From positions 372,001 through 436,000 of the forward strand of contig NZ_CANKXK010000001.1 of assembly GCF_947487605.1 (NCBI RefSeq): DNA of 64,000 nucleotides, in the 5' to 3' direction. Of this stretch, positions 1 to 64,000 are shown one piece after another. Within the stretch, counting starts at the first letter, position 1; every line of letters begins with the position of its first letter. Made by a program: the position numbers and the translations under genes. This DNA is from an uncultured Algibacter sp. Lineage in GTDB: Bacteria; Bacteroidota; Bacteroidia; Flavobacteriales; Flavobacteriaceae. The notes under the pieces are model-generated. The model made no database searches. It worked only from the letters and a program-made list of their open reading frames with translations, and was not told where the DNA came from.

Positions 1-560
1 CCTTTTAGTATTAATGATGATTTTAAACCTTTCCATTTATCTGTATTAATGGCATTAGGAATAACAACTATATCTCTATGTAAATGATTAATTAGAGACT
101 TTGTATACTTAGAAACAGCAATAATGTTATCAAACCTTAACAAGGCCTTATCGATAGATGATTTAAGGGTATAAGACTTAAAATTAACTTCTGTGCCATG
201 TACTATAGCCAACGATTTAAAATTTAAAAATAAGCCACAAAATGCCACATTCCAAAGTGAAAATTTTCCTGTAGCAATAGCTACATTTGCGTTCTTTAAT
301 CTTCTAAACGATATTAGCAATCTTTTAAAATAGGTAAAAACTTGTATACGTGAACGGTTAATTCTTATAACTTTAAATGGCAAAGTTTTATCAAACACAT
401 TTTCTTCAACACTATCTTTAGATCTCACATCAGTAATCACTTCAACTTCATAATTTTCTTTAGATAAATACCATGCAAGATTATAAGCATGGTTTCCTAT
501 GCCCCCTGGTTGAGGCGGGAACTCTGAAGCCACAATCGTTATGTTTGTGTTTTTATTCAA
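1..560 (-). CDS. Glycosyltransferase family 4, N-terminal part (cut by window edge)
   Basis: The reverse strand reads without stops from a TTG at 560 to the window edge, about 186 codons. The start reads LNKNTNITIVASEFPPQPGG and is followed by IGNHAYNLAWYLSKENYEVEV, the glycine-rich entry and first Rossmann half of GT4 (GT-B) glycosyltransferases. Further on, AIVHGTEVNF and IAVSKYTKSLINH are typical of the family's N-terminal acceptor domain. The donor-binding C-terminal domain lies outside the window. No ATG is available early, so I choose the TTG that overlaps the TGA stop of the upstream gene (TTGA), as expected for coupled genes. Donor and acceptor sugars cannot be told. Confidence 0.8.
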   Translation of the reverse strand, partial: MNKNTNITIVASEFPPQPGGIGNHAYNLAWYLSKENYEVEVITDVRSKDSVEENVFDKTLPFKVIRINRSRIQVFTYFKRLLISFRRLKNANVAIATGKFSLWNVAFCGLFLNFKSLAIVHGTEVNFKSYTLKSSIDKALLRFDNIIAVSKYTKSLINHLHRDIVVIPNAINTDKWKGLKSSLILK

Positions 561-1888
561 TAAATGATTTTTATAAGAGGTCCTTCATCAATTTTTTTAC
601 TAGCTAATTGCCACGATCTATAAACTTGTACGAATACTAATGGTAAAATTATAAATGAAATTATAACTCCAATAACTAACATTAATCTATTTCTTTTAAA
701 GCGATAAGGTAATATAGATAAGGGTATTGATTTTAATAATTCGTATCTTGATTGCACATTCCCAAAATAAGTCCGGAAAAAATATAAAACACTTGGTATT
801 GGTCTAGGCGCAAACCATTTTTTACTTCTAAACGCATCCCAACTCCCCATTTGCCTTAAACCTCCTGTACTTACTTTTAAATGCAACCTTTCAGCATATG
901 GATTTGAGATATTTAAAAAATTATTTAAAAAAGCACGAAGCCCAAACTCGCCATCTCCCATGCGCTGTTTTTCAAATTGTCTATCAAATAACCCGATACT
1001 CTTAAATACACCTCTTTTTATTAAAACATTACCTGTATCTAACTGATCACTTAATCTAAAAAAAGAATAATTTTCAGGAACTCTAGCACCTTGTTTAGAA
1101 ATTGAAACACCAGAAGAAATTTCAGCATTAAAAAAATCAAGACATTTTATATGATTTTTAATCCAATCTTTTTTAATTCTACTATCATCATCAAAAAATA
1201 AAAGAAAATCTCCTTTAGCTTTTCTAACACCATTATTTCTAGCCAACCACAACGCTTTTTCTTTTTGATGTTCAACGATTAAATCCAAATTAAATGATTT
1301 ATAAAAATGCTTTTTAAAATCATCTGTTTGGTCTATTACAATAACTTCAAAATGTTTGTAATCTTGTTGTTCTAGGTCTTTTAATACATCTTTCAAGTAT
1401 TTATATCTGTTCAAGGTTGGAATAATGACACTTATTTTAGGATTCTGTTTAAGTAATTGAGAATCAAATTCCTTCCACGAATTATATTTTATGGGTTGCT
1501 TTAAATAATCTTTTCTACTAATATGTTTTGTTCTGTAATAGGATCTGAATTCTTTAAAAACATTATTAAAGCTCAAAATGCGAATTATAAAAACATAGAA
1601 TACCCAAGCACTATGAAAATATTTACGAATAAAAATATAATTATCATGTAATGATATCTCATGGAAATTCTCATATTTATCTGCTTTACCTATGTATCCG
1701 AGCTGAATAGCCTGCCAAGATAAATCATAATCTTGAGCTTGTTTAGACAGATAGTTTACATCAGGTTTTAGATAATCTAAAATAGCATCAGGCAGTTTAT
1801 CAATTCTCGGGAAAACTGATTTCCCATCAATTCTAGAACACTGAAAATAATGTGTAGGCTGTAAATATTTTAAAAAAGGAAACAACAT
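557..1888 (-). CDS. Family 2 glycosyltransferase with C-terminal membrane segment
   Basis: The 443-residue protein has a GT-A fold beginning near residue 152 (ISVIIPTLNRYKYLKDVL), with a DDD metal/nucleotide motif at 233-235 and the later GDGEFGLRA stretch typical of GT2. The first 150 residues form an extra domain (QAQDYDLSWQAIQLGYIGKA) that I do not recognise. Near residue 400 a hydrophobic stretch (LVIGVIISFIILPLVFV) is probably a membrane anchor, so the enzyme likely works at the inner face of the inner membrane. It sits directly upstream of the truncated GT4 gene, with start/stop overlap. Substrates unknown. Confidence 0.85.
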   Translation of the reverse strand: MLFPFLKYLQPTHYFQCSRIDGKSVFPRIDKLPDAILDYLKPDVNYLSKQAQDYDLSWQAIQLGYIGKADKYENFHEISLHDNYIFIRKYFHSAWVFYVFIIRILSFNNVFKEFRSYYRTKHISRKDYLKQPIKYNSWKEFDSQLLKQNPKISVIIPTLNRYKYLKDVLKDLEQQDYKHFEVIVIDQTDDFKKHFYKSFNLDLIVEHQKEKALWLARNNGVRKAKGDFLLFFDDDSRIKKDWIKNHIKCLDFFNAEISSGVSISKQGARVPENYSFFRLSDQLDTGNVLIKRGVFKSIGLFDRQFEKQRMGDGEFGLRAFLNNFLNISNPYAERLHLKVSTGGLRQMGSWDAFRSKKWFAPRPIPSVLYFFRTYFGNVQSRYELLKSIPLSILPYRFKRNRLMLVIGVIISFIILPLVFVQVYRSWQLASKKIDEGPLIKIIY

Positions 1889-1938
1889 ATTAAAATAGTG
1901 ATTTTATAAAACACGTATATGATTATAATTATTTTCCA

Positions 1939-3015
1939 TTAGTCTTTCAATAGAATACTTTTTATTTTTAAATAAATTTTATCCTTGTTAAAGTTATCGG
2001 TATATAATTTCTTAAAACGACTCCTATGGATATTATTCCCTTCAAAATAAGGAAACAATTTATCTGCCAGAGAGTCAACAGATTCAGGATTAAAAGTCAT
2101 TTTTTCCAATAGTTCTTTATTATTATCAATAAATGTCAATGCGCCAAATCGAGACGACACTAATACTGGAATTCCTAAAGCCAATGCCTCAATTAATACT
2201 AACCCAAAGGCTTCATGTAAACTTGGTAAAACAATAACATCCATGTTTTTATAAAAATTCTTCATTTCTTCAGGAGATAGCATTCCTATAAAAGAAACCT
2301 TATCCAGAAGTTTTGAATCGGAAACCAATTTATTTAAACTATATTTATTGTGACCACTACCAACAAAATATAAATGAAACTTACAATCATGCAATTCTTC
2401 TATTTTTGATAAAGCTTGAATTACAATTTTTTGATTTTTATTAGCTGTTAATCTACCAGGGCAACCGATTTTTAAATAATTTGAGTCTTTACAAAACCTT
2501 GATTGGGCTACCTCTTCTTTCTGTTGTATTATATTTGTCCAGAAAGGTACAACTTCAAGATTATGTTTTGGTACTTTATAAACTTCATTTAACTGCTCCT
2601 TTGTAATAAACGAATTTGCAATAACGGTATCTGCAAGTTTTAGAAATAGTTTTTTTATAAAAATATTTTTAAATGACGGATTCATTTGTTCATTTAAGGA
2701 ATGAAACCACGTAATATTTTTTTTAACGCCTAATAATTTACCGAAAAGTAACGCAGGATTTGAGTAACTAAAGTTTGAAATAATAACATCAGGCTTATTT
2801 TTTTTTATAATAGCATAAACATTATAATAATTGGTGAAATAGCCTTTCTTTATTTTTACAATTACTTTTACATGATCTATAACGCGTTCACTTTCTGAAG
2901 CTTTCCATGAAAAACAAATCACTTCATGACCTTCTTGAGTTAACTTTACAGAAAGCTCATGAAAGAAACTAGACAGGTATCCTTGATTATAAGTATAAAA
3001 TAAGACGATTTTCAA
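1939..3015 (-). CDS. Family 4 glycosyltransferase
   Basis: 358 residues, GT-B fold. The N-terminal half has ISNFSYSNPALLFGKLLGVK and ITWFHSLNEQ. The donor-binding half begins near 180 with IGCPGRLTANKNQKIVIQAL and contains the retaining GT4 signature HEAFGLVLIEALALGIPVL, holding the paired glutamates that contact the nucleotide sugar. There is no signal peptide, so it is cytosolic or peripheral. It is spaced 50 bases from the GT2 gene downstream and 16 bases from the FkbM methyltransferase upstream, consistent with one transcript. Confidence 0.88.
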   Translation of the reverse strand: MKIVLFYTYNQGYLSSFFHELSVKLTQEGHEVICFSWKASESERVIDHVKVIVKIKKGYFTNYYNVYAIIKKNKPDVIISNFSYSNPALLFGKLLGVKKNITWFHSLNEQMNPSFKNIFIKKLFLKLADTVIANSFITKEQLNEVYKVPKHNLEVVPFWTNIIQQKEEVAQSRFCKDSNYLKIGCPGRLTANKNQKIVIQALSKIEELHDCKFHLYFVGSGHNKYSLNKLVSDSKLLDKVSFIGMLSPEEMKNFYKNMDVIVLPSLHEAFGLVLIEALALGIPVLVSSRFGALTFIDNNKELLEKMTFNPESVDSLADKLFPYFEGNNIHRSRFKKLYTDNFNKDKIYLKIKSILLKD

Positions 3016-3031
3016 TGATTTTTGTTTATAA

Positions 3032-3880
3032 TTAGTGATTTCTACATAAGATCATTATATTTCCTTCTAATATATCTGTAGGCTTAATTTCTTCCAAATC
3101 TATTTGTTTGGTTCTATGAGATTTGACCTTCTCTAATTTAAATCCATAGTAGGTTAAAAACTTCAAAACATCCTTATAATCTGTATCATAATATTTCAAT
3201 AATTGAGACACATGTATTTCTATAAGCAAGATTAATTTATTACTTTTTAACGTATTGGTCATTCCTTTCAATATTTTAAACTCTGCTCCTTCAACATCTA
3301 TTTTTATAAAGTTTGGAATAATATTTTCTTGACCAATATATTCATCAATGGTTAAGCTCGCTACTTTTATTTGCTCTTTATTTTTGAAAGATTCTATTCG
3401 AATACCTGGATTAGGAAATTTTAAATCTGGTATAGATACATTTCCACATAAATCAGAAACCGCTATATTATGAACTTTAACATTTTTTAATTTATTTAAT
3501 TCAATATTTTTATTGATTAAGTCGATACAATTAAAATCTACTTCAAAAACGCATACCTTTCCATTTTTAGATAATATACCTGCAACACATGAAAAATAAC
3601 CTAAATGTCCACCAATATCAAATACATTAGCATCTTCATCTACATTATCAATAAAAATTTTTGTAGCTCCTGGCTCATGTACATAACCATTTCCAAATCT
3701 TGGGAAAAACCATGATTTAGAATAATTATCCTTTGTATTAAACTTAAGTTTAACACCTTCAAAGTCCATACTACAAAAATCAAAATTCGCATATTTCTCT
3801 CGCTTTTTCTTAATATAGTAATTATATAAAGGGGCATACAAGCCTATTGGTTTCAAAATTGACTTTATCATTTTTTTCAT
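3032..3880 (-). CDS. FkbM family SAM-dependent methyltransferase
   Basis: 282 residues. SAM-binding motif I is VFDIGGHLGYFSCVAG near residue 87, followed by the acidic ribose-binding end VCVFEVD. The FkbM hallmark IPNFIKIDVEGAEFKILKGM lies near 190. FkbM proteins are O-methyltransferases; those in polysaccharide loci are thought to methylate hydroxyls of sugar residues. The first 30 residues are basic and hydrophobic (IKSILKPIGLYAPLYNYYIKKKREK). It lies between a GT4 gene and a sulfotransferase gene. The acceptor is unknown. Confidence 0.85.
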   Translation of the reverse strand: MKKMIKSILKPIGLYAPLYNYYIKKKREKYANFDFCSMDFEGVKLKFNTKDNYSKSWFFPRFGNGYVHEPGATKIFIDNVDEDANVFDIGGHLGYFSCVAGILSKNGKVCVFEVDFNCIDLINKNIELNKLKNVKVHNIAVSDLCGNVSIPDLKFPNPGIRIESFKNKEQIKVASLTIDEYIGQENIIPNFIKIDVEGAEFKILKGMTNTLKSNKLILLIEIHVSQLLKYYDTDYKDVLKFLTYYGFKLEKVKSHRTKQIDLEEIKPTDILEGNIMILCRNH

Positions 3881-3899
3881 AAAAATCTAAAGTTTATTA

Positions 3900-4517
3900 T
3901 TAGTACCCTTTTTTATAATTCCAATATAGAGAACGTATATCTCTGTATAATTTATAGTTTGGTAGTTTTCTTTTTTTATTATTTCTAGCATGAGGAAACG
4001 CATCTTGAGGTATCTCGTCTAAATTTAAAAAGCCACATAAGGTCTCGTAATCAAAATTTTCTTCCATTTTCATAATTAAAAAATTAGGATTGTTTTTAAA
4101 AAACTCTAAAATCGCTTCATTAGTCTGCTCATAAACTTCTTTATAGCGGTACTCATAGCCTTCTGCACATGGCACGTCATAAATCTTTTTATGCAATGGT
4201 ATTCTAATACTTGCAAAGTAAGTCACCACACTTCTAAGCCATTTATTGGTATCTCTAATGGTTAGTATATACTTTGCATCTGGATAAAGGTCGTAAAGTT
4301 CTTTATAAAATAAAGGCCAAGGCATATCCTGCGCTGCATCCCAAGAATCTAGCGATTTTTTTATATATGCTTTTAAATCTTCAGTATTAGTGTATTTCAT
4401 TAAATTTTTATCACCTCCATAAACACGATATCCTAAAAACTGCAATGCATGCTCTAAAGAGGTAGTTCCAGTTTTCTGAAATCCAATTACAAATACTTTT
4501 TCTTTATTAGCAGACAA
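3900..4517 (-). CDS. Sulfotransferase family protein
   Basis: 205 residues. The 5'-phosphosulfate-binding loop of PAPS-dependent sulfotransferases is at 11-20 (IGFQKTGTTS), and the 3'-phosphate-binding region is YILTIRDTNKWLRSVV near 82-97. This arrangement is typical of the short bacterial sulfotransferases related to the Sulfotransfer_4 group. It would transfer sulfate from PAPS to a hydroxyl, presumably on the glycan made by this locus. It is the first of four sulfotransferase genes in the cluster. 15 bases separate it from the next gene downstream. Confidence 0.8.
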   Translation of the reverse strand: MSANKEKVFVIGFQKTGTTSLEHALQFLGYRVYGGDKNLMKYTNTEDLKAYIKKSLDSWDAAQDMPWPLFYKELYDLYPDAKYILTIRDTNKWLRSVVTYFASIRIPLHKKIYDVPCAEGYEYRYKEVYEQTNEAILEFFKNNPNFLIMKMEENFDYETLCGFLNLDEIPQDAFPHARNNKKRKLPNYKLYRDIRSLYWNYKKGY

Positions 4518-4532
4518 GTTAGTTACTTTTGA

Positions 4533-5264
4533 TTATTTATAAGCTACCGCCACTAAATGCGCTGTGCCTTTTGATTTATTATGTACGTTATAAGACTGAA
4601 TTCTATTTACTAGATTACCTAATAAAGATTTAAATAATGAAATAGGTTTTTGTTTTTTAAAACTTTTTAAGCCCCACAATCTATATTTACCTGTTTTAAC
4701 GGCATATTTAACTTCTACCTTTTTAAAGTATTTTTCTAGAAGCTTTTTAAGTTCTTCTTTTGTATAATGTCTAACATGATCTGGGTTTTTATTTGGCCCT
4801 TCATTTTTTATAAAATCACCATTAGGTGTAGTAAAATAGGCCCAACCATCATTTTTAATGGCTTTTGATATGTTTTTTACAAACAAATCATCTTCCCTAA
4901 CATGCTCTATAACCTCAACGCTAACTATAGCATTATAAGTGCCATTTTTAATAGTTGACTGAGTCATATCTTCAATAATAACATCTTTGATATTACTACG
5001 CTTTTTTTTAATTGACCTTAAAATATCTTCAGTAAAACCAAGATTCAATTGTTCTTGGGTTTCACTTTCTTGGGGTATGTCTTGTAATGTAATATGGGCG
5101 TTAAGATTAATGGTATATGGAGACTTTCTACCACCAACATCGAGAATCTTAAGTTTTTCCTTATTAGAACGCCTTATTAGGCTTTTAATATCATTCCTTA
5201 CTGTTATTAAAATTACGGGCATTACTGGATAAGTTATCCAACGAAAAAATTCGTACTTGGTCAT
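4533..5264 (-). CDS. Class I SAM-dependent methyltransferase
   Basis: 243 residues with a type-11 methyltransferase fold. Motif I is KILDVGGRKSPY near residue 40, and the post-I/II region AIVSVEVIEHVREDDLFVKN is followed by GWAYFTTPNGDF near 155. The motif I glycines are slightly atypical (DVGGRKS), as in several glycan-locus methyltransferases. The N-terminal stretch (RWITYPVMPVILITV) is hydrophobic and may be peripheral to the membrane. It sits between a sulfotransferase and a GT4 gene, so a sugar or lipid-linked sugar is the probable acceptor, but nothing in the sequence fixes it. Confidence 0.78.
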   Translation of the reverse strand: MTKYEFFRWITYPVMPVILITVRNDIKSLIRRSNKEKLKILDVGGRKSPYTINLNAHITLQDIPQESETQEQLNLGFTEDILRSIKKKRSNIKDVIIEDMTQSTIKNGTYNAIVSVEVIEHVREDDLFVKNISKAIKNDGWAYFTTPNGDFIKNEGPNKNPDHVRHYTKEELKKLLEKYFKKVEVKYAVKTGKYRLWGLKSFKKQKPISLFKSLLGNLVNRIQSYNVHNKSKGTAHLVAVAYK

Positions 5265-5331
5265 TTAAATTATTAATATTTAATTAATACAATAATAAAG
5301 ATTTAAAATGGAAACAACTTTAATCAATCTT

Positions 5332-6525
5332 TTATTTATAAAACTCTACAAACTCTCGATTTTGCTTTTCTAAATTAAATTTTTGATTGACTCGCTGAAT
5401 AGCATTTTTTCTTATAGCTTCTTTTTCAACTAAAGGCAAATGATATACATCCATTATTTTTTTAGCAAGTGCCATGGGATTTCTTTTATTAATAACCCAA
5501 CCCGTTTGGTTATTAATAACATTCTCTGGCAGACCTTCAGCATTTGATACTATACACAATAAGCCCATAGCTTGAGCCTCTAATACGGCATTGCAAAAGC
5601 CTTCTTGTATACTATACTGCAAATAAATATCTGTATGCTGTAAATGTGCTTTAACCTCATCATGATTAAGTTGACCTTTAAACGCTACATTGTTAATGAC
5701 ACCTAACTGATGAGCTGCAAAAATAAGACGCTCTCGTTCCTCACCTTCACCTATTATAGTAAATTTAAAATCGATGCCTTGTTGTTTTAATATAGATAGT
5801 GCTTCTAAAGTGTATTCTAAACCCTTTTTCCAGTGCAAGCGCGCTACTGTGGTTAATCTTAAATTTTCATCAGGTTTAAAAGCACTACTGCTTTTAAAAA
5901 AATCAATATTAATAGCAGGCGTTATAACTTGAATGTACTTTTTATCAACCTGATAGCCTATTAGTGTTTGTTTCATTTCTTCAGATAGCACATGATATTT
6001 TATAGCTTTTGTAAATAATAAATCATAACAATTGTTATGTTTTAAAGGGGTTATATATAGGTCTGACCCCCTAAAGCTTACAGCCATTTTAGCTCCAATT
6101 GCAGATGCTACATTTTCTCTTTTAATAGCATTCATACCAAAGCCAAAATGTAACCAATCTATTTTTTTTGTAAAGTAAAACTGATTAAGAATTATATTTT
6201 TTATTCTATTAGCAAATGAAATACCATCTTGTTTATCTAAATAGTAAAGACTAATAGCTTTTTTAGGATTAAATAAAAATGCCTTAACCAATGTACTAAA
6301 ACCGCTCAATATAGTTTTTATAGTATTTTGATAACGTTTAGGCGCATAAACAACTTCGCATTTGTGATTATAATCATTTAAGCATTTATAATCTACAAAT
6401 AAAATGACGCGATAATTGCTTTTTTGCAGCCCAGAAATTTTGTTTTTAAAAAATGTTTCAGAATACTTCGGAACATAAGACAAAGCTATACCTATAGCAT
6501 TAATATGTGATTTCTTTTCTTTCAA
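5332..6525 (-). CDS. Family 4 glycosyltransferase (WcaL/colanic-acid type)
   Basis: 397 residues, GT-B fold. It has KKIDWLHFGFGMNAI and MAVSFRGSDLYI in the N-terminal half, then TTVARLHWKKGLEYTLEAL at the start of the donor domain and QEGFCNAVLEAQAMGLLCIV with the EX7E motif. The SFRGSD and LHWKKG motifs are shared with amylovoran/colanic-acid type transferases. The adjacent gene at 6527-7696 has the same HWKKG motif and SLRGAH at the corresponding place, so the two are probably paralogues from a local duplication. They are one base apart. Confidence 0.87.
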   Translation of the reverse strand: MKEKKSHINAIGIALSYVPKYSETFFKNKISGLQKSNYRVILFVDYKCLNDYNHKCEVVYAPKRYQNTIKTILSGFSTLVKAFLFNPKKAISLYYLDKQDGISFANRIKNIILNQFYFTKKIDWLHFGFGMNAIKRENVASAIGAKMAVSFRGSDLYITPLKHNNCYDLLFTKAIKYHVLSEEMKQTLIGYQVDKKYIQVITPAINIDFFKSSSAFKPDENLRLTTVARLHWKKGLEYTLEALSILKQQGIDFKFTIIGEGEERERLIFAAHQLGVINNVAFKGQLNHDEVKAHLQHTDIYLQYSIQEGFCNAVLEAQAMGLLCIVSNAEGLPENVINNQTGWVINKRNPMALAKKIMDVYHLPLVEKEAIRKNAIQRVNQKFNLEKQNREFVEFYK

Positions 6526-6526
6526 A

Positions 6527-7696
6527 TCAACTAAATAATTTAGTGTATATATTCATCATATTATCAACCATTAATTGCTCATTATGGTTTTTATTAATTG
6601 TCTCAAGTGCATTTTTTACAATATTTTCTTTATCATCATTAGCTAGTGTTATTACATATTCAATAGTTTTGGCTATTGCTTCAGGATCTCGAATTGGGAC
6701 TAAAAATCCATTATAATTATTGGTAATCACTTCATTCATTCCGCCACAATCGGTAGTTACCACTAATGTTTTCAACGCCATAGCCTCCAGAACTACATTG
6801 GCTATTCCTTCTTCAACACTAGGCAGTAATAATAAGTCTGATGATTGCATTTGATTAACTACGTCTTTAAATGCTAACTGATTTAGTAATGTTATATTTT
6901 CTTCTAATCCTAAATCCTTAATTTGATAGGCTAGCTCAATATTTTTTTTTCCACCCACTATCACATATTTAAACTCAATATTTTTATCTTTTAATATTTT
7001 AATAGCATTTAAAGCATAATTATATCCTTTTTTCCAATGTGGTCTACCTATGGATACTATTCTGAAAACGTTATTTTGCTTTTCATATTTATTAATGAAA
7101 GTATCTAAACTAATGCCACTATAAACCACGTTTATCTTTTCCTTTGGGGCATCATATTTTTGTGCTTCAAGGCTAATTGCTTTAGAGACTGCATGAAAGG
7201 CATCAACTTTTGGAAAATTAGTTTTATATATATTAGTTAATCTTTTATCTGCCAACGGAGAGTAATTAATATGAGCACCCCGAAGACTTAGAACCAGTTT
7301 TATACCAAACTCTTTTACCCATAACCATTCATCAATACCTTTTGCCCATTGCAAATGAAAAACATCGGGGCTATAATATAAAACTGGATAATACTTTACT
7401 CTAGCAATTAGAGGTTTATTTGATTTGTCTTTTAACATCTTATCTAATTTTGATTTGTCTTTATTCTTAAACAAGAATAATAAAACACTAAACTTTAAAA
7501 GATGCCATACTTTACTGATTTTAGTATTTCGATATCCAAAAATTGAAACATTTTTCTCATACCCCATCTTGCTTTTTATGAACCCAAATAGATAAATTTG
7601 AACCCCTTTATTAGCTAACCCCTTAATTAAGCGTTCTATAAAAGTAGTACTCGGAATATCTCCAGAATAAATGGCTATTTTAATTTTCTTGCTCAA
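6527..7696 (-). CDS. Family 4 glycosyltransferase
   Basis: 389 residues. The N-terminal domain contains VFHLQWAKGIDEWLW and LVLSLRGAHINYSP; the C-terminal donor domain begins with IVSIGRPHWKKGYNYALNAI and carries EEGIANVVLEAMALKTLVV followed by GGMNEVI. These are the standard GT4 elements. It is probably a paralogue of the downstream transferase at 5332-6525. Spacing to both neighbours is 1 to 10 bases, consistent with one operon. Confidence 0.87.
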   Translation of the reverse strand: MSKKIKIAIYSGDIPSTTFIERLIKGLANKGVQIYLFGFIKSKMGYEKNVSIFGYRNTKISKVWHLLKFSVLLFLFKNKDKSKLDKMLKDKSNKPLIARVKYYPVLYYSPDVFHLQWAKGIDEWLWVKEFGIKLVLSLRGAHINYSPLADKRLTNIYKTNFPKVDAFHAVSKAISLEAQKYDAPKEKINVVYSGISLDTFINKYEKQNNVFRIVSIGRPHWKKGYNYALNAIKILKDKNIEFKYVIVGGKKNIELAYQIKDLGLEENITLLNQLAFKDVVNQMQSSDLLLLPSVEEGIANVVLEAMALKTLVVTTDCGGMNEVITNNYNGFLVPIRDPEAIAKTIEYVITLANDDKENIVKNALETINKNHNEQLMVDNMMNIYTKLFS

Positions 7697-7706
7697 TAAT
7701 TTTATC

Positions 7707-8816
7707 TCAATTTTGTGAAACTATTTCTTTATAAAGATTTGTATGCGATTTGATAAAACTTTCTATAGAATAGGTTGTTTCTACTCGAGTTCTCATTTCT
7801 TTTTCTAATTGAATGTACTCTTCAGTACTCATATCAAAAATATTTAAAATACAATCTTTTAAGCTCTTAACATTATTTGGCTCAAATAAACAATTCGAAA
7901 AAGGATGTAATATGTCTTTAACACCACTAACATTTGATCCAATTACAATTTTTCCTGAAGCCATAGCTTCTAACGGAGCTACAGGAAGCCCCTCCCCTAA
8001 TTCCAACGTTGGAATAACAAACACATCGGCAATGGCATGATAAGGTCTCACATCTGCCTTCTTTCCTAAAAATTGAATAGAAGAAAGACCTTGAGTCATT
8101 TCCTTTAACGAATTGGCATAGTCGCCTTTGTCACTTCCAACGATAAGCAGTTTTATATTAGGTTTATCTAATACAATAACCGCATTTATTAACACTTCTA
8201 TGCCTTTAACAGGGATTAAATTCACTACCGAAACAATAACAAAGTCATTTAGGTTAATATTGAGTTTTTTTAAAAGTGCTTTATCTCGTTTTATTCTAGG
8301 AGTATAAAAATTTGTATCAACTCCCAAAGGAATCTCATCAACCTTTTCAAGAGTTTTCCCAGAATAAAACGATTTCATATCAGAATTAATCGTAATAATT
8401 CTAGAACTTAAAGCCGTTTTCCATCGCCAAGCTTTATTACCCCAACCCATAGATTTTTTGGTATAAAGAAATGGAACACCTGCTAATTTTGCTGCTAGCG
8501 GTTCAGAAAAATTAGAACTCCAATGCCATGAATGTATAATATCAAATTTATTATTTCTAAAAAAATGAATGGTTTTAATAAGCCGAAATGGGAACGTAAT
8601 AAAAGGCCGATAATTAATAGCAAAAGGGAATAAGTGAATTTTTACATTCAACTTTTCAACCTCCTTAAAAAAAGCACCTCGATTATGATAACAGCAAATT
8701 TCAGGATTAAAAAATCTTCGGTCTAAATTTTTTACCAAATCATAGACTACTTTACCACTTCCAGCTGTATCGAAATTAGGAATCGTAAATAATATTTTGA
8801 TTTTTTTTTGAATCAT
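7707..8816 (-). CDS. Family 4 glycosyltransferase
   Basis: 369 residues. The entry motif is LFTIPNFDTAGSGKVVYDLV near residue 9, followed by FDIIHSWHWSSNF in the acceptor domain. The donor domain begins VIVSVVNLIPVKGIEVLINA, and LGEGLPVAPLEAMASGKIVI carries the EX7E pair. No membrane segment or signal peptide. 128 bases without a gene separate it from the methyltransferase upstream. Confidence 0.87.
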   Translation of the reverse strand: MIQKKIKILFTIPNFDTAGSGKVVYDLVKNLDRRFFNPEICCYHNRGAFFKEVEKLNVKIHLFPFAINYRPFITFPFRLIKTIHFFRNNKFDIIHSWHWSSNFSEPLAAKLAGVPFLYTKKSMGWGNKAWRWKTALSSRIITINSDMKSFYSGKTLEKVDEIPLGVDTNFYTPRIKRDKALLKKLNINLNDFVIVSVVNLIPVKGIEVLINAVIVLDKPNIKLLIVGSDKGDYANSLKEMTQGLSSIQFLGKKADVRPYHAIADVFVIPTLELGEGLPVAPLEAMASGKIVIGSNVSGVKDILHPFSNCLFEPNNVKSLKDCILNIFDMSTEEYIQLEKEMRTRVETTYSIESFIKSHTNLYKEIVSQN

Positions 8817-8944
8817 TTCACCTAAGGCTTGGAAAATTGTAATTTGATATATTAATTAACCAATGTTTTCTTCAGTTTTTTTTATGACAGAAACATTATA
8901 TTTTATTCAATTGGACAATGTTTGTGCGTTTTGATACTTAAAAA

Positions 8945-9715
8945 TTATTTTTTACAATGATAAATTAATTCTGATTCTAATAAACCATATTTAAATATAT
9001 TATTCTTGCTTAAAGTAGAAATAAAATGATCTACATTAACAGTGAACCCGCAACTTTCTAGTCTTTCTTTATAATCCTTTCCATAATATCTAACATGATC
9101 CGGGTGACCATATTCTTGTAGTCTTTCTTCTCGCGAATTAATATTAGGATCTTCATAGGTTTTATCTCTTTTATAATCAATAGGAACCTGCAAAATAGCA
9201 TCACCTTTTTTTGATAAAACTCGGTACAATTCAGACATAGCTAAACGGTCATTTGGGATATGTTCTAAAACATGGGAACATATTATGAAATCAAATGAAT
9301 TATCTTCAAAAGGAATTTTTGTTATATCGGCTTTAGTGATTTTCGTTTTTCCATTGTATTCCTTTGGAAATAAGTCACAAGCAGTATATTCAATTCCATT
9401 GTTTTCAGAAAAAATATTATAAAACATTTTCTCTGGTGCGAAATGCAATAATCGAATTTTATCTTTTGAATTATTATTAAAAAAATTAAATTTTTCGTTT
9501 AGATATAAAAATATAAGGCGATGTCTTTCTAAAGAGCCACAATTGTGACATTTTCTACTTTCTCTTTGTGAAGTACCAAAAGGAGCAAATTTTTTAAATG
9601 AAGAATTACAGATAGGACATAACACAGAATTTCCTTTATACCTTTTATAAGCTCTATATGCTCTATATTTGTTTACTACTATTCGAGGTAATATTGATTT
9701 AATTAATTCTTTCAT
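8945..9715 (-). CDS. SAM-dependent methyltransferase with N-terminal zinc ribbon
   Basis: 256 residues. Near the N-terminus CPIC (Cys33, Cys36) and CHNC (Cys56, Cys59) form a four-cysteine zinc ribbon, followed by GSLERHRLIFLYL. The methyltransferase domain follows: RLLHFAPEKMFYNIF, then FDFIICSHVLEHIPNDRLAM near 140 and a motif III-like KGDAILQVPID. This zinc-ribbon/methyltransferase arrangement recurs in polysaccharide loci of Bacteroidota and cyanobacteria; the role of the ribbon is unknown to me. Non-coding stretches of 128 and 155 bases flank the gene. Confidence 0.8.
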   Translation of the reverse strand: MKELIKSILPRIVVNKYRAYRAYKRYKGNSVLCPICNSSFKKFAPFGTSQRESRKCHNCGSLERHRLIFLYLNEKFNFFNNNSKDKIRLLHFAPEKMFYNIFSENNGIEYTACDLFPKEYNGKTKITKADITKIPFEDNSFDFIICSHVLEHIPNDRLAMSELYRVLSKKGDAILQVPIDYKRDKTYEDPNINSREERLQEYGHPDHVRYYGKDYKERLESCGFTVNVDHFISTLSKNNIFKYGLLESELIYHCKK

Positions 9716-9870
9716 TGAATTTTAGGGGCTTTCATTTTCGTTATGGTTAACAATGGTATAAATATATGATTAATTTAAATTAAGAAATGCTGTCTTGTTA
9801 CCGAATAATTGATCGTCTATAATTAAAGATGTACGAGATTATACAATCCTGAAAAAACCTATTCTCCCAA

Positions 9871-11001
9871 TTATTTCACCTTAATTCTATCCCTTAGATT
9901 CATTATAGGGATTTCAAAGTATTTATAAATTAAAATTGAAATGACTATTGTAAAAAACCAATATAATATATATCTAATTAACAAAAACAAATTTCCATTA
10001 AAGTCGTATAAATATGACCAATCAATACTACTCAATATCCATAACTGAACAACTGATAGGTTTAAGAGGTACATAGAATAAGAAATTAAACTGATATAAG
10101 TAATCAATTTATATGAAAATCCTTTTCCATTACTTAATAAACTTAAAAAAGGTAAAACAAACAGTGTCCCCAATGATGTAATCGAAAATGAAAAAACACA
10201 ATGATACAAGCCAAATCTATTAAAAATCAAATAATCAAACTTTGTCAAAATGAAAAGAATAACGCCAACAATTAGAAACAACCTTTTATTTTTAGACCAA
10301 AATTCATTACAGTAAAAATTGAAATATGCTCCAAGCACACCAAACATTAAACTATCCAACCTTGTAAAAACCTGCTTCCTAAAAATTAAATCCCAACTAT
10401 TGATATCATCTATTAACAAAACAGAATATCTGTAATATCTAAATAAAGTTACAAATAATATTATCCCAATTGCTGAAATTAAAATTGAATTTTTAACTTC
10501 GATATTAAAAAATTTTATAAAAAGAAAAAGAAAAACAGGAATTAATAAATAAAACCATTCTTCTATACTTAAACTCCAAGCTTCTGGAAAAAACTTAGGA
10601 TGCTCAGAAAACAAATTTTGAGAGAAAATAATGTACTTTTTATTATCGATTAAAATAATATCATCTTTAAAAATAAAACCTAATAGTAGAAGAAGAAACA
10701 AAATCAAAAAATAATTTGGAAGTGTTCTAAACCATCTTCTTATCCAAAAATTAATAATTAGCTTATAACTAATGCTATTATTTTCTAACAGTTTGATTAA
10801 TATTCCCCCTATTAAAAATCCACTCAAAACAAAAAAAATACTTACACCATCAAAAGTGAACATATTCATATATTTATAATATTTCCATGGCATTATAAAA
10901 GACCCATGCTGCACAACCACAAATAAAATTGCCAAAGCTCTTAAAATATCAAGCCCATAAATTCTATTAGGATTTATTTCAATATGTAATAATTTTTTCA
11001 A
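9871..11001 (-). CDS. Acyltransferase 3 family membrane protein (OafA type)
   Basis: 376 residues with roughly ten hydrophobic segments. The family signature is at the start: LDILRALAILFVVVQHG, with the conserved Arg at 21 and catalytic-type His at 32. EAWSLSIEEWFYLLIPVF near 155-172 is the other hallmark. Such integral inner-membrane enzymes transfer acetyl or other acyl groups to sugar hydroxyls of O-antigen, capsule or peptidoglycan. Its place in the locus suggests O-acetylation of the repeating unit. There is no C-terminal SGNH domain, so it is the short form. Confidence 0.87.
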   Translation of the reverse strand: MKKLLHIEINPNRIYGLDILRALAILFVVVQHGSFIMPWKYYKYMNMFTFDGVSIFFVLSGFLIGGILIKLLENNSISYKLIINFWIRRWFRTLPNYFLILFLLLLLGFIFKDDIILIDNKKYIIFSQNLFSEHPKFFPEAWSLSIEEWFYLLIPVFLFLFIKFFNIEVKNSILISAIGIILFVTLFRYYRYSVLLIDDINSWDLIFRKQVFTRLDSLMFGVLGAYFNFYCNEFWSKNKRLFLIVGVILFILTKFDYLIFNRFGLYHCVFSFSITSLGTLFVLPFLSLLSNGKGFSYKLITYISLISYSMYLLNLSVVQLWILSSIDWSYLYDFNGNLFLLIRYILYWFFTIVISILIYKYFEIPIMNLRDRIKVK

Positions 11002-11105
11002 CTAGGGATAATCATTTTTAATAATTTTATAAAATCTTTTTAAGTATTGGATATTAAACAGTTTTTCGAATATTACAAACAAAATATGTTTAAATATAAG
11101 CTCAT

Positions 11106-12488
11106 TTACTTACTAAACTTCTCTTGAAAAAATGCCAACGTTAGCAACATACTTACAGAATGGGAATAGGTAACAGCATCCTTTTCTTTAAAATTATCAT
11201 AGTATTCTTGAATAATATTCTTTGGAACAAGATCTTTTAAATTCGATTCAAACAACCATTTCTTTAGGTGTTTATCATTTTCTTTTCCAACAAATTGTAA
11301 TTCCCAATTTCTTGATATATAAGGCTTTCCAATAAGCTCTTTAAATTCCCTTTTCAATTTGTTGACTACTCTGTATGGTAAATTATATGGAGCCTCATTT
11401 AAATAATAATTATTTAAACTAAAAGGCCTTTTCTCTTGCCAGGTAATCTTTGCAAGGTCTGGAGCATTTTGTTGAATATACGCTATTTGTAATTGTCTAT
11501 TTGCTAAATACTTTTCTGGTACGGTGCAAATAAATTCAAACATTCTATTATCATAATAAGGTAGCGCTACTGGTTGCATGGCTTCGAAAATCGATAAATT
11601 ATTAGAAGACCATCTAGACACAAAATACTGTGTTTTAAAGGCACGTAACTTGGCATTTGTATCCTCAATATTTATTGCTTTTAAAAGAGCCCGTAACCTT
11701 GTTCTGTAATAGTCTTCAAAATTTCCATCTAGCCCCCAAGTTTTCCATAAAGTACTTGCCAATTCAACACCTCCTTTTTTTAACAGTAACTTAATTAGCA
11801 CATCCTCTTCTTGATCGAAAGTTAATTGTTTGAATCCAAATGAATCAAACATAAGATCCCCCATATGACCCAAAGAAAAAAGATTGCCCATATCTTTTAA
11901 AGCACTAAAAAAAGCCATTTGTCGAGGATGGGTAAACTCAGAATAACATTGAGTAATTTCTGCTAATGCTTCTATACAATCCCACAAATATCCTTTTTGA
12001 ACTTTGAATGACTTAAATGGAAAATGACAAGCGTTTGCAATTTTCTTGGCTATTTTAGTTTCTGGATAGCCACCTTCGAAATCGTAACTATAAGATTTGA
12101 CGTTAGGATGATTTCTTAAAGCTACCGCTTGTGTCCTACTATCCAAACCACCAGATATGGGGAAAATGACCTTCTTATTTGTAGTCTGTTCATTTACTAT
12201 AGTTTCAAATAAATTGGTAAATTCTTGAAGTGTATCTTGAAAACTAATAGCTCTTGGAGTATGATGCCATTCAAACCATTTTTCAGAAGAAAGTAATGTA
12301 TCATTTTCATCGAACAGATAATTAGTCCCTGGCGCTAAAACCATTTCATCTTTCCAATAGGAATCTGTATCGAAAAAAAAACCAAATGCTATAAATAAAC
12401 AAATAGCTTCAAGGTCTAACTCATGTTTCCCTTGAGTTTTCACTATGGTCTTATTTATAGGGAGTATAGGTGTTTTTATAGTTTTCAT
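11106..12488 (-). CDS. Asparagine-synthase-like ATP-dependent ligase lacking the glutaminase cysteine
   Basis: 460 residues. The ATP-pyrophosphatase PP-loop is ISGGLDSRTQ at 111-120, followed by SYDFEGGYPETKIAKKIA, as in the synthetase domain of AsnB. The first ~100 residues look like a shortened remnant of the N-terminal hydrolase domain (LAPGTNYLFDENDTLLSSEKW), without the N-terminal Cys-Gly nucleophile. Free ammonia or another amine, or a partner glutaminase, would therefore have to supply nitrogen. AsnB-like proteins in O-antigen loci (for example WbpS of Pseudomonas aeruginosa) are associated with amidation of uronic acids. The stop overlaps the GT2 gene upstream by 4 bases. Confidence 0.75.
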   Translation of the reverse strand: MKTIKTPILPINKTIVKTQGKHELDLEAICLFIAFGFFFDTDSYWKDEMVLAPGTNYLFDENDTLLSSEKWFEWHHTPRAISFQDTLQEFTNLFETIVNEQTTNKKVIFPISGGLDSRTQAVALRNHPNVKSYSYDFEGGYPETKIAKKIANACHFPFKSFKVQKGYLWDCIEALAEITQCYSEFTHPRQMAFFSALKDMGNLFSLGHMGDLMFDSFGFKQLTFDQEEDVLIKLLLKKGGVELASTLWKTWGLDGNFEDYYRTRLRALLKAINIEDTNAKLRAFKTQYFVSRWSSNNLSIFEAMQPVALPYYDNRMFEFICTVPEKYLANRQLQIAYIQQNAPDLAKITWQEKRPFSLNNYYLNEAPYNLPYRVVNKLKREFKELIGKPYISRNWELQFVGKENDKHLKKWLFESNLKDLVPKNIIQEYYDNFKEKDAVTYSHSVSMLLTLAFFQEKFSK

Positions 12489-13432
12489 TTATAGAAATAT
12501 CTATTCAATCGTAAAAACAAATCACTTGAAATTAATTTGATTTTATATAATTTTAAAAATAATAAGCCTCTAAAGTAACTGAAATACGACATATAGTTTT
12601 TCTCATAAAATACTTTTAAGCTTTTTTGAACATGAACCATATCACCTTTATCTTCTGAGCGATTAAAATAACGTATACATAAAAAATAATATCCTGTTAC
12701 TAAGTCTTTTTGTTGCTTATCTAAAGAATAATGCTCGCTCATGTAAGTGATTAAATAATTTACAGATTCACAAACTACATTTATAGGCGTCTTTTTGATA
12801 TTAATTGGCGAAACAGTGTAAAAAAAGTCCACTTTGTTATCAATTATTCTGTAATTATTACTTAAAATAAGTGCACGAATAGATAACTCCACATCTTGTA
12901 ATCTTTTTAAATAAGTATTAAATTTTCCGATCTTGATAAAAAAATATTTATTCCATAAAATAGCAGAGGTTTGCCAAATAAATTTTGCCTTTAAAAAAAA
13001 GTTTAAATAGTTGCCATCAGCAGAAGGAGCAGGCTTATTATTTCCTTTCTCATCTAAAAGATTAAAATTCTTAAACACTACAAAATCTTTAACCTCAATA
13101 GATCGATTACTTACAAAATCTTTGGATACAATATCGTCTGAATCTAAAAACACTAAATGATTATAAGATGCATGATCTGCGCCAATATTTCTACAAATAG
13201 AAGCCGTTTCTTTTCTATCATTTAAAACTAACTTAATATTTTGGCTCGAATTTTCCTGAAAATATTGAACTAGCAATTCTTTTACAGTTGCATCTGAAAA
13301 ATCATCTACTATAATCCACTCCCACTGTTCTGAATCTTGTTTTAACAAACAGTCATGCGTTCGTTTTATACCTTCAAAATCATTGAAATGTGGTGTGATT
13401 ATACTAATACCCGTAATACAAGTTTTAATCAT
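12485..13432 (-). CDS. Family 2 glycosyltransferase
   Basis: 315 residues, GT-A fold. The nucleotide-binding start is SIITPHFNDFEGIKRTHDCL and the acidic motif is LVFLDSDDIVSKDFV near 92-106. WQTSAILWNKYFF is typical of the acceptor side. There is no obvious membrane helix. Both ends overlap neighbours (4 bases with the AsnB-like gene, 8 bases with the next GT2 gene), so it is translated within a coupled series. Donor unknown. Confidence 0.86.
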   Translation of the reverse strand: MIKTCITGISIITPHFNDFEGIKRTHDCLLKQDSEQWEWIIVDDFSDATVKELLVQYFQENSSQNIKLVLNDRKETASICRNIGADHASYNHLVFLDSDDIVSKDFVSNRSIEVKDFVVFKNFNLLDEKGNNKPAPSADGNYLNFFLKAKFIWQTSAILWNKYFFIKIGKFNTYLKRLQDVELSIRALILSNNYRIIDNKVDFFYTVSPINIKKTPINVVCESVNYLITYMSEHYSLDKQQKDLVTGYYFLCIRYFNRSEDKGDMVHVQKSLKVFYEKNYMSYFSYFRGLLFLKLYKIKLISSDLFLRLNRYFYK

Positions 13433-14342
13433 CTAAATAATGTAACCCAATTTCTTTATTTATCTTCCTACTGTTTCTGATGTCAGGCAGAATTGTATTT
13501 AACAACCTATATTTATTTATGTTAATTATCGCCTCATTAAACTTTAATTTTATTAGTGATTTTAAAATTGCTTTTACTACAATTTGCTTCTTTAATCTAA
13601 TATTATTTTCAATGTCGTTATTAATATTAGCCCAATTCTGTTTTAAGCTGCGTTCGAAATGCGTTAATTTTTCAGAATTATTATCAAGCTGTCTTTTTAA
13701 TCTTAATTCTCTGTCGTGAAGCACATAAATTTGAGAAACAACACCAATTCTTAATTTATGGTATTCGTTACGTTGGGTATAATTAATGTCTTCTCCATAG
13801 TGATAAAAAATGGGGTCAAAACCTCCAACTGTTTCAATGGTTTTTCTTGGTAACAACCACGCTGCAGCATTAACAAATGGTATTTCGTAAATTTGTTTTG
13901 AAAATAACTGCCTATTTATGTCATTTTGCAATGCGTTATTAAGTGCAATATACTTCGAAAAATTATAATCTAATTTTGTCCCATCTCCATTTAAATGAAT
14001 TGGGCTCAAAATACCAAAATCGGTATTGTCTTTATGACACCTTACTAAATCTTCAACAGTATTGGGTTTTAAATACGCATCTTGATTTAATAAAAACACA
14101 TAATCTGCTCCTTGCTTTAATGCATAGGAGAATCCAATATTATTGGCAGCACCAAAACCTAGATTATTCTTTTGTTGAAGGATTGTAGTTTTTGGGAATT
14201 CTTCCTTTATAAAAGATACCGTGTCATCACTGGAATTATTATCGATAACAATAACATGATATGATGCACAACTACTTAAACATTTATGAAGCCATTTCAT
14301 TCCATTGTATGTAACAATTACTATGAATAGATTAATTTTCAT
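13425..14342 (-). CDS. Family 2 glycosyltransferase (rhamnosyltransferase-like)
   Basis: 305 residues. FIVIVTYNGMKWLHKCL opens the GT-A domain, with VIDNNSSDDTVSFI and YVFLLNQDAYLKPNTV, where NQDAY replaces the usual DXD, a pattern of rhamnosyltransferase-like GT2 proteins. FVNAAAWLLPRKTIETVGGF and HYGEDINYTQR complete the family pattern. No membrane segment. It overlaps the methyltransferase upstream by 11 bases and the GT2 downstream by 8. The sugar specificity is an analogy only. Confidence 0.86.
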   Translation of the reverse strand: MKINLFIVIVTYNGMKWLHKCLSSCASYHVIVIDNNSSDDTVSFIKEEFPKTTILQQKNNLGFGAANNIGFSYALKQGADYVFLLNQDAYLKPNTVEDLVRCHKDNTDFGILSPIHLNGDGTKLDYNFSKYIALNNALQNDINRQLFSKQIYEIPFVNAAAWLLPRKTIETVGGFDPIFYHYGEDINYTQRNEYHKLRIGVVSQIYVLHDRELRLKRQLDNNSEKLTHFERSLKQNWANINNDIENNIRLKKQIVVKAILKSLIKLKFNEAIININKYRLLNTILPDIRNSRKINKEIGLHYLDD

Positions 14343-14991
14343 GAGTACAAACTACAATATGTTGAAATGTCACCAAATCTTTATTAATTAATTTCAATAA
14401 TTTATATTTCCAATCGAATTTAGAGCCTATAGCATCGCGAGATCTATAATTTCTTATATAATTAAGTAATTTCAACTCTGAATCTTGAAGTAAATTAAAA
14501 ACATCTTTACGAGTAAACCATCGTAGATGGGTTCTATCAAAAATACCTCTTGGATTTCGAGGAAAAGTTCCTTTAATATAGACCTGAATAAATAATTCAA
14601 CATGGGCTATATTGGGTAGTGAAATAATAATTTTACCGTTTTTATTTAATCTTGATTTTAAATCGGTAAGTACTTGTTGGGGATTTAATAAGTGCTCTAA
14701 TACATCTCCAAACAATATGTAATCGAATAATGGAGATTCATTTATTATTGTTTTTCTAAACGCTGTAGAATTTAAATCACCACAAAAAACTTTTGTGTTA
14801 CACTTTTCTGCTTCTTCTGCCATTTTAGCATCAAATTCAATTCCGTAAACAGTATCAGCTATATTATTTTTTAGTAAATATTCCCCATTTGTACCCAAAG
14901 CACACCCTACATCTAAAACTTTATTAAAATCACCTTCAATTAATTTTAATAAATCTGTTCTTAAACCAATATAAGATTTGTTATACTCCAC
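14332..14991 (-). CDS. Class I SAM-dependent methyltransferase
   Basis: 219 residues. Motif I is KVLDVGCALGTNGEYLL near 19-35, followed by VYGIEFDAKMAEEAE, and the motif II region FDYILFGDVLEHLLNPQQVL. GKIIISLPNIAHVELFI and GIFDRTHLRWFT are the usual features of type-11/23 methyltransferases in cell-wall glycan loci. It overlaps both neighbours by 11 bases. Probable O-methylation of a glycan residue; acceptor unknown. Confidence 0.83.
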   Translation of the reverse strand: MEYNKSYIGLRTDLLKLIEGDFNKVLDVGCALGTNGEYLLKNNIADTVYGIEFDAKMAEEAEKCNTKVFCGDLNSTAFRKTIINESPLFDYILFGDVLEHLLNPQQVLTDLKSRLNKNGKIIISLPNIAHVELFIQVYIKGTFPRNPRGIFDRTHLRWFTRKDVFNLLQDSELKLLNYIRNYRSRDAIGSKFDWKYKLLKLINKDLVTFQHIVVCTHEN

Positions 14992-15751
14992 TAAAATTTA
15001 TTTTTTTTAAAAATAATATTATTTTTATTGCTATTTTTTTTTGCTTTTCGAAAAAAAATATTTCTCTACGTGCCCTTAAAAATTCATATTTAAAATGTTT
15101 ATGTCTATGAAAACTAGAATACTTATTATGTCTAATATCTCCATTAATTATCGCAGGATATATTTTAAATTTTTTTAAACAATAAGATAATGAAATCTGG
15201 TCTCGCCTCGAATAATTCTTTGTCTCAATCCACCATTGGTTTATAAAATCAACATTAATAAATTGATTATTTCTCACATATAAACCCGTTGCAAAAAGTC
15301 CATCATTATTTTTCACACCTTTCAAAAAATATTTTAAAACCTGCTTAAGTAATTTATAAGGATAATCCTTTTCAAGCTTTATACATTTTATAGCCTCATC
15401 ATAAATACAGTTCCTTACGGGGTGACAATAAAAAGCAAAACTATTTTTAGACGCAAAACTTAATAAGTTAGGAATTTCGTCATGATTCATTTGTATATTA
15501 GCATCATGCCAAATTACATAATCGTACTCATTAAATAAGTCCAAACCAATAATTTTATAATATCTGGCGTTCTTTGTTATATCATCAACAAATGGCTCTT
15601 TATATATAACCTGATAGAATTTTGATTCTATTACACGGTCATCTGTAATAAGAAAGTAATCAATATTTTCGTTTTTTTTGAATTTAAAAGGTTCCTTAAG
15701 TTTATCCTTCCCTCCATAAACAGCTGTAAATATTGCAATTTTTAATGACAT
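14981..15751 (-). CDS. TOD1/MUCI70 (DUF616)-type glycosyltransferase
   Basis: 256 residues. KIAIFTAVYGGKDKLKEPF, DYFLITDD, NARYYKIIGLDLFNEYDYVI and WHDANIQM are the conserved blocks of the DUF616 family, which contains the plant proteins TOD1 and MUCI70 and is treated as a glycosyltransferase family; DAN probably serves as the metal-binding motif. Bacterial members occur in O-antigen and capsule loci. The C-terminal 20 residues are rich in lysine. It overlaps the gene upstream by one base and the methyltransferase downstream by 11. Confidence 0.75.
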   Translation of the reverse strand: MSLKIAIFTAVYGGKDKLKEPFKFKKNENIDYFLITDDRVIESKFYQVIYKEPFVDDITKNARYYKIIGLDLFNEYDYVIWHDANIQMNHDEIPNLLSFASKNSFAFYCHPVRNCIYDEAIKCIKLEKDYPYKLLKQVLKYFLKGVKNNDGLFATGLYVRNNQFINVDFINQWWIETKNYSRRDQISLSYCLKKFKIYPAIINGDIRHNKYSSFHRHKHFKYEFLRARREIFFFEKQKKIAIKIILFLKKINFSGV

Positions 15752-16485
15752 TAATAATGTATTGGAATTGGGTTAAACTTATCTATTGTCCTAAAAACAC
15801 CTAATGTTTCACTTATAACGGTATAATTTACATGGTTATTTTTTTCTTTATAAAACTCAACTAATTCTTGCTCACCTTTTCTATTGACGTCATCTAATAC
15901 TAGACAAAAATCACTTTTAAAATTAGCTTCCAACTTATCTAATGCTGGAAATCTCGAATATTTTAATTTCGAATTATTTGCAGGAGGTCCATCAATAATA
16001 ATTAAGTCAAATTTCATCTCTTTTAAAGCGATTGATACTTTACCATAATCATACCAATTAACTACGCCAAACGCTGTAGTTATCTCTTTTAAATCAACTC
16101 TAACCATCTCTACAAATTGCAACAATTCTTCATTTTTTAAATAATCTTTTAAATTTTTTGCCCATACTTCATTGTGCTCTATTGTAACTATTTTTGCATT
16201 GAGTTTGTTTTTTTTCAATAATCTAGCCATCATAATAGTAGAAATCCCTGAACCAAATTCTAAAATATTGTTTCTTTGATTAATAGTAATTTCATTTAAA
16301 ATATAAGCTATACAAACTGGTCTCAGAGCGCCACCATTTAATGGCAAGTATGGGTAACCAACTAATAACGATTGTAGAATTGCCATTGAGTATATATCAT
16401 CAGATTTTTTTAAATGATGTTTTAATTCAGTGTATGATTTATTATTGTTCCTTATAGTATTTTTAATTTTTGATATAATATTCAT
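15751..16485 (-). CDS. Class I SAM-dependent methyltransferase-like protein
   Basis: 244 residues. NNILEFGSGISTIMMARLL is motif I, IVTIEHNEVWAKNLKDYL follows, and FDLIIIDGPP is the motif II region. The layout resembles methyltransferases related to catechol O-methyltransferase and FkbM-adjacent proteins found in polysaccharide clusters. There is no signal peptide. It overlaps the DUF616 gene by one base; 137 bases without a gene lie upstream. Confidence 0.75.
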   Translation of the reverse strand: MNIISKIKNTIRNNNKSYTELKHHLKKSDDIYSMAILQSLLVGYPYLPLNGGALRPVCIAYILNEITINQRNNILEFGSGISTIMMARLLKKNKLNAKIVTIEHNEVWAKNLKDYLKNEELLQFVEMVRVDLKEITTAFGVVNWYDYGKVSIALKEMKFDLIIIDGPPANNSKLKYSRFPALDKLEANFKSDFCLVLDDVNRKGEQELVEFYKEKNNHVNYTVISETLGVFRTIDKFNPIPIHY

Positions 16486-16622
16486 CTTATCTTTATAAAT
16501 ATGCTTATTATTTGATTTTTTGTTTTAAAGAAATATTTCATCCGTCTTTTGTTCAACAAAATCATTTTAAAAAGTGTAAACACAAACTATTTCCTATCAA
16601 AACATATCAATATTCATTTTCT

Positions 16623-17456
16623 TTATTTCAATAGACTTTTTGCTTCACGATATAATTTAAATTTTGTTCTTATTAAATTTAAAGCAAATAGCGATTTAAA
16701 AAAATTTCTACGGTAATTTTCCAAAATTGTTATTCTTAATGCGTTTGCTAGTTCTAATGAAAAATATTTTTTGCACATTGAGTAGGTATGAACATCTAAC
16801 ATTAAAGTTCTACTACCAACATCTCTAGATCCTCCAGTGGTCGCACCTATATGATACAATTTAGCTTTAGCATTGTACCATGTCATATACCCTTTATTAA
16901 AAAGTCTTAAAGCCATATCTCTGTCTTCCCCTGCTCCAGTAGGATCAAATTGCTCATCAAACCCACCAATGTCATCAAATACGCTTTTTAATATTGCCGA
17001 ACAGCAGCCAGGAAAAGACATACAGATTCTAGATTTACTAGTGTTCGGGTTCCTCGTTAAAACTTTTATAAAATTATCGACGTTATAATTAAAGTAATCA
17101 TTGTCCTTTGCTAAATAGTTCCCATTAACATCACAATTTGAACCAGCAACAGCATGAAATTTATCATGTATTATAGGATATGTAATTTCACGAATAAAGT
17201 TCGGTTCAATTCTGGCATCATCATCTAAAAACACTAAAATTTCTCCTTTAGACTCTTTTACACCTATATTTCTGGAAATACAAGGCCCTGTAGAATCTAT
17301 AACTAAGTGTTTACAATTTTTTATATTCACTGGGTTTTTAGATTGATCTACTACAATTATTTCAAAATTAGAAATATCTTGTTTTAATAGATCTTCGACT
17401 AGAAGATTAATATAATTTACTCGATTTCTTGTAGGAATGATAACACTAATTTCCAT
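16623..17456 (-). CDS. Family 2 glycosyltransferase
   Basis: 277 residues. ISVIIPTRNRVNYINLLVED, then IIVVDQSKNPVN, and ILVFLDDDARIEPNFI with the DDD motif near 74-76. FPGCCSAILKSVFDDIGGF and AGEDRDMALRLFNKGY form the catalytic-base side. The VDQS/DDDARI style matches the GT2 at 557-1888, so the two may be related. Non-coding gaps of 137 and 178 bases flank it. Substrate unknown. Confidence 0.87.
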   Translation of the reverse strand: MEISVIIPTRNRVNYINLLVEDLLKQDISNFEIIVVDQSKNPVNIKNCKHLVIDSTGPCISRNIGVKESKGEILVFLDDDARIEPNFIREITYPIIHDKFHAVAGSNCDVNGNYLAKDNDYFNYNVDNFIKVLTRNPNTSKSRICMSFPGCCSAILKSVFDDIGGFDEQFDPTGAGEDRDMALRLFNKGYMTWYNAKAKLYHIGATTGGSRDVGSRTLMLDVHTYSMCKKYFSLELANALRITILENYRRNFFKSLFALNLIRTKFKLYREAKSLLK

Positions 17457-17634
17457 TTTTTAATTTTTATTTATCAATCAGTATAACATTTATCTTTTTT
17501 CTCGAACTATTGGCAATATTCAGGGGACGGGATTAGGAGCTATGATTTGTCTATCCGTACACGTTTAAGTAAAAGTACTAAACTTATAGATACCATCATA
17601 AATAGGCTTAATTCTATTTATTATAGCTAACAAT

Positions 17635-18549
17635 TTACCACTCATTATCAGTATAGAAATGTTTAGAAATTTCCTTCGTCCCAATTTTTATTCTTGATAT
17701 CTCTTCCTCAGATAGCCTATTCTTCCAACTGGAGATATTTTCTTTGCTATTTCTATACAAATCCCCCTTATCAGATTTAGAGTGATTAATAATTTCATCT
17801 TTAATCAAATCAAAATTTTTTATTTTAAGGTTTTTGTACAGTTTACTGAATTCTTCAATTGGGTCTACTGAAATATCTTCGTGACGGATAAAAATCCAGT
17901 TTTTATGTTTGTTTTGATAATCTTTAATTCTATAATGAATAAGATTCCACATCATGATACCTTGGTCTATTATGTCGTGTTTTTTATTAGCATAATTTTG
18001 TATTTCAGATTCAAATGGTTTTAGCACTTCTTTTATTAGTTTTTTTTGTTTAAAAAAATTATTAAAATCATGATTCCAGTCTTTAACTTTTATACTTGCA
18101 ACAAAGGCGGCTGGATGTCGAATAATAACTACAACATCTGCGTGATATTTTCTAGCTATCCAATCCACAGAAAATAAACAAATCGGGTCTTTGATTAAAT
18201 ATCTTTTCGTTAATCTTATTTGAATTAACCTTATTTTATTTTTTAACATTTTAGGTTTCAGTTTCACGATTGCTTTTATCAAATCAATAGTAAAATATTG
18301 ATATGGTAAGCCAATAATAGCATCAAGATATTTAATAAATTGATTTTTATGTGTAAAACTGTCTGAGTCAGTTATATATTCAAACCAATATTTAATTGGG
18401 CTTAAACTATTAAGAGGGTAATTTTTATTAAATGGTTCATGTACATACTTAATTTTATCGGTTAGTGATAACATTTTCCCTAACCATGTTGAACCAGACC
18501 TATGAGACCCCGTAACAATAATTGGTCTATTATAAAATCTCTTTAACAT
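17635..18549 (-). CDS. Sulfotransferase family protein
   Basis: 304 residues. VTGSHRSGSTWLGKML near 12-27 is the 5'-phosphosulfate loop and VVVIIRHPAAFVASIKVKDW is the 3'-phosphate-binding region of PAPS-dependent sulfotransferases. VHEPFNKNYPL follows the P-loop as in heparan-type Sulfotransfer_1/3 members. This is the second of four such genes in the locus. Separated by 178 and 74 non-coding bases from its neighbours. The acceptor is presumably the glycan. Confidence 0.82.
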   Translation of the reverse strand: MLKRFYNRPIIVTGSHRSGSTWLGKMLSLTDKIKYVHEPFNKNYPLNSLSPIKYWFEYITDSDSFTHKNQFIKYLDAIIGLPYQYFTIDLIKAIVKLKPKMLKNKIRLIQIRLTKRYLIKDPICLFSVDWIARKYHADVVVIIRHPAAFVASIKVKDWNHDFNNFFKQKKLIKEVLKPFESEIQNYANKKHDIIDQGIMMWNLIHYRIKDYQNKHKNWIFIRHEDISVDPIEEFSKLYKNLKIKNFDLIKDEIINHSKSDKGDLYRNSKENISSWKNRLSEEEISRIKIGTKEISKHFYTDNEW

Positions 18550-18623
18550 AAAAATATTTCTTTAAACTAATTTGCGCTCTTTAATTGCTGGCAACTACTT
18601 ATTAAACGATGTTTTTTAATTTA

Positions 18624-19586
18624 TTATCTCCTCCTTATCATTTTTTCAATTCTATAGCTCCTCATATTAATATTCAAAACTACTTTTAAATAACAAATTA
18701 ACACCATATAGTTAAAAACCCCAATATCTTTATAATAGCCACGTATTCCGTCTAAAATATAATTATAAGTATGGTTATCTTTATTGTCCATGGTAAGAAA
18801 GAGCAAATTTAATAAGGCTTTATAGACAAAATTGATCATTTCTCTATCCCCTATTTTTATAATTCGTTTTAGATTTTCAAACTCAACATAAGCTTGTGAA
18901 AATCTATTTTTGAAATTATAATCTCCTATTTTATTACTCCCAATAGAGTTACTATGTTTTCTATATAAAAATAATTTTTCATCAATATATTTATATTCAT
19001 CATTTTTTAAATCAAAAAAAAATCTATGAAAAAACTCCGTTTCTTGCCCATCAGTTAAGCCAATATTAAACAATTCTGTTGAGTTTAATGCAGACTTTCT
19101 AAATAAAATGGAAGGTGTCAATATATCTGATTTTCGTAATGTAAATTCTTTAAATAAATTCCCATCATTAAAATATTTTGTTGGTCTTAAAATGTTCAAT
19201 TGAGAATCAGTTAAATATCCCGAACAAATAATGGCCTTTAGCTTCTTAGAACTTATTAAATTTATTTTTTTTTCTATAAACTCATGTAACATGATATCAT
19301 CGCTATCAAACCAATTGATATATTCGCCTTTACTTAGTTCAAACCCATAATTTCGAGCCGCATTACCCCCTCCTGGCTGATTTTTTGGTCTATGATGATA
19401 TTGAATTCTACTATCTTTTTTACAGTAGGTTTCTAATAGTGAGGAAGTGTTGTCTGCAGAGCCATCATCTATAACAAGACATTCCCAATTGGTATAAGTT
19501 TGTGCCAATACGGAATTTAAGGTTTCACCTATTAAATGTTCTCGGTTGTAGGTGGGGATAATAATTGAAACTAAAGGCATTTTCAT
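18624..19586 (-). CDS. Family 2 glycosyltransferase
   Basis: 320 residues. VSIIIPTYNREHLIGETLNS, LVIDDGSADNTSSLLETY and YINWFDSDDIMLHEFI are the classic GT2 blocks. The segment AARNYGFELSKGEY lies between them. The C-terminal 80 residues contain a hydrophobic stretch (YMVLICYLKVVL) that may associate with the membrane. Substrate unknown. Confidence 0.87.
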   Translation of the reverse strand: MKMPLVSIIIPTYNREHLIGETLNSVLAQTYTNWECLVIDDGSADNTSSLLETYCKKDSRIQYHHRPKNQPGGGNAARNYGFELSKGEYINWFDSDDIMLHEFIEKKINLISSKKLKAIICSGYLTDSQLNILRPTKYFNDGNLFKEFTLRKSDILTPSILFRKSALNSTELFNIGLTDGQETEFFHRFFFDLKNDEYKYIDEKLFLYRKHSNSIGSNKIGDYNFKNRFSQAYVEFENLKRIIKIGDREMINFVYKALLNLLFLTMDNKDNHTYNYILDGIRGYYKDIGVFNYMVLICYLKVVLNINMRSYRIEKMIRRR

Positions 19587-19688
19587 TATATAACTAGAGA
19601 TTCAATAAATATAGTATATTAATAACTGCTTCAAAACGTTTTAGAAATTTATATTAAGTAAAGTAATAATTAAATAAACAAAATGTTT

Positions 19689-20600
19689 TTACTTTTTAAA
19701 ATGTAAAAAGTAATTTATTACAATCCTTACCTGAAATTTTAGAAATTGCAAAAAATACTTATTTGTTAAGTAAAATTTAGATGTTAAGAACCAAAATCTA
19801 AATGAAATATTATCTGAACGATATACTAAGCCCTCATAATATCTAAATAATTTATAATGCTGTTCTTTTTTAAATTTATTTAATAACTTACTAACAATTA
19901 AAGTAAAGTAAAGGTATTTTGCTTCAAGTTTTTCTTTTTCTTTAAATCCTTTTCTTGATATGTTTTCAGATGAAAGTCTTATGTAGGCAACAGCTTCGTT
20001 TATGGTATATATATTTTTAAACTCAGTGAACTCTAACCAGGCAAAATCATCTGCTCCCCAAGCCAGTGGAAAATCTCTAAATCCATACTTTAAATAAGCC
20101 TTCCTTTTAAAAACATGTTCTGAAAGAGAACTTCTAGATAAGCTAAAAATATTTCGGTAAAAAGAATCTGGAGACGTTTCAATTTTAGGGTGCATAAAAA
20201 CGTCAGACAATTTATTACCTACCTTATCTATTTGAGTGGCATATCTAACAACATTTGCGTTTGATGCATATATATCTTCAATTTGTTTATAAAACTCTTC
20301 AATAAAATTGTTACTCACATAATCATCATCTCCTAATAGCATTAACCATTCTTCATTAGCAGATAAATCTATACATCTTTCCCATTGCTTAACTAATGAT
20401 GTCTTTCCTATATTAGTTTTGAACTTTTTATATACAAAGTCAAATTTATTCTTATAAGTCTCTAATAATGGTAGAGGGTTATTAAAACTTGCATCGTTAC
20501 CAATATAAACTTTAAAACGTTTATCTGTTTGATTCGCTAAAGAATCAAGAGTTTCATTAAAAAACTTATAATTATAATATGGAATAACTATAGCTAGCAT
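19689..20600 (-). CDS. Family 2 glycosyltransferase
   Basis: 303 residues. LAIVIPYYNYKFFNETLDSL, KVYIGNDASFNNPLPLLE and EWLMLLGDDDYVSNNFIEEF are GT2 motifs, with GDDDY as acidic motif. FPLAWGADDFAWLEF is the later conserved region. Its ATG overlaps the end of the broken fucosyltransferase gene by 7 bases, so expression may depend on translation through that damaged gene. The C-terminus is rich in aromatic and basic residues. Confidence 0.86.
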   Translation of the reverse strand: MLAIVIPYYNYKFFNETLDSLANQTDKRFKVYIGNDASFNNPLPLLETYKNKFDFVYKKFKTNIGKTSLVKQWERCIDLSANEEWLMLLGDDDYVSNNFIEEFYKQIEDIYASNANVVRYATQIDKVGNKLSDVFMHPKIETSPDSFYRNIFSLSRSSLSEHVFKRKAYLKYGFRDFPLAWGADDFAWLEFTEFKNIYTINEAVAYIRLSSENISRKGFKEKEKLEAKYLYFTLIVSKLLNKFKKEQHYKLFRYYEGLVYRSDNISFRFWFLTSKFYLTNKYFLQFLKFQVRIVINYFLHFKK

Positions 20601-21513
20601 GCTAAACTTTTATTTAAACTCCTTTTTAATAGTTGTTTAAAACGAATATATTTTTTCAATAACATATATACATATGGTCTGTAAGTTTTAGCAATTGGTC
20701 TTTTCTTTGACTCAATAACGTTTATAATACGTTCTAAAACTAGCATTTTTTCGGTCTCATAATCAATTCTATCTTTTGCAAAAATGGGCTCTTGTAGCAT
20801 TTTAATAGCGATATCTGGATTGCACTCGATCTCCTTTATTCTTTTAGAAAGTTCTTCTATAGATTTAATAAAACGTTTTGAGTTAAATTCAAAATCTATC
20901 TGTTTATTACCCCAATATATAGGAATACAGTCCATCATTATGGGTTCTAATATTTTCTCGATTGTATATCATTCTCAAAAGCTATAACAAATTTATAATC
21001 TTTTATAAATTCTGTTTTGTTTTTAACCCTGCCACCTACATTATTTAATACAGCTCCACCAGAATCTATATGTATAAATTTCGATAAATTTTCAAAGAAA
21101 TCTATTCGATCTTTAGCCTTTGGATTAGATACCACCATACAACAAAGCTTGTTTTTTTTAGTCCAAATATTTTTTAATTCTTCTTTACTTTTTTTGGACC
21201 AAAAATTCTTATACTCTTTATGGCGTTCTATATATAAAGAATACAAAGGCAATCTAAAATGATTTTTCCTAGAGGTATAATCAAAAGAAAAAACAAAATC
21301 ACATAAGTAAAAATTAGGCCTAAAATTCTCTCCAGTATAGTGAATTCTTTTACAATTATATTTTAAATAGTCGTTACCAAAACTTGAATAAAAAAGCACA
21401 TCTGGGTTTTCATCTATAATTACAGTATATTTTTGAACTAATAAATTATAGAAATAATTATCCTTCTTATCAAAATCAGGCCAAAAATCTGAAAAATCCA
21501 CCTTTAGTTTCAT
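20594..21513 (-). pseudogene. GT10 alpha-1,3-fucosyltransferase, frameshifted
   Basis: Two consecutive frames make up one GT10 fucosyltransferase. The first (21513 to 20947, 188 codons) runs through FIKDYKFVIAFEN, the start of the GDP-fucose-binding motif, and then hits a stop. Nine bases later another frame carries TIEKILEP, MMDCIPIYWGNK and the C-terminal tail to 20594. In intact GT10 enzymes FEN is followed by about five residues (of the type SSYPG) and then YTTEK. Here only two bases, GA, separate the FEN codons from TATACAATCGAGAAA (YTIEK), so about 13 bases of the donor-binding loop are missing. No homopolymer is at the site, which argues against slip-strand phase variation. A sequencing deletion is possible but less likely at 13 bases. 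Confidence 0.8.
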
Positions 21514-21517
21514 TTTT

Positions 21518-22405
21518 TTAAAACTTATTATAATGTTTAAGGCGTTTCTTCAATTTAATTAATAGTTTAAATAATGAATTGTGTTTTTTCAATAACTTCA
21601 CTTGCGTGCGTCTATTAAATAGGTAAAAATAATCGTTGTAAATTAATTCATTATATTTTAGAATATCTTTTTTCACATTAATGCTATTAGAATTTGTTGC
21701 TTGATTTTTATGCAATCTAAAACCAACTAACTTTTTATTTAATATGGCTATCTTATATTTTTTTAAAACTCTATTACAAAATTCAAGATCTAATAATTGA
21801 AACAAATCTTCTTTATAAAAACCAATAGCTTTTACCATATCTTTTCTAAAAAGTATAACGGTGGGTTCACCAATCTTGTTCAAAGGCCTTGATAAGAACA
21901 AATTAGATTTAAAAATAGACTTATCTAAATACTGAGCACCATTAACTATTGGTATGTTTAAGTGTTCCTGTAAATCTCCATAGGTTTCAATCCATTTTTC
22001 TGTTTCTTCATTCAAGTAATTATTATCCACAATAATATCTCTTTTACAAGCTACTAAACCTAGTTTTTTATTGTTTTCCAATACTTCAACCATTTCGGAA
22101 ATACAATTTGAATATAAAACATCATCTTGAAATAGAAATTTTATATAAGTTCCATTGGCTTTTTTTATACTATTGTTCCAATTAGCTCCAATCCCTTTAG
22201 GTTCATGATGATAAATGTTTATTGGAATAGCTGTTTTTGATTTATAACTCTCAACAATAGCTAAAGTTGCATCAGTTGAGGCATCGTCTGAAATTATAAT
22301 TTCTAAATTACTATAGGTTTGAGAAATTGTAGAATCCAGCGCTTCTGTTATAAACTGAGCACCATTAAAAGTAGGTATGCAAATAGAAACTAGAGGTTTA
22401 TCCAT
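21518..22405 (-). CDS. Family 2 glycosyltransferase
   Basis: 295 residues. VSICIPTFNGAQFITEALDS, IIISDDASTDATLAI and YIKFLFQDDVLYSNCISE are GT2 elements, with QDD as the acidic motif. The C-terminus (residues 255-295) is very basic, with KLLKKHNSLFKLLIKLKKR, and may bind the membrane surface. Its stop is 4 bases before the fucosyltransferase start, and its start overlaps the next GT2 gene by 8 bases. Confidence 0.87.
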   Translation of the reverse strand: MDKPLVSICIPTFNGAQFITEALDSTISQTYSNLEIIISDDASTDATLAIVESYKSKTAIPINIYHHEPKGIGANWNNSIKKANGTYIKFLFQDDVLYSNCISEMVEVLENNKKLGLVACKRDIIVDNNYLNEETEKWIETYGDLQEHLNIPIVNGAQYLDKSIFKSNLFLSRPLNKIGEPTVILFRKDMVKAIGFYKEDLFQLLDLEFCNRVLKKYKIAILNKKLVGFRLHKNQATNSNSINVKKDILKYNELIYNDYFYLFNRRTQVKLLKKHNSLFKLLIKLKKRLKHYNKF

Positions 22406-23213
22406 AAAAATATTTCTGTAACCTCTTTAAAACTAGAACAATGTTTACTTTGTTGGCTTTTGTTAACCGTTTATTTTCTTTCATTAATTCTTTGTTTTCA
22501 TCTAACAATGACTGAAAGGAACCAAAATGATTCACATATAATTCAGCATGTTTTATACTTATGTATTTAACAATCGTTTCAAAATCCTTTACTGAAACCT
22601 CAGCATTTCTTGATAATTCTTTTATTCTATAAAAAAAACAAACTTTTGGAATTCTAAATACTTTTCCGCCATTTTTTAAAAGATTAATCCAAAACTCCCA
22701 ATCTTCTAGACCCACTGTCAAATTTATATCGTAACCTCCAATATCAATAAAATCTTCTTTTTTAAATAGTGCTGAACAAAAAATAATATTATTCTTTAAT
22801 AATTCGCTAAAAGAGTACTTTGGTAATTTCCAATATTTATTGTTTTTCCCAAAAAACTTGGCATTACAATAAACAACTTTTAACGCATTATCTTTTTCAA
22901 ATGCTTTTAACCCTAATTCCAAATAGCTAGGTGTAATTTTATCGTCTGCATCTAGAGGTAAAATATATTTACCATTAGCCTTTTTAACTCCTACATTTCT
23001 GGCATTACTTACGCCTCCATTTTCAATTTCAATATATGTAAATCGACTGTCTAATTTCAAAAAATTATTGGCAATTTCTTCAGTATTATCTGGACTTCCA
23101 TCGTTAACAATTATACATTCCCAATCCTTATAGGATTGCGATAAAACAGATTGTAAACACTCATCTAGATATGCTGCTTGATTATAACATGGAACGATTA
23201 CCGAAACTTTCAT
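22398..23213 (-). CDS. Family 2 glycosyltransferase
   Basis: 271 residues. VSVIVPCYNQAAYLDECLQS, CIIVNDGSPDNTEEIAN and YILPLDADDKITPSYLELG are GT2 blocks. The pattern ARNVGVKKANGKY precedes the acidic motif. The last 30 residues (LLDENKELMKENKRLTKANK) look like a short coiled coil. Overlaps the downstream GT2 by 8 bases; 34 bases lie upstream. Substrate unknown. Confidence 0.87.
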   Translation of the reverse strand: MKVSVIVPCYNQAAYLDECLQSVLSQSYKDWECIIVNDGSPDNTEEIANNFLKLDSRFTYIEIENGGVSNARNVGVKKANGKYILPLDADDKITPSYLELGLKAFEKDNALKVVYCNAKFFGKNNKYWKLPKYSFSELLKNNIIFCSALFKKEDFIDIGGYDINLTVGLEDWEFWINLLKNGGKVFRIPKVCFFYRIKELSRNAEVSVKDFETIVKYISIKHAELYVNHFGSFQSLLDENKELMKENKRLTKANKVNIVLVLKRLQKYFYG

Positions 23214-23247
23214 GGTGTTTAATGCTAACTTAAGTAAGATTATTACT

Positions 23248-23964
23248 TTAAAATGGATTATGCCGTTTTACTTTTTCTAATAAATTATTAAAATACAATT
23301 GCCAAAAAAATTCTTTTGTTAACACCTGGTGCCGCTCTCTTTTAACTAAATCTATATTGGTGCTACTTATACCATCCAAATAAAATGTCGAAATGACTTG
23401 ATTTATATACATATAAGTATATTTTTTCTTACATAAACCTAACATAAAAAACTTCCAATCTGAAGTTATTTTTAAATCCTCGTCATATAAAAAATGATTA
23501 AAGCATTTTTTATTAATTAAAGATCCAGGATGTGGTAACGTATCTTTTACAAAATAGGAGAATGTTAACGCTTCTGGGTAGGTCTTAATAAATTCCTTTT
23601 GAGATTTAACCATTATATTACCATAAAGAATGTCTATCTTATCTTGTTTTAAAAGATATGGTTTAAAAAATGATAATGACTTATTGGAATAAAAATGATC
23701 TCCACTATTTAAAAAAAGAAGATAATCTCCTTTCGCAACTTTAATGCCCTTATTCATGGCGTGGTAAATACCATTGTCCTTTTTACTTTCGAAATAATCT
23801 ATGTCATTCTTAAAGTTATTTATAACATCTAAACTTCCATCATTACTTCCACCATCAATTATTATATACTCAAATTTTCTGTAACTCTGCGAGCACACAC
23901 TTTTAATAGTGCGCTCTAATCCTTCTTTATTATTATAATTTACAGTAATTACAGATAACATCAC
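23248..23964 (-). CDS. Family 2 glycosyltransferase (WcaE-like, short)
   Basis: 238 residues. LSVITVNYNNKEGLERTIKS, YIIIDGGSNDGSLDVI, GIYHAMNKGIKVAKGDYL and LFLNSGDHFYS match the short colanic-acid WcaE-like GT2 subfamily, where NSGD serves as the metal motif. HPGSLINKKCF is also characteristic. The genes at 24982-25803 and 25808-26602 belong to the same subfamily. 11 bases separate it from the gene upstream. Specificity unknown. Confidence 0.87.
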   Translation of the reverse strand: MMLSVITVNYNNKEGLERTIKSVCSQSYRKFEYIIIDGGSNDGSLDVINNFKNDIDYFESKKDNGIYHAMNKGIKVAKGDYLLFLNSGDHFYSNKSLSFFKPYLLKQDKIDILYGNIMVKSQKEFIKTYPEALTFSYFVKDTLPHPGSLINKKCFNHFLYDEDLKITSDWKFFMLGLCKKKYTYMYINQVISTFYLDGISSTNIDLVKRERHQVLTKEFFWQLYFNNLLEKVKRHNPF

Positions 23965-23975
23965 TTCAGTTTAGC

Positions 23976-24980
23976 TTAAACCAGTATTTTTTTTAATATC
24001 TTTTTTAACCAGCTTTCATTTTTAACAAATTTACGTCTCTTTTCTTTTGGTGTTTCTTGAAGTGTTAACCTAACTGGATAAGCAATAGTTATGCCCTTAA
24101 ACTTTTCGTAGTTTAATGCTTTTAAAACGCTCTTATAATCAATATACAATGTTCTTAATAAAGGAAAATCTAACAAATCAAACCTATTGTATTCTTTAGA
24201 TATCTGGTATTTATTTGATATTTTACTAAAATGATAAAATACCAATTCACTATTATCATTTAATAAAATTTTATTCGCCTCAACACTAATAATTCTTCTT
24301 TCATGTAAATTCCAAGGTGCCATATTATAGCCATAAGATTTAATAATCTCTATATCATCATAAAAAACTGGCAAAAAATTCATCCATAACTGGTCAACAA
24401 AATAACCCTTATGTACACTGTCATAACCAAAGTTTAAAGTTCTATGTTCCCACCAATCTAATATTTTTTTTGTAGATTCTTTTTTAGGATTTAGACCCAG
24501 AAAACCTAAATTAAAAACACCATATTGTAAAAAAGTATTTTCTTCAGGAAACTTACCATCTCGTTCTATCTGTGTTAAAATATGTGGTGTTAAAACTGCT
24601 GCCTTAGTCTTTAGTTTTTCGTTTAAACTATCTAAACTATTATAAAAGTACAAATCAGGATCTAGATAATAAATAACTTCTAAGTTCGGGTTTCGCTTAA
24701 TTAAATACTTAAATGCACTAGCCTTAATACACGTGTTTAATTCAATTATATAATATTTAGAAATTAAATCTTCTAAATTAATAGTATCCAAAGCTTCTGC
24801 TAAAACAAATTTTGCTGGAGAAAACTGCTTATAATCTATCTCATCAGAATATTTATCCATTAAAACAATTACAAATACAAAATCTGGATTATGTTTTAAA
24901 AACGATTGTTTTAGTGCTAGAGCTTGCCCTAAATAGTTGTTTGAACATATTGTAAATGCTAAATAGGTAGTTGACAACAT
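23976..24980 (-). CDS. GT8-like nucleotide-sugar transferase
   Basis: 334 residues. The protein opens YLAFTICSNNYLGQALALKQ, which is the start of an A-type fold in which a first sensing strand is followed by a moved acceptor helix. EVIYYLDPDLYFYNSLDSL near 108-126 carries a DPD metal motif. GVFNLGFLGLNPKKE and WNLHERRI are conserved in a family of bacterial GT8-related proteins in lipopolysaccharide and capsule loci. It sits one base after the GT2 gene upstream (24982), so the two are co-translated. I cannot name the sugar. Confidence 0.75.
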   Translation of the reverse strand: MLSTTYLAFTICSNNYLGQALALKQSFLKHNPDFVFVIVLMDKYSDEIDYKQFSPAKFVLAEALDTINLEDLISKYYIIELNTCIKASAFKYLIKRNPNLEVIYYLDPDLYFYNSLDSLNEKLKTKAAVLTPHILTQIERDGKFPEENTFLQYGVFNLGFLGLNPKKESTKKILDWWEHRTLNFGYDSVHKGYFVDQLWMNFLPVFYDDIEIIKSYGYNMAPWNLHERRIISVEANKILLNDNSELVFYHFSKISNKYQISKEYNRFDLLDFPLLRTLYIDYKSVLKALNYEKFKGITIAYPVRLTLQETPKEKRRKFVKNESWLKKILKKILV

Positions 24981-24981
24981 T

Positions 24982-25803
24982 TTATTTTAAGCTAAATTTT
25001 TTAAAGATTTTACTTTTTAATCTTTCAATTTTATATCGAAAAGGATAATCTTTTTTCTGTCTTTTAATTACCTGATCATAAAAAATAAAAGTAGGGGTAT
25101 TTACATAAGGATGAAAGGAATTTATTCTAAAATACTTTAAAACATTATCTAAAAAATCATTTGAAATTTGTGCATCAAAACTATCCGTTGAAAAGCCACC
25201 TGCTTTAAAATTTGCAACAATTAAATTTACATACTCAAAAGGTTGTTTTGCCCAACATTTAAGATTAAAATCCCAATCACTACTTTTCTTATATTCTAAA
25301 TTAAAATTACCAATCTCCTCTTTTACAAACTGTGTATTATAAAATATAGCCTGATGACAAATATTCTGGTTTAGTAATTTTGGTATTGTAAACTCCCCAG
25401 CATAAATATCGCCATTTTTAGCCCATCCTGCATCGCCCAGTATTCGAACGTCTCCATAAACCACCTTTGCTTTAGTATTATCTGTTATTTTAGAAACATT
25501 CTCTAAAACCGTATTGCTGTAAAGTGTATCATCACTTCCCATAAAAAATAACCATTTCCCATTAGCTATTTCTATACCTTTATTCATAGCATCATAAATC
25601 CCATAGTCTTTTTCAGAAAAAATAGTCATATCTGCAATTTTTTTTTGGTGTTGGTTTGCTATATTTAATGTATCATCAGTAGAAAGATTATCTATAATTA
25701 AAACTTCAAAATCTTTAAATGTTTGATTTTTAAGACTCCTCAAACATGAATTAAAGGTTTCTTCAGAATTGAATGTCGGTATAACTATCGTGAATTTTGC
25801 CAC
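24982..25803 (-). CDS. Family 2 glycosyltransferase (WcaE-like)
   Basis: 273 residues. FTIVIPTFNSEETFNSCLRS, VLIIDNLSTDDTLNIAN, GIYDAMNKGIEIANGKWL and FFMGSDDTLYSNTV are the blocks of the WcaE-like GT2 group, followed by ICHQAIFYNTQFV. Four bases separate it from the GT2 upstream. Substrate unknown. Confidence 0.88.
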   Translation of the reverse strand: MAKFTIVIPTFNSEETFNSCLRSLKNQTFKDFEVLIIDNLSTDDTLNIANQHQKKIADMTIFSEKDYGIYDAMNKGIEIANGKWLFFMGSDDTLYSNTVLENVSKITDNTKAKVVYGDVRILGDAGWAKNGDIYAGEFTIPKLLNQNICHQAIFYNTQFVKEEIGNFNLEYKKSSDWDFNLKCWAKQPFEYVNLIVANFKAGGFSTDSFDAQISNDFLDNVLKYFRINSFHPYVNTPTFIFYDQVIKRQKKDYPFRYKIERLKSKIFKKFSLK

Positions 25804-25807
25804 TATA

Positions 25808-26602
25808 TTAATCTATCCAATTTATTGATTCATATCCATACTTTATTCCAAGTTTTTTTGAAATATTGATTTTAAATTTGTCGAAAAAACTTAATTGCCT
25901 AAAACTATTATCAACAGATTTTTTAGCTTCTAACAGATATGTCTTGTAATCCCCAGAATTTTGACCTTTTCTTTTTCTAAAAGCAGCTAATTGCCTTTTT
26001 GTACAGTATAGTGCTTCGAAATTAAAAAATCGCATCCATAAATCAAAATCGGCAGCCAATGCGTAATTTACATTAAGATGCCCTCCTGCTCTTTCCCACA
26101 AATCTCTAGTCCAAAACGTTGATTCTTGCTGAATAAATGAAAAATCTTTTTCGTGTTTTAACAAATAAAAATAATATTTAGAATTTATTGGATTTCTTTG
26201 AAAAAGTAAATCTCCTTTTTCATCAATAACAGATGGAAAACCTTGTAACCATCTAATATTAGTATTAGCCACAAATATGTTTGCAATATAATTTAGTGAC
26301 CCCTCCCACAAAACATCATCAGAGTTTATCCAGCACATAATCTCACCTGTTGAGATTTCAAATCCTTTATTAATAGCGTCATACATACCATTGTCTTGCT
26401 CACTAATCCAATACGCTAATTTCGATTCATATTTTTTAATAATTTCTAAAGATGCATCTGTACTACCTCCATCTATTATTATATATTCTAGATTTGGATA
26501 GTTTTGATTTAAAACAGACTGAATGGTAAGCTCTAAAAACTTGGCTTGGTTGTAATTGGGTGTTACAACCGTAATTTTAGGAAATTCATTTTTTAAAATC
26601 AC
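25808..26602 (-). CDS. Family 2 glycosyltransferase (WcaE-like)
   Basis: 264 residues. ITVVTPNYNQAKFLELTIQS, YIIIDGGSTDASLEII, GMYDAINKGFEISTGEIM and CWINSDDVLWEGSL define the subfamily. FIQQESTFWTRDLWE and ALAADFDLWMRFF are the acceptor-side signatures. Three bases separate it from the FkbM gene upstream. The three WcaE-like genes in this stretch suggest local duplication followed by divergence. Confidence 0.89.
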   Translation of the reverse strand: MILKNEFPKITVVTPNYNQAKFLELTIQSVLNQNYPNLEYIIIDGGSTDASLEIIKKYESKLAYWISEQDNGMYDAINKGFEISTGEIMCWINSDDVLWEGSLNYIANIFVANTNIRWLQGFPSVIDEKGDLLFQRNPINSKYYFYLLKHEKDFSFIQQESTFWTRDLWERAGGHLNVNYALAADFDLWMRFFNFEALYCTKRQLAAFRKRKGQNSGDYKTYLLEAKKSVDNSFRQLSFFDKFKINISKKLGIKYGYESINWID

Positions 26603-26605
26603 TAT

Positions 26606-27349
26606 TTAAGTATATGAATTGTATAAAAATTCTTTATTTGTACTAGGAACAAAAAACGTATCCATTTGCCAAAATGAATCGTCATATTCTCTATTCATAA
26701 AATCTACCATTTCTATCGACGAAAAACCTAGTTTCTCCATATAACTACACATTTCATAGTATTTTAAGCTATTATCTGTTAATTTATAATTATAAGTTTC
26801 TATAATAATTAATTGTGCTGACTTAATAATGTTTTTTGCGCCTTCTAAAATGGGTACTTCAAAACCATGTGTATCGAGCTTTAACAAGTATGGTGGTTCT
26901 AATTTTTGTTTTGCAACCTCATGATCTAAACTTATTACGGGCACTTTAATACAATTGATATTAAAAGGTTTTTCTGATGCTAAACCTCCAAATAGATCTC
27001 CATTGTTAAAATAGATTTCGCCTTCTGATCTTCCTGCTGCAGCAAGCACATAATTTGCGTTTGGATATTCTTCTTTTAACTGTTTTAAACCTATTTCATG
27101 CTCTTTTTGTGCTTCTATCAATAAATACTTTGCATTTGATATCGTATTTATACAATTTCTAGACCAACGACCATCAGATGCCCCAACATCTATAACGGTA
27201 TTGACTTTAAGTCCCCTTTTTACACATCGCTCTATTGCACTTTGCATGCTAAACGTATTACGCTGTTTTAAAGACTGCTGCCGATGTTGTACCTTATATA
27301 TACTATATCCAAATTTTAAAGCTATATTCTTAATTGTTTTTTTTATCAT
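26606..27349 (-). CDS. FkbM family SAM-dependent methyltransferase
   Basis: 247 residues. NTVIDVGASDGRWSRNCI near 50-67 is motif I, YLLIEAQKEHEIGLKQL follows, and PPYLLKLDTHGFEVPILEGA near 160 is the FkbM signature. The basic N-terminus resembles that of the FkbM gene at 3032-3880 but overall similarity looks low, so the two probably act on different acceptors. It begins a block of coupled genes going leftwards. 67 bases without a gene lie upstream. Confidence 0.86.
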   Translation of the reverse strand: MIKKTIKNIALKFGYSIYKVQHRQQSLKQRNTFSMQSAIERCVKRGLKVNTVIDVGASDGRWSRNCINTISNAKYLLIEAQKEHEIGLKQLKEEYPNANYVLAAAGRSEGEIYFNNGDLFGGLASEKPFNINCIKVPVISLDHEVAKQKLEPPYLLKLDTHGFEVPILEGAKNIIKSAQLIIIETYNYKLTDNSLKYYEMCSYMEKLGFSSIEMVDFMNREYDDSFWQMDTFFVPSTNKEFLYNSYT

Positions 27350-27416
27350 AAACCCACTTTATAATTGATTAAGCATATTGCTAATCAAATACTAATATTA
27401 TTTAATTAAAACTAGA

Positions 27417-28289
27417 TTAATCTTCTTCTCTCGAATTTAAAAACTTTTTAAATTCTCGTGTTCGTTTACAACCAAATTCTGTTATATCGTAACCTTCATA
27501 CTGTTCTAAAAATTCTTTACCTAAATATTGGGTATATCCACTTAAAAGGTTTTTGAATATTTTTTTAAGCGGTCTATTTTGTGATTGTATTCTAGATTTT
27601 AAATAACCATGTTCTGAGTTTTGAAATGGATCACCATACTCTCCTTTAAACTTATTATTTTTGGAAACATCAAGTACTGTTTCTTTATAATCCATCCCTA
27701 TCCATTTATAAACTTTTTCAACCTCAAAAGCTGTATTATCAATTAGGTGTTCATAATACATACTATAAACATTTGAGTTGTTTTGTTGTTGCTGACAAAA
27801 TGTATGCAATTTTTCTGGAGCAAAAAGCAAATCTCTTCTAAATAATTTTATATCTTCCATAGATGAGAAATTCCAAGTTTTAATTAAAGATTTTGCAACA
27901 TTAATGGGATTACGGTGAAGCACAATTATTTTACTTTTAGGAAATAACTCTACTAGTTCATCTAGTATTTCCCAATAACGAGGGGTTTTATCTATAGCAA
28001 ATTCATAATCTTTAAACATAGGTTCGTATAATTTTAAAATGAATTCCTTGTAAAGTTCCTTGTATTTTAAATCTGGAAATTTGTTTAAGTAATTATTTAA
28101 AGCACGAATAGTAAGCTCATTATCCGTTTTTGAATAGACTAAGCTTGGTTTAATAAAATTTAAAAAATTTAATAGCAACCATGGTTCACTACAGGTATTG
28201 GTTTGCTCATTATTAGATAGCAAGTTTTGTAAATAAGTAGAACCACTACGTGGTTGTGAAACAATGAAAATAAGCTGCTCTTCTTTCAT
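27417..28289 (-). CDS. Sulfotransferase family protein
   Basis: 290 residues. IFIVSQPRSGSTYLQNLL near 7-24 is the 5'-phosphosulfate loop, CSEPWLLLNFL follows, and KIIVLHRNPINVAKSLIKTW near 148 is the 3'-phosphate-binding part. The tail GYLKSRIQSQNRPLKKIF resembles the C-terminal region of Sulfotransfer_3 proteins. Third of four sulfotransferase genes. Its start overlaps the end of the GT2 gene upstream by 4 bases, suggesting the two act on the same sugar. Confidence 0.84.
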   Translation of the reverse strand: MKEEQLIFIVSQPRSGSTYLQNLLSNNEQTNTCSEPWLLLNFLNFIKPSLVYSKTDNELTIRALNNYLNKFPDLKYKELYKEFILKLYEPMFKDYEFAIDKTPRYWEILDELVELFPKSKIIVLHRNPINVAKSLIKTWNFSSMEDIKLFRRDLLFAPEKLHTFCQQQQNNSNVYSMYYEHLIDNTAFEVEKVYKWIGMDYKETVLDVSKNNKFKGEYGDPFQNSEHGYLKSRIQSQNRPLKKIFKNLLSGYTQYLGKEFLEQYEGYDITEFGCKRTREFKKFLNSREED

Positions 28290-29293
28290 AGTTTTTTAAG
28301 TTTCTTTTTAACTTTTTTAGTAAACAGCTTAAAAATAAGGTTTAATAACCAAAATGTATGTGGTAAAGTTTTATAAAAAAGCAACTGTCTTTCTGTAAGA
28401 TTATATTTTAACAACCCAATATAAGCACCTAATGTAAATGGGAGGTTGGGTATTATTTTATTATAAAACTCAAATACTGTTGCTGTTGCTTCTTTATGAA
28501 ATTTATAATTATAGTGCATGTCGGCATAATCCCAAATTTCTATCCAGCTTTTAAAATGCTGCACTGTAAATTGTTTATGTCCTAACTCACTTAGCCCAGC
28601 AGTTGAAACACCTTTACCACTTTGCCTATACACTGCCATTTCTTCATCTAAAAAGCCAAAATCACCATGTTTACCTAACAAAAAACTTAATGGCACATCA
28701 CCAAAGGCCATTTTAGTAAACCAATCTGGAAAAAAATTGTCATCAATAATATTTCGAAACATCAAGGTTCTAGATTTTAATCTAAGTTTATTTGAAAAAA
28801 TTGCTTTAACGTTAGAAACAGGTTGAGAATAATAGCCATCTTTAGGACTATCTACTTCTAAATACTTTTCATCTTTTTGTATTGCAATTTTTTGCCAATG
28901 ATGACAAGCTACTAAGGTTTTATTTTCTTCTAATATGTCTACTTGTTTTTGAAGTTTTAAAGGATCTGTCCAATAGTCATCTCCCTCTAACAATGCGATA
29001 TAATTTCCATTCGTACTCTTTAAATTTTCCAACATATTAAAACGTCCAGAGGCATAGCCATTTACATAAATAACATCTTTTCTACTTCTCAAAAATAACT
29101 TAATCTTATCTGGAAATTTTTTAGCATACTCAATACAGATTTCCCTTGTGCCATCATTGCTCTCATCTTCTCCTAGTATAATTTCAAATGGAAAAGTTGT
29201 TTCCTGCATTAACACACTATCCAAACATTGGGAAATGTAGTTTTTGTGATTGTAGGTAACTATGCTAACTGAAACCATTAAATTTTTATCCAT
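28286..29293 (-). CDS. Family 2 glycosyltransferase
   Basis: 335 residues. VSVSIVTYNHKNYISQCLDS, EIILGEDESNDGTREIC and YIALLEGDDYWTDPLKLQ are the GT2 motifs, the last being characteristic of a common flavobacterial capsule GT2 group. CHHWQKIAI and DVPLSFLLGKHG follow. It lies between two sulfotransferase genes: 4-base overlap downstream and 2-base spacing upstream. Confidence 0.88.
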   Translation of the reverse strand: MDKNLMVSVSIVTYNHKNYISQCLDSVLMQETTFPFEIILGEDESNDGTREICIEYAKKFPDKIKLFLRSRKDVIYVNGYASGRFNMLENLKSTNGNYIALLEGDDYWTDPLKLQKQVDILEENKTLVACHHWQKIAIQKDEKYLEVDSPKDGYYSQPVSNVKAIFSNKLRLKSRTLMFRNIIDDNFFPDWFTKMAFGDVPLSFLLGKHGDFGFLDEEMAVYRQSGKGVSTAGLSELGHKQFTVQHFKSWIEIWDYADMHYNYKFHKEATATVFEFYNKIIPNLPFTLGAYIGLLKYNLTERQLLFYKTLPHTFWLLNLIFKLFTKKVKKKLKKL

Positions 29294-29295
29294 TA

Positions 29296-30108
29296 TTAGT
29301 AGATGTAAGGTTCTAAACTTGTTTCTTTTAAATCGTCGTCTATTTCATCAATAATACAAGTTGGTAAATTTTCAATCCATTTATCGTCTTTTTGATTTAA
29401 CCTAAACACAGAATATGCATTATGCGACATATCTTTTTTTTGTCCATTAGTAATAAATTCCAGCACTTGATTGTCAATATTAAGATTACAAAATCTAAAC
29501 ATTTTTTTTACTTCATCCTCAGTATTATATAATAACATTTTATAATTTAAAATATAAAATCTATTTGGATATTTTTGTTTTAATTCAATAAAAAGGTTAG
29601 CAATTTCTTTCCATTTTTCATAGCCATAAAACTCTTCAATTGAGTTTTTGTTTTTTTTAGGAGCTTTTCTCCATTCAGCTGAAACGTTCCAGTTTTCACT
29701 ATCAAATTCTTTTGGTGCATTAATCCAAGAATTAATTACACTCTTTGGATTTCTTATTATCCCAACTACCTTAATTTCTTTATTCTTTTCTAAAAGGTTT
29801 TTTAAAATATGATGATATCTAGCTTCTTTATAAACAATATGGGTAATATTATCTTTTTTAAAACTGGGGATTGAACCTTTTTCTTTTTCTTTCTTTTGAG
29901 TAATAAAATCATCATTACTCGTTGAAATTTTTTTAAAAAATTCATTAATTTCTTTTCTACTCGAATTCTCGCTAAGAAACGATTTAAAAGCATAAGAAAA
30001 CAAAGGTTGATGTCTGTAAACCACATTTCTTGATGAGTCAAATAAAGAACCCACCCAAGATGTCCCAGATCTTGGAACACCATGAATTGCTATTTTATTA
30101 TACATCAT
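29296..30108 (-). CDS. Sulfotransferase family protein
   Basis: 270 residues. IAIHGVPRSGTSWVGSLF near 6-23 is the 5'-phosphosulfate loop; VVGIIRNPKSVINSWINA near 124 is the 3'-phosphate-binding region. YRHQPLFSYAF follows the P-loop in place of the usual EP motif. Fourth sulfotransferase gene. It overlaps the methyltransferase upstream by 4 bases and lies 2 bases before the GT2. Confidence 0.83.
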   Translation of the reverse strand: MMYNKIAIHGVPRSGTSWVGSLFDSSRNVVYRHQPLFSYAFKSFLSENSSRKEINEFFKKISTSNDDFITQKKEKEKGSIPSFKKDNITHIVYKEARYHHILKNLLEKNKEIKVVGIIRNPKSVINSWINAPKEFDSENWNVSAEWRKAPKKNKNSIEEFYGYEKWKEIANLFIELKQKYPNRFYILNYKMLLYNTEDEVKKMFRFCNLNIDNQVLEFITNGQKKDMSHNAYSVFRLNQKDDKWIENLPTCIIDEIDDDLKETSLEPYIY

Positions 30109-30821
30109 TTTTTTTGAATCAAGACGTCGAACCTATAATCCGAATTAATTTGATAAGTTGGTTGTTCAATGATTTTAAAATCGACATTAGTGAAAACTGA
30201 ATTCATTGCGAGAAAATAATCCTTTTGAAACCAATATCCAATCTTCGGTTTATCTTCTTCTAATCTTTTAAAATAATCAACATGAAACGAGGGTTTGTTA
30301 ATGTAACTCCATTTTTTTTCTAAATCTGGAATATCTCCTAACAACATTCTACCTCCATTTTTTAATGCATTAAGACATTTATTAACTACCAAATATGTTT
30401 CTTTTTCGCTAAAATGTTGTAGTGAAAAATAAATTATAATCGAATCGTATTTATTTGATCCTAAATCATAACTATTTACATCTGCATTGATAGTAACTAA
30501 ATTATCACAAGCATAATTTTCACTTAATTGCTTTAATAAAATATTAGAATAGTCAATCCCAATAGCCTCCTTGCATGTTGATGCTAATTCACCAATTACT
30601 AAACCATTGCCACAACACAATTCTAAAACATCTGAATTTTCTTTTATAGAAAGTAAATCTCTTATATAATCTATTGTTTTTAACCAAGTTTTCTGAGATA
30701 TTTTCTCACCATTTCTTGTTCTTGAAACATTAAATTGTAAATCAATACTTTTTGCGACAATACTTTTATCGTTATAATAATTCCTCCAATGTTGCGTATT
30801 TTGAATATCCAACTTATCCAT
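30105..30821 (-). CDS. Class I SAM-dependent methyltransferase
   Basis: 238 residues. The protein begins DIQNTQHWRNYYNDKSIVAK, and motif I is DVLELCCGNGLVIGELA near 60-76, followed by AIGIDYSNILLKQLSE and YDSIIIYFSLQHFSE. GGRMLLGDIPDLEK is motif III. It has the form of a small-molecule or sugar methyltransferase. It overlaps the sulfotransferase gene by 4 bases, and 17 bases separate it from WbqC. Confidence 0.82.
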   Translation of the reverse strand: MDKLDIQNTQHWRNYYNDKSIVAKSIDLQFNVSRTRNGEKISQKTWLKTIDYIRDLLSIKENSDVLELCCGNGLVIGELASTCKEAIGIDYSNILLKQLSENYACDNLVTINADVNSYDLGSNKYDSIIIYFSLQHFSEKETYLVVNKCLNALKNGGRMLLGDIPDLEKKWSYINKPSFHVDYFKRLEEDKPKIGYWFQKDYFLAMNSVFTNVDFKIIEQPTYQINSDYRFDVLIQKK

Positions 30822-30838
30822 AATGTAGTTTTAGTAGA

Positions 30839-31555
30839 TTAAAAGCTAAAAGAATTAATCATTGTTTTAGTTTTATATATATCATTAAACATTAGCACAT
30901 CTATTATTGATAAAAAAGGTACAAATTCATTTTCAAACTGCTTATAAGTTGTTGGTTCAAAATCTAAAAACTTAATATCAACATTTGCATTTAAATACTT
31001 AGTAACATCAAAAAAGCCTTTACCCCCAATAGCATTTATATATGAATTAGCATTATAGGCTTTACATATATTTAATGCCCATTCATCTGGAGTATTTACT
31101 TGCTCAATTTCCATGTTCATTTCTGACCAAATTTTTATAGGTGTTTTAATATTTAAAAAAACACAAATTTCACGTAATGCCTCTACATTAAGCTCAGTAA
31201 TTGATGTATATGGGTTTTTTAAAATTTGTTGTAACAACTCAATAACCTTATTATAATTTGGTGCTTTTTTTTTATAGTGCGTTAATTGAGCAAATATTTT
31301 TTTTTTCCAATTAACATTATTATTTATTGTAATAGATTTTATGGAATCTTTTTGTTTGCTTTTATTTAAAGCCACTTTAATATAATTAGGCTCTCCATTT
31401 AATTTTAAAATTCTATTCCTTTCAATCCAACCATGTCTAATATATTGGGGAGTATCAAAAACAATAAATTCGTCACAAGCATCAATTAATGAAAAGTACC
31501 CTAAATAAGGTAAAAAATAGGGTTGCATTATTGCAATACACTTATTATTTTTCAA
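30839..31555 (-). CDS. wbqC: WbqC-like protein
   Basis: 238 residues. CIAIMQPYFLPYLGYFSLID at the start, then FIVFDTPQYIRHGWIERNRI, is the unmistakable N-terminal pattern of the WbqC family. YINAIGGKGFFDVTKYLN and MFNDIYKTKTMIN complete it. Members occur in O-antigen loci next to sugar aminotransferases and are thought to act in acylation or another modification of amino sugars; no reaction is firmly assigned that I know of. Here it lies 4 bases after a DegT aminotransferase gene, the usual partner. Confidence 0.88.
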   Translation of the reverse strand: MKNNKCIAIMQPYFLPYLGYFSLIDACDEFIVFDTPQYIRHGWIERNRILKLNGEPNYIKVALNKSKQKDSIKSITINNNVNWKKKIFAQLTHYKKKAPNYNKVIELLQQILKNPYTSITELNVEALREICVFLNIKTPIKIWSEMNMEIEQVNTPDEWALNICKAYNANSYINAIGGKGFFDVTKYLNANVDIKFLDFEPTTYKQFENEFVPFLSIIDVLMFNDIYKTKTMINSFSF

Positions 31556-31559
31556 GATT

Positions 31560-32627
31560 TCAACTGTTTACAATGTTTGCTATAAGTTCAACTTCTTTTA
31601 TTTTCAAACTATCATATAATGGCAAGCACAATACCGTTTTAGAAACAGTATCTGCTATAGAACAAGTGTTTTTATTTATATACGGTAATTTTTCTAAACT
31701 CGGAAAGAAGTAACGTCTAGAATATATATCATTTTTCTCTAGTTGTTGCTTAACTCTTAATAATTTTTTTTCAGCCTGAAAGAAAATCGGATAATAGGCA
31801 TAGTTCCATTCTACACCTTCTCTTATTTTTTGACGTTTTATGTTTTCAAATGTTAAAAGTTTATCATAGAGGTCACATATTTTTTTACGTTCTTCAATTA
31901 GAAAATTCACATAAGGCAGCACCGTTATTCCCATTGCTGCTTGTAATTCACTCATCTTAGCATTAATACCTAAGCCATGAAATACTTCTTGGGATTTGTG
32001 ACCAAAGTTATGTCTGTACCATAATTCTTGCTCTGTTTTTTTATCATTACAAAACAAAGCACCTCCCTCACCTGTATGGAATAACTTTGTAGCATGGAAA
32101 CTACAAGTACTTATATCTCCATAATTAAAAATAGATTGCCCTTTATATTTTACACCAAAACAATGGGCTGCATCATAAATAACTTTTAAATTATGTTTCT
32201 TGGCTATAGCTTCTATTTCTTCAACCGCACAAGCATTTCCATAGACATGAGTTACTAATATTGCTGTTGTTTTATTAGTTATTGCCTCTTCAATTTTAGT
32301 TTCATCTATAGTTAGATATTCAGGGTGTATATCTACAAATACTGGTGTGCATTTTTCCCAAACAATACTACTAGTGGTTGCAACATAACTAAAAGGCGTT
32401 GTAATAATTTCTCCACAATTACCATAGAAATTTAGTGCGATTTGTATAGGCAAAGTGCCATTGGTCATTGGAATAACATGATTTACATTTAAATATTCTT
32501 TTAACTTAAAACGTAATTCCTTAAAAAGTTCGCCATTATTAGTCAACCATTCATTTTTCCAGATACGATTAACCTGATGCTGGTACTCTTCTTTTGGAGG
32601 AAAAAATGTTTTGGTTACAGTTATCAT
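31560..32627 (-). CDS. DegT/DnrJ/EryC1/StrS sugar aminotransferase
   Basis: 355 residues with the fold-type I PLP aminotransferase pattern: HVIPMTNGTLPIQIALNFYG, ITTPFSYVATTSSIVWE, VIYDAAHCFGVKYKG, and the PLP lysine in CSFHATKLFHTGEGGALF. The family converts 3- or 4-keto nucleotide sugars to amino sugars (for example dTDP-viosamine or UDP-bacillosamine precursors). The keto-sugar source (a 4,6-dehydratase) is not in this window and must be encoded elsewhere. Adjacent to wbqC by 4 bases and to the ABC ATPase by 11. Confidence 0.9.
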   Translation of the reverse strand: MITVTKTFFPPKEEYQHQVNRIWKNEWLTNNGELFKELRFKLKEYLNVNHVIPMTNGTLPIQIALNFYGNCGEIITTPFSYVATTSSIVWEKCTPVFVDIHPEYLTIDETKIEEAITNKTTAILVTHVYGNACAVEEIEAIAKKHNLKVIYDAAHCFGVKYKGQSIFNYGDISTCSFHATKLFHTGEGGALFCNDKKTEQELWYRHNFGHKSQEVFHGLGINAKMSELQAAMGITVLPYVNFLIEERKKICDLYDKLLTFENIKRQKIREGVEWNYAYYPIFFQAEKKLLRVKQQLEKNDIYSRRYFFPSLEKLPYINKNTCSIADTVSKTVLCLPLYDSLKIKEVELIANIVNS

Positions 32628-32638
32628 TCAACTAATAG

Positions 32639-33841
32639 TTAATTATAAGCTTTATAAGATGCTTCGAGTAACATTGATTCCCATATTTCTTCTGGGTGTA
32701 TTACTTGAAAACTAATGGCGCTATTAATTCTATAAATAGGCTCTCTATTATTAAAATCCCTAACAGCAATATTAATCGAATATACTCCTTTTGAAAGCTG
32801 CAAATTATTATGCTGCAGAATAAATTCTATTACGCCTTCTTTCAAACTAAGATTATTCTCAATTTTATTTCTTTCAAATGAAGCAACTGGTCGTTGTTCT
32901 TTATCGACAATAATTATAACAAACTCAAAATCTTTTGCTTCTTTTAGAACTGTAAATTTTATATGTATCTTCATTTGTTCTTTCCACTCAATCTGTTTTA
33001 TCCCATCTACAGTTACTCCTGCTAATATTTCAGATTTTTCTAGAACTAAAGTACCATCGTCTAATACTAAACTACTTTCATTATTAATGAATCTAGTGTA
33101 ATATAAATCAATAGCTTTACCTATATTATTTCCTTGATATTTTGAACATCCTTTATCCATTAAAATTATCTGGTTACAAATTCGAGATACCATTGGCATA
33201 GAATGCGATACAAATACAATAGCTGTTTTGGGCAGTATTTGGTCGATGGTTTTAAAACACTTCAACACAAACCCTAAATCTCCTACGGCTAGCACCTCAT
33301 CAATAATTAACACATCTGGCTCCATTTGGGCAGCTACAGCAAAACCTAAACGAACTTTCATACCAGAACTGTAGTTTTGTACGGGCATATCTATAAACTC
33401 ACGTATCTCTGCAAAGTCTATAATGTCTTCTACTTTGGCATCAATTTCTTTTCTTGTAAATCCTAAAATCGCACCATTATTATATATGTTTTCACGACCG
33501 CTTAAAATTCCATTAAAACCAGCACCTAACTCTATTAAGGCCCCTACGCGTCCTTTAATTGTGACTTTACCAGCATCGGGGTTAATTAAGCCATTCAATA
33601 TTTTTAACAAGGTAGATTTTCCAGCACCATTGTGGCCTATCAGTCCGAGGCATTCGCCACGTTTTAATTCAAAACTAATATCCTTAACTGCCCAAAATTC
33701 TTTAGGTCTTAATTTGCGTTCTTGTTCATTCCAAAAGGCATTACTATACAAATCTTTAACACCATACCAGAGACTTGTTTTTAAGTCTTTACAAAACTTT
33801 TTAGAGAGGCCTTCTACTTTTACCAATATATCATTTTCCAT
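32639..33841 (-). CDS. wzt: ABC transporter ATP-binding protein for polysaccharide export (Wzt)
   Basis: 400 residues. Walker A is GHNGAGKST near 68-76, the signature is NYSSGMKVRLGFAVAA, and Walker B is EPDVLIIDEVLAVGD. VGALIELGAGFNGILSGREN is the typical polysaccharide-exporter insert. The last 150 residues form a Wzt C-terminal beta-sandwich (EWKEQMKIHIKFTV and GVYSINIAVRDFN), which in E. coli O9a binds the modified non-reducing end of the glycan before export. With the permease next to it (2-base spacing) it forms the inner-membrane exporter. Confidence 0.93.
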   Translation of the reverse strand: MENDILVKVEGLSKKFCKDLKTSLWYGVKDLYSNAFWNEQERKLRPKEFWAVKDISFELKRGECLGLIGHNGAGKSTLLKILNGLINPDAGKVTIKGRVGALIELGAGFNGILSGRENIYNNGAILGFTRKEIDAKVEDIIDFAEIREFIDMPVQNYSSGMKVRLGFAVAAQMEPDVLIIDEVLAVGDLGFVLKCFKTIDQILPKTAIVFVSHSMPMVSRICNQIILMDKGCSKYQGNNIGKAIDLYYTRFINNESSLVLDDGTLVLEKSEILAGVTVDGIKQIEWKEQMKIHIKFTVLKEAKDFEFVIIIVDKEQRPVASFERNKIENNLSLKEGVIEFILQHNNLQLSKGVYSINIAVRDFNNREPIYRINSAISFQVIHPEEIWESMLLEASYKAYN

Positions 33842-33843
33842 AA

Positions 33844-34689
33844 CTAAGCACTTAATCGTTCTACAAATATTGGAATGGAAATTCTATATACTACCAAGCC
33901 TAAAAATAATAAAGGAATACTTAACAAAATAACTATGACATAATAGGTTAAAAACTGAGGCGTTTGCCCTAATAATATATCTCTAGTTGTTAATAAAAGT
34001 GGTGTTAATGGATTGTATTCCATTAGGGTTTTCATGATGCCGCCTTTAGGTATTACATAAACCACAGGTGTTATGTACATCAACATCCTAAATCCCATAC
34101 TTAAAAAGCGGTTTACATCGCTATATAACATAGCCACAGGTGTAATAAACAAACCTATGCTTGTACCAAAAATAATAATTGCAAGTAAAGCTAGTGGGAA
34201 CAATAAAATACTTGCATGAAATTCGACACCAAATATTATAAAAAAGATTAGGAGCAAAACTATTTTAATAGAGGAATTAAAGAGTAGCTTATAGATACCT
34301 GAGATTAACAAGGCTTCTTTTGGGAAATTAATTTTCGACATAATCCCTTTGGCTCCTTTAGTGCTTGATGTTGGCGAATTAATAGCTTCAATTAATATGG
34401 CCCATAACAGGGTACCTGAAAATGCAAAGACAGGGTATGGTACTCCTGTATCGGATAACCGAATGGTTCCTGTTAAATTTAAAAATATCCAAACTCCTGC
34501 TGTTGTTATTGGTGTTAGAAAAGCCCATAATATACCTAAATACGATTGTCGGTATTGTGCCTTTATATCTCTAACCGTTAATTGTTTTGCCAAAAACCGT
34601 GAACCATAAATATCTTTTAAGCTATCCAGTAACAATTTAAAGAGCTTGGTGTTGTTTTCTTTTTGATAAATTCGTGTGGTTAGGGCCAT
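33844..34689 (-). CDS. wzm: ABC-2 type polysaccharide export permease (Wzm)
   Basis: 281 residues with about six hydrophobic segments. SRFLAKQLTVRDIKAQYRQS and YLGILWAFLTPITTAGVWIF are the N-terminal amphipathic helix and first span typical of Wzm/TagG permeases. MYSDVNRFLSMGFRMLMYITP and YNPLTPLLLTTRDILLGQTP are conserved in the family. It pairs with the Wzt ATPase. 25 bases separate it from the epimerase gene. Confidence 0.93.
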   Translation of the reverse strand: MALTTRIYQKENNTKLFKLLLDSLKDIYGSRFLAKQLTVRDIKAQYRQSYLGILWAFLTPITTAGVWIFLNLTGTIRLSDTGVPYPVFAFSGTLLWAILIEAINSPTSSTKGAKGIMSKINFPKEALLISGIYKLLFNSSIKIVLLLIFFIIFGVEFHASILLFPLALLAIIIFGTSIGLFITPVAMLYSDVNRFLSMGFRMLMYITPVVYVIPKGGIMKTLMEYNPLTPLLLTTRDILLGQTPQFLTYYVIVILLSIPLLFLGLVVYRISIPIFVERLSA

Positions 34690-34714
34690 TATAATATATA
34701 GATTATTTTATGTT

Positions 34715-35680
34715 TTACTTTTTTAAATATTCCCAAGCCATTTCTAAACCTTGTTGTGTCATAACTTCTGGATTATAATTTAATAAGCCTTGAGCTTTGC
34801 TAATATCTGCTAAAGAGTCTTTAACATCTCCCTGTCTAGAATTTACAAATCTCGGATTTAAATTAGAACTAGACAATGTTTTTAAATGTTTCCATAAGTC
34901 ATTGATACTTATGCGTTCTCCACATGCTATATTATATACTTGGTTACAGGCTTTTTTGTTGGCAAACAAAGCTCTAATATTTGCCTGAACTGCATTATCT
35001 ACATAGGTAAAATCGCGCGTCTGGTTTCCATCTCCATGAATTATTGGGGGTTGATTGTTTTTAATTGCGTCCATAAATAATGGTATAACGGCAGCATAAG
35101 CACCGCTAGGACTTTGCTTAGGCCCGAAGACATTAAAATAGCGTAAGCCTATGGTTTCTGTATTGTAAGTCTTGGCAAACACATCGGCATACAACTCATT
35201 TACATACTTTGTTACCGCATAAGGCGATAATGGGTTACCTATTTCATGTTCAACTTTAGGTAAGGTTTTACTATCTCCATAGGTAGAACTCGATGCTGCG
35301 TACACTAACCGCTTAACAGAATTACTATCTTTATAAGCCACCATGATATTTAAAAACCCGTTAATGTTTACTGCGTTAGTTGTAATTGGATCTTCTATAG
35401 ATCTAGGCACAGAGCCTAAAGCTGCTTGATGCGACACATAGTCTATATTTTTCATGGCCTTTTTACAGGTTTCTAAATCTCTTATATCGCCTTCAATAAG
35501 CTCGAAAGCGGGATGTTGTTCAAACTCTGAAATATTTTTACGATATCCATTAGAGAAATTATCTAATACGCGAACTTTTTTTGCATTATACTTTAATAAA
35601 TAGGCTACGAGATTAGAGCCAATGAACCCTGCGCCTCCTGTAATTAAATAACTATGGTTTTTAATGTGATTATTGTTCAT
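34715..35680 (-). CDS. UDP-GlcNAc C4-epimerase-type NAD-dependent epimerase (TviC/WbpP-like)
   Basis: Extended SDR. The Rossmann loop is SYLITGGAGFIGSN, with RVLDNFSNGYRKNI and HQAALGSVPRSIEDP as in WbpP/TviC. The catalytic triad is in AASSSTYGDS and SPYAVTKYVNELYAD (Ser, Tyr, Lys). It likely interconverts the C4 epimers of a UDP-HexNAc or its uronic acid, with the dehydrogenase gene upstream. I choose the ATG at 35680 (MNNNHIKNHSYL); a TTG 6 codons upstream is possible. The true ancestral N-terminus appears to have been displaced: an equivalent MGKDKIKEYSYLITGGAGF reading remains at 36046, beyond an inserted GIY-YIG gene. Confidence 0.9.
   Translation of the reverse strand: MNNNHIKNHSYLITGGAGFIGSNLVAYLLKYNAKKVRVLDNFSNGYRKNISEFEQHPAFELIEGDIRDLETCKKAMKNIDYVSHQAALGSVPRSIEDPITTNAVNINGFLNIMVAYKDSNSVKRLVYAASSSTYGDSKTLPKVEHEIGNPLSPYAVTKYVNELYADVFAKTYNTETIGLRYFNVFGPKQSPSGAYAAVIPLFMDAIKNNQPPIIHGDGNQTRDFTYVDNAVQANIRALFANKKACNQVYNIACGERISINDLWKHLKTLSSSNLNPRFVNSRQGDVKDSLADISKAQGLLNYNPEVMTQQGLEMAWEYLKK
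35625..35655. repeat. 31-bp direct repeat, copy in the epimerase gene
   Basis: These 31 bases, coding for SYLITGGAGF of the epimerase, recur without a mismatch at 35991-36021. The two copies border a 335-bp segment (35656-35990) that holds almost nothing but a GIY-YIG gene. Confidence 0.9.
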
Positions 35681-35975
35681 GTGTCTTCTTAATTTCAACT
35701 TGACCTATGAAATAAGATTTAAGGCGATTTCCCAAAAACATCTTACCATAATGCGTTTTTAAATATTTTTCACGCTTTAAAGCATCTTCTTGTGATAAGC
35801 ATCCTTCAAAATAAATTAATTCAAAAGGCCTTCTGTGTTTCGTTGACTGTACTTCACCTTTTTGATGAGCCTTAAATCTTGATGACAAATCTTTGGTATA
35901 GCCTATATATTTCTTACCATCTTTTAAAGATAATAATATATACACATAATAATATGGAGTCAACATATTTGTCAT
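35670..35975 (-). CDS. GIY-YIG endonuclease (first copy), inside an insertion in the epimerase gene
   Basis: 101 residues, essentially one GIY-YIG nuclease domain: YYVYILLSLKDGKKYIGYT with the two tyrosine motifs near 8-24, then the catalytic-type Arg in LSSRFKAH, and ALKREKYLKTHYGK with the metal-binding Glu near 80. Single-domain GIY-YIG proteins of this kind are related to the UvrC N-terminal nuclease. The ATG at 35975 overlaps the stop of a 23-codon epimerase remnant as TAATG, and its TAA stop lies inside the first codons of the present epimerase start. It therefore sits in a translationally coupled chain. Nothing else, such as a transposase, is carried by the insert. Confidence 0.88.
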   Translation of the reverse strand: MTNMLTPYYYVYILLSLKDGKKYIGYTKDLSSRFKAHQKGEVQSTKHRRPFELIYFEGCLSQEDALKREKYLKTHYGKMFLGNRLKSYFIGQVEIKKTHEQ

Positions 35976-36046
35976 TATTTCATGGGTTGAAACCCTGCGC
36001 CTCCTGTAATTAAATAACTATATTCTTTTATTTTATCTTTTCCCAT
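35975..36046 (-). pseudogene. Severed 5' remnant of the epimerase gene
   Basis: A 23-codon reading begins with ATG at 36046: MGKDKIKEYSYLITGGAGF, then QPMK and a TAA stop at 35975-35977. Its SYLITGGAGF matches the NAD-binding loop of the epimerase at 35680, while the first nine residues differ from those now in use. I infer that this is the original start of the epimerase gene, cut off by insertion of the GIY-YIG segment. Confidence 0.8.
35991..36021. repeat. 31-bp direct repeat, copy in the severed remnant
   Basis: Identical to 35625-35655. Directly next to it, GGGTTTCAACCC (minus strand) makes a small hairpin at the edge of the inserted segment. Confidence 0.9.
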
Positions 36047-36080
36047 TTTGACCTATTACTACTAATTACATTTCGACAAG

Positions 36081-36370
36081 CTCAATGTGACAAATCAGTT
36101 TAATATTTATATTCTTAACTTATCTCGTCAATAAGAACTAAGAATGTCAGTCTGAGCCTGTCGAAGACCAATAAAAACCTCAACTATTCAATACATTTCG
36201 ATACCTCAACAAGCTCAACACAAGCTTACTCAATGTGACAATTATTTTTATTATTACTATTTAGTTTCTATATCAGTCTGAGCTTCGTCTGCCTTGAGCA
36301 TAGTCGGAAAGGTCGAAGACCTTTATCTTCCAATTACTATCTGAATTTCGAAATATTTATAACACTTCGA
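36081..36370. repeat. Tandem duplication, copy 1 (unit 322 bp)
   Basis: 290 bases here match 36403-36692 with about six substitutions by eye; the repeat period is 322 bases. Each copy contains two F/R pairs, so the array has grown by duplication of a two-pair block. Confidence 0.9.
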
Positions 36371-36402
36371 CAAGCTCAGTGTGACAAGCTAACTCAAGCT
36401 TA

Positions 36403-36692
36403 CTCAGTGTGACAAATCAGTTTAATATTTATATTCTTAACTTATCTCGTCAATAAGAACTAAGAATGTCAGTCTGAGCCTATCGAAGACCAATAAAAAC
36501 CTCAACTATTCAATACATTTCGATGCCTCAACAAGCTCAACACAAGCATACTCAATGTGACAATTATTTTTATTATTACTATTTAGTTTCTAAATCAGTC
36601 TGAGCTTTGTCTGCCTTGAGCATAGTCGGAAAGGTCGAAGACCTTTATCTTCCAATTACTATCTGAATTTCGAAATATTTATAACACTTCGA
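36403..36692. repeat. Tandem duplication, copy 2 (unit 322 bp)
   Basis: Second copy of the block at 36081-36370. The few differences are scattered and fall both in palindromes and in loops, suggesting a fairly recent duplication. Confidence 0.9.
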
Positions 36693-36763
36693 TGCTTCGA
36701 CTAGCTCAGCACAAGCTTACTCAATGTGATAATCATTTTCATTATTACAATCTAATTTTATTG

Positions 36764-37123
36764 TCAGTCTGAGCTTCGCCTGCCTTGAGCTAGTCGAAAG
36801 GTCGAAGCCCCTTCCGAACTCGCATATTTACCAAACTGCGTATAGTTTTTAGAATATTTCACCAACTTATCCCAATCCTCATTTATCAAAGCCAACTTCT
36901 TACGTCTACTCCAACCTTTTAATTGTTTTTCAAAAGCTATTGCTTGTTTTGGATCACTAAACCCTTGCAACCACTTTAATACTATTGGTCTTCGTAAATA
37001 TGTATAAGCCTTTTTATCTAAACCGCTTTTATGTTCATACAACCGTCTTTCCATATTGGAGCTTATACCTACGTAAAATGTTCCATCTGAACATTCCAAA
37101 ATATAAACATAATAAGTTTTCAT
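36764..37123 (-). CDS. GIY-YIG endonuclease (second copy)
   Basis: 119 residues. YYVYILECSDGTFYVGISSN holds the GIY-YIG motif, followed by MERRLYEH with the catalytic-type Arg, TYLRRPIVLKWL, and AIAFEKQLKGWSRRKKLALI with the conserved Glu. It belongs to a different subgroup from the copy at 35670-35975. The natural domain seems to end near residue 102 (NYTQFGKYAS). The last ~17 residues (SEGASTFRLAQGRRSSD) are encoded by the R palindrome at 36763-36807, so the repeat has supplied the stop. Related palindromic blocks lie on both sides (36685-36807 and 37165-37292). Confidence 0.88.
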   Translation of the reverse strand: MKTYYVYILECSDGTFYVGISSNMERRLYEHKSGLDKKAYTYLRRPIVLKWLQGFSDPKQAIAFEKQLKGWSRRKKLALINEDWDKLVKYSKNYTQFGKYASSEGASTFRLAQGRRSSD

Positions 37124-37164
37124 TATGGCTTAATCTTTTTTATATTTTAATATCGTTCCGATAG

Positions 37165-37344
37165 CACTTCGACAAGCTCAGTGTGACAAACTAACATAAG
37201 CTTACTCAGTGTGATAATCATTTTCATTATTACAATTTAGTTTTATTGTCAGTCTGAGCTTCGCCAGCCTTGAGCATAGTCGAAAGGTCGAAGACCAGTT
37301 AAAACTTATCTATTCAAGACACTTCGACAAGCTCAGTGTGACAA
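37165..37344. repeat. Half-palindrome units upstream of the second GIY-YIG gene
   Basis: F unit at 37165-37215, R unit at 37248-37296 and a last F unit at 37320-37344, ending 12 bases before the dehydrogenase stop. The F/R pair 37165-37292 closely matches 36685-36807 across the GIY-YIG gene (same loop, about AATCATTTTCATTATTACAA), so the gene is enclosed by direct repeats of a palindromic block. Confidence 0.88.
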
Positions 37345-37356
37345 TCGTTTTCACTA

Positions 37357-38649
37357 TTACAACCTAGCATCAACTTTATCTATGGGTAACATCGCTTTTA
37401 CATCAAATACTACTGCATTTTCTGATTTTAAATGGTCTAAATCCAACTCTAAAAATTGCTGATGTGCAACGGCTAAAATAATAGCATTATAATTGGGTTT
37501 TAATTCTGGTGTTGAGTTAATCAAACTAATATTATATTCTTTTTTGACTTCATCAGCTGACGCTAGAGGATCAAAAACATCTACATGCATACTAAAGGAT
37601 TTAAGCTCATTAATAATATCAATCACCTTAGAGTTTCTAATATCTGGACAGTCTTCCTTAAACGTAATACCAAGCACCAAAACTTGGGTATCTTGTAATG
37701 CCTGACCTTTAGCCACCATAAGTTTAACTGTTTCCTGCGCTACATATTTACCCATACTGTCATTAACCTTACGTCCTGCTAATATTATTTCTGGATCGTA
37801 ACCCACTTCAATAGCCTTTTGTGCTAAATAGTAAGGGTCTACACCAATACAATGACCACCAACTAAACCAGGTGTGAACTTTAAAAAGTTCCATTTGGTA
37901 CCAGCTGCTTTTAACACCGCTTTAGTATCTATATCTAATAACCTAAATATTTTAGACAGCTCGTTAACAAAAGCTATATTAATATCGCGCTGTGCATTTT
38001 CTATCACTTTAGCGGCTTCTGCCACTTTTATAGAGGGTGCTAAATACGTGCCTGCTGTAATAATAGATTTATAAAGAGCATCAACCTTTTTTGCTGTTTC
38101 TGGTGTTGAGCCAGAAGTTACCTTTAGGATTTTTGTGACTGTATGTGTTTTATCTCCAGGATTGATACGTTCGGGAGAATAGCCTACATAAAAATGGGTG
38201 TTAAACTGTAAACCAGAAGTTTCTTCTAAAATAGGCACACAAATATCTTCTGTGAGTCCAGGGAATACAGTAGATTCGTAAATAATGATATCGTTTTTAG
38301 AGAGCATTTTACCTACTGTTTTACTTGCCATAAGTAAAGGTGAAAGTACAGGTTTGTTATTAGCATCTGTGGGTGTAGGAACCGTAATAATATATATAGA
38401 GGCTTCTGAAATATCTGCTGGATCATTTGTAATGATTAAGCCATTATCATGTATATTCTTTTGAGATATTAAAACTTCTTTCAAAGCATTATAGTCGACT
38501 TCGTGAGTAATATCAATTCCATTATTCAAATCATTGATTCTTTTTTCGTTAATATCGAATCCAAAAACTTTATACTTTTTAGCAAATTCAACAGCTAGTG
38601 GTAAACCAACATAACCTAACCCTACTATTGCAATTGTTTTAGTTGACAT
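37357..38649 (-). CDS. UDP-N-acetylhexosamine / UDP-sugar 6-dehydrogenase (TviB/WbpO type)
   Basis: 430 residues. The NAD-binding loop is IAIVGLGYVGLPLAVEFAKK at 7-26. YIITVPTPTDANNKPVLSPL is the family's central motif, and the catalytic cysteine is in GLVGGHCIGVDPYYLAQKA near 267. It oxidises the C6 hydroxyl of a UDP-sugar twice to the uronate. The length and the KWNFLKFTPGLVGGHCIG context fit the Vi-antigen TviB/WbpO group (UDP-GlcNAc or UDP-GalNAc) better than UDP-glucose dehydrogenase. The epimerase partner lies beyond the GIY-YIG insertion. 21 bases separate it from wzc. Confidence 0.92.
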   Translation of the reverse strand: MSTKTIAIVGLGYVGLPLAVEFAKKYKVFGFDINEKRINDLNNGIDITHEVDYNALKEVLISQKNIHDNGLIITNDPADISEASIYIITVPTPTDANNKPVLSPLLMASKTVGKMLSKNDIIIYESTVFPGLTEDICVPILEETSGLQFNTHFYVGYSPERINPGDKTHTVTKILKVTSGSTPETAKKVDALYKSIITAGTYLAPSIKVAEAAKVIENAQRDINIAFVNELSKIFRLLDIDTKAVLKAAGTKWNFLKFTPGLVGGHCIGVDPYYLAQKAIEVGYDPEIILAGRKVNDSMGKYVAQETVKLMVAKGQALQDTQVLVLGITFKEDCPDIRNSKVIDIINELKSFSMHVDVFDPLASADEVKKEYNISLINSTPELKPNYNAIILAVAHQQFLELDLDHLKSENAVVFDVKAMLPIDKVDARL

Positions 38650-38670
38650 AAATAATTTAGAGCGTATCTT

Positions 38671-41145
38671 TTAAATTGACTTTATTTTATTCCATACCTT
38701 TTTAAAGACATTTTTATTACCTTTTTCATGATAAGCATTGCCATAGGTACCATAACCATAGCCATACCCATAACCGTAACCATAGCCATAATTATGATTG
38801 GATTTATGCTTGTAAAAATTTAACACAAAACTTACATTCGTTATTTCTTTAGCTCTATATTTTGCGTTAATAAGTTGTAACATGCCTTTTTTTGTGTAAT
38901 CTAAACGTACTAAAAATAAGGTCGCATCTGCATATTGTGCTAACTCTAAGGAATCTGAAACAAGTCCTAAAGGTGGTGTGTCTAGTACTATAATATCGTA
39001 GTCTTCTCGAAGTTGTGCAATTAAATATTTTAATTTATCTCCTATTAATAATTCTGAAGGGTTTGGTGGTATAGGACCAGAAGTAACAACGCTTAAATTT
39101 TCTATATGGGTAGTTTCTACAACATCATTAAAACTAGACTCTCCAATAAGGTAATTAACCATGCCTTTACCGTTATCCAAATCGAAATCATCAAATATTT
39201 TTGGCTTGCGTAAATCTAAACCTAACAATATGGTTTTCTTTCCAGATAAGGCGTAAGCTGTTGCTATATTTATAGAGCAAAAAGTTTTACCCTCTCCACT
39301 TACAGAAGACGTAAACATTAAGGTTTTACCGCCTGCTTTGTCTTGTTGCTTATATAAAAATTGTAAACCCGATCGTATGGCTCTAAATGATTCTGCAACT
39401 GCAGATTTTGGTTTTTCAAAGACTACTAAATTATTAGGATACTTATATTTACCAATAAGACCAATAATTGGAATACTTGATAAACGCTCTACCTCATCAG
39501 ATCCATGAATAGTGTTATCTAATAGATACAAGACAAAAATTAAAAATAGTGGTATAAAAAACCCTAGCATTAAAGCCATCATATAATTTAAAGAATGGTT
39601 AGGCCCAATGCGGCCTCCTCCAATATCTTTAGCCTCATCAATCATTGTAATATCTGATACATTTGCAGCCTTTACAATAGCAGCTTCACTTCGTTTTGCC
39701 AAATACACATTGTAGGAATCTTGACCTATGCTTAGCTTACGTTGTATTTTTAAATACTCTTGCTGGTCTTCTGGCAAGGAACTCAATTGTGTTCTTAACT
39801 CACCAATATTACCATTAATAATACGACGTCTATTTGTTATGGTATTTCTAGTTGCATTAATAGTTTCAAGAAGTACACTTTTTTCAGCATCGATTTTCCT
39901 GTCTAAATCTTTAAAAAGATTAGAACCTTCTCGTGTTGTATATTCTAATTTTTGACGTTCAATAGCTAAAGCCGTTATTTTGGTAACGCTTGATAAGATG
40001 TTACTTTCAGCAATTCCAACAGAGGTTGGTGCAGCAATATTGGTATAATCGGTCTTCGTTTTTAAATAATCTTCGAGGCCATCTAAATAATTAATTTTGG
40101 TACGTTCGCCTTCTTCCTCAAGTTCTAACTGCCTTAATCTGGAATTAACCTGACTTACCTCTTCGGTAACATTAAATACTTTATTTTTCTTTCTAAAAGC
40201 ATTCATTTCTTCATTAAAACCTTTCAAATCGGCATTTACAGCATTCAAACTACTATCTATAAACTTAATGGTGTTGGTAGCATATAGATTTTTACGCCCT
40301 AACTCCTCTTTACTTAAAATGGCAGTTGTGGTATTTAAATAATCTACAATCTTCATTTTGTTAGTTCCTGACATAGATAATCTTAAAACAGAACCATTAT
40401 TTGAAGAAGGGCTTGCTTGAACTCTACCTTTATAAGAGTTTACTAACCCATCGAAATTCAAAAATTGTATATAGAATATGGTTTCAGGATTAATTTTTCC
40501 ATTAACTCTTTTGTATAATTTAAAGTTAAGAAAAGGCAAAGACACCGAATCTCCAATGGTAACTATTTTTGAAAATAATCCTATTGGCACTGGGGCGCTA
40601 CCCCTAGATTTATTATGATAAAACTGTACCCCAACACTATTGCTTTCGAACTCTGTAAATAATTCAAATTGCGTATCATTAATAAACCTTACACCCATAG
40701 GCTTACCCAACATTTGCCCTTTCGTTTTATCTATATCTATATAGAATGGTGCGCCTTTATAGATATCAATTTTATTATACTTGCCTTCGGTAAGGTAATT
40801 GACATAAAACTGTAAAGAATCTACAACCTTTTCGTTATGGGTTCGCGTTTTCAATGTCGTAATAATTTTATCTATTTTTCCTGAGACACCGCCCCAATTA
40901 AATGAAATACTCGTATTAGCAGTAAAAAAAGGGTTTTGTTCACTTTCAACAGACACTAAGGCATCTAAACGATACACGCTTTGCTTTCTTACATTAATAA
41001 AATAAGCAATAAGCAATGCTGCAGAAACAGAAAGCAACACAAATTTCCAAAGGTTTAAAACTTTAAATAAGAACCCTCTAAAATCAAACACCATACCCTC
41101 TCTAGCATCAATATGGTCTAAATTATCAAAATCGTTATTAACCAT
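38671..41145 (-). CDS. wzc: Wzc-type polysaccharide co-polymerase / tyrosine autokinase
   Basis: 824 residues. N-terminal Wzz domain with a membrane span near 33-48 (FVLLSVSAALLIAYF), a long periplasmic coiled region, a second span near 525 (YMMALMLGFFIPLFLIFVLY), then a cytosolic BY-kinase: Walker A SSVSGEGKTFCSINIATAYA, Walker A' LLGLDLRKPK and Walker B DIIVLDTPPLG. The C-terminal tyrosine cluster consists of seven consecutive Tyr-Gly pairs followed by TYG and NAY, encoded by a hexanucleotide repeat near 38751-38792. Autophosphorylation there controls export and chain length in homologues. It starts 1 base after wza ends. Confidence 0.93.
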   Translation of the reverse strand: MVNNDFDNLDHIDAREGMVFDFRGFLFKVLNLWKFVLLSVSAALLIAYFINVRKQSVYRLDALVSVESEQNPFFTANTSISFNWGGVSGKIDKIITTLKTRTHNEKVVDSLQFYVNYLTEGKYNKIDIYKGAPFYIDIDKTKGQMLGKPMGVRFINDTQFELFTEFESNSVGVQFYHNKSRGSAPVPIGLFSKIVTIGDSVSLPFLNFKLYKRVNGKINPETIFYIQFLNFDGLVNSYKGRVQASPSSNNGSVLRLSMSGTNKMKIVDYLNTTTAILSKEELGRKNLYATNTIKFIDSSLNAVNADLKGFNEEMNAFRKKNKVFNVTEEVSQVNSRLRQLELEEEGERTKINYLDGLEDYLKTKTDYTNIAAPTSVGIAESNILSSVTKITALAIERQKLEYTTREGSNLFKDLDRKIDAEKSVLLETINATRNTITNRRRIINGNIGELRTQLSSLPEDQQEYLKIQRKLSIGQDSYNVYLAKRSEAAIVKAANVSDITMIDEAKDIGGGRIGPNHSLNYMMALMLGFFIPLFLIFVLYLLDNTIHGSDEVERLSSIPIIGLIGKYKYPNNLVVFEKPKSAVAESFRAIRSGLQFLYKQQDKAGGKTLMFTSSVSGEGKTFCSINIATAYALSGKKTILLGLDLRKPKIFDDFDLDNGKGMVNYLIGESSFNDVVETTHIENLSVVTSGPIPPNPSELLIGDKLKYLIAQLREDYDIIVLDTPPLGLVSDSLELAQYADATLFLVRLDYTKKGMLQLINAKYRAKEITNVSFVLNFYKHKSNHNYGYGYGYGYGYGYGTYGNAYHEKGNKNVFKKVWNKIKSI
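38751..38792. repeat. Hexanucleotide repeat coding for (Tyr-Gly)7 in Wzc
   Basis: Seven in-frame six-base units of the type TATGGN (minus strand) code for the C-terminal Tyr-Gly run. Since the unit length is a multiple of three, slippage would change the number of phosphorylatable tyrosines without a frameshift. Confidence 0.85.
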
Positions 41146-41146
41146 T

Positions 41147-41950
41147 CTAAAGTCTGTCTATAATTAAATACGTACTAACTAATATGGAAAAAGTCCCTAA
41201 CACGGTGGTTAAAGTTTGTAACCCACTAGTACCTGTACCCCAAGCTTTTTGCTTTAAAGGTTTTACATAAATGATATCATTTGGTTGTATATAGTAAAAT
41301 GGCGAATTCATTATAGCAATATCGGTTAAGTCTAGATGATGAATTTTTTGACCTTGTGGATATTGTCTAATAATTAAAACATCCTTTAAATTACCTGTAA
41401 CTGGAATCTCACCAGAATTAGCTATAGCTTCATAAATATTAACACGTTCTTGAAACAGTGTTTTTGTTCCAGGGCTACCAATTTCACCACTTGCCGTAAA
41501 GCGCATGCCTGCCAGTCTAACCGTAACAAATACGTTGGCAGTTTCTTTAAATTGATCTGTTAATAATTTTTCTTTAATAATCTCTTCAATTTCTTCCGTG
41601 GTATAACCCAATACATTTATCTTACCAAGAGTTGGCACTCTAATTTCACCATGCATATCGACTGAAAATCCATCATAATAGGCTCGTTCTGCCGATGTTG
41701 AATTATTACTTCCACCTCCTCCAGAGCTTAAAGGGTTAAAAATTTCAACATTTTCTTGATCCAAAACTTTTATATTGATATTTAAAATATCATTAATTAA
41801 AACGCGATAAGGTTTTTGAGTTTCTACTATTTGATTTATGGAGTCTAAAGCTTTCGATTTATTTTGAAAATAAACCGTGTCTTTATGAGGAATACAAGAT
41901 ATTAATACCGTATTGACTATTAGGATTACAGTAAAAAAAAATCTCTTCAT
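41147..41950 (-). CDS. wza: Wza-type outer-membrane polysaccharide export lipoprotein
   Basis: 267 residues. Lipoprotein signal peptide with lipobox LISC (Cys19). PYRVLINDILNINIKVLDQ is the Poly_export domain and IRVPTLGKINVLGYTTEEIE, the following SLBB-type region, ends in YYIQPNDIIYVKPLKQKAWG. The last 20 residues (TTVLGTFSILVSTYLIIDRL) are hydrophobic, as in the outer-membrane helix of Wza-like proteins. It is the first gene of the minus-strand polysaccharide locus, and a promoter box lies 23 bases upstream. Confidence 0.92.
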   Translation of the reverse strand: MKRFFFTVILIVNTVLISCIPHKDTVYFQNKSKALDSINQIVETQKPYRVLINDILNINIKVLDQENVEIFNPLSSGGGGSNNSTSAERAYYDGFSVDMHGEIRVPTLGKINVLGYTTEEIEEIIKEKLLTDQFKETANVFVTVRLAGMRFTASGEIGSPGTKTLFQERVNIYEAIANSGEIPVTGNLKDVLIIRQYPQGQKIHHLDLTDIAIMNSPFYYIQPNDIIYVKPLKQKAWGTGTSGLQTLTTVLGTFSILVSTYLIIDRL

Positions 41951-41972
41951 ATTGAGGCATGTTGATTAATCA

Positions 41973-41980
41973 CAAATCTA
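41973..41980 (-). promoter_or_regulatory. -7 box of the wza promoter
   Basis: On the minus strand TAGATTTG fits the Bacteroidota TAnnTTTG box, 23 bases ahead of the wza start. A clear TTG -33 box at the right spacing was not found. It lies in the 153-bp divergent region between wza and the ABC-F gene and may drive the whole locus. Confidence 0.5.
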
Positions 41981-42103
41981 CATATTTTTTTTATTTATGC
42001 CACTTTTACTTCCAACTACAAATTAATAAATATATCAACGCTTAAAGCTTTTCGCATCAACAGGTATTTTATACTTTAGCAGTTCTTTGCAAAAAAACAC
42101 CTT

Positions 42104-43966
42104 TTGAATTACCTCACAGTAGAAAATATAGCAAAATCTTACGGCGAACTCGTTCTTTTTGAAGCCCTCTCGTTTAGTGTGCATAAAGACCAAAAAATAG
42201 CCTTTGTAGCTAAAAATGGAACAGGAAAAACATCCATATTGAACATGCTTTCTGGATACGACCAACCCGATTCTGGAACTATTGTGTATAGAAAAGATAT
42301 AAAAGTGTCCTTTCTATCTCAAGACCCAAAATTTGATAATACCCTTACTATTGAAGACAGCATTTTAGCTAGTGATAATCCTATATTAAAAATAATTTCA
42401 AATTACGAAAAAGCACTTTTAAACCCAGAAGATAGTGGGGCATACCAAGATGCTTTCGATGCTATGGAGCGTCATCAAGCTTGGGATTTCGAAACACTTT
42501 ACAAACAAATACTCTTTAAACTTAAATTAGATAATCTCGATCAAAAAGTAAGCACGCTTTCTGGCGGACAAAAAAAACGGCTTGCTTTAGCCAATGCGCT
42601 TATAAACAAGCCAGATTTATTAATATTAGATGAACCTACTAACCATTTAGATTTAGAAATGATTGAGTGGTTAGAATCTTTTTTCGCCAAAGAAAACATA
42701 ACCCTCTTCATGGTAACACACGATCGCTATTTTTTAGAGCGTGTTTGTAACGAAATTATTGAACTAGACGAAGGGCAACTATACAGCTACAAAGGGAACT
42801 ACTCCTATTACCTAGAAAAACGCGATGCACGTATTGAACGTGATGCTGTAGAAACAGGTAAAGCAAAACAATTATTTAAAAAGGAGTTAACTTGGATGCG
42901 TCGTCAACCTAAAGCTCGAACTACGAAATCGAAATCTAGAATTAACGATTTTGCCGATATAAAACATCGCGCACACCAAAGAAGAAACGACCATGAAGTC
43001 CAGTTAGAACTAAATATGGAACGCCTAGGTAGTAAAATTCTAGAATTCCATAAGGTATCTAAAGCATTTAAAGACAAAACCATTCTTAACGGTTTCGACT
43101 ACACCTTTAAAAAAGGAGAACGCGTTGGTATTATTGGAAAAAATGGTACTGGAAAAACCACCTTTTTAAATATTTTAACCCATACCGACCAACCTAATTC
43201 TGGAAAAGTGGTTAAAGGTGACACCGTAAAGTTTGGGTATTACACACAAAATGGTATTGCTATAAAACCTGAACAAAAGGTTATTGATGTTATAAAAGAA
43301 TTCGGCGATTATATTCCATTAAAAAAAGGGCGTCAAATTTCTGCACAACAACTTTTAGAACGTTTCCTTTTCAGTAGAAAAAAACAATATGATTTTGTTG
43401 AAAAACTTAGTGGTGGCGAGCGTAAACGCCTCTATTTATGTACTGTTTTAATCCAGAACCCAAACTTCTTAATTCTAGATGAGCCAACAAACGACTTAGA
43501 TATTGTTACCTTAAATGTTTTGGAAAGTTTTTTACTAGATTTCCCTGGATGTATTATTGTTGTGTCTCACGACCGTTATTTTATGGATAAAGTTGTCGAT
43601 CATTTATTTGTTTTTCAAGGCGACGGTATTATTGAAGATTTCCCTGGGAATTATAGCGATTATAGAGCCTATGAAGATAGTCAACCAGTTATTTCAACTT
43701 CTACAGAAGACAAAAAAGACAAACAGTCTTGGAAACAGAATGAAGTTTCTAAACTCTCATACAACGAAGAAAAAGAATTAAAAAATATTGAAAGTAAACT
43801 CAATGCTTTAACTTATGACAAGAAAGAACTCGAGTCTAAATTTAATAATCCAAATTTATCTCAAGAAGACATAAACAAGCTTTCTAAAGAGTTACAAGCC
43901 ATAATTGAAACTATTGATGCTAAAGAAGCCCGTTGGTTTGAGTTATCGTCTAAACTTGAAGAATAA
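42104..43966 (+). CDS. ABC-F family ATPase (Uup-like)
   Basis: 620 residues with two ABC cassettes and no membrane domain. First: KNGTGKTS Walker A, LSGGQKKRLALANAL signature, LLILDEPTNHLDL Walker B. Second: GKNGTGKTT, LSGGERKRLYLCTVL and FLILDEPTNDLDI. The linker ELTWMRRQPKARTTKSKSR is typical of ABC-F proteins, and the C-terminus (ELKNIESKLNALTYDKKELE) is a coiled coil as in Uup. These proteins bind the ribosome or branched DNA structures. The start is TTG at 42104, giving the family's MNYLTVENIAKSYGE. Divergent from wza. Confidence 0.9.
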   Translation: MNYLTVENIAKSYGELVLFEALSFSVHKDQKIAFVAKNGTGKTSILNMLSGYDQPDSGTIVYRKDIKVSFLSQDPKFDNTLTIEDSILASDNPILKIISNYEKALLNPEDSGAYQDAFDAMERHQAWDFETLYKQILFKLKLDNLDQKVSTLSGGQKKRLALANALINKPDLLILDEPTNHLDLEMIEWLESFFAKENITLFMVTHDRYFLERVCNEIIELDEGQLYSYKGNYSYYLEKRDARIERDAVETGKAKQLFKKELTWMRRQPKARTTKSKSRINDFADIKHRAHQRRNDHEVQLELNMERLGSKILEFHKVSKAFKDKTILNGFDYTFKKGERVGIIGKNGTGKTTFLNILTHTDQPNSGKVVKGDTVKFGYYTQNGIAIKPEQKVIDVIKEFGDYIPLKKGRQISAQQLLERFLFSRKKQYDFVEKLSGGERKRLYLCTVLIQNPNFLILDEPTNDLDIVTLNVLESFLLDFPGCIIVVSHDRYFMDKVVDHLFVFQGDGIIEDFPGNYSDYRAYEDSQPVISTSTEDKKDKQSWKQNEVSKLSYNEEKELKNIESKLNALTYDKKELESKFNNPNLSQEDINKLSKELQAIIETIDAKEARWFELSSKLEE

Positions 43967-43967
43967 C

Positions 43968-44089
43968 TTCTCGATACAATGCTCCTACGTCGCATCACTT
44001 GAAGTGACAGCATAGATTCTTGTCACTTAATTAATAGTTAATGTCCGTTCGAGTGAAATTCTGAGGTAAGAAGAATTTAGTATCGAGAA
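43968..44089. repeat. Intergenic element with 10-bp terminal inverted repeats
   Basis: TTCTCGATAC at 43968-43977 is the exact reverse complement of GTATCGAGAA at 44080-44089. The inside contains TCACTTGAAGTGA and GTTCGAGTGAAATTCTGAG, as in dispersed flavobacterial intergenic repeats. It fills the whole space between the ABC-F gene and the methyltransferase gene. No gene inside. Confidence 0.7.
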
Positions 44090-44111
44090 CCAAATGTATA
44101 GAGAACAAAAC

Positions 44112-44885
44112 ATGTTTTACCAAATAAAACAATACATAAATTTTCGTTTCAAATCCACCAATCAACATGGTGTGCACTCCCCTTTTGTTTATGATTTGAT
44201 TACTAAATGCTTTTATGACAAAACGAAGTACTCCGAATATAATAAGATTTTAGAATACCTAAAATCACTGTTAAAAAACAGTTCTCGAATTAAAGTCACC
44301 GATTTAGGCGCAGGATCTCAGGTTATGAAACAACAATACCGGAGCATCTCTAATTTGGCAAAAAATGCAGGTACAACTAATGAAAGAGCACAACTTTTAT
44401 ACCGCCTTATCACCTATTTTAAACCCACGAACATATTAGAATTAGGAACTTCATTAGGTATCGCAACGTACGCCATGCATTTAGGGAATTCTAAGTCGAA
44501 CATCACAACTATAGAAGGCTGTCCTAATATTTCGGAATTTACTACAGAGCAATTTCACAAATTTAAATTAAATAACATTCATTTAATTAATGGTGATTTT
44601 AGTAATGAAATTAAAGCACTTAATTCCAGTAGATATGACTTTATATTCTTTGATGGCAATCATCAAAAAGAAGCGACACTTTACTATTTTGAATCTTTAT
44701 TGGAAACAGCAAACAATAATTCTGTTTGGATTTTTGATGACATCTACTGGTCAAAAGGCATGACAGAAGCATGGGAAATTATAAAACAGCACCCAAAAGT
44801 AACCGTGACGATTAACACCTTCTATTGGGGATTTGTATTTTTTAGAAAAGAACAGGTAAAGGAGCATTTTACCATTAGGGTTTAG
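44112..44885 (+). CDS. Class I SAM-dependent methyltransferase
   Basis: Begins MFYQIKQYINFRFKSTNQHG, followed by VHSPFVYDLITKCFYD. TNILELGTSLGIATYAMHL near 107-125 is motif I and YDFIFFDGNHQKEATLYYF the motif II/III region; VWIFDDIYWSKGMTEAWEII follows, as in O-methyltransferase-type proteins of Bacteroidota. I prefer this ATG because the alternative at 44094 lies at the edge of the repeat element and adds six residues that do not look like the conserved start. Function unassigned. Confidence 0.82.
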   Translation: MFYQIKQYINFRFKSTNQHGVHSPFVYDLITKCFYDKTKYSEYNKILEYLKSLLKNSSRIKVTDLGAGSQVMKQQYRSISNLAKNAGTTNERAQLLYRLITYFKPTNILELGTSLGIATYAMHLGNSKSNITTIEGCPNISEFTTEQFHKFKLNNIHLINGDFSNEIKALNSSRYDFIFFDGNHQKEATLYYFESLLETANNNSVWIFDDIYWSKGMTEAWEIIKQHPKVTVTINTFYWGFVFFRKEQVKEHFTIRV

Positions 44886-45076
44886 TTGTCATTCAGTAGG
44901 AGGAACGACTGAAGAATCTGCTTAATAAAAGAGACAAATTTTATCAATAAGGCCTGTATAGAAGAAGATTGTTACGTCATTCCATTCCTTACAATAACAA
45001 CTTATAAATGGTCATTTCTTACCTTGAAAAGAAGATTAAATAACTGTGAGATTCTTCGCTGTGCACTGAATGACAA
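44886..45076. repeat. Intergenic element with 12-bp terminal inverted repeats
   Basis: TTGTCATTCAGT at 44886-44897 is the exact reverse complement of ACTGAATGACAA at 45065-45076. A second nested pair is GAAGAATCT at 44911 and AGATTCTTC at 45049. The form GTCATTCnnn...GAAGAATCT is a common dispersed repeat type in flavobacteria. It occupies most of the 253-bp gap. No gene inside. Confidence 0.75.
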
Positions 45077-45126
45077 AAAACACTTTGAATTAAAAATTCA
45101 TAACAAAATGTTTTACTTTTAATTAT

Positions 45127-45134
45127 TAACTTTG
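45127..45134 (+). promoter_or_regulatory. -7 box ahead of the cobalamin adenosyltransferase gene
   Basis: TAACTTTG matches TAnnTTTG and ends only four bases before the ATG at 45139. A start point about seven bases downstream of the box would make the transcript practically leaderless. No good -33 TTG was seen. Confidence 0.45.
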
Positions 45135-45138
45135 AGCT

Positions 45139-45711
45139 ATGAAAATCTACACAAAAACAGGCGATAAAGGCACCACTGCATTATTTGGTGGTACAAGAGT
45201 ACCTAAGCACCATATAAGAATTGAAAGTTACGGGACAGTTGATGAGCTAAATTCGCACTTAGGATTAATTCGAGATCAAGATATACATCAAGATTATAAA
45301 GATTCACTTATACAGATTCAAGATAGACTCTTTACTATAGGAGCTATTTTAGCAACAGACCCTAAAAAAGCCATTCTAAAAAATGGAAAAGAGCGCTTAA
45401 ATATTCAAAAAATAACTACTGAAGATATAGAACGTCTGGAAAAAGAAATGGATACCATGAATGATGCTTTGCCCCCAATGACTCATTTTGTGCTTCCTGG
45501 AGGACATCAAACGGTGTCATTCTGTCACATTGCGCGCTGTGTCTGTAGACGTGCAGAGCGATTAGCTTCGGCATTAAATGAGATTGAACCATTTGAATCG
45601 AATGCTCTAACCTATCTAAACCGCCTTTCTGACTACCTTTTTGTATTGGCACGAAAGTTGACTTACGACTTGCAAGCAAATGAAGTTAAATGGATTCCTG
45701 AGAAAAAGTGA
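45139..45711 (+). CDS. Cob(I)yrinic acid a,c-diamide adenosyltransferase, PduO type
   Basis: 190 residues. KIYTKTGDKGTTALFGGTRV at 2-21 is the PduO-type N-terminal ATP-binding motif, RIESYGTVDELNSHLGLIRD is the second block, and ARCVCRRAERLASAL near 133 holds the conserved Arg residues of the active site. It transfers the 5'-deoxyadenosyl group of ATP to cob(I)alamin. Full family length. Not in an operon with other cobalamin genes here, which suits a salvage role for a B12-using enzyme such as methylmalonyl-CoA mutase. Confidence 0.93.
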   Translation: MKIYTKTGDKGTTALFGGTRVPKHHIRIESYGTVDELNSHLGLIRDQDIHQDYKDSLIQIQDRLFTIGAILATDPKKAILKNGKERLNIQKITTEDIERLEKEMDTMNDALPPMTHFVLPGGHQTVSFCHIARCVCRRAERLASALNEIEPFESNALTYLNRLSDYLFVLARKLTYDLQANEVKWIPEKK

Positions 45712-45800
45712 TAAGCTTGAAGACGGAAGACAGAAGTTTGAAGAAAAAAGTATACAGAGAGCAAATTACTGTTGACTGAATACTAAAAACTGCAGACTAA

Positions 45801-45961
45801 CTTGCGTTAAGGATTGTAGTGGCATCCTTTTTAAAATTTAATTGAAATATAATTGCTTGAATGCTTTGATTTGGCAGATTGCTATATCTTTCGTTCTCGC
45901 AATAGCGTTTTAAAAAGATATAACGGAAAGCCCGACACCGACGAAAGGAGGTGTAACGCCC
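45801..45961. repeat. Dispersed intergenic repeat element (GGGCGTTAC...GCGTTAAGGAT type)
   Basis: The 545-bp space between 45712 and 46256 has no gene. At 45801-45961 it holds an element that begins CTTGCGTTAAGGATTGTAGT and ends GGAAAGCCCGACACC...GTGTAACGCC. The short region at 60903-60990 carries the same end blocks in the opposite orientation (GGCGTTAC, TCGGGCTTTC and AATCCCTAACGC). The inner part has complementary pieces (ATATCTTT/AAAGATAT), so it could fold. I see nothing recognisable in the remainder of the gap apart from the promoter at its end. Confidence 0.6.
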
Positions 45962-46204
45962 ATAAGGAATCCATTAACTACTGTAATTATTAACATCGCA
46001 GAAATAATTTGCAAGAATTTAGATTACAAAGAAATACGTTCTTTTAATTTCTGATTAAATGAGATTTAAAATCCAATGAATAATTTGAGACATATTCATA
46101 AAGGTTTTTAAACGAAAGCGAAGCAATTGATATTCTAAAAATCTTTAATTTTTAATTTAAAAAAATTAAAAATTTAAATGATTATGAAATAATTCATTTT
46201 TTTC

Positions 46205-46234
46205 TTGTGTGTTTAAACTAAAAAATTATTTTTG
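46205..46234 (+). promoter_or_regulatory. Promoter of the DUF2795 gene
   Basis: TTG at 46205-46207 and TATTTTTG at 46227-46234, 19 bases apart, match the Bacteroidota consensus TTG-N17-23-TAnnTTTG. The ATG follows 22 bases after the -7 box. Confidence 0.65.
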
Positions 46235-46256
46235 CAAAAAATTAAACGCATAAAGT

Positions 46257-46478
46257 ATGTATTGGACTTTAGAATTAGCATCTTATTTAAGTGATGCACC
46301 ATGGCCAGCAACAAAAGACGAACTAATAGATTACGCTATTAGAACGGGTGCTCCTTTGGAGGTTGTTGAAAATTTACAATCTATAGAAGACGAAGGTGAT
46401 TCGTATGATTCTATTGAAGAAATTTGGTCTGATTATCCAACTGACGAAGATTATCTTTGGAATGAAGATGAATATTAA
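46257..46478 (+). CDS. DUF2795 domain protein
   Basis: 73 residues, strongly acidic at the C-terminus. YWTLELASYLSDAPWPATKD followed by ELIDYAIRTGAPLEVVENL is the DUF2795 pattern of a small all-helical domain, widespread in Bacteroidota and Actinobacteria. Function unknown. It has its own promoter and terminator, so it is a monocistronic gene; a constitutively expressed small protein seems likely but is not shown. Confidence 0.85.
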   Translation: MYWTLELASYLSDAPWPATKDELIDYAIRTGAPLEVVENLQSIEDEGDSYDSIEEIWSDYPTDEDYLWNEDEY

Positions 46479-46502
46479 ATAAAAGCATAAAGAATAGTTA
46501 AA

Positions 46503-46530
46503 AAGTCTCAATTTGAGGCTTTTTTTTTAT
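46503..46530 (+). terminator. Terminator after the DUF2795 gene
   Basis: AGTCTCAA and TTGAGGCT form a stem (with one G-T pair) followed by nine T, 25 bases after the stop. Confidence 0.8.
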
Positions 46531-46561
46531 CCTATTCTTAATAAATAAGCGCAACAAAATG

Positions 46562-46569
46562 TATCTTTG
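46562..46569 (+). promoter_or_regulatory. -7 box ahead of secA
   Basis: TATCTTTG matches TAnnTTTG, 73 bases before the secA ATG. No convincing TTG at -33. A small hairpin (CTAGG-taagc-CCTAG) lies in the leader near 46607-46621. Confidence 0.45.
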
Positions 46570-46642
46570 AGTGCTTAAAAAAGTACTTAAGATTTAACGA
46601 AAAAACCTAGGTAAGCCCTAGTTAAACATAAAATATAGACAT

Positions 46643-49600
46643 ATGAGTTTTTTAGATTCAGTCCTAAAAGTTTTTGTAGGAGACAAATCAAAACAAGACG
46701 TAAAAGCTATTTCGCCACTAGTGGCTGAGATAAAAACCTTTGAATCTGCCATTGAAGCCTTATCGCATGACGAATTAAGAGGAAAAACATTCGAGTTTAA
46801 AGCTAAAATTGCCGAAGCTACTAAAGACATTAATGAGAAAATCACTAATCTTTTAGAAGAAGCAGAAAACACAGAAGATATTGATAGACGTGAGGATATT
46901 TATCAAGACATCGATAAGCTTAGAGACGATATTTATCAGGTTACAGAAGGCGTTTTAAACACTATTTTACCTGAAGCCTTTGCAGTAGTTAAAGAAACAG
47001 CAAAACGTTTTGTAAACAATACAGAAATTAAGGTTAAAGCCAATGAGTTTGACAGAACCTTATCTGGCGATAAAACATATGTAACCCTTGATGGCGATAA
47101 TGCTATATGGGCAAATTCTTGGGATGCTGCAGGTAAACCAATTACTTGGGACATGGTGCATTACGATGTTCAATTAATAGGAGGTATTGCATTACATCAA
47201 GGTAAAATTGCCGAAATGCAAACTGGTGAGGGTAAAACCTTGGTCGCTACACTTCCAGTATATTTAAATGCATTAGCCGAAAAAGGAGTGCATCTAGTAA
47301 CAGTTAACGACTACTTAGCAAAACGTGATAGCGCGTGGATGGCGCCTATTTTTGAATTTCACGGCATGAGTGTTGATTGTATAGATTACCACCAACCAAA
47401 TTCCGATGCACGTAAAAAAGCTTATAACGCCGATATTACTTATGGAACTAATAACGAGTTTGGATTCGATTATTTACGTGATAATATGGCGCATTCTCCA
47501 AACGATTTGGTACAACGCCCGCATCATTTCGCTATAGTCGATGAGGTCGATTCGGTATTGGTTGATGATGCACGTACACCGTTAATTATTTCTGGTCCTA
47601 TTCCTAAAGGTGACCGTCATGAATTCAACGAATTAAAACCAAAAGTTGAGGATATCGTTTCTGTACAACGTAAATATTTAACTGGTGTTTTAGCCGAAGC
47701 TAAAAAACTAATTAAAGAAGGCGACACTAAAGAAGGCGGCATCCAATTACTACGTGTATATCGTGGTATACCAAAAAACAAAGCACTAATTAAGTTTTTA
47801 TCTGAAGAAGGTGTTAAGCAGTTACTTCAGAAAACAGAAAACTTTTACATGCAGGATAACAATCGTGAAATGCCAAAGGTTGATGCCGAATTGTATTATG
47901 TTATTGAAGAAAAAAACAATCAGATTGAATTAACAGATAAGGGTATTGAATATCTTTCTGGAAAGGACAATCCTAACTTTTTCGTAATGCCAGAAATAGG
48001 TTTAGAAATTGCTAAAATTGAAAATCAAGGCCTTTCAGCAGAAGAAGAAGCGAACTTAAAAGAAGAATTATTTAAAGAGTTTGGTGTGAAATCGGAACGT
48101 ATTCACACACTTAATCAGCTTTTAAAAGCCTATGCTTTGTTTGAAAAAGACACCCAATATGTGGTGATGGAAAACAAAGTAATGATTGTAGATGAGCAAA
48201 CTGGTCGTATTATGGATGGGCGTCGTTATTCTGATGGTCTCCACCAAGCGATTGAAGCCAAAGAAAATGTAAAAATTGAAGACGCTACCCAAACTTTTGC
48301 AACTGTAACACTCCAAAATTACTTTAGAATGTATCGCAAACTATCTGGTATGACAGGTACTGCAGTAACAGAAGCTGGTGAATTTTGGGAAATCTACAAG
48401 TTAGATGTGGTTGAAATTCCAACCAATCGTCCTATAGCTCGTGATGATAAAGAAGATTTAGTTTACAAAACCAAGCGTGAAAAATACAATGCAGTTATTG
48501 ATGATGTTACAAATTTATCTCAGGCTGGACGTCCAGTATTAATTGGTACGACTTCGGTAGAGATTTCTGAATTACTAGGCAAAATGCTAAGTATTCGTAA
48601 AATACCTCACAACGTATTAAATGCTAAGCAGCATAAAAAAGAGGCAGAAATTGTAGACCAAGCAGGTAAAACTGGACAAGTTACTATTGCTACCAATATG
48701 GCAGGTCGTGGTACAGATATTAAATTAAGTGACGAAGTGAAAGCCGCTGGTGGTTTAGCCATTGTAGGTACAGAACGTCATGATTCACGTCGTGTAGACA
48801 GACAGTTACGTGGTCGTGCAGGTCGTCAAGGAGATCCAGGAAGTTCACAATTTTACGTATCTCTTGAAGATAACCTGATGCGTTTATTTGGTTCTGAGCG
48901 TATTGCTAAAATGATGGATAAAATGGGATTGAAAGAAGGCGAAGTAATTCAGCATTCTATGATTTCAAAATCTATTGAGCGTGCACAGAAAAAAGTTGAA
49001 GAAAACCAATTTGGTGTTCGAAAGCGCTTGTTAGAATATGATGATGTTATGAACGCACAACGTGAGGTGGTTTACAAGCGTCGTTATAATGCCTTAAACG
49101 GAGAACGTTTACGTGTCGATTTAGCAAATATGATTTTTGATACTTCGGAAGGTATAGCTGAAACTAATAAAGGCGCTAACGACTATAAAAATTTTGAGTT
49201 CGAATTGATTCGTTATTTCTCAATGAGTTCGCCTATTACCGAAGAAGAATTCGGAAAATTATCGACACAAGATATAACCTCAAAAATATACAAAGCTGCT
49301 TTTGAACATTACAGAGAAAAAATGACTCGTAATGCCGACATTGCTTTCCCTGTTATTAAAAATGTATATGAAACCCAGCGCGACAAATTCAAGCGTATCG
49401 TTGTGCCTTTTACAGATGGTGTTAAGAGTTTAAATGTAGTAACCGACCTAGAAAAAGCTTACGAAACCAATGGTAAACAATTAATTACCGATTTCGAAAA
49501 GAACATTACACTGGCCATTATTGACGATGCGTGGAAAACGCATTTACGTAAAATGGATGAGTTAAAACAGTCGGTGCAATTAGCGGTTCACGAACAAAAA

Positions 49601-49996
49601 GATCCGCTTCTTATTTATAAATTCGAAGCTTTTGAATTGTTTAAAAGCATGATAGATCAAGTGAATAAAGATGTCATTTCCTTCTTATTCAAAGGAGAAT
49701 TACCTCAAGAAACACAAGATACCATTCATGAAGCACGAGCTAGAAAAAAAGAAAAACTTAATGTACAAAAAGACGAAATCCCTAATTTAGATGAACGATC
49801 AGCGCAAAATAGAGCAGCTGGTAATACACAACGCAATCAAGAAGTAGTTGAAACCATTGTTCGCGATAGACCTAAAATTGGACGTAACGACCGTGTTACA
49901 ATTAAACACGTTATGAATGGTGAAAATAAAACTGTTAAGTATAAACAAGCAGAACCATTAATTGCCAAAGGTGAATGGGTTTTGGTTGAAGATTAG
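46643..49996 (+). CDS. secA: Preprotein translocase ATPase SecA
   Basis: 1117 residues, the long form usual in Bacteroidota. Walker A is MQTGEGKTLVATLPVYLNA near 190, DEAD-type motif II is IVDEVDSVLVDDARTPLIIS, and motifs IV-VI are GTTSVEISELLGKML, TNMAGRGTDIKL and RQLRGRAGRQGDPGSSQFYV. An insert near 340-470 after the preprotein cross-linking domain start is also typical. The C-terminus (GRNDRVTIKHVMNGENKTVK) lacks the CXCX8C(H/C) zinc site. It drives protein export through SecYEG. Monocistronic, with a strong terminator. Confidence 0.97.
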   Translation: MSFLDSVLKVFVGDKSKQDVKAISPLVAEIKTFESAIEALSHDELRGKTFEFKAKIAEATKDINEKITNLLEEAENTEDIDRREDIYQDIDKLRDDIYQVTEGVLNTILPEAFAVVKETAKRFVNNTEIKVKANEFDRTLSGDKTYVTLDGDNAIWANSWDAAGKPITWDMVHYDVQLIGGIALHQGKIAEMQTGEGKTLVATLPVYLNALAEKGVHLVTVNDYLAKRDSAWMAPIFEFHGMSVDCIDYHQPNSDARKKAYNADITYGTNNEFGFDYLRDNMAHSPNDLVQRPHHFAIVDEVDSVLVDDARTPLIISGPIPKGDRHEFNELKPKVEDIVSVQRKYLTGVLAEAKKLIKEGDTKEGGIQLLRVYRGIPKNKALIKFLSEEGVKQLLQKTENFYMQDNNREMPKVDAELYYVIEEKNNQIELTDKGIEYLSGKDNPNFFVMPEIGLEIAKIENQGLSAEEEANLKEELFKEFGVKSERIHTLNQLLKAYALFEKDTQYVVMENKVMIVDEQTGRIMDGRRYSDGLHQAIEAKENVKIEDATQTFATVTLQNYFRMYRKLSGMTGTAVTEAGEFWEIYKLDVVEIPTNRPIARDDKEDLVYKTKREKYNAVIDDVTNLSQAGRPVLIGTTSVEISELLGKMLSIRKIPHNVLNAKQHKKEAEIVDQAGKTGQVTIATNMAGRGTDIKLSDEVKAAGGLAIVGTERHDSRRVDRQLRGRAGRQGDPGSSQFYVSLEDNLMRLFGSERIAKMMDKMGLKEGEVIQHSMISKSIERAQKKVEENQFGVRKRLLEYDDVMNAQREVVYKRRYNALNGERLRVDLANMIFDTSEGIAETNKGANDYKNFEFELIRYFSMSSPITEEEFGKLSTQDITSKIYKAAFEHYREKMTRNADIAFPVIKNVYETQRDKFKRIVVPFTDGVKSLNVVTDLEKAYETNGKQLITDFEKNITLAIIDDAWKTHLRKMDELKQSVQLAVHEQKDPLLIYKFEAFELFKSMIDQVNKDVISFLFKGELPQETQDTIHEARARKKEKLNVQKDEIPNLDERSAQNRAAGNTQRNQEVVETIVRDRPKIGRNDRVTIKHVMNGENKTVKYKQAEPLIAKGEWVLVED

Positions 49997-50029
49997 TTTA
50001 ATTCCTACCACAACAGGAATCCGTAAAAT

Positions 50030-50060
50030 AAAAAACCCGATAACTTCTATCGGGTTTTTT
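50030..50060 (+). terminator. Terminator after secA
   Basis: AAAAACCCGATA and TATCGGGTTTTT form a perfect stem around a five-base loop. As both arms end in A/T runs it can also act for the opposite strand, that is for the converging methyltransferase gene. Confidence 0.88.
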
Positions 50061-50129
50061 TATAGCTTGATGTCCCGTCCTGAAATAGCGATACACTAAA
50101 ACCTTAGTGTAATGTAATCATCAGAAAAC

Positions 50130-50930
50130 TTAAACTTTAATTGCCTTAAGCGTAAAAATCAATGGGTACAATTTATCTTTAGTAACAAACATTCCAGAAT
50201 CTGTTTTTGTCAAATTTGGTAAAACATCATAAGGGCTTTCATCATGTTCTTTTAAGTACTCTATATGCAAACCTGCTTCGGTTAAGGCAGAAACAACTTC
50301 ACCTAAACCATGGTTCCAACCATATTCTTTACTTATCATTTCTGATTCTTTATCTGCATACGTACCCATATATTCTTCATAAATAACAGCATCTTGCATA
50401 TACCCATGTTTTATAATTGGTTTATCATCTAAATAATCAAACATCCATACAATAGGGTGGAATTCTGCCATAAAAAAAGTACCTCCCTTCTTTAAGCGTT
50501 CTGCTATCATTTTTCCCCAAGGCTTTAAATCTGGTAGCCAACCTATAACCCCATAGCTAGTATATACAATATCAAAAATTTCAGCTACATACTTTGAAGT
50601 GTCAAGGACATTACAGCATATAAATTGAGCATTAAACTTTAATTCGGCATTTAATTTTCTTGCAAGTTTTATTCCTTCGTCACTTAAATCTACACCTACA
50701 CATTTTGCTCCCATCCTACTCCAACTTAAAGTATCTTGACCAAAATGACACTGTAAGTGTAGCAAAGATTTATATTTTACATCATTTAAAGCTTCTAATT
50801 CATACTTCATTAAAGATGACTTTCCTTTTTTAAAAGCTTCTAAATCGTACATGTTACTTTTAGAATGAACTTTTACTTTCTTGTTCCAAGTAGTTTTATT
50901 TGTTTCAAAATAATTTTCGTGTGTACTCAT
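50130..50930 (-). CDS. Class I SAM-dependent methyltransferase
   Basis: 266 residues. KSLLHLQCHFGQDTLSWSRM near 53-72 is a motif I variant (LQCHFGQDT) shared by a well-known bacterial group, followed by CVGVDLSDEGIKLARKL and IFDIVYTSYGVIGWLPDLKP. GGTFFMAEFHPIVWMFDYL is motif III. The start is MSTHENYFETNKTTWNKKVK. The substrate is not known. It is transcribed divergently from the lipoprotein gene at 50963, 32 bases away. Confidence 0.85.
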   Translation of the reverse strand: MSTHENYFETNKTTWNKKVKVHSKSNMYDLEAFKKGKSSLMKYELEALNDVKYKSLLHLQCHFGQDTLSWSRMGAKCVGVDLSDEGIKLARKLNAELKFNAQFICCNVLDTSKYVAEIFDIVYTSYGVIGWLPDLKPWGKMIAERLKKGGTFFMAEFHPIVWMFDYLDDKPIIKHGYMQDAVIYEEYMGTYADKESEMISKEYGWNHGLGEVVSALTEAGLHIEYLKEHDESPYDVLPNLTKTDSGMFVTKDKLYPLIFTLKAIKV

Positions 50931-50962
50931 TTGGAAATTCTATCTTTATAAAAATCTAAAAT

Positions 50963-51610
50963 ATGAAAAACTTCATTTACCTATTCTGTTATATAGCTTT
51001 AATTATATCATGCAAAGAACAAAAAAAATCAATCCCTGAGGTAGAAGCATTATCTATTGAAGAAAAAATAGCCACCGCACATGGTTATGAAAACTGGAAA
51101 AATGTTTCGAAAGTTTATTTTACTTTTAATGACAAACGAAATTGGATATGGCAACCAAAAACTAACCATATTACTTTAATAAAAGATAATGACACAATTT
51201 CCTATAATAGAAACAAAATTGATTCTACTTTAACTAAAACAGATCGCGCTTTTATAAATGATAAATTTTGGTTGCTAATACCATTTCAACTTATTTGGGA
51301 TAAAGGTATTTCTATATCTACACCTAGTAAAACAATTGCTCCAATAAGTAAGGCTGAAATAAATAAAATAACACTAACCTACTCTAACGAAGGAGGATAC
51401 ACTCCTGGAGACGCCTATGATTTATATTATAATGATGAATTTATTATAAAGGAATGGGGATTTAGAAGGGGTAATAGCGCTGAAGCTAGACTGATTAATA
51501 CGTTTGAAAACCTTCGAGATTTCAATGGTATAAAAATAGCTCTGGATCACAAAAATGACAAAGGAGATGAGCTAGTTAAACTCTCAAACGTTAATATTAT
51601 TTTGGAATAA
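50963..51610 (+). CDS. Predicted lipoprotein, function unknown
   Basis: 215 residues. The start MKNFIYLFCYIALIISCKEQ is a lipoprotein signal with LIISC lipobox (Cys17). The mature part begins KKSIPEVEALSIEEKIATAH and continues GYENWKNVSKVYFTFNDKRN; this resembles the thioester-less outer-layer proteins of the 'YENW...V..V.Y.FN' type seen in marine Bacteroidota. No enzyme motif is visible. The 32-bp divergent space to the methyltransferase gene is too short for two separate full promoters, so they may overlap. No function can be assigned. Confidence 0.75.
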   Translation: MKNFIYLFCYIALIISCKEQKKSIPEVEALSIEEKIATAHGYENWKNVSKVYFTFNDKRNWIWQPKTNHITLIKDNDTISYNRNKIDSTLTKTDRAFINDKFWLLIPFQLIWDKGISISTPSKTIAPISKAEINKITLTYSNEGGYTPGDAYDLYYNDEFIIKEWGFRRGNSAEARLINTFENLRDFNGIKIALDHKNDKGDELVKLSNVNIILE

Positions 51611-51716
51611 AGCAGACTTATAAATTACTAATATTATGTTAAATCTCAATTTGAAACCCGTTTAAATTCTTACAATACTAAGTTTTTAATTAAATTTAAG
51701 GCACTAAACCACCAAT

Positions 51717-54700
51717 ATGAAAAACACAACTCTACATTACACACTAGCCCTTACTTTATTTCTATTATTTTTTTCACCAGCAACATTATTAGCACAAGAA
51801 AAAGAACCTTCTGAAATTGAAAAAACCTTATCTGGTTTAAAATTCAGAAGTATTGGACCAGCTCTTACATCTGGTAGAATTGCAGATATAGCTATTCATC
51901 CTGAAAACGAAAATGTATGGTATGTTGCTGTAGGATCTGGAGGCGTATGGAAAACAACAAACTCTGGCACCACTTGGAAGCCGATTTTTGATACACAAAC
52001 CAGTTATTCTATTGGATGTATTACTATCGATCCAAATAATTCTCATACTATTTGGATAGGAACTGGCGAAAATGTAGGTGGCCGCCATACAGGATTTGGT
52101 GATGGTATTTATGTAAGCCATGACGATGGTGGTACTTGGAAAAACATGGGGCTCAAAAATTCTGAACACCTTTCTAAGATAATTGTACATCCAGAAAACC
52201 CAAACATCATTTGGGTTGCGGCACAAGGGCCACTTTGGAGCAAAGGAGACGAACGTGGATTATACAAGTCAATAGATGGAGGTAATACATGGAAGAAAAC
52301 CTTAGGTGATAATGAGTGGACTGGTGTAACCGACATTGTTATAGACTATACGAATCCAGATAATCTATATGCTGCAACATGGCAAAGACACAGAACAGTT
52401 GCTGCATATATGGGTGGTGGTCGTGGATCTGGGTTGCATAAAAGTACAGATGGAGGAGAAACATGGACTGAATTAACAACAGGAATCCCTGAATCTAATT
52501 TAGGAAAAATCGGGTTAGCAATATCTCCTTTTAATCCTGAAATTATTTACGCTGCAATTGAATTAGAAAGAAGAAAAGGCGGATTATTCATGTCTAATAA
52601 TAGAGGTGCGTCGTGGGTAAAACAATCTGATGCAATTTCTGGAGGTACTGGACCACACTATTATCAAGAATTATATGCGTCTCCTCATCATGAAGGGAAA
52701 CTGTTTTTAATGAGTAATACAGTACAGATTTCAGATAATCATGGAAAGACATTTTATAACATGAATGAAAAAAGAAAGCACGTAGATAGTCATGCACTTG
52801 CTTTTAAAAAAGGTGATCCAAACTATTTAATGTTTGGAACCGACGGTGGGTTATACGAAACCTTCGATTTAACTAAATCATGGAGTTTTATTCGAAACCT
52901 TCCCATTACACAATACTATAAAGTTGCTGTTGATGACTCGTACCCTTTCTATAAAATATATGGAGGAACACAAGATAACGGGTCTCATGGCGGTCCATCA
53001 AGAACAACTAAAAAAGAAGGTATCACTAATGCAGATTGGTGGATAACGCTTTCTGCTGATGGGCATCAATCTGCCACTGAACCTGGAAACCCTAATATAA
53101 CTTATGGTGAATTTCAAGAAGGTGTACTATGGCGTGTGGATCAAACGACTAAAGAGCCCGTTTTTATCCAACCACAAGCTAAAATCAATGAGCCTTTTGA
53201 AAGATTCAATTGGGATGCTCCTATATTAGTTAGTCAACATGACCCTAAACGATTATATTTTGCTTCTCAACGCGTTTGGAGATCAGACAATCGGGGGGAT
53301 TTTTGGTCTAACATTTCTCAAGACCTCACTAGGAATCAAGTTCGTCTTGGGCAACCAATTATGGGGAAACAACAAAGTTGGGACAATGCTTGGGATGTTT
53401 TAGCCATGTCTAACTATAACACAATTACTTCTTTGGCCGAATCTCCAAAGCAAGAAGGTTTGCTTTATGCTGGGACAGACGATGGTATTATTCAAGTAAC
53501 AGAAAATGGAGGTGATAATTGGAATAAAATTGAAGTTGGATCAATAAAAGGAATTCCATCTACTGCCTTTGTAAATGATTTACGAGCCGATTTATTTAAT
53601 GCAAATATTGTTTATGCAGCATTGGACAATCATAAATACGGTGACTTCAAACCTTACCTAATTAAGAGTACAGATAAAGGAAAAACATGGACATCAATAA
53701 ACGGTAATCTTCCAAAAAGATTAATTACATGGAGACTTGTTCAAGATCATATAAATAAAGATTTACTTTTCGTGGCAACAGAATTTGGTGTTTATTTCAC
53801 TCTAAATGGTGGTATTAAATGGAACAAATTATCTGGTGGAATGCCTACCATTTCTATAAGAGACATTACAATACAACGAAGGGAAAATGATTTAATAGCT
53901 GCATCTTTTGGAAGAGGATTCTATATACTTGACGATATACAAGCTATTAGAGATTTGGGCAAAATAAATACGAAAACTGATAATCTACTTTTCGATATTA
54001 AACCTGCTTATTGGTATGTAGAAAAAGACGAAATTTATGGACAAGGAAATGACAAATACTCTGGAGAAAATCCACCATTTGGAGCTGTTTTCACTTATCA
54101 CCTAGCTGATAAATTAAAATCTCTAAAAGAAATTAGAAAAGAAAACGAAAAAGAATTAATAAAAAATAATAAAGAGGTTGCCTTTCCAGGTTGGGATGCC
54201 TTAGGTGCAGAAAAAGAACAACAAAAACCTAAAATAATTTTGACTATTAAGGATTCTAATGGTAATGTTGTAAATACAATAAAAGGCATTAATAAAAAAG
54301 GTATTAACCGTGTAAGCTGGGACCTTAGCTTTGCAGATAGAAGTGGCGAAAAGTTAACACCTCCAAAACCAATGAGCCAATATTTTAATTTCAATATAAT
54401 GGCAACTCCAGGGGATTACACCGTTACACTTTCTAAACTTGTTGATGGTGAATTAACAAATTTAACACAACCGAAACTCTTTAAAATAATTCCTTTAAGA
54501 AAAGGGTCTCTTGAAGGTGCAACTTATGAAGAAATAAAAGATTTTAGAGCAACCTTTGAAAAATTTGAGCAAGATTTAAAAGCTACCAATTTGGTATTAT
54601 CTAAGTCTTTATTAAAAATAGGTGCAATGCAAAGAGCATTAATAAAAGCAAAAGTTTCGTCTGGATCTTTGACAAAGGATTTACATAACGAAAGAAGCAA

Positions 54701-54986
54701 ACTATTAAAAATTAATAGACTTCTAAATGGACACAAAGCAAAAAATGAGATAGGTGAAAAAAATGCCCCTAGTGCTAACAGTTTAGGTTTTATTGCCAAA
54801 GCTGCCCTTGCATCTTCAACTTATGGCCCTACAAGAATGCATAAAGACGCACTTAACGACGCAAACAATAACTTGGTCAAACTAAAATCTGAATTAATAA
54901 CAATTACCAATAAATCAATACCACAATTAGAAGAAAAACTAAAAGAAATTGGTGCGCCTCCAATAGAAGGACAAGGCTTAAATTAA
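51717..54986 (+). CDS. Secreted BNR/VPS10 (sortilin-like) beta-propeller protein
   Basis: 1089 residues. Signal peptide with hydrophobic stretch TLALTLFLLFFSPATLLAQE. Many BNR-type repeats of the form SxDGGxTW are visible: TTNSGTTWKPIF, SHDDGGTWKNM, SIDGGNTWKKT, STDGGETWTEL, NNRGASWVKQ, TENGGDNWNKI and STDKGKTWTSI. They predict a large propeller, possibly two, up to about residue 720, followed by a beta-sandwich and a helical C-terminus near 920-1080. This family is annotated as glycosyl hydrolase or sialidase-like, but no catalytic role is proven. Likely periplasmic or surface. No T9SS sorting domain is seen at the C-terminus. Confidence 0.85.
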   Translation: MKNTTLHYTLALTLFLLFFSPATLLAQEKEPSEIEKTLSGLKFRSIGPALTSGRIADIAIHPENENVWYVAVGSGGVWKTTNSGTTWKPIFDTQTSYSIGCITIDPNNSHTIWIGTGENVGGRHTGFGDGIYVSHDDGGTWKNMGLKNSEHLSKIIVHPENPNIIWVAAQGPLWSKGDERGLYKSIDGGNTWKKTLGDNEWTGVTDIVIDYTNPDNLYAATWQRHRTVAAYMGGGRGSGLHKSTDGGETWTELTTGIPESNLGKIGLAISPFNPEIIYAAIELERRKGGLFMSNNRGASWVKQSDAISGGTGPHYYQELYASPHHEGKLFLMSNTVQISDNHGKTFYNMNEKRKHVDSHALAFKKGDPNYLMFGTDGGLYETFDLTKSWSFIRNLPITQYYKVAVDDSYPFYKIYGGTQDNGSHGGPSRTTKKEGITNADWWITLSADGHQSATEPGNPNITYGEFQEGVLWRVDQTTKEPVFIQPQAKINEPFERFNWDAPILVSQHDPKRLYFASQRVWRSDNRGDFWSNISQDLTRNQVRLGQPIMGKQQSWDNAWDVLAMSNYNTITSLAESPKQEGLLYAGTDDGIIQVTENGGDNWNKIEVGSIKGIPSTAFVNDLRADLFNANIVYAALDNHKYGDFKPYLIKSTDKGKTWTSINGNLPKRLITWRLVQDHINKDLLFVATEFGVYFTLNGGIKWNKLSGGMPTISIRDITIQRRENDLIAASFGRGFYILDDIQAIRDLGKINTKTDNLLFDIKPAYWYVEKDEIYGQGNDKYSGENPPFGAVFTYHLADKLKSLKEIRKENEKELIKNNKEVAFPGWDALGAEKEQQKPKIILTIKDSNGNVVNTIKGINKKGINRVSWDLSFADRSGEKLTPPKPMSQYFNFNIMATPGDYTVTLSKLVDGELTNLTQPKLFKIIPLRKGSLEGATYEEIKDFRATFEKFEQDLKATNLVLSKSLLKIGAMQRALIKAKVSSGSLTKDLHNERSKLLKINRLLNGHKAKNEIGEKNAPSANSLGFIAKAALASSTYGPTRMHKDALNDANNNLVKLKSELITITNKSIPQLEEKLKEIGAPPIEGQGLN

Positions 54987-55025
54987 CAGCAATTGTATTG
55001 TTATTGCTTATAATATTAATCATTA

Positions 55026-55064
55026 AAAAAGCCCAATTAAAATTTATTTTAATGGGCTTTTAAG
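55026..55064 (+). terminator. Terminator after the BNR protein gene
   Basis: AAAAGCCCAATTAAAA and TTTTAATGGGCTTTT pair with one bulged A, followed by a short T tract, 40 bases after the stop. Confidence 0.82.
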
Positions 55065-55084
55065 TTAATATATAATTTGAAGCT

Positions 55085-55116
55085 AAAAAACCTACCTAAT
55101 TTATTAGGTTTTTTGC
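55085..55116 (-). terminator. Terminator overlapping the end of the 94-residue gene
   Basis: AAAAAACCTA and TAGGTTTTTT form the stem; on the minus strand it ends in a T run and overlaps the TAA stop at 55104-55106. Confidence 0.7.
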
Positions 55117-55388
55117 GTTTTCAATCTCATAGATTTCATTTGTTCTAAACGGCGTAATTCCTGCTTTATTTGTTTACTTCGTTCAGCTATTTTATTAACT
55201 TTCTCGTTAATTAACTCTTGCTTTCTTTGCCTTTCTTGAGCTTTTAATTCTTGTTTAATAAGCTCTTCTTTTTTTCGCTTTTTGTTTTGTACTCTTTCAA
55301 AATAGACAAATATATAAGCATAGATATACATACTTAAAAAGAGTAAAGCTACTATTGATAAAATAAGCCAACCGTTCATCATGTTCAT
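55104..55388 (-). CDS. Small membrane protein with coiled coil, function unknown
   Basis: 94 residues. Residues 6-31 (GWLILSIVALLFLSMYIYAYIF) form one membrane span, and the rest is a very charged helix (KKRKKEELIKQELKAQERQR and NEKVNKIAERSKQIKQELRR) that should form a coiled coil in the cytosol. Single-gene unit with its own terminator. I do not recognise a family. The architecture resembles small scaffold or division-associated proteins but nothing more specific can be said. Confidence 0.7.
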   Translation of the reverse strand: MNMMNGWLILSIVALLFLSMYIYAYIFVYFERVQNKKRKKEELIKQELKAQERQRKQELINEKVNKIAERSKQIKQELRRLEQMKSMRLKTQKT

Positions 55389-55487
55389 AACGTAGAAATT
55401 TTAGTTAAGTTTTAGTTCTATAAAGTTAATAAAAAAGACTATATGTTAAAAAAATATAAGCTAAATAACTCAAAAACAAGACAAAAC

Positions 55488-55524
55488 AAAAAAACCTTTA
55501 CCGCTATCTGCTGTAAAGGTTTTT
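55488..55524 (-). terminator. Terminator after the 256-residue secreted protein gene
   Basis: ACCTTTAC and GTAAAGGT, extended by A/T runs on both sides, form a stem with an 11-base loop. On the minus strand it ends in T7. Confidence 0.83.
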
Positions 55525-55547
55525 CGTCGATATTTTATTTATGAGTA

Positions 55548-56318
55548 TTATTTACCACTCATAAATTTATTATACTCCCAAATTTCATCCCATGAATTTG
55601 AAAAAGTTCTTTCTCCCATGTCTAAAAACATTTGCCAGTTTTCTTTACCATGTACTTTTTCAAAGGTTTCTTTAAATTTATTATCTTCCTCATCGAACTC
55701 AGTCCAATTTTTATAAAACCCGATAGTAACTACGTGTCTTCCTAAATCTCCTTGTCTGAATTCGTTCCAATAAATACCCCAAGGATTTTCTCCTTCCATG
55801 GCTTTTATTGTTTCACTCACCATTGTATAAAAAGGCACTACAGAAGAAGCTTGACCATCAGCAATTTCCCCATATCTACAAAATAAAATTGGATGCTTAT
55901 TATCATCTCCTTCCAACATGCTCGTGTTAGATAATTTATCGTCTTTTTTCCAATATTCAATGGTATGCATTTTTTTAATATATGGCATTACATTGTCTCT
56001 CCAATCGGCATCATGCCCGCCTTCACTAGGTCTTGTATCATTATGCTTATACATCATCGGTCCCATCTCCCATATTATATTACCTGCGTTTGGTCCAGTG
56101 GTAATATTGTAAACAGTAGCTTCATAAGCTCCATCCTTATGGTAAGTTGCATTATGTTTTCTCATGTTTTCACTTAAAACTTTCAATTTTGTGTTATCTG
56201 GAGTTAACATAATATCCTCCCACATTTTATAAGATTTATCCTCTTGTGCATTTAAAGTTGACACGAAACTTAATACCATAGCAAACATGGTAATTAAAGA
56301 AATTGCTTTTTTAATCAT
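55548..56318 (-). CDS. Secreted protein of unknown function
   Basis: 256 residues with a signal peptide (KKAISLITMFAMVLSFVSTLNAQ). The mature part has MWEDIMLTPDNTKLKVLSEN, RKHNATYHKDGAYEATVYNI and TTGPNAGNIIWEMGP, which recall the ferredoxin-like dimeric alpha/beta-barrel of ABM/NIPSNAP proteins, repeated near 165-250 with VTIGFYKNWTEFDEEDNKFK. Two such half domains in one protein are likely. No enzyme can be named. It is a single-gene unit, monocistronic, and is preceded by about 240 bases of non-coding DNA. The terminator of the rhodanese gene lies there, and no other feature is recognisable. Confidence 0.7.
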   Translation of the reverse strand: MIKKAISLITMFAMVLSFVSTLNAQEDKSYKMWEDIMLTPDNTKLKVLSENMRKHNATYHKDGAYEATVYNITTGPNAGNIIWEMGPMMYKHNDTRPSEGGHDADWRDNVMPYIKKMHTIEYWKKDDKLSNTSMLEGDDNKHPILFCRYGEIADGQASSVVPFYTMVSETIKAMEGENPWGIYWNEFRQGDLGRHVVTIGFYKNWTEFDEEDNKFKETFEKVHGKENWQMFLDMGERTFSNSWDEIWEYNKFMSGK

Positions 56319-56523
56319 AATAAATAATTTAATTGGTTAGTTAGCCATACACTATTGTATAGCCTAGAGTGCTATTAAAAATATATTAGGAAGTAATAAA
56401 ACGTATAATAAATGAAAAATGCTATTTAATCATTTAAGATAATAGATCGTTGTTTGGAGTAATTCAAATATAATAAAAATTTAAATAATGGAATCTCACG
56501 AATTTATATAACTAATTAGGTAT

Positions 56524-56550
56524 AAAAAAAGCTCTCAAATCTGAGAGCCA
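56524..56550 (-). terminator. Terminator of the rhodanese pair
   Basis: GCTCTCA-aatc-TGAGAGC with an A7 run on the plus strand, hence T7 after the hairpin on the minus strand. Confidence 0.85.
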
Positions 56551-56556
56551 TTTTAA

Positions 56557-56943
56557 TTATTGACTTTTTAGTCCTTTTTGCTTCCATTTGGTAAAACCAC
56601 CTTCCAAATCATATATTTTTTTAAAACCTGCTTCAACGAGTACTTCAGTACATTTAGAACTTCGCTTTCCAGAGCGACAATATACTATTACAGGCTTTTC
56701 TTTCTCTAGCTTCTCAATTTTTTCTTTAAAATCTGAAGATAAAAAATCTATATTTAGTGCGTTATCAATATATCCATCTTTATACTCTTGGGGGGTTCTA
56801 ACATCTACTAACTGTACATCATCAAGTTGCAAGAGAGTTTGCATTTCTTCTGGAGAGACTATTTTTGTTTGCTCATTTGAATTGGTAGTTTTCTTGCATC
56901 CTATGCATAAAACTAAAACTATTAAAAATAAAATCTGTCTCAT
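56557..56943 (-). CDS. Rhodanese-like lipoprotein
   Basis: 128 residues. The lipoprotein signal is MRQILFLIVLVLCIGCKKTT (Cys16). The rhodanese domain follows: VQLVDVRTPQEYKDGYIDNA and the active-site loop VIVYCRSGKRSSKC, with the catalytic Cys near 89. A sulfurtransferase or persulfide-handling role in the periplasm is expected. It lies 11 bases after the cytosolic rhodanese gene, so the two form an operon. Confidence 0.87.
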   Translation of the reverse strand: MRQILFLIVLVLCIGCKKTTNSNEQTKIVSPEEMQTLLQLDDVQLVDVRTPQEYKDGYIDNALNIDFLSSDFKEKIEKLEKEKPVIVYCRSGKRSSKCTEVLVEAGFKKIYDLEGGFTKWKQKGLKSQ

Positions 56944-56954
56944 TTAATTATATT

Positions 56955-57272
56955 TTAATCTATATCAACCACATCACCTACCCAGTTCAGAATACCTCCT
57001 TCAAGGTTATAAGCGTTCTCAAAACCTAGTTGTTCCATTATTTGACAAGCTTGATGGCTTCGATTGCCCGATCTACAATATACATAGTAATTTTTACTTT
57101 TGTCTAAATCTTCTATGTCATTTACAAAATCCTGTCCTTTATATATATCTATATGAATGGCGTTAGGAATAATTCCGTCTGCTACTTCTGCTTCAGTTCT
57201 AACATCTAATACTACTGCATTTTCATCGTTAGCCAATTGTTCTGCCCATTCTTCTTGTGTTAAATCTTCCAT
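56955..57272 (-). CDS. Rhodanese-like protein (single domain)
   Basis: 105 residues without a signal peptide. AVVLDVRTEAEVADGIIPNA and YYVYCRSGNRSHQACQIMEQ hold the rhodanese folds with catalytic Cys near 70 in CRSGNRS. NLEGGILNWVGD closes the domain. Cytosolic counterpart of the lipoprotein rhodanese downstream. It is the first gene of the pair, with a promoter box just upstream. Confidence 0.9.
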   Translation of the reverse strand: MEDLTQEEWAEQLANDENAVVLDVRTEAEVADGIIPNAIHIDIYKGQDFVNDIEDLDKSKNYYVYCRSGNRSHQACQIMEQLGFENAYNLEGGILNWVGDVVDID

Positions 57273-57297
57273 AAGATATTTTAAATTTAATATTTTA

Positions 57298-57305
57298 CAA
57301 AACTA
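57298..57305 (-). promoter_or_regulatory. -7 box of the rhodanese operon
   Basis: On the minus strand TAGTTTTG matches TAnnTTTG, 25 bases before the ATG. The terminator of the thioredoxin-fold gene lies directly upstream, so an own promoter is expected here. Confidence 0.55.
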
Positions 57306-57327
57306 ATACAACTAAACGTATAGACGA

Positions 57328-57360
57328 AAAAAAACCGAAGTTATTACACTTCGGTTTTTA
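57328..57360 (-). terminator. Terminator of the thioredoxin-fold gene pair
   Basis: ACCGAAGT and ACTTCGGT with A8/T5 flanks; T run on the minus strand. Confidence 0.87.
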
Positions 57361-57399
57361 GGACTAGACACACACATATTCTTCATTTAATCAAAATTA

Positions 57400-58029
57400 C
57401 TAGTTGTTTTTTGCAGTTTTTATTGAACAACCTATTGCTTTTGTTTCTTTTTGTTCAACTTCTTTTCCACTCAATAACGCATCTACAGCATTTTCAACAT
57501 ATTTAACTTTAACAGCTGATGCATCTCTGTAATTATCATCAATAGCACCAATATACTTTACAACATGTCCTTTTTCTGTTCTTTCTAATACATACATGTG
57601 AGGTGTTTTAGTAGCTCCAAATTTCGGATACACTTTTTGTTCCTCATCAATTAAATAAGGAAACGTAAATCCTTTTTGTTTCGCTCTTTTTTTCATTTCA
57701 GGAAATGCGTCACCTGGTTTTACACTAGTATCATTAGGCATAATAGCAATAACAGGAAACCCTTTCGGTTCATATTTTTCATTTAAAGCTTGTACTCTAT
57801 CTTCATACATAACCGCAAACGGACATGTATTACAAGTAAAAGTAATTATAAAGCCTTTGGCATCTTTGTAATTGGATAAAGAAACCATGTTGTCATCAAT
57901 GTTTTTAAGATAAAAATCTTCGGCCACGTCCCCTATTTTATATCCTTCACCTATACTGTTATTTATAGTAAATGCACTAACAAAAAGCAGAACAACTGCT
58001 ACAGAAATTAATTTAATTAACTTTTTCAT
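57400..58029 (-). CDS. Thioredoxin-fold (AhpC/TSA-like) protein, exported
   Basis: 209 residues. The N-terminal signal-like span is KLISVAVVLLFVSAFTI. GDVAEDFYLKNIDDNMVSLS is the redoxin entry and FTCNTCPFAVMYEDRV near 71 is a CXXC-type active site (CNTC), followed by AIMPNDTSVKPGDAFPEMKK and ATKTPHMYVLER with the cis-proline. Family members are thiol-disulfide oxidoreductases of the periplasm. It lies 6 bases after the TlpA-like gene, so the two are co-transcribed. Confidence 0.85.
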   Translation of the reverse strand: MKKLIKLISVAVVLLFVSAFTINNSIGEGYKIGDVAEDFYLKNIDDNMVSLSNYKDAKGFIITFTCNTCPFAVMYEDRVQALNEKYEPKGFPVIAIMPNDTSVKPGDAFPEMKKRAKQKGFTFPYLIDEEQKVYPKFGATKTPHMYVLERTEKGHVVKYIGAIDDNYRDASAVKVKYVENAVDALLSGKEVEQKETKAIGCSIKTAKNN

Positions 58030-58035
58030 TTTATT

Positions 58036-58584
58036 TTATTTTAAAAATGGCTTTAATGCCGATTCAAGTTCATTGTAATTAAATGATTGTTCATAAAATT
58101 TACTGTTTTCTCTTTTATAAATTATGGTGGCTGGGATAGAACCCGACCAATTTTCGTTAACCTGTGGTATCCAAGAATTCATATCTAAATCATCCAAAGC
58201 AATAACTTTAGACTGTATGTTTTTTTCTTTTATGTAAGGTTTTAATTTAGATTCATAAAGATGTGGAAAATCTAAACTTACCAAAATAACTTCTACATTA
58301 TCCTTTTTATATTGTTGATTTAACTTTTCAAAATGGGGTAATTCTTTTACACAAGGAGCGCACCAAGTAGCCCAAAAGTTAATTACATAAACTTTATCAT
58401 CCCTTCTATTTAAAAACTTCTTAAATCCACTAAAATCATATATCTCTAAATCTATTGCTTCAACATTTTCTCCTAAAGGTGTGCTAGTAACTTTATTATT
58501 AGACTCCGCAAAATCATCTTTGTTCTTTGTGTCTTTGCAGCCTAAAAAGGCGAACAGGATTATAAATATATATGTGATTTTCAT
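58036..58584 (-). CDS. TlpA/ResA-type thiol-disulfide oxidoreductase lipoprotein
   Basis: 182 residues. Lipoprotein signal with FAFLGC (Cys16). YVINFWATWCAPCVKELPHF near 68-87 is the thioredoxin CXXC active site (CAPC) and SIPATIIYKR carries the cis-proline. Acts in the periplasm, reducing disulfides for example in cytochrome maturation or together with the exported redoxin downstream. The marR gene is divergently arranged, 145 bases away, and may control this pair. Confidence 0.9.
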   Translation of the reverse strand: MKITYIFIILFAFLGCKDTKNKDDFAESNNKVTSTPLGENVEAIDLEIYDFSGFKKFLNRRDDKVYVINFWATWCAPCVKELPHFEKLNQQYKKDNVEVILVSLDFPHLYESKLKPYIKEKNIQSKVIALDDLDMNSWIPQVNENWSGSIPATIIYKRENSKFYEQSFNYNELESALKPFLK

Positions 58585-58703
58585 TAAATAAATTTATTTA
58601 GTGTAAACTCAAATTAATTGATATAAATGTAGATAATCTTCAATTATTTACACGATGTTTAACAATTTTTTATAAAAAATGCATTTTTAAACAAAAAATT
58701 ATA

Positions 58704-58720
58704 TACATTTGTATATACAA
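58704..58720 (+). promoter_or_regulatory. marR promoter box overlapping a perfect palindrome
   Basis: TACATTTG at 58704-58711 matches the -7 box TAnnTTTG. The 12-base perfect palindrome TTGTATATACAA at 58709-58720 overlaps it, and the marR ATG is at 58730. MarR proteins bind palindromes of such size, so this is a good candidate for an autoregulatory operator. Confidence 0.55.
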
Positions 58721-58729
58721 CAGTTGTAG

Positions 58730-59191
58730 ATGAAAATAGAAAGTATCCTAAAAACTAGTTCGAATCTACCTTTATCAAAAAAAGTTGTAGTTAACATTTT
58801 GTATACCTACGGAATAATTAATGGTAAACTAAATGACGTTCTTAAACCTTTTGATGTTTCTATTCAACAATTCAATGTTTTAAGAATTTTGCGTGGTCAA
58901 AATGGAAACCCAGCGTCCCTTTCAATAGTACAGGAACGTATGATAAACAAAATGAGTAATACGACACGATTAATAGACAAACTCATCAAAAAAAAATATG
59001 TTGAAAAAGAAATTAATGAAAAGAATAAAAGAAAAGTAAATATCATAATCACAAGTCAAGGCATCGATTTTCTGAGTAAAATAGATTATTTAATTGATAG
59101 TACAGAACAAGATATTGTAAAATCTTTAACTAAGGATGAAACCTTAGAACTTATTCGATTATTAGGAAAGATAAGGTTAATAGCAAACTAA
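58730..59191 (+). CDS. MarR family transcriptional regulator
   Basis: 153 residues. Winged helix-turn-helix: QQFNVLRILRGQNGNPASLS and IVQERMINKMSNTTRLIDKL, then the wing KKKYVEKEINEKNKRKVNII. The helix at the C-terminus forms the dimer interface. The leader from the predicted start point is only about a dozen bases. Likely a repressor of its own gene and perhaps of the divergent tlpA-like/redoxin genes; the ligand is unknown. Confidence 0.88.
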   Translation: MKIESILKTSSNLPLSKKVVVNILYTYGIINGKLNDVLKPFDVSIQQFNVLRILRGQNGNPASLSIVQERMINKMSNTTRLIDKLIKKKYVEKEINEKNKRKVNIIITSQGIDFLSKIDYLIDSTEQDIVKSLTKDETLELIRLLGKIRLIAN

Positions 59192-59220
59192 AAATTCTCT
59201 CTACACTTAATAATCATCTT

Positions 59221-59249
59221 AAAACTGCCATTTTTATGGCAGTTTTTTT
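59221..59249 (+). terminator. Terminator after marR
   Basis: AAAACTGCCAT and ATGGCAGTTTT form a perfect stem with a three-base loop and a T run. Confidence 0.9.
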
Positions 59250-59274
59250 ATTTTAAAAAAATAAGGTAAACTTC

Positions 59275-59305
59275 TTGGGTAATTATATTTTCATTTCTAT
59301 ATTTG
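59275..59305 (+). promoter_or_regulatory. trp operon promoter
   Basis: TTG at 59275-59277 and TATATTTG at 59298-59305, 20 bases apart, fit TTG-N17-23-TAnnTTTG. The predicted start point, near 59312, puts the leader peptide ATG about 13 bases into the transcript. Confidence 0.75.
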
Positions 59306-59324
59306 AACTTCCAAAATAAATAAG

Positions 59325-59372
59325 ATGAAATCTATTTTAAATAATACTTGGTGGTGGTGCTTTCGAAACTAA
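59325..59372 (+). CDS. trpL: trp operon leader peptide
   Basis: A 15-codon reading, MKSILNNTWWWCFRN, has three consecutive TGG codons (59349-59357) and ends in TAA. It lies between the trp promoter and a terminator hairpin ahead of trpE. This is the signature of ribosome-mediated attenuation: stalling at the Trp codons when charged tRNA-Trp is scarce lets the polymerase read into trpE. Confidence 0.85.
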   Translation: MKSILNNTWWWCFRN

Positions 59373-59416
59373 CATTCGTGAAGTAACTCCCTAGTATATT
59401 TAAAACTTAAAATATC

Positions 59417-59448
59417 AAAAAGGCTTGTCATTCACGACAAGCCTTTTT
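59417..59448 (+). terminator. trp attenuator terminator
   Basis: AAAAAGGCTTGTC at 59417-59429 pairs perfectly with GACAAGCCTTTTT at 59436-59448 around the loop ATTCAC. A possible antiterminator partner is TCGTGAA at 59376-59382, just after the leader peptide stop, which can pair with TTCACGA at 59431-59437 in the loop and 3' arm. The hairpin is 36 bases before trpE. Confidence 0.85.
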
Positions 59449-59490
59449 CTTTGAGTTCTGAACCCGTTTCAGAATATAAAAAAATGAAAA

Positions 59491-60897
59491 ATGAAAAAAT
59501 ACAGCCTCTATACACATCACAAACGCATCTTAACAGATACGATTACACCCGTTACGGTTTATTATAAAATTCGTGACAAATATCCTAATAGTATTTTATT
59601 AGAAAGTGGTGATTATCATAGAAGTCATAAAAATTTCTCGTACATCTGTTTTAACCCAATAGCTTCTATAAAAGTTGAAAACGAAGTGATTTCTGAAACG
59701 TTTCCCGACGGAAGTTCAACATCTATAGAAATAAAAGATGATGTTAATGTAGTTGATGAAATTTACAATTTCACTAAAAAATTTGACACCAAATCTGAAG
59801 AAAATTTCAAATTCATCAACAACGGGATATTTGGTTATACGGCTTACGATGCGGTACGTTATTTTGAAGATGTAGAAATTAGCAAAAAAGACGATTCGGT
59901 AATTATTCCAGACATGTACTATGCCGTTTACCAAAACATCATAGCCATTAACCATTTTAAAAACGAAGCTTATATTTTTGCACATTGCTATGAAGGCACA
60001 CCAAACAATATTGATGAAATTGATAAATTAATCAACATTCAAAACTTTGCCGCTTACAATTTCAATGCTAAAGGCGATATAAAATCTAATTTAACCGATG
60101 ATGAGTTTAGAGAACATGTTGAAATAGCTAGAAAACACTGCCAACGCGGTGATGTATTTCAACTGGTATTATCAAGACGTTTTTCTCAAGAATTTACTGG
60201 AGACGATTTTAATATTTATCGTGCCTTGAGAAGCATTAACCCATCACCTTACCTATTTTATTTTGACTATGGCGATTTCAAAATTTTTGGAAGCTCTCCA
60301 GAAGCACAACTTATTGTTGATGATGGCTTAGCCGAAATTCATCCAATTGCTGGAACCTTCAAAAGAACTGGAGATGAGCAAAAAGATGAAATTCTAGCTG
60401 AAAAACTAAAGAAAGACGATAAAGAAAATGCCGAACATGTCATGCTAGTCGATTTAGCAAGAAACGATTTAAGCCGACACGGAAGCGATGTAAAAGTGGT
60501 AACATATAGAGAAGTTCAGTTTTTCTCGCACGTCATTCATTTAGTCAGTAAAGTTACAGGGCAAAAGCACAACACCACCTCAACCATGCAAGTAGTAGCA
60601 GATACATTTCCTGCAGGAACATTAAGTGGAGCTCCAAAACACAGAGCCATGCAACTCATTGAAGAGTACGAAAAAACAAGTCGCGCATTTTACGGAGGTG
60701 CTATTGGTTTTATGGATTTTGAGGGCAATTTTAATCATGCTATTATGATTCGTACTTTCTTGAGCAAAGACTATAAACTCAACTGGCAGGCAGGCGCAGG
60801 ATTAGTTTCAAAATCTGATGCAGAAAGCGAATTACAAGAAGTTTACAATAAACTAGGCGCATTAACTAAAGCTATTAAATTAGCAGAAGATATTTAA
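59491..60897 (+). CDS. trpE: Anthranilate synthase component I
   Basis: 468 residues. ILLESGDYHRSHKNF near 34-48 is the LLES tryptophan-feedback motif. RSINPSPYLFYFDYGDFKIF, GSSPEAQLI, IHPIAGTFKRTG and ENAEHVMLVDLARNDLSRHG are the chorismate-binding core, with GTLSGAPKHRAMQLI and GAIGFMDFEGN near the end. It makes anthranilate from chorismate with TrpG. The ATG at 59491 gives MKKYSLYTHHKRILTD; the ATG seven bases upstream is out of frame. First structural gene after the attenuator. Confidence 0.96.
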   Translation: MKKYSLYTHHKRILTDTITPVTVYYKIRDKYPNSILLESGDYHRSHKNFSYICFNPIASIKVENEVISETFPDGSSTSIEIKDDVNVVDEIYNFTKKFDTKSEENFKFINNGIFGYTAYDAVRYFEDVEISKKDDSVIIPDMYYAVYQNIIAINHFKNEAYIFAHCYEGTPNNIDEIDKLINIQNFAAYNFNAKGDIKSNLTDDEFREHVEIARKHCQRGDVFQLVLSRRFSQEFTGDDFNIYRALRSINPSPYLFYFDYGDFKIFGSSPEAQLIVDDGLAEIHPIAGTFKRTGDEQKDEILAEKLKKDDKENAEHVMLVDLARNDLSRHGSDVKVVTYREVQFFSHVIHLVSKVTGQKHNTTSTMQVVADTFPAGTLSGAPKHRAMQLIEEYEKTSRAFYGGAIGFMDFEGNFNHAIMIRTFLSKDYKLNWQAGAGLVSKSDAESELQEVYNKLGALTKAIKLAEDI

Positions 60898-60902
60898 AAT
60901 TA

Positions 60903-60990
60903 TGGCGTTACCACAAGGGTCGGGCTTTCACAAGTCGCTCTCGAAAAGAGGAGCTCCAACAATTGCTCAATCCCTAACGCAGGAAAGTAC
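60903..60990. repeat. Dispersed intergenic repeat, short version, between trpE and trpG
   Basis: GGCGTTACCACAAGGGTCGG, then GCTTTC, and at the other end CAATCCCTAACGCAGGAAA. The same blocks lie at 45801-45961 in reverse orientation with a longer middle part. Part of the 256-bp trpE-trpG space, which holds no gene. Confidence 0.6.
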
Positions 60991-61000
60991 TTAAAAGGAA

Positions 61001-61056
61001 GTTAGGAGTTAGGAGTTAGGAGTTAGGAGTTAGGAGTTAGGAGTTAGGAGTTAGGA
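61001..61056. repeat. Tandem repeat (GTTAGGA) x 8
   Basis: Eight uninterrupted copies of the 7-base unit GTTAGGA, in the trpE-trpG space, about 100 bases before trpG. A typical slippage-prone variable repeat; its copy number probably differs between strains. Confidence 0.95.
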
Positions 61057-61153
61057 AAATTGAAAAAGTAGATAAGAAATCAATTATGCTTTCTTATTCA
61101 AATAAATTATAACATAAACAGTTTCTCCCTTTTGAGGAGATTAAGAAAGGCTT

Positions 61154-61720
61154 ATGAAAAAAGTATTAGTTATAGATAATTACGACAGTTTTACATACAA
61201 TCTTGTCCATTATTTAGAAGATTTAAACTGTGACGTTACCGTAGTAAGAAACGATAAATTGGCTTTAGAGGATGTTGAACCATTTGATAAAATTGTATTA
61301 TCACCAGGTCCTGGAATTCCAGATGAAGCGGGTTTATTAAAACCAATTATCAAAAAATATGCAGCTACTAAAAGTATTTTTGGCGTTTGCTTAGGGCAAC
61401 AAGCTATTGGCGAAGTTTTTGGTGGTTCATTAATTAATTTAGATGAAGTTTATCACGGTGTTGCAACTAATGTCACCATAAGTGTAGATGACGAATATAT
61501 TTTTAAAGATCTAAAAAAAGACATTGAAGTAGGTCGCTACCATTCATGGGTAGTCAATCCAGATTTACCCGAAAGTTTAGAGGCTACTTCCTTTGATGAT
61601 AACGGACAAATCATGTCTCTTAGGCATAAAGTGTATGATGTTAGAGGTGTGCAATACCACCCAGAATCGGTTTTAACACCAGATGGAAAAAAGATATTAG
61701 AAAATTGGGTTAATAACTAG
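61154..61720 (+). CDS. trpG: Anthranilate synthase component II (glutamine amidotransferase)
   Basis: 188 residues, class I glutaminase. IVLSPGPGIPDEAG, FGVCLGQQAIGEVFGGS with the catalytic Cys near 79, and VQYHPESVLTPDGKKIL with the His-Glu of the triad. Supplies ammonia to TrpE. Normal length for a free-standing subunit. Starts 256 bases after trpE, a wide gap filled by repeats. Confidence 0.96.
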   Translation: MKKVLVIDNYDSFTYNLVHYLEDLNCDVTVVRNDKLALEDVEPFDKIVLSPGPGIPDEAGLLKPIIKKYAATKSIFGVCLGQQAIGEVFGGSLINLDEVYHGVATNVTISVDDEYIFKDLKKDIEVGRYHSWVVNPDLPESLEATSFDDNGQIMSLRHKVYDVRGVQYHPESVLTPDGKKILENWVNN

Positions 61721-61861
61721 TCGCAGTATTCAGTAGCAGTAATCAGTACTTACTCGATTGAAAAAAGTAACTAAGTTTGAAATTAAACAGTAATACAATA
61801 GAATATCAAGTCCCAAGTCAATTCGATAGAATTGATTGTCAAGGCGCAGAATAGATGAAGA

Positions 61862-62044
61862 AAAGCTCCGAGAACAGGAGAACGCAGTTCGACACGGAGT
61901 TTTCAAATCGGTTTTAATCCCGATTTTTATCGGGATTAAAAATTCCTCGGCTTGAACTTGATTTTTTGGTTCGTTTTGCATCAAGGCAAAATGAACAGAA
62001 ATAAAAAAGTATAATTAAAAATAGATTCCTGCCTTCGCAGGAAT
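61862..62044. repeat. Hairpins in the trpG-trpD gap
   Basis: The 332-base space between trpG and trpD has no gene. It contains three inverted repeats: GAAAAGCTCCG with CGGAGTTTTC (about 61860-61905), AATCCCGAT-TTTT-ATCGGGATT (61916-61937) and ATTCCTGC-CTTC-GCAGGAAT (62025-62044). The last two look like dispersed short palindromes; neither is followed by a good T run, so I do not call them terminators. Confidence 0.7.
61945..62002. repeat. Intergenic repeat ahead of trpD (uninterrupted copy)
   Basis: CCTCGGCTTGAACTTGATTT up to TGCATCAAGGCAAAATGAAC. The sequence at 63077-63158 ahead of trpC is the same with a 22-24-base palindrome inserted in the middle. Confidence 0.75.
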
Positions 62045-62052
62045 AACAAAAA

Positions 62053-63045
62053 ATGAAAGACATTTTAAACAGACTTATAAACCACGAAACCATTTCAACA
62101 GAAGAGGCTAAACAGGTTATTGTAAACATATCAAACGATATGTATAACCCAAGCCAAATAGCATGTTTTCTATCGGTTTATATGATGCGTAGCATTACTA
62201 TTGAAGAACTAACAGGGTTTAGAAATGCCCTTTTAGAACTTTGCGTATCTATTAACCTGAGCGATTTTAATGCTATAGATATTGTTGGCACCGGAGGTGA
62301 TGGTAAAAACACATTCAATATCTCCACGCTATCATCATTTATAACAGCAGGTGCAGGAGTTCATGTTTCAAAACATGGCAACTATGGGGTATCCTCAACT
62401 TCTGGGTCATCAAATGTTATGGAAAATTTAGGCGTAAAATTTTCTAATGATGAAGATTTTTTAAAACGCTGTTTAGACAAAGCAGGTATATGCATCTTAC
62501 ATGCCCCGTTATTTCATCCAGCCATGAAAAATGTTGCACCCATTCGTAGAGCATTAGGCGTTAAAACCTTTTTCAACATGTTGGGACCAATGGTAAACCC
62601 ATCATTTCCAAAAAATCAAATGTTAGGCGTGTTTAGCCTAGAATTGTTACGCCTATACAGTTTCATATATCAAAATACAGACAAAAATTATAATATTATT
62701 TATGCCTTAGATGGTTATGATGAAATTTCATTAACAGGAAAAGCTAAAATTGTTTCCAATCATTCCGAAAAATTATTTTCACCAGAAGATTTAGGTCTAA
62801 AAACTATACAACAAGAAGCCATTTTTGGAGGCAATACCGTTGAAGATGCCGCAAAAATATTTGTTGACATTATAAGTGGCCAAGGTACAGAAGCCCAAAA
62901 TAATGTAGTTTGTGCTAATGCAGGATTAGCCATTGCTACTACTAAACAAATTTCACATCAAGAAGGATTTGAAATGGCAAAAGAGTCGCTGTTTTCTGGA
63001 AAAGCAAAAGCGAGTTTAGATACGTTGATTGAATTGAGTAAATAG
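62053..63045 (+). CDS. trpD: Anthranilate phosphoribosyltransferase
   Basis: 330 residues. DIVGTGGDGKNTFNISTLSS near 76-95 is the PRPP-binding loop with the GTGGD motif, HVSKHGNYGVSSTSGSSNVM the second conserved block, and HAPLFHPAMKNVAPIRRALG the anthranilate side. Transfers phosphoribose from PRPP to anthranilate. Standard family length; stand-alone rather than fused to TrpG. Confidence 0.96.
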   Translation: MKDILNRLINHETISTEEAKQVIVNISNDMYNPSQIACFLSVYMMRSITIEELTGFRNALLELCVSINLSDFNAIDIVGTGGDGKNTFNISTLSSFITAGAGVHVSKHGNYGVSSTSGSSNVMENLGVKFSNDEDFLKRCLDKAGICILHAPLFHPAMKNVAPIRRALGVKTFFNMLGPMVNPSFPKNQMLGVFSLELLRLYSFIYQNTDKNYNIIYALDGYDEISLTGKAKIVSNHSEKLFSPEDLGLKTIQQEAIFGGNTVEDAAKIFVDIISGQGTEAQNNVVCANAGLAIATTKQISHQEGFEMAKESLFSGKAKASLDTLIELSK

Positions 63046-63076
63046 TTATTGGTTATTGGAAAAAGTTAAAAAAACC

Positions 63077-63158
63077 CTCGGCTTTAACTTAATTTTTTGG
63101 TTTGGTTTATCCTGAGCGTAGTCGAAGGATTTTGTATCAAGACAAAATGAACGGAAAA
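63077..63158. repeat. Intergenic repeat ahead of trpC (copy with inserted palindrome)
   Basis: CCTCGGCTTTAACTTAATTT, then an inserted unit ATCCTGAGCGTAGTCGAAGG (palindromic ends ATCCT/AGGAT, about 63110-63131), then TGTATCAAGACAAAATGAAC. The inserted core CTGAGC..AGTCGAA is the core of the half-palindromes around the GIY-YIG genes. Confidence 0.75.
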
Positions 63159-63166
63159 AAGAAAAA

Positions 63167-63952
63167 ATGAATATATTAGATAAAATAACATTAGATAAAA
63201 GAAAAGAAGTTGCGTTAAGAAAAGGATTGATTCCTGTCTCTCAACTAGAACAGTCTATTTTATTTAAAAGAGAAACAGTCTCACTTGCAAATAACTTGCG
63301 TAATAGTAAATCTGGAATTATTGCTGAACACAAACGTCGTTCACCATCAAAGTCGGTTATTAACAACGGACTTAATGTTCAGGATGTAGCAAAAGGTTAT
63401 GAAGCTGCTGGTGTTTGTGGTATGTCCGTTTTAACCGATGGTAAATACTTTGGAGGCTCTCTTGATGATTTATTAACCGCAAGAGCCAGTTGTGGTTTAC
63501 CATTATTGAGGAAAGAATTCATTATTGATGAATACCAAATATTAGAAGCTAAAGCCTATGGAGCAGATGTAATTTTACTAATTGCTGCCATTATTTCGAG
63601 AGCTGAAATTAAACAATTCTCAGAATTTGCCAAAAGCCTAAATTTAGATGTGCTTTTAGAAGTGCATAACGAAGAAGAATTACATAAATCTATAATGCCA
63701 AGTTTAGACATGCTCGGTGTAAACAATAGAAATTTAAAAACCTTTGAAGTGAGTTTAGAAACCAGCAAAAGTTTAAGCAGTAGTATCCCAGACGATTTTG
63801 TAAAAGTTTCAGAAAGTGGTATTAGTAATATTGAAGCGATAAAAGAATTACAGCCTTATGGTTATAAAGGGTTTTTAATTGGTGAAAATTTTATGAAAAC
63901 AGATAATCCAGGTGAAAGCGCAACAGAATTTATTAAAAAACTAGAGCTATGA
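63167..63952 (+). CDS. trpC: Indole-3-glycerol-phosphate synthase
   Basis: 261 residues, TIM barrel. SGIIAEHKRRSPSKSVI near 45 with the catalytic Lys-Ser, PLLRKEFIIDEYQILEAKAY, VLLEVHNEEEL, LGVNNRNLKTFEVSLETS and VSESGISN follow in barrel order. Makes indole-glycerol phosphate. Its TGA stop overlaps the trpF ATG as ATGA. Confidence 0.97.
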   Translation: MNILDKITLDKRKEVALRKGLIPVSQLEQSILFKRETVSLANNLRNSKSGIIAEHKRRSPSKSVINNGLNVQDVAKGYEAAGVCGMSVLTDGKYFGGSLDDLLTARASCGLPLLRKEFIIDEYQILEAKAYGADVILLIAAIISRAEIKQFSEFAKSLNLDVLLEVHNEEELHKSIMPSLDMLGVNNRNLKTFEVSLETSKSLSSSIPDDFVKVSESGISNIEAIKELQPYGYKGFLIGENFMKTDNPGESATEFIKKLEL

Positions 63953-64000
63953 AATTAAAAGTTTGCGGTATGAAATATCAAGATAATATTGAGCGTGTTG
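63949..64000 (+). CDS. trpF: Phosphoribosylanthranilate isomerase, N-terminal part (cut by window edge)
   Basis: The first 17 codons, MKLKVCGMKYQDNIERV, show the K-CG-M/T start of TrpF with the catalytic Cys in VCGM. Overlaps the trpC stop (ATGA). The remainder lies outside the window; trpB and trpA probably follow. Confidence 0.9.
   Translation, partial: MKLKVCGMKYQDNIERV

Follow-up and report, generated by a model that had tools for sequence, protein, structure and literature searches.

Described free-standing homing endonuclease genes lie next to other genes or in the space between them, or interrupt a gene. IS200-like elements and REP–RAYT systems are small, with palindromic ends, ORF-less palindromic relatives and an HUH tyrosine transposase. 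The mORFs of fungal mitochondria, in the sections of Beaudet et al. (2013, PMC3630166) used here, make gene hybrids of atp6, atp9, cox2 and nad3 (the Allomyces atp6 case is cited there). An endonuclease ORF, of the GIY-YIG type in atp9, inserts and a foreign piece completes the gene; the displaced native piece is more like the version found in close relatives. C-terminal duplications beside GIY-YIG ORFs are described from another fungal mtDNA in an excerpt of PMC6279837. The consulted part of a 2006 survey of GIY-YIG proteins (PMC1564403) covers stand-alone Slx1-like domains and a fusion with a tRNA methylase, and does not name tRNA genes as targets. Among literature titles and the starts of abstracts, a source that lies mostly outside subscription journals and is weak evidence of absence, we found no bacterial GIY-YIG gene that restores its target.

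Here we analyse a GIY-YIG gene inserted in an epimerase gene in a 64,000-nucleotide stretch of an uncultured Algibacter genome (the window). With a probability that we put at roughly two in three, this insert is a self-contained mobile gene of the homing-endonuclease type that carries a repair patch for its target.

Anatomy of the insert in the epimerase gene

A repeat search of the window finds a direct repeat pair of 46 nt with 87% identity, starting at positions 35625 and 35991. Its perfect 31-nt core is present at 35625–35655 and, as the upstream copy on the minus strand, at 35991–36021; a match of this length at such spacing is not due to chance. The 335 bases between the copies (35656–35990) contain a minus-strand ORF, the 101-codon gene of a single-domain GIY-YIG nuclease (35670–35975), which is defined by the ORF list, a Pfam match (GIY-YIG, PF01541, E 4.8e-18) and its omega values. 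Repeat and ORF searches thus agree with an earlier note on this DNA, which had described an epimerase segment of 31 bp present twice without mismatch and separated by little more than the nuclease gene.

Read along the minus strand, the locus begins with the displaced 5′ end, or remnant, of the epimerase gene (36046–35975), which consists of MGKDKIKEYSYLITGGAGF followed by QPMK and a stop (translation MGKDKIKEYSYLITGGAGFQPMK) and has counterparts at the same place in 26 other SDR loci. The TAA of the remnant and the ATG of the nuclease gene have one A in common, and the nuclease TAA falls inside ATGAACAATAA, the start of the 322-aa epimerase; both overlaps (TAATG, and the nuclease stop within the new epimerase start) had been noted before and are correct on reading the sequence. 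The break is placed between 35991 and 35990. The restored epimerase (SDR) gene spans 34715–35683 on the minus strand, as judged from the ORF list and profile matches, and its best NCBIfam match is TviC, under that model's cut-off. Its first part (35625–35683, minus strand), delimited by the repeat search and by locus comparison, is a replacement 5′ end, MNNNHIKNHSYLITGGAGF; the other copy of the 31-bp repeat is part of it, and it probably arrived together with the nuclease gene. The two N-termini diverge upstream of the core (MGKDKIKEY versus MNNNHIKNH), and the 31-bp repeat is only the conserved SDR portion of a longer likeness between the two 5′ ends. An inverted-repeat search, together with the covariation described below, places the left arm ACCCATGAAATAA at 35975–35987, overlapping the start of the nuclease gene, and the right arm TTATTTCATAGGT at 35703–35715, inside the coding sequence of the nuclease tail, both on the minus strand.

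The search of positions 34600–38600 of the window against Rfam gave no match at E up to 1, which argues against an intron or other RNA element. The region upstream of the insert holds another GIY-YIG gene, also of a single domain but different (119 aa, 36764–37123), set among tandem repeats of about 322 bp with TTCGACAAGCTCAGTGTGACA-like units. Between the two GIY-YIG genes, positions 36081–36692 hold two 290-nt copies that are 98% identical at a spacing of 322.

Recurrence at one codon of nucleotide-sugar SDR genes

Species genomes were scanned with an alignment of homologues of the nuclease, and the best 80 of 164 relatives were kept. By eye, 26 of these 80 were assigned to SDR genes, making 27 loci with the window. 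They fall in several subfamilies of nucleotide-sugar SDR genes, and the break always falls at GGxGF^IG. A script detected both starts, displaced and restored, in 26 of the 27; at L107 the remnant is present, altered by a palindromic stub, and was recognised by eye, so that remnants occupy the same place in 26 SDR loci besides the window (25 by script, L107 by eye). The restored frame comprises 319–366 aa in 26 of 27 loci and 43 codons in L105. A look for other single-domain GIY-YIG genes bordered by copies of a host gene's 5′ end, proposed in the earlier note, has yielded 26 named SDR loci. The note's chain of remnant, nuclease and host gene with a rebuilt start also recurs: in 10 of the 27 loci the first in-frame ATG of the restored gene precedes the nuclease stop codon or falls inside it.

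Presence is patchy: a nuclease of this family (E 1e-18 or better) occurs in 11 of 397 sampled family genomes, and in two of these 11 it sits in a 23S-IVP gene instead. In L113 (Tamlana fucoidanivorans) no stop separates the GIY-YIG frame from the SDR gene downstream (447 codons by script count). L111 and L121 have stops within their nuclease frames and a restored SDR frame that is still open; these are decaying elements.

Native and replacement 5′ ends

A comparison of flank repeats, which took in 77 of the best 80 relatives (three were dropped), shows that the likeness of the two copies ranges from 41/41 bases in L103 and 74/76 in L107 down to different proteins. At L095, for example, the displaced end reads MYHTNDLSGLNFLVTGGAGF and the restored end MIEQELHNYSFLVTGGAGF; the copies at L097 are also clearly different proteins, and the end codon is the same throughout. 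The earlier proposal that the insertion duplicates 31 bp is not supported in view of this range, and of the movement of the downstream copy with the nuclease (see below). The same GIY-YIG gene without the identical 31 bp, which the note had named as evidence against an insertion, does occur; it is accompanied by a diverged replacement end and not by the absence of one.

Among the 30 closest orthologues of the epimerase, 27 have no close nuclease homologue beside the gene by tblastn, and two of the 27 have a distant GIY-YIG gene (34–37% identity) within 1.5 kb. By a broad pattern, an N-terminus of the YHxxDLS type is found in 21 of these 27 element-free orthologues, with near forms in three (G016, G061, G145) and none in three others (G092, G177 and G171, the last not readable in frame). 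The restored ends of the three element-bearing orthologues (own genome, G025, G063) are without YHxxDLS, and the remnants at L095 (the G025 locus) and L096 carry it. Because this motif is common to those remnants and the element-free orthologues, the displaced end is the native one in L095 and L096. Comparison with insert-free relatives, as the note had suggested, thus identifies the native end at these two loci; in the window the remnant is probably native by analogy with them. Neither end is of the YHxxDLS type in the window or in G063, for which an earlier round of invasion may account. Two element-free epimerase orthologues, L264 (G092) and L275 (G177), have atypical N-termini that are possibly the scars of a lost element.

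The replacement end travels with the nuclease in a clear case

Galbibacter sp. EGI 63066 contains two copies of the element, L097 and L098, each in a different SDR gene. The stretch that runs from break to nuclease end agrees between them at 277 of 290 columns, and the linker plus new 5′ end at 62 of 77; the remnants and gene bodies are unrelated apart from a short motif. Measured against shuffles, the new ends reach z 16.2 and the remnants z −0.6. The right end of the travelling unit extends beyond the inverted repeat in SDR genes. Comparison of these two loci indicates, in this one clear case, that the replacement end moves with the nuclease.

Across 24 loci, nuclease identity is correlated with likeness of the new 5′ end (Mantel rho 0.37, p 0.001), weakly with the gene body (rho 0.15, p 0.045), and with the remnant at rho 0.13 (p 0.16). 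New end and gene body are also correlated with each other (rho 0.22, p 0.002). Among 200 locus pairs with unrelated gene bodies, new ends exceed z 4 in two pairs (L097/L098 at 16.2 and L105/L108 at 4.5; the other 198 do not) and remnants in none, and within these pairs nuclease identity is not a significant predictor of new-end likeness (rho 0.12, p 0.09). At L159, the restored end MNLEQLSQLEDKKILVSG resembles by eye the ends of another SDR subfamily, the displaced end being MQKILITGAAGF. A foreign origin of the replacement end is clear only in some loci.

Stacked units and the restored site

At L136 an outer end, MKKVLVTGMAGF, which is different, is followed by two units that are identical at 327 of 335 positions and both end in MxKHKIKKILVTGMAGF. 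L133 retains an older nuclease fragment of another lineage (113/144 identical to the present nuclease), and fragments also occur at L125, where the fragment is upstream and older, and at L099. Such stacking means that the restored site can be entered again.

The last 24 nt before the break were compared at 25 loci (without L107, L125 and L159, where the script missed one end, and without L044, the same locus as L111; with L042). Restored end and remnant are identical over this segment in four of the 25, the mean is 20.3 of 24, and in the window 23 of 24 nt are shared. The differences in the other 21 loci are mainly at third positions and mostly synonymous, and could protect the restored allele from re-cutting. 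Since the motif is kept in the restored site and re-entry occurs, the immunity of the occupied allele expected for homing is not evident.

Inverted ends of the element

The ends of the element form inverted repeats, ACCC[CT]GT[GCT]AAAT on the left and ATTT[CGA]AC[AG]GGGT on the right. Taken singly, the inverted repeat is above the 99th percentile of shuffles in 49 of 81 loci; that of the window, which is imperfect, has a score of 21 and only equals the 99th percentile (21). The arms change jointly across 74 of the 81 loci, the seven without an anchored pair being left out. Arm pairs were chosen for best likeness, which inflates pairing and for which permutation is a partial control: by this measure column 2 is paired in 97% of loci versus 42% permuted (33 joint changes), column 8 in 99% versus 60% (18 joint changes) and column 6 in 96% versus 76% (nine joint changes). 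One column is poorly paired (51% versus 37%), and the outer columns 0, 1, 13 and 14 show no covariation in the 74 loci. Covarying inverted ends are not predicted by plain homing. Palindromes without an ORF and with element-like ends occur near the break at L107 and L108 and upstream at L099 (L107 and L099 by eye), and resemble what would be expected of non-autonomous relatives of the element.

The nuclease and its choice of target

Residues Y23, G25, R33, H37 and E69, which we take to be catalytic, are invariant in nine homologues of the window nuclease. A Pfam scan of this protein returns only GIY-YIG and T5orf172 matches and no known transposase domain; together with the same anatomy at 26 named loci, this supports the earlier description of a mobile GIY-YIG gene of minimal size that lies in a sugar-pathway gene and comes with no recognised transposase. 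The nuclease is a single domain in which Pfam recognises no DNA-binding domain, which leaves its specificity for a long site unexplained. The nearest solved structures are UPF0213 proteins (1zg2, E 3e-9). The gene is under purifying selection, with omega of 0.05–0.19 in eight pairs and 0.06–0.19 in the four pairs that include the window.

On a tree of 81 nucleases the target labels are SDR (27), 23S-IVP (14), RAYT-like (6) and other (34); they were assigned by eye, and 5 of the 14 IVP and 2 of the 6 RAYT-like assignments were then matched by family models. The labels change 12 times on the tree versus 38.6 in shuffles, and none of 200 shuffles is as low. Bacteroidota and other named groups change 10 times versus 11.3 (73 of 500 shuffles as low), where the non-Bacteroidota records are mostly metagenome bins that may include foreign contigs. 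The nuclease tree, itself poorly resolved (4 of 78 inner branches starred), thus predicts the target gene. No relative was found in viral contigs (0 of 97 pattern matches), and a phage or plasmid vector was rejected, with one plasmid and three phage records only, all at 40–42% identity over part of the query.

At the 20 loci where a nuclease of this family sits in a 23S-IVP or RAYT-like gene, we saw no copy ending at the break; other flank repeats, which do not end there, occur in several of them (for example L138 and L157). Flanks were joined with the trimming that left the open frame longest, and the joins of all five IVP loci scanned match PF05635 over almost its full length. Four joined RAYT-like frames matched no Pfam family; the two tried in NCBIfam both match NF047646, under its cut-off. 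The patch would accordingly appear to be retained where the target matters to the host.

Related GIY-YIG genes beside tRNA genes

A survey of tRNA genes covered 105 unique small GIY-YIG loci, which are open-frame picks among the matches listed for a 60-genome sample, plus loci of the own genome. All 33 tRNA records within 700 bp lie on the strand of the nuclease; as the loci partly overlap in arrays or are near-copies, the records are not independent and represent 27 distinct ones. Reversing the input turns all 33 to minus, so the strand calls are sound. A tRNA gene lies within 160 bp at 20 loci, versus none of 50 SDR-gene control loci (one gene class), which also have none within 700 bp.

On the other side of the nuclease a significant partial copy of the tRNA is present at 16 of 19 testable loci (L223 has no other side) and was not found at L192, L251 and L076. 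Where the tRNA is downstream the copy is mostly of its 5′ part (for example L033, L225, L077, L088 and L089), and where it is upstream mostly of its 3′ part (L245, L249, L208 and L218). Inner parts are copied at L187 and L039, and nearly the whole tRNA at L218b. At L085 a tandem array of three nuclease copies, every one preceded by a 5′ piece of tRNA-Pro, is followed by a complete tRNA-Pro. The own genome has partial copies beside GIY-YIG genes at tRNA-Leu and tRNA-Pro. These related single-domain genes seem to do to tRNA genes what the window nuclease does to SDR genes.

The own genome also has near-identical GIY-YIG genes at two tRNA-Pro loci, L035 and L039, one with an internal stop. By eye, palindromic mini-repeats lie inside the tRNA fragments of L033, L077, L081, L083, L086, L192, L208, L245 and L253, and at times replace the anticodon arm in fragments beside GIY-YIG genes.

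Proposed mechanism and alternative explanations

In the reading we prefer, the mobile unit would consist of the GIY-YIG gene, a short linker and a spare target 5′ end up to the break. At the conserved GGxGF^IG codons the nuclease would cleave an SDR gene, and repair of the break would copy the unit, patch included, into the cut site. The recipient would keep its original 5′ end as an upstream fragment, and its gene would be completed by the spare end, whose ATG adjoins the nuclease stop, with translation of remnant, nuclease and host gene presumably coupled. No intron or intein would be needed for the element to settle in a useful gene. The sequences themselves show the constant break codon, the native remnant in two relatives and the travel of the replacement end with the nuclease in one case, and further the stacked units, the choice of target along the nuclease tree and the covarying inverted repeats. 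The weaker sides of this reading are the single-domain nuclease, the immunity that is not evident and the inverted ends.

The last of these speaks for the main rival, a transposon-like element, which we consider unlikely while giving it some weight: the GIY-YIG protein would act on its own inverted ends, perhaps on a hairpin in single-stranded DNA, and insert at TTY^A-like sites, SDR sites prevailing only since copies with a spare 5′ end survive there. In its favour are the joint changes of the arms in 74 of the 81 loci. These ends also delimit elements that lie in 23S-IVP genes, RAYT-like genes and elsewhere with no restored end, and the ORF-less palindromes of L107, L108 and L099 have such ends. 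However, insertions fall repeatedly at set codons within conserved motifs, the target type is inherited with the nuclease, a short target-site duplication was not seen, and the right end of the travelling unit in SDR genes lies beyond the inverted repeat. The repeat by itself, moreover, beats the 99th percentile in only 49 of 81 loci, and its outer columns do not covary. Ordinary transposition with a 31-bp target-site duplication is very improbable. It is suggested by the 31 identical bases of the window and the 41 of L103, but across loci the repeat differs greatly in length and identity, and its two copies are sometimes different proteins, for which reason a target-site duplication was rejected; none of a fixed short length was seen at the compared loci.

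A second 5′ end could also be made anew in each host, if unequal recombination after the insertion duplicated the host 5′ end and selection kept the repair. The L107 copies, alike at 74 of 76 nt including bases upstream of the start, are what such an origin would leave, and those of L125 (73/77) and L136 (70/74) are alike at first sight; the correlation of the new end with the gene body points the same way. Yet the two similar ends of L136 both belong to units and follow an outer end that differs from them, at L125 an older nuclease fragment lies upstream, and identical copies are also expected from homing between strains of one species. The ends of L097/L098, of L105/L108 and, by eye, of L159 match a sister copy or another SDR subfamily, and nuclease identity tracks the new end, all of which makes an origin within each host improbable. 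That the nuclease is a resident host gene, its surroundings shaped by chance recombination with neighbouring gene ends or by misassembly, has hardly any likelihood given the same anatomy in 27 loci of many genera, the patchy presence, the purifying selection and the clustering of targets on the nuclease tree.

Taken together, the SDR and tRNA targets point to a kind of minimal bacterial mobile gene that has apparently not been described before. If the patch-carrying reading is true, a selfish gene lives in a useful gene without splicing by bringing the missing piece, and the mobile unit is very small, a single gene of some 100 codons with a short patch. Gene fronts would be moved between paralogues, and probably between species, giving hybrid proteins. 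Many unnamed single-domain GIY-YIG genes, and perhaps the adjoining palindromic repeats, would gain a concrete role, and bacteria would have a mirror of a process described, to our knowledge, from fungal mitochondria. A wider and distinctly tentative proposal, which we think has the odds against it, is that single-domain GIY-YIG genes drive a hitherto unnamed class of minimal mobile elements in bacteria, which have palindromic ends, conserved protein and tRNA genes as targets and a patch that repairs the target from either side, and that the palindromic mini-repeats of Bacteroidota are their ORF-less relatives, as REP are to RAYTs.

Comparison with known systems

The SDR elements share small size, palindromic ends and ORF-less palindromic relatives with IS200-like elements and REP–RAYT, and have a GIY-YIG protein in place of the HUH tyrosine transposase. 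With group I introns and inteins that bear homing endonucleases they have in common the GIY-YIG domain and a target in a conserved motif; unlike these, their host frame is rebuilt without splicing. Free-standing homing endonucleases, as the consulted part of PMC3984707 on intronless homing presents them, resemble them as selfish nucleases of a homing family with a fixed conserved site and empty alleles in relatives, whereas in the SDR elements the broken gene is restored by a carried patch. The tRNA-integrating islands of the Islander paper (PMC4383910) likewise have a split target, a restored gene and a displaced fragment at the ends. Those islands use a tyrosine integrase and carry larger cargo, in contrast to the single GIY-YIG gene of the present elements; at the tRNA-side loci that were read, no integrase lies between the repeats.

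Compared with the portions of PMC3630166 that describe mORFs, the SDR elements show the same combination of an endonuclease ORF, a foreign gene end and a displaced native end. In mORFs the 3′ end is replaced, in mtDNA, whereas in the SDR elements it is the 5′ end, in bacterial chromosomes; beside tRNA genes, copies of the 5′ or the 3′ part occur. The SDR elements differ further in a gene of about 100 codons and in their covarying inverted ends. As far as these portions go, the SDR elements appear as a mirror image of the fungal mORFs, which are the nearest described kind.
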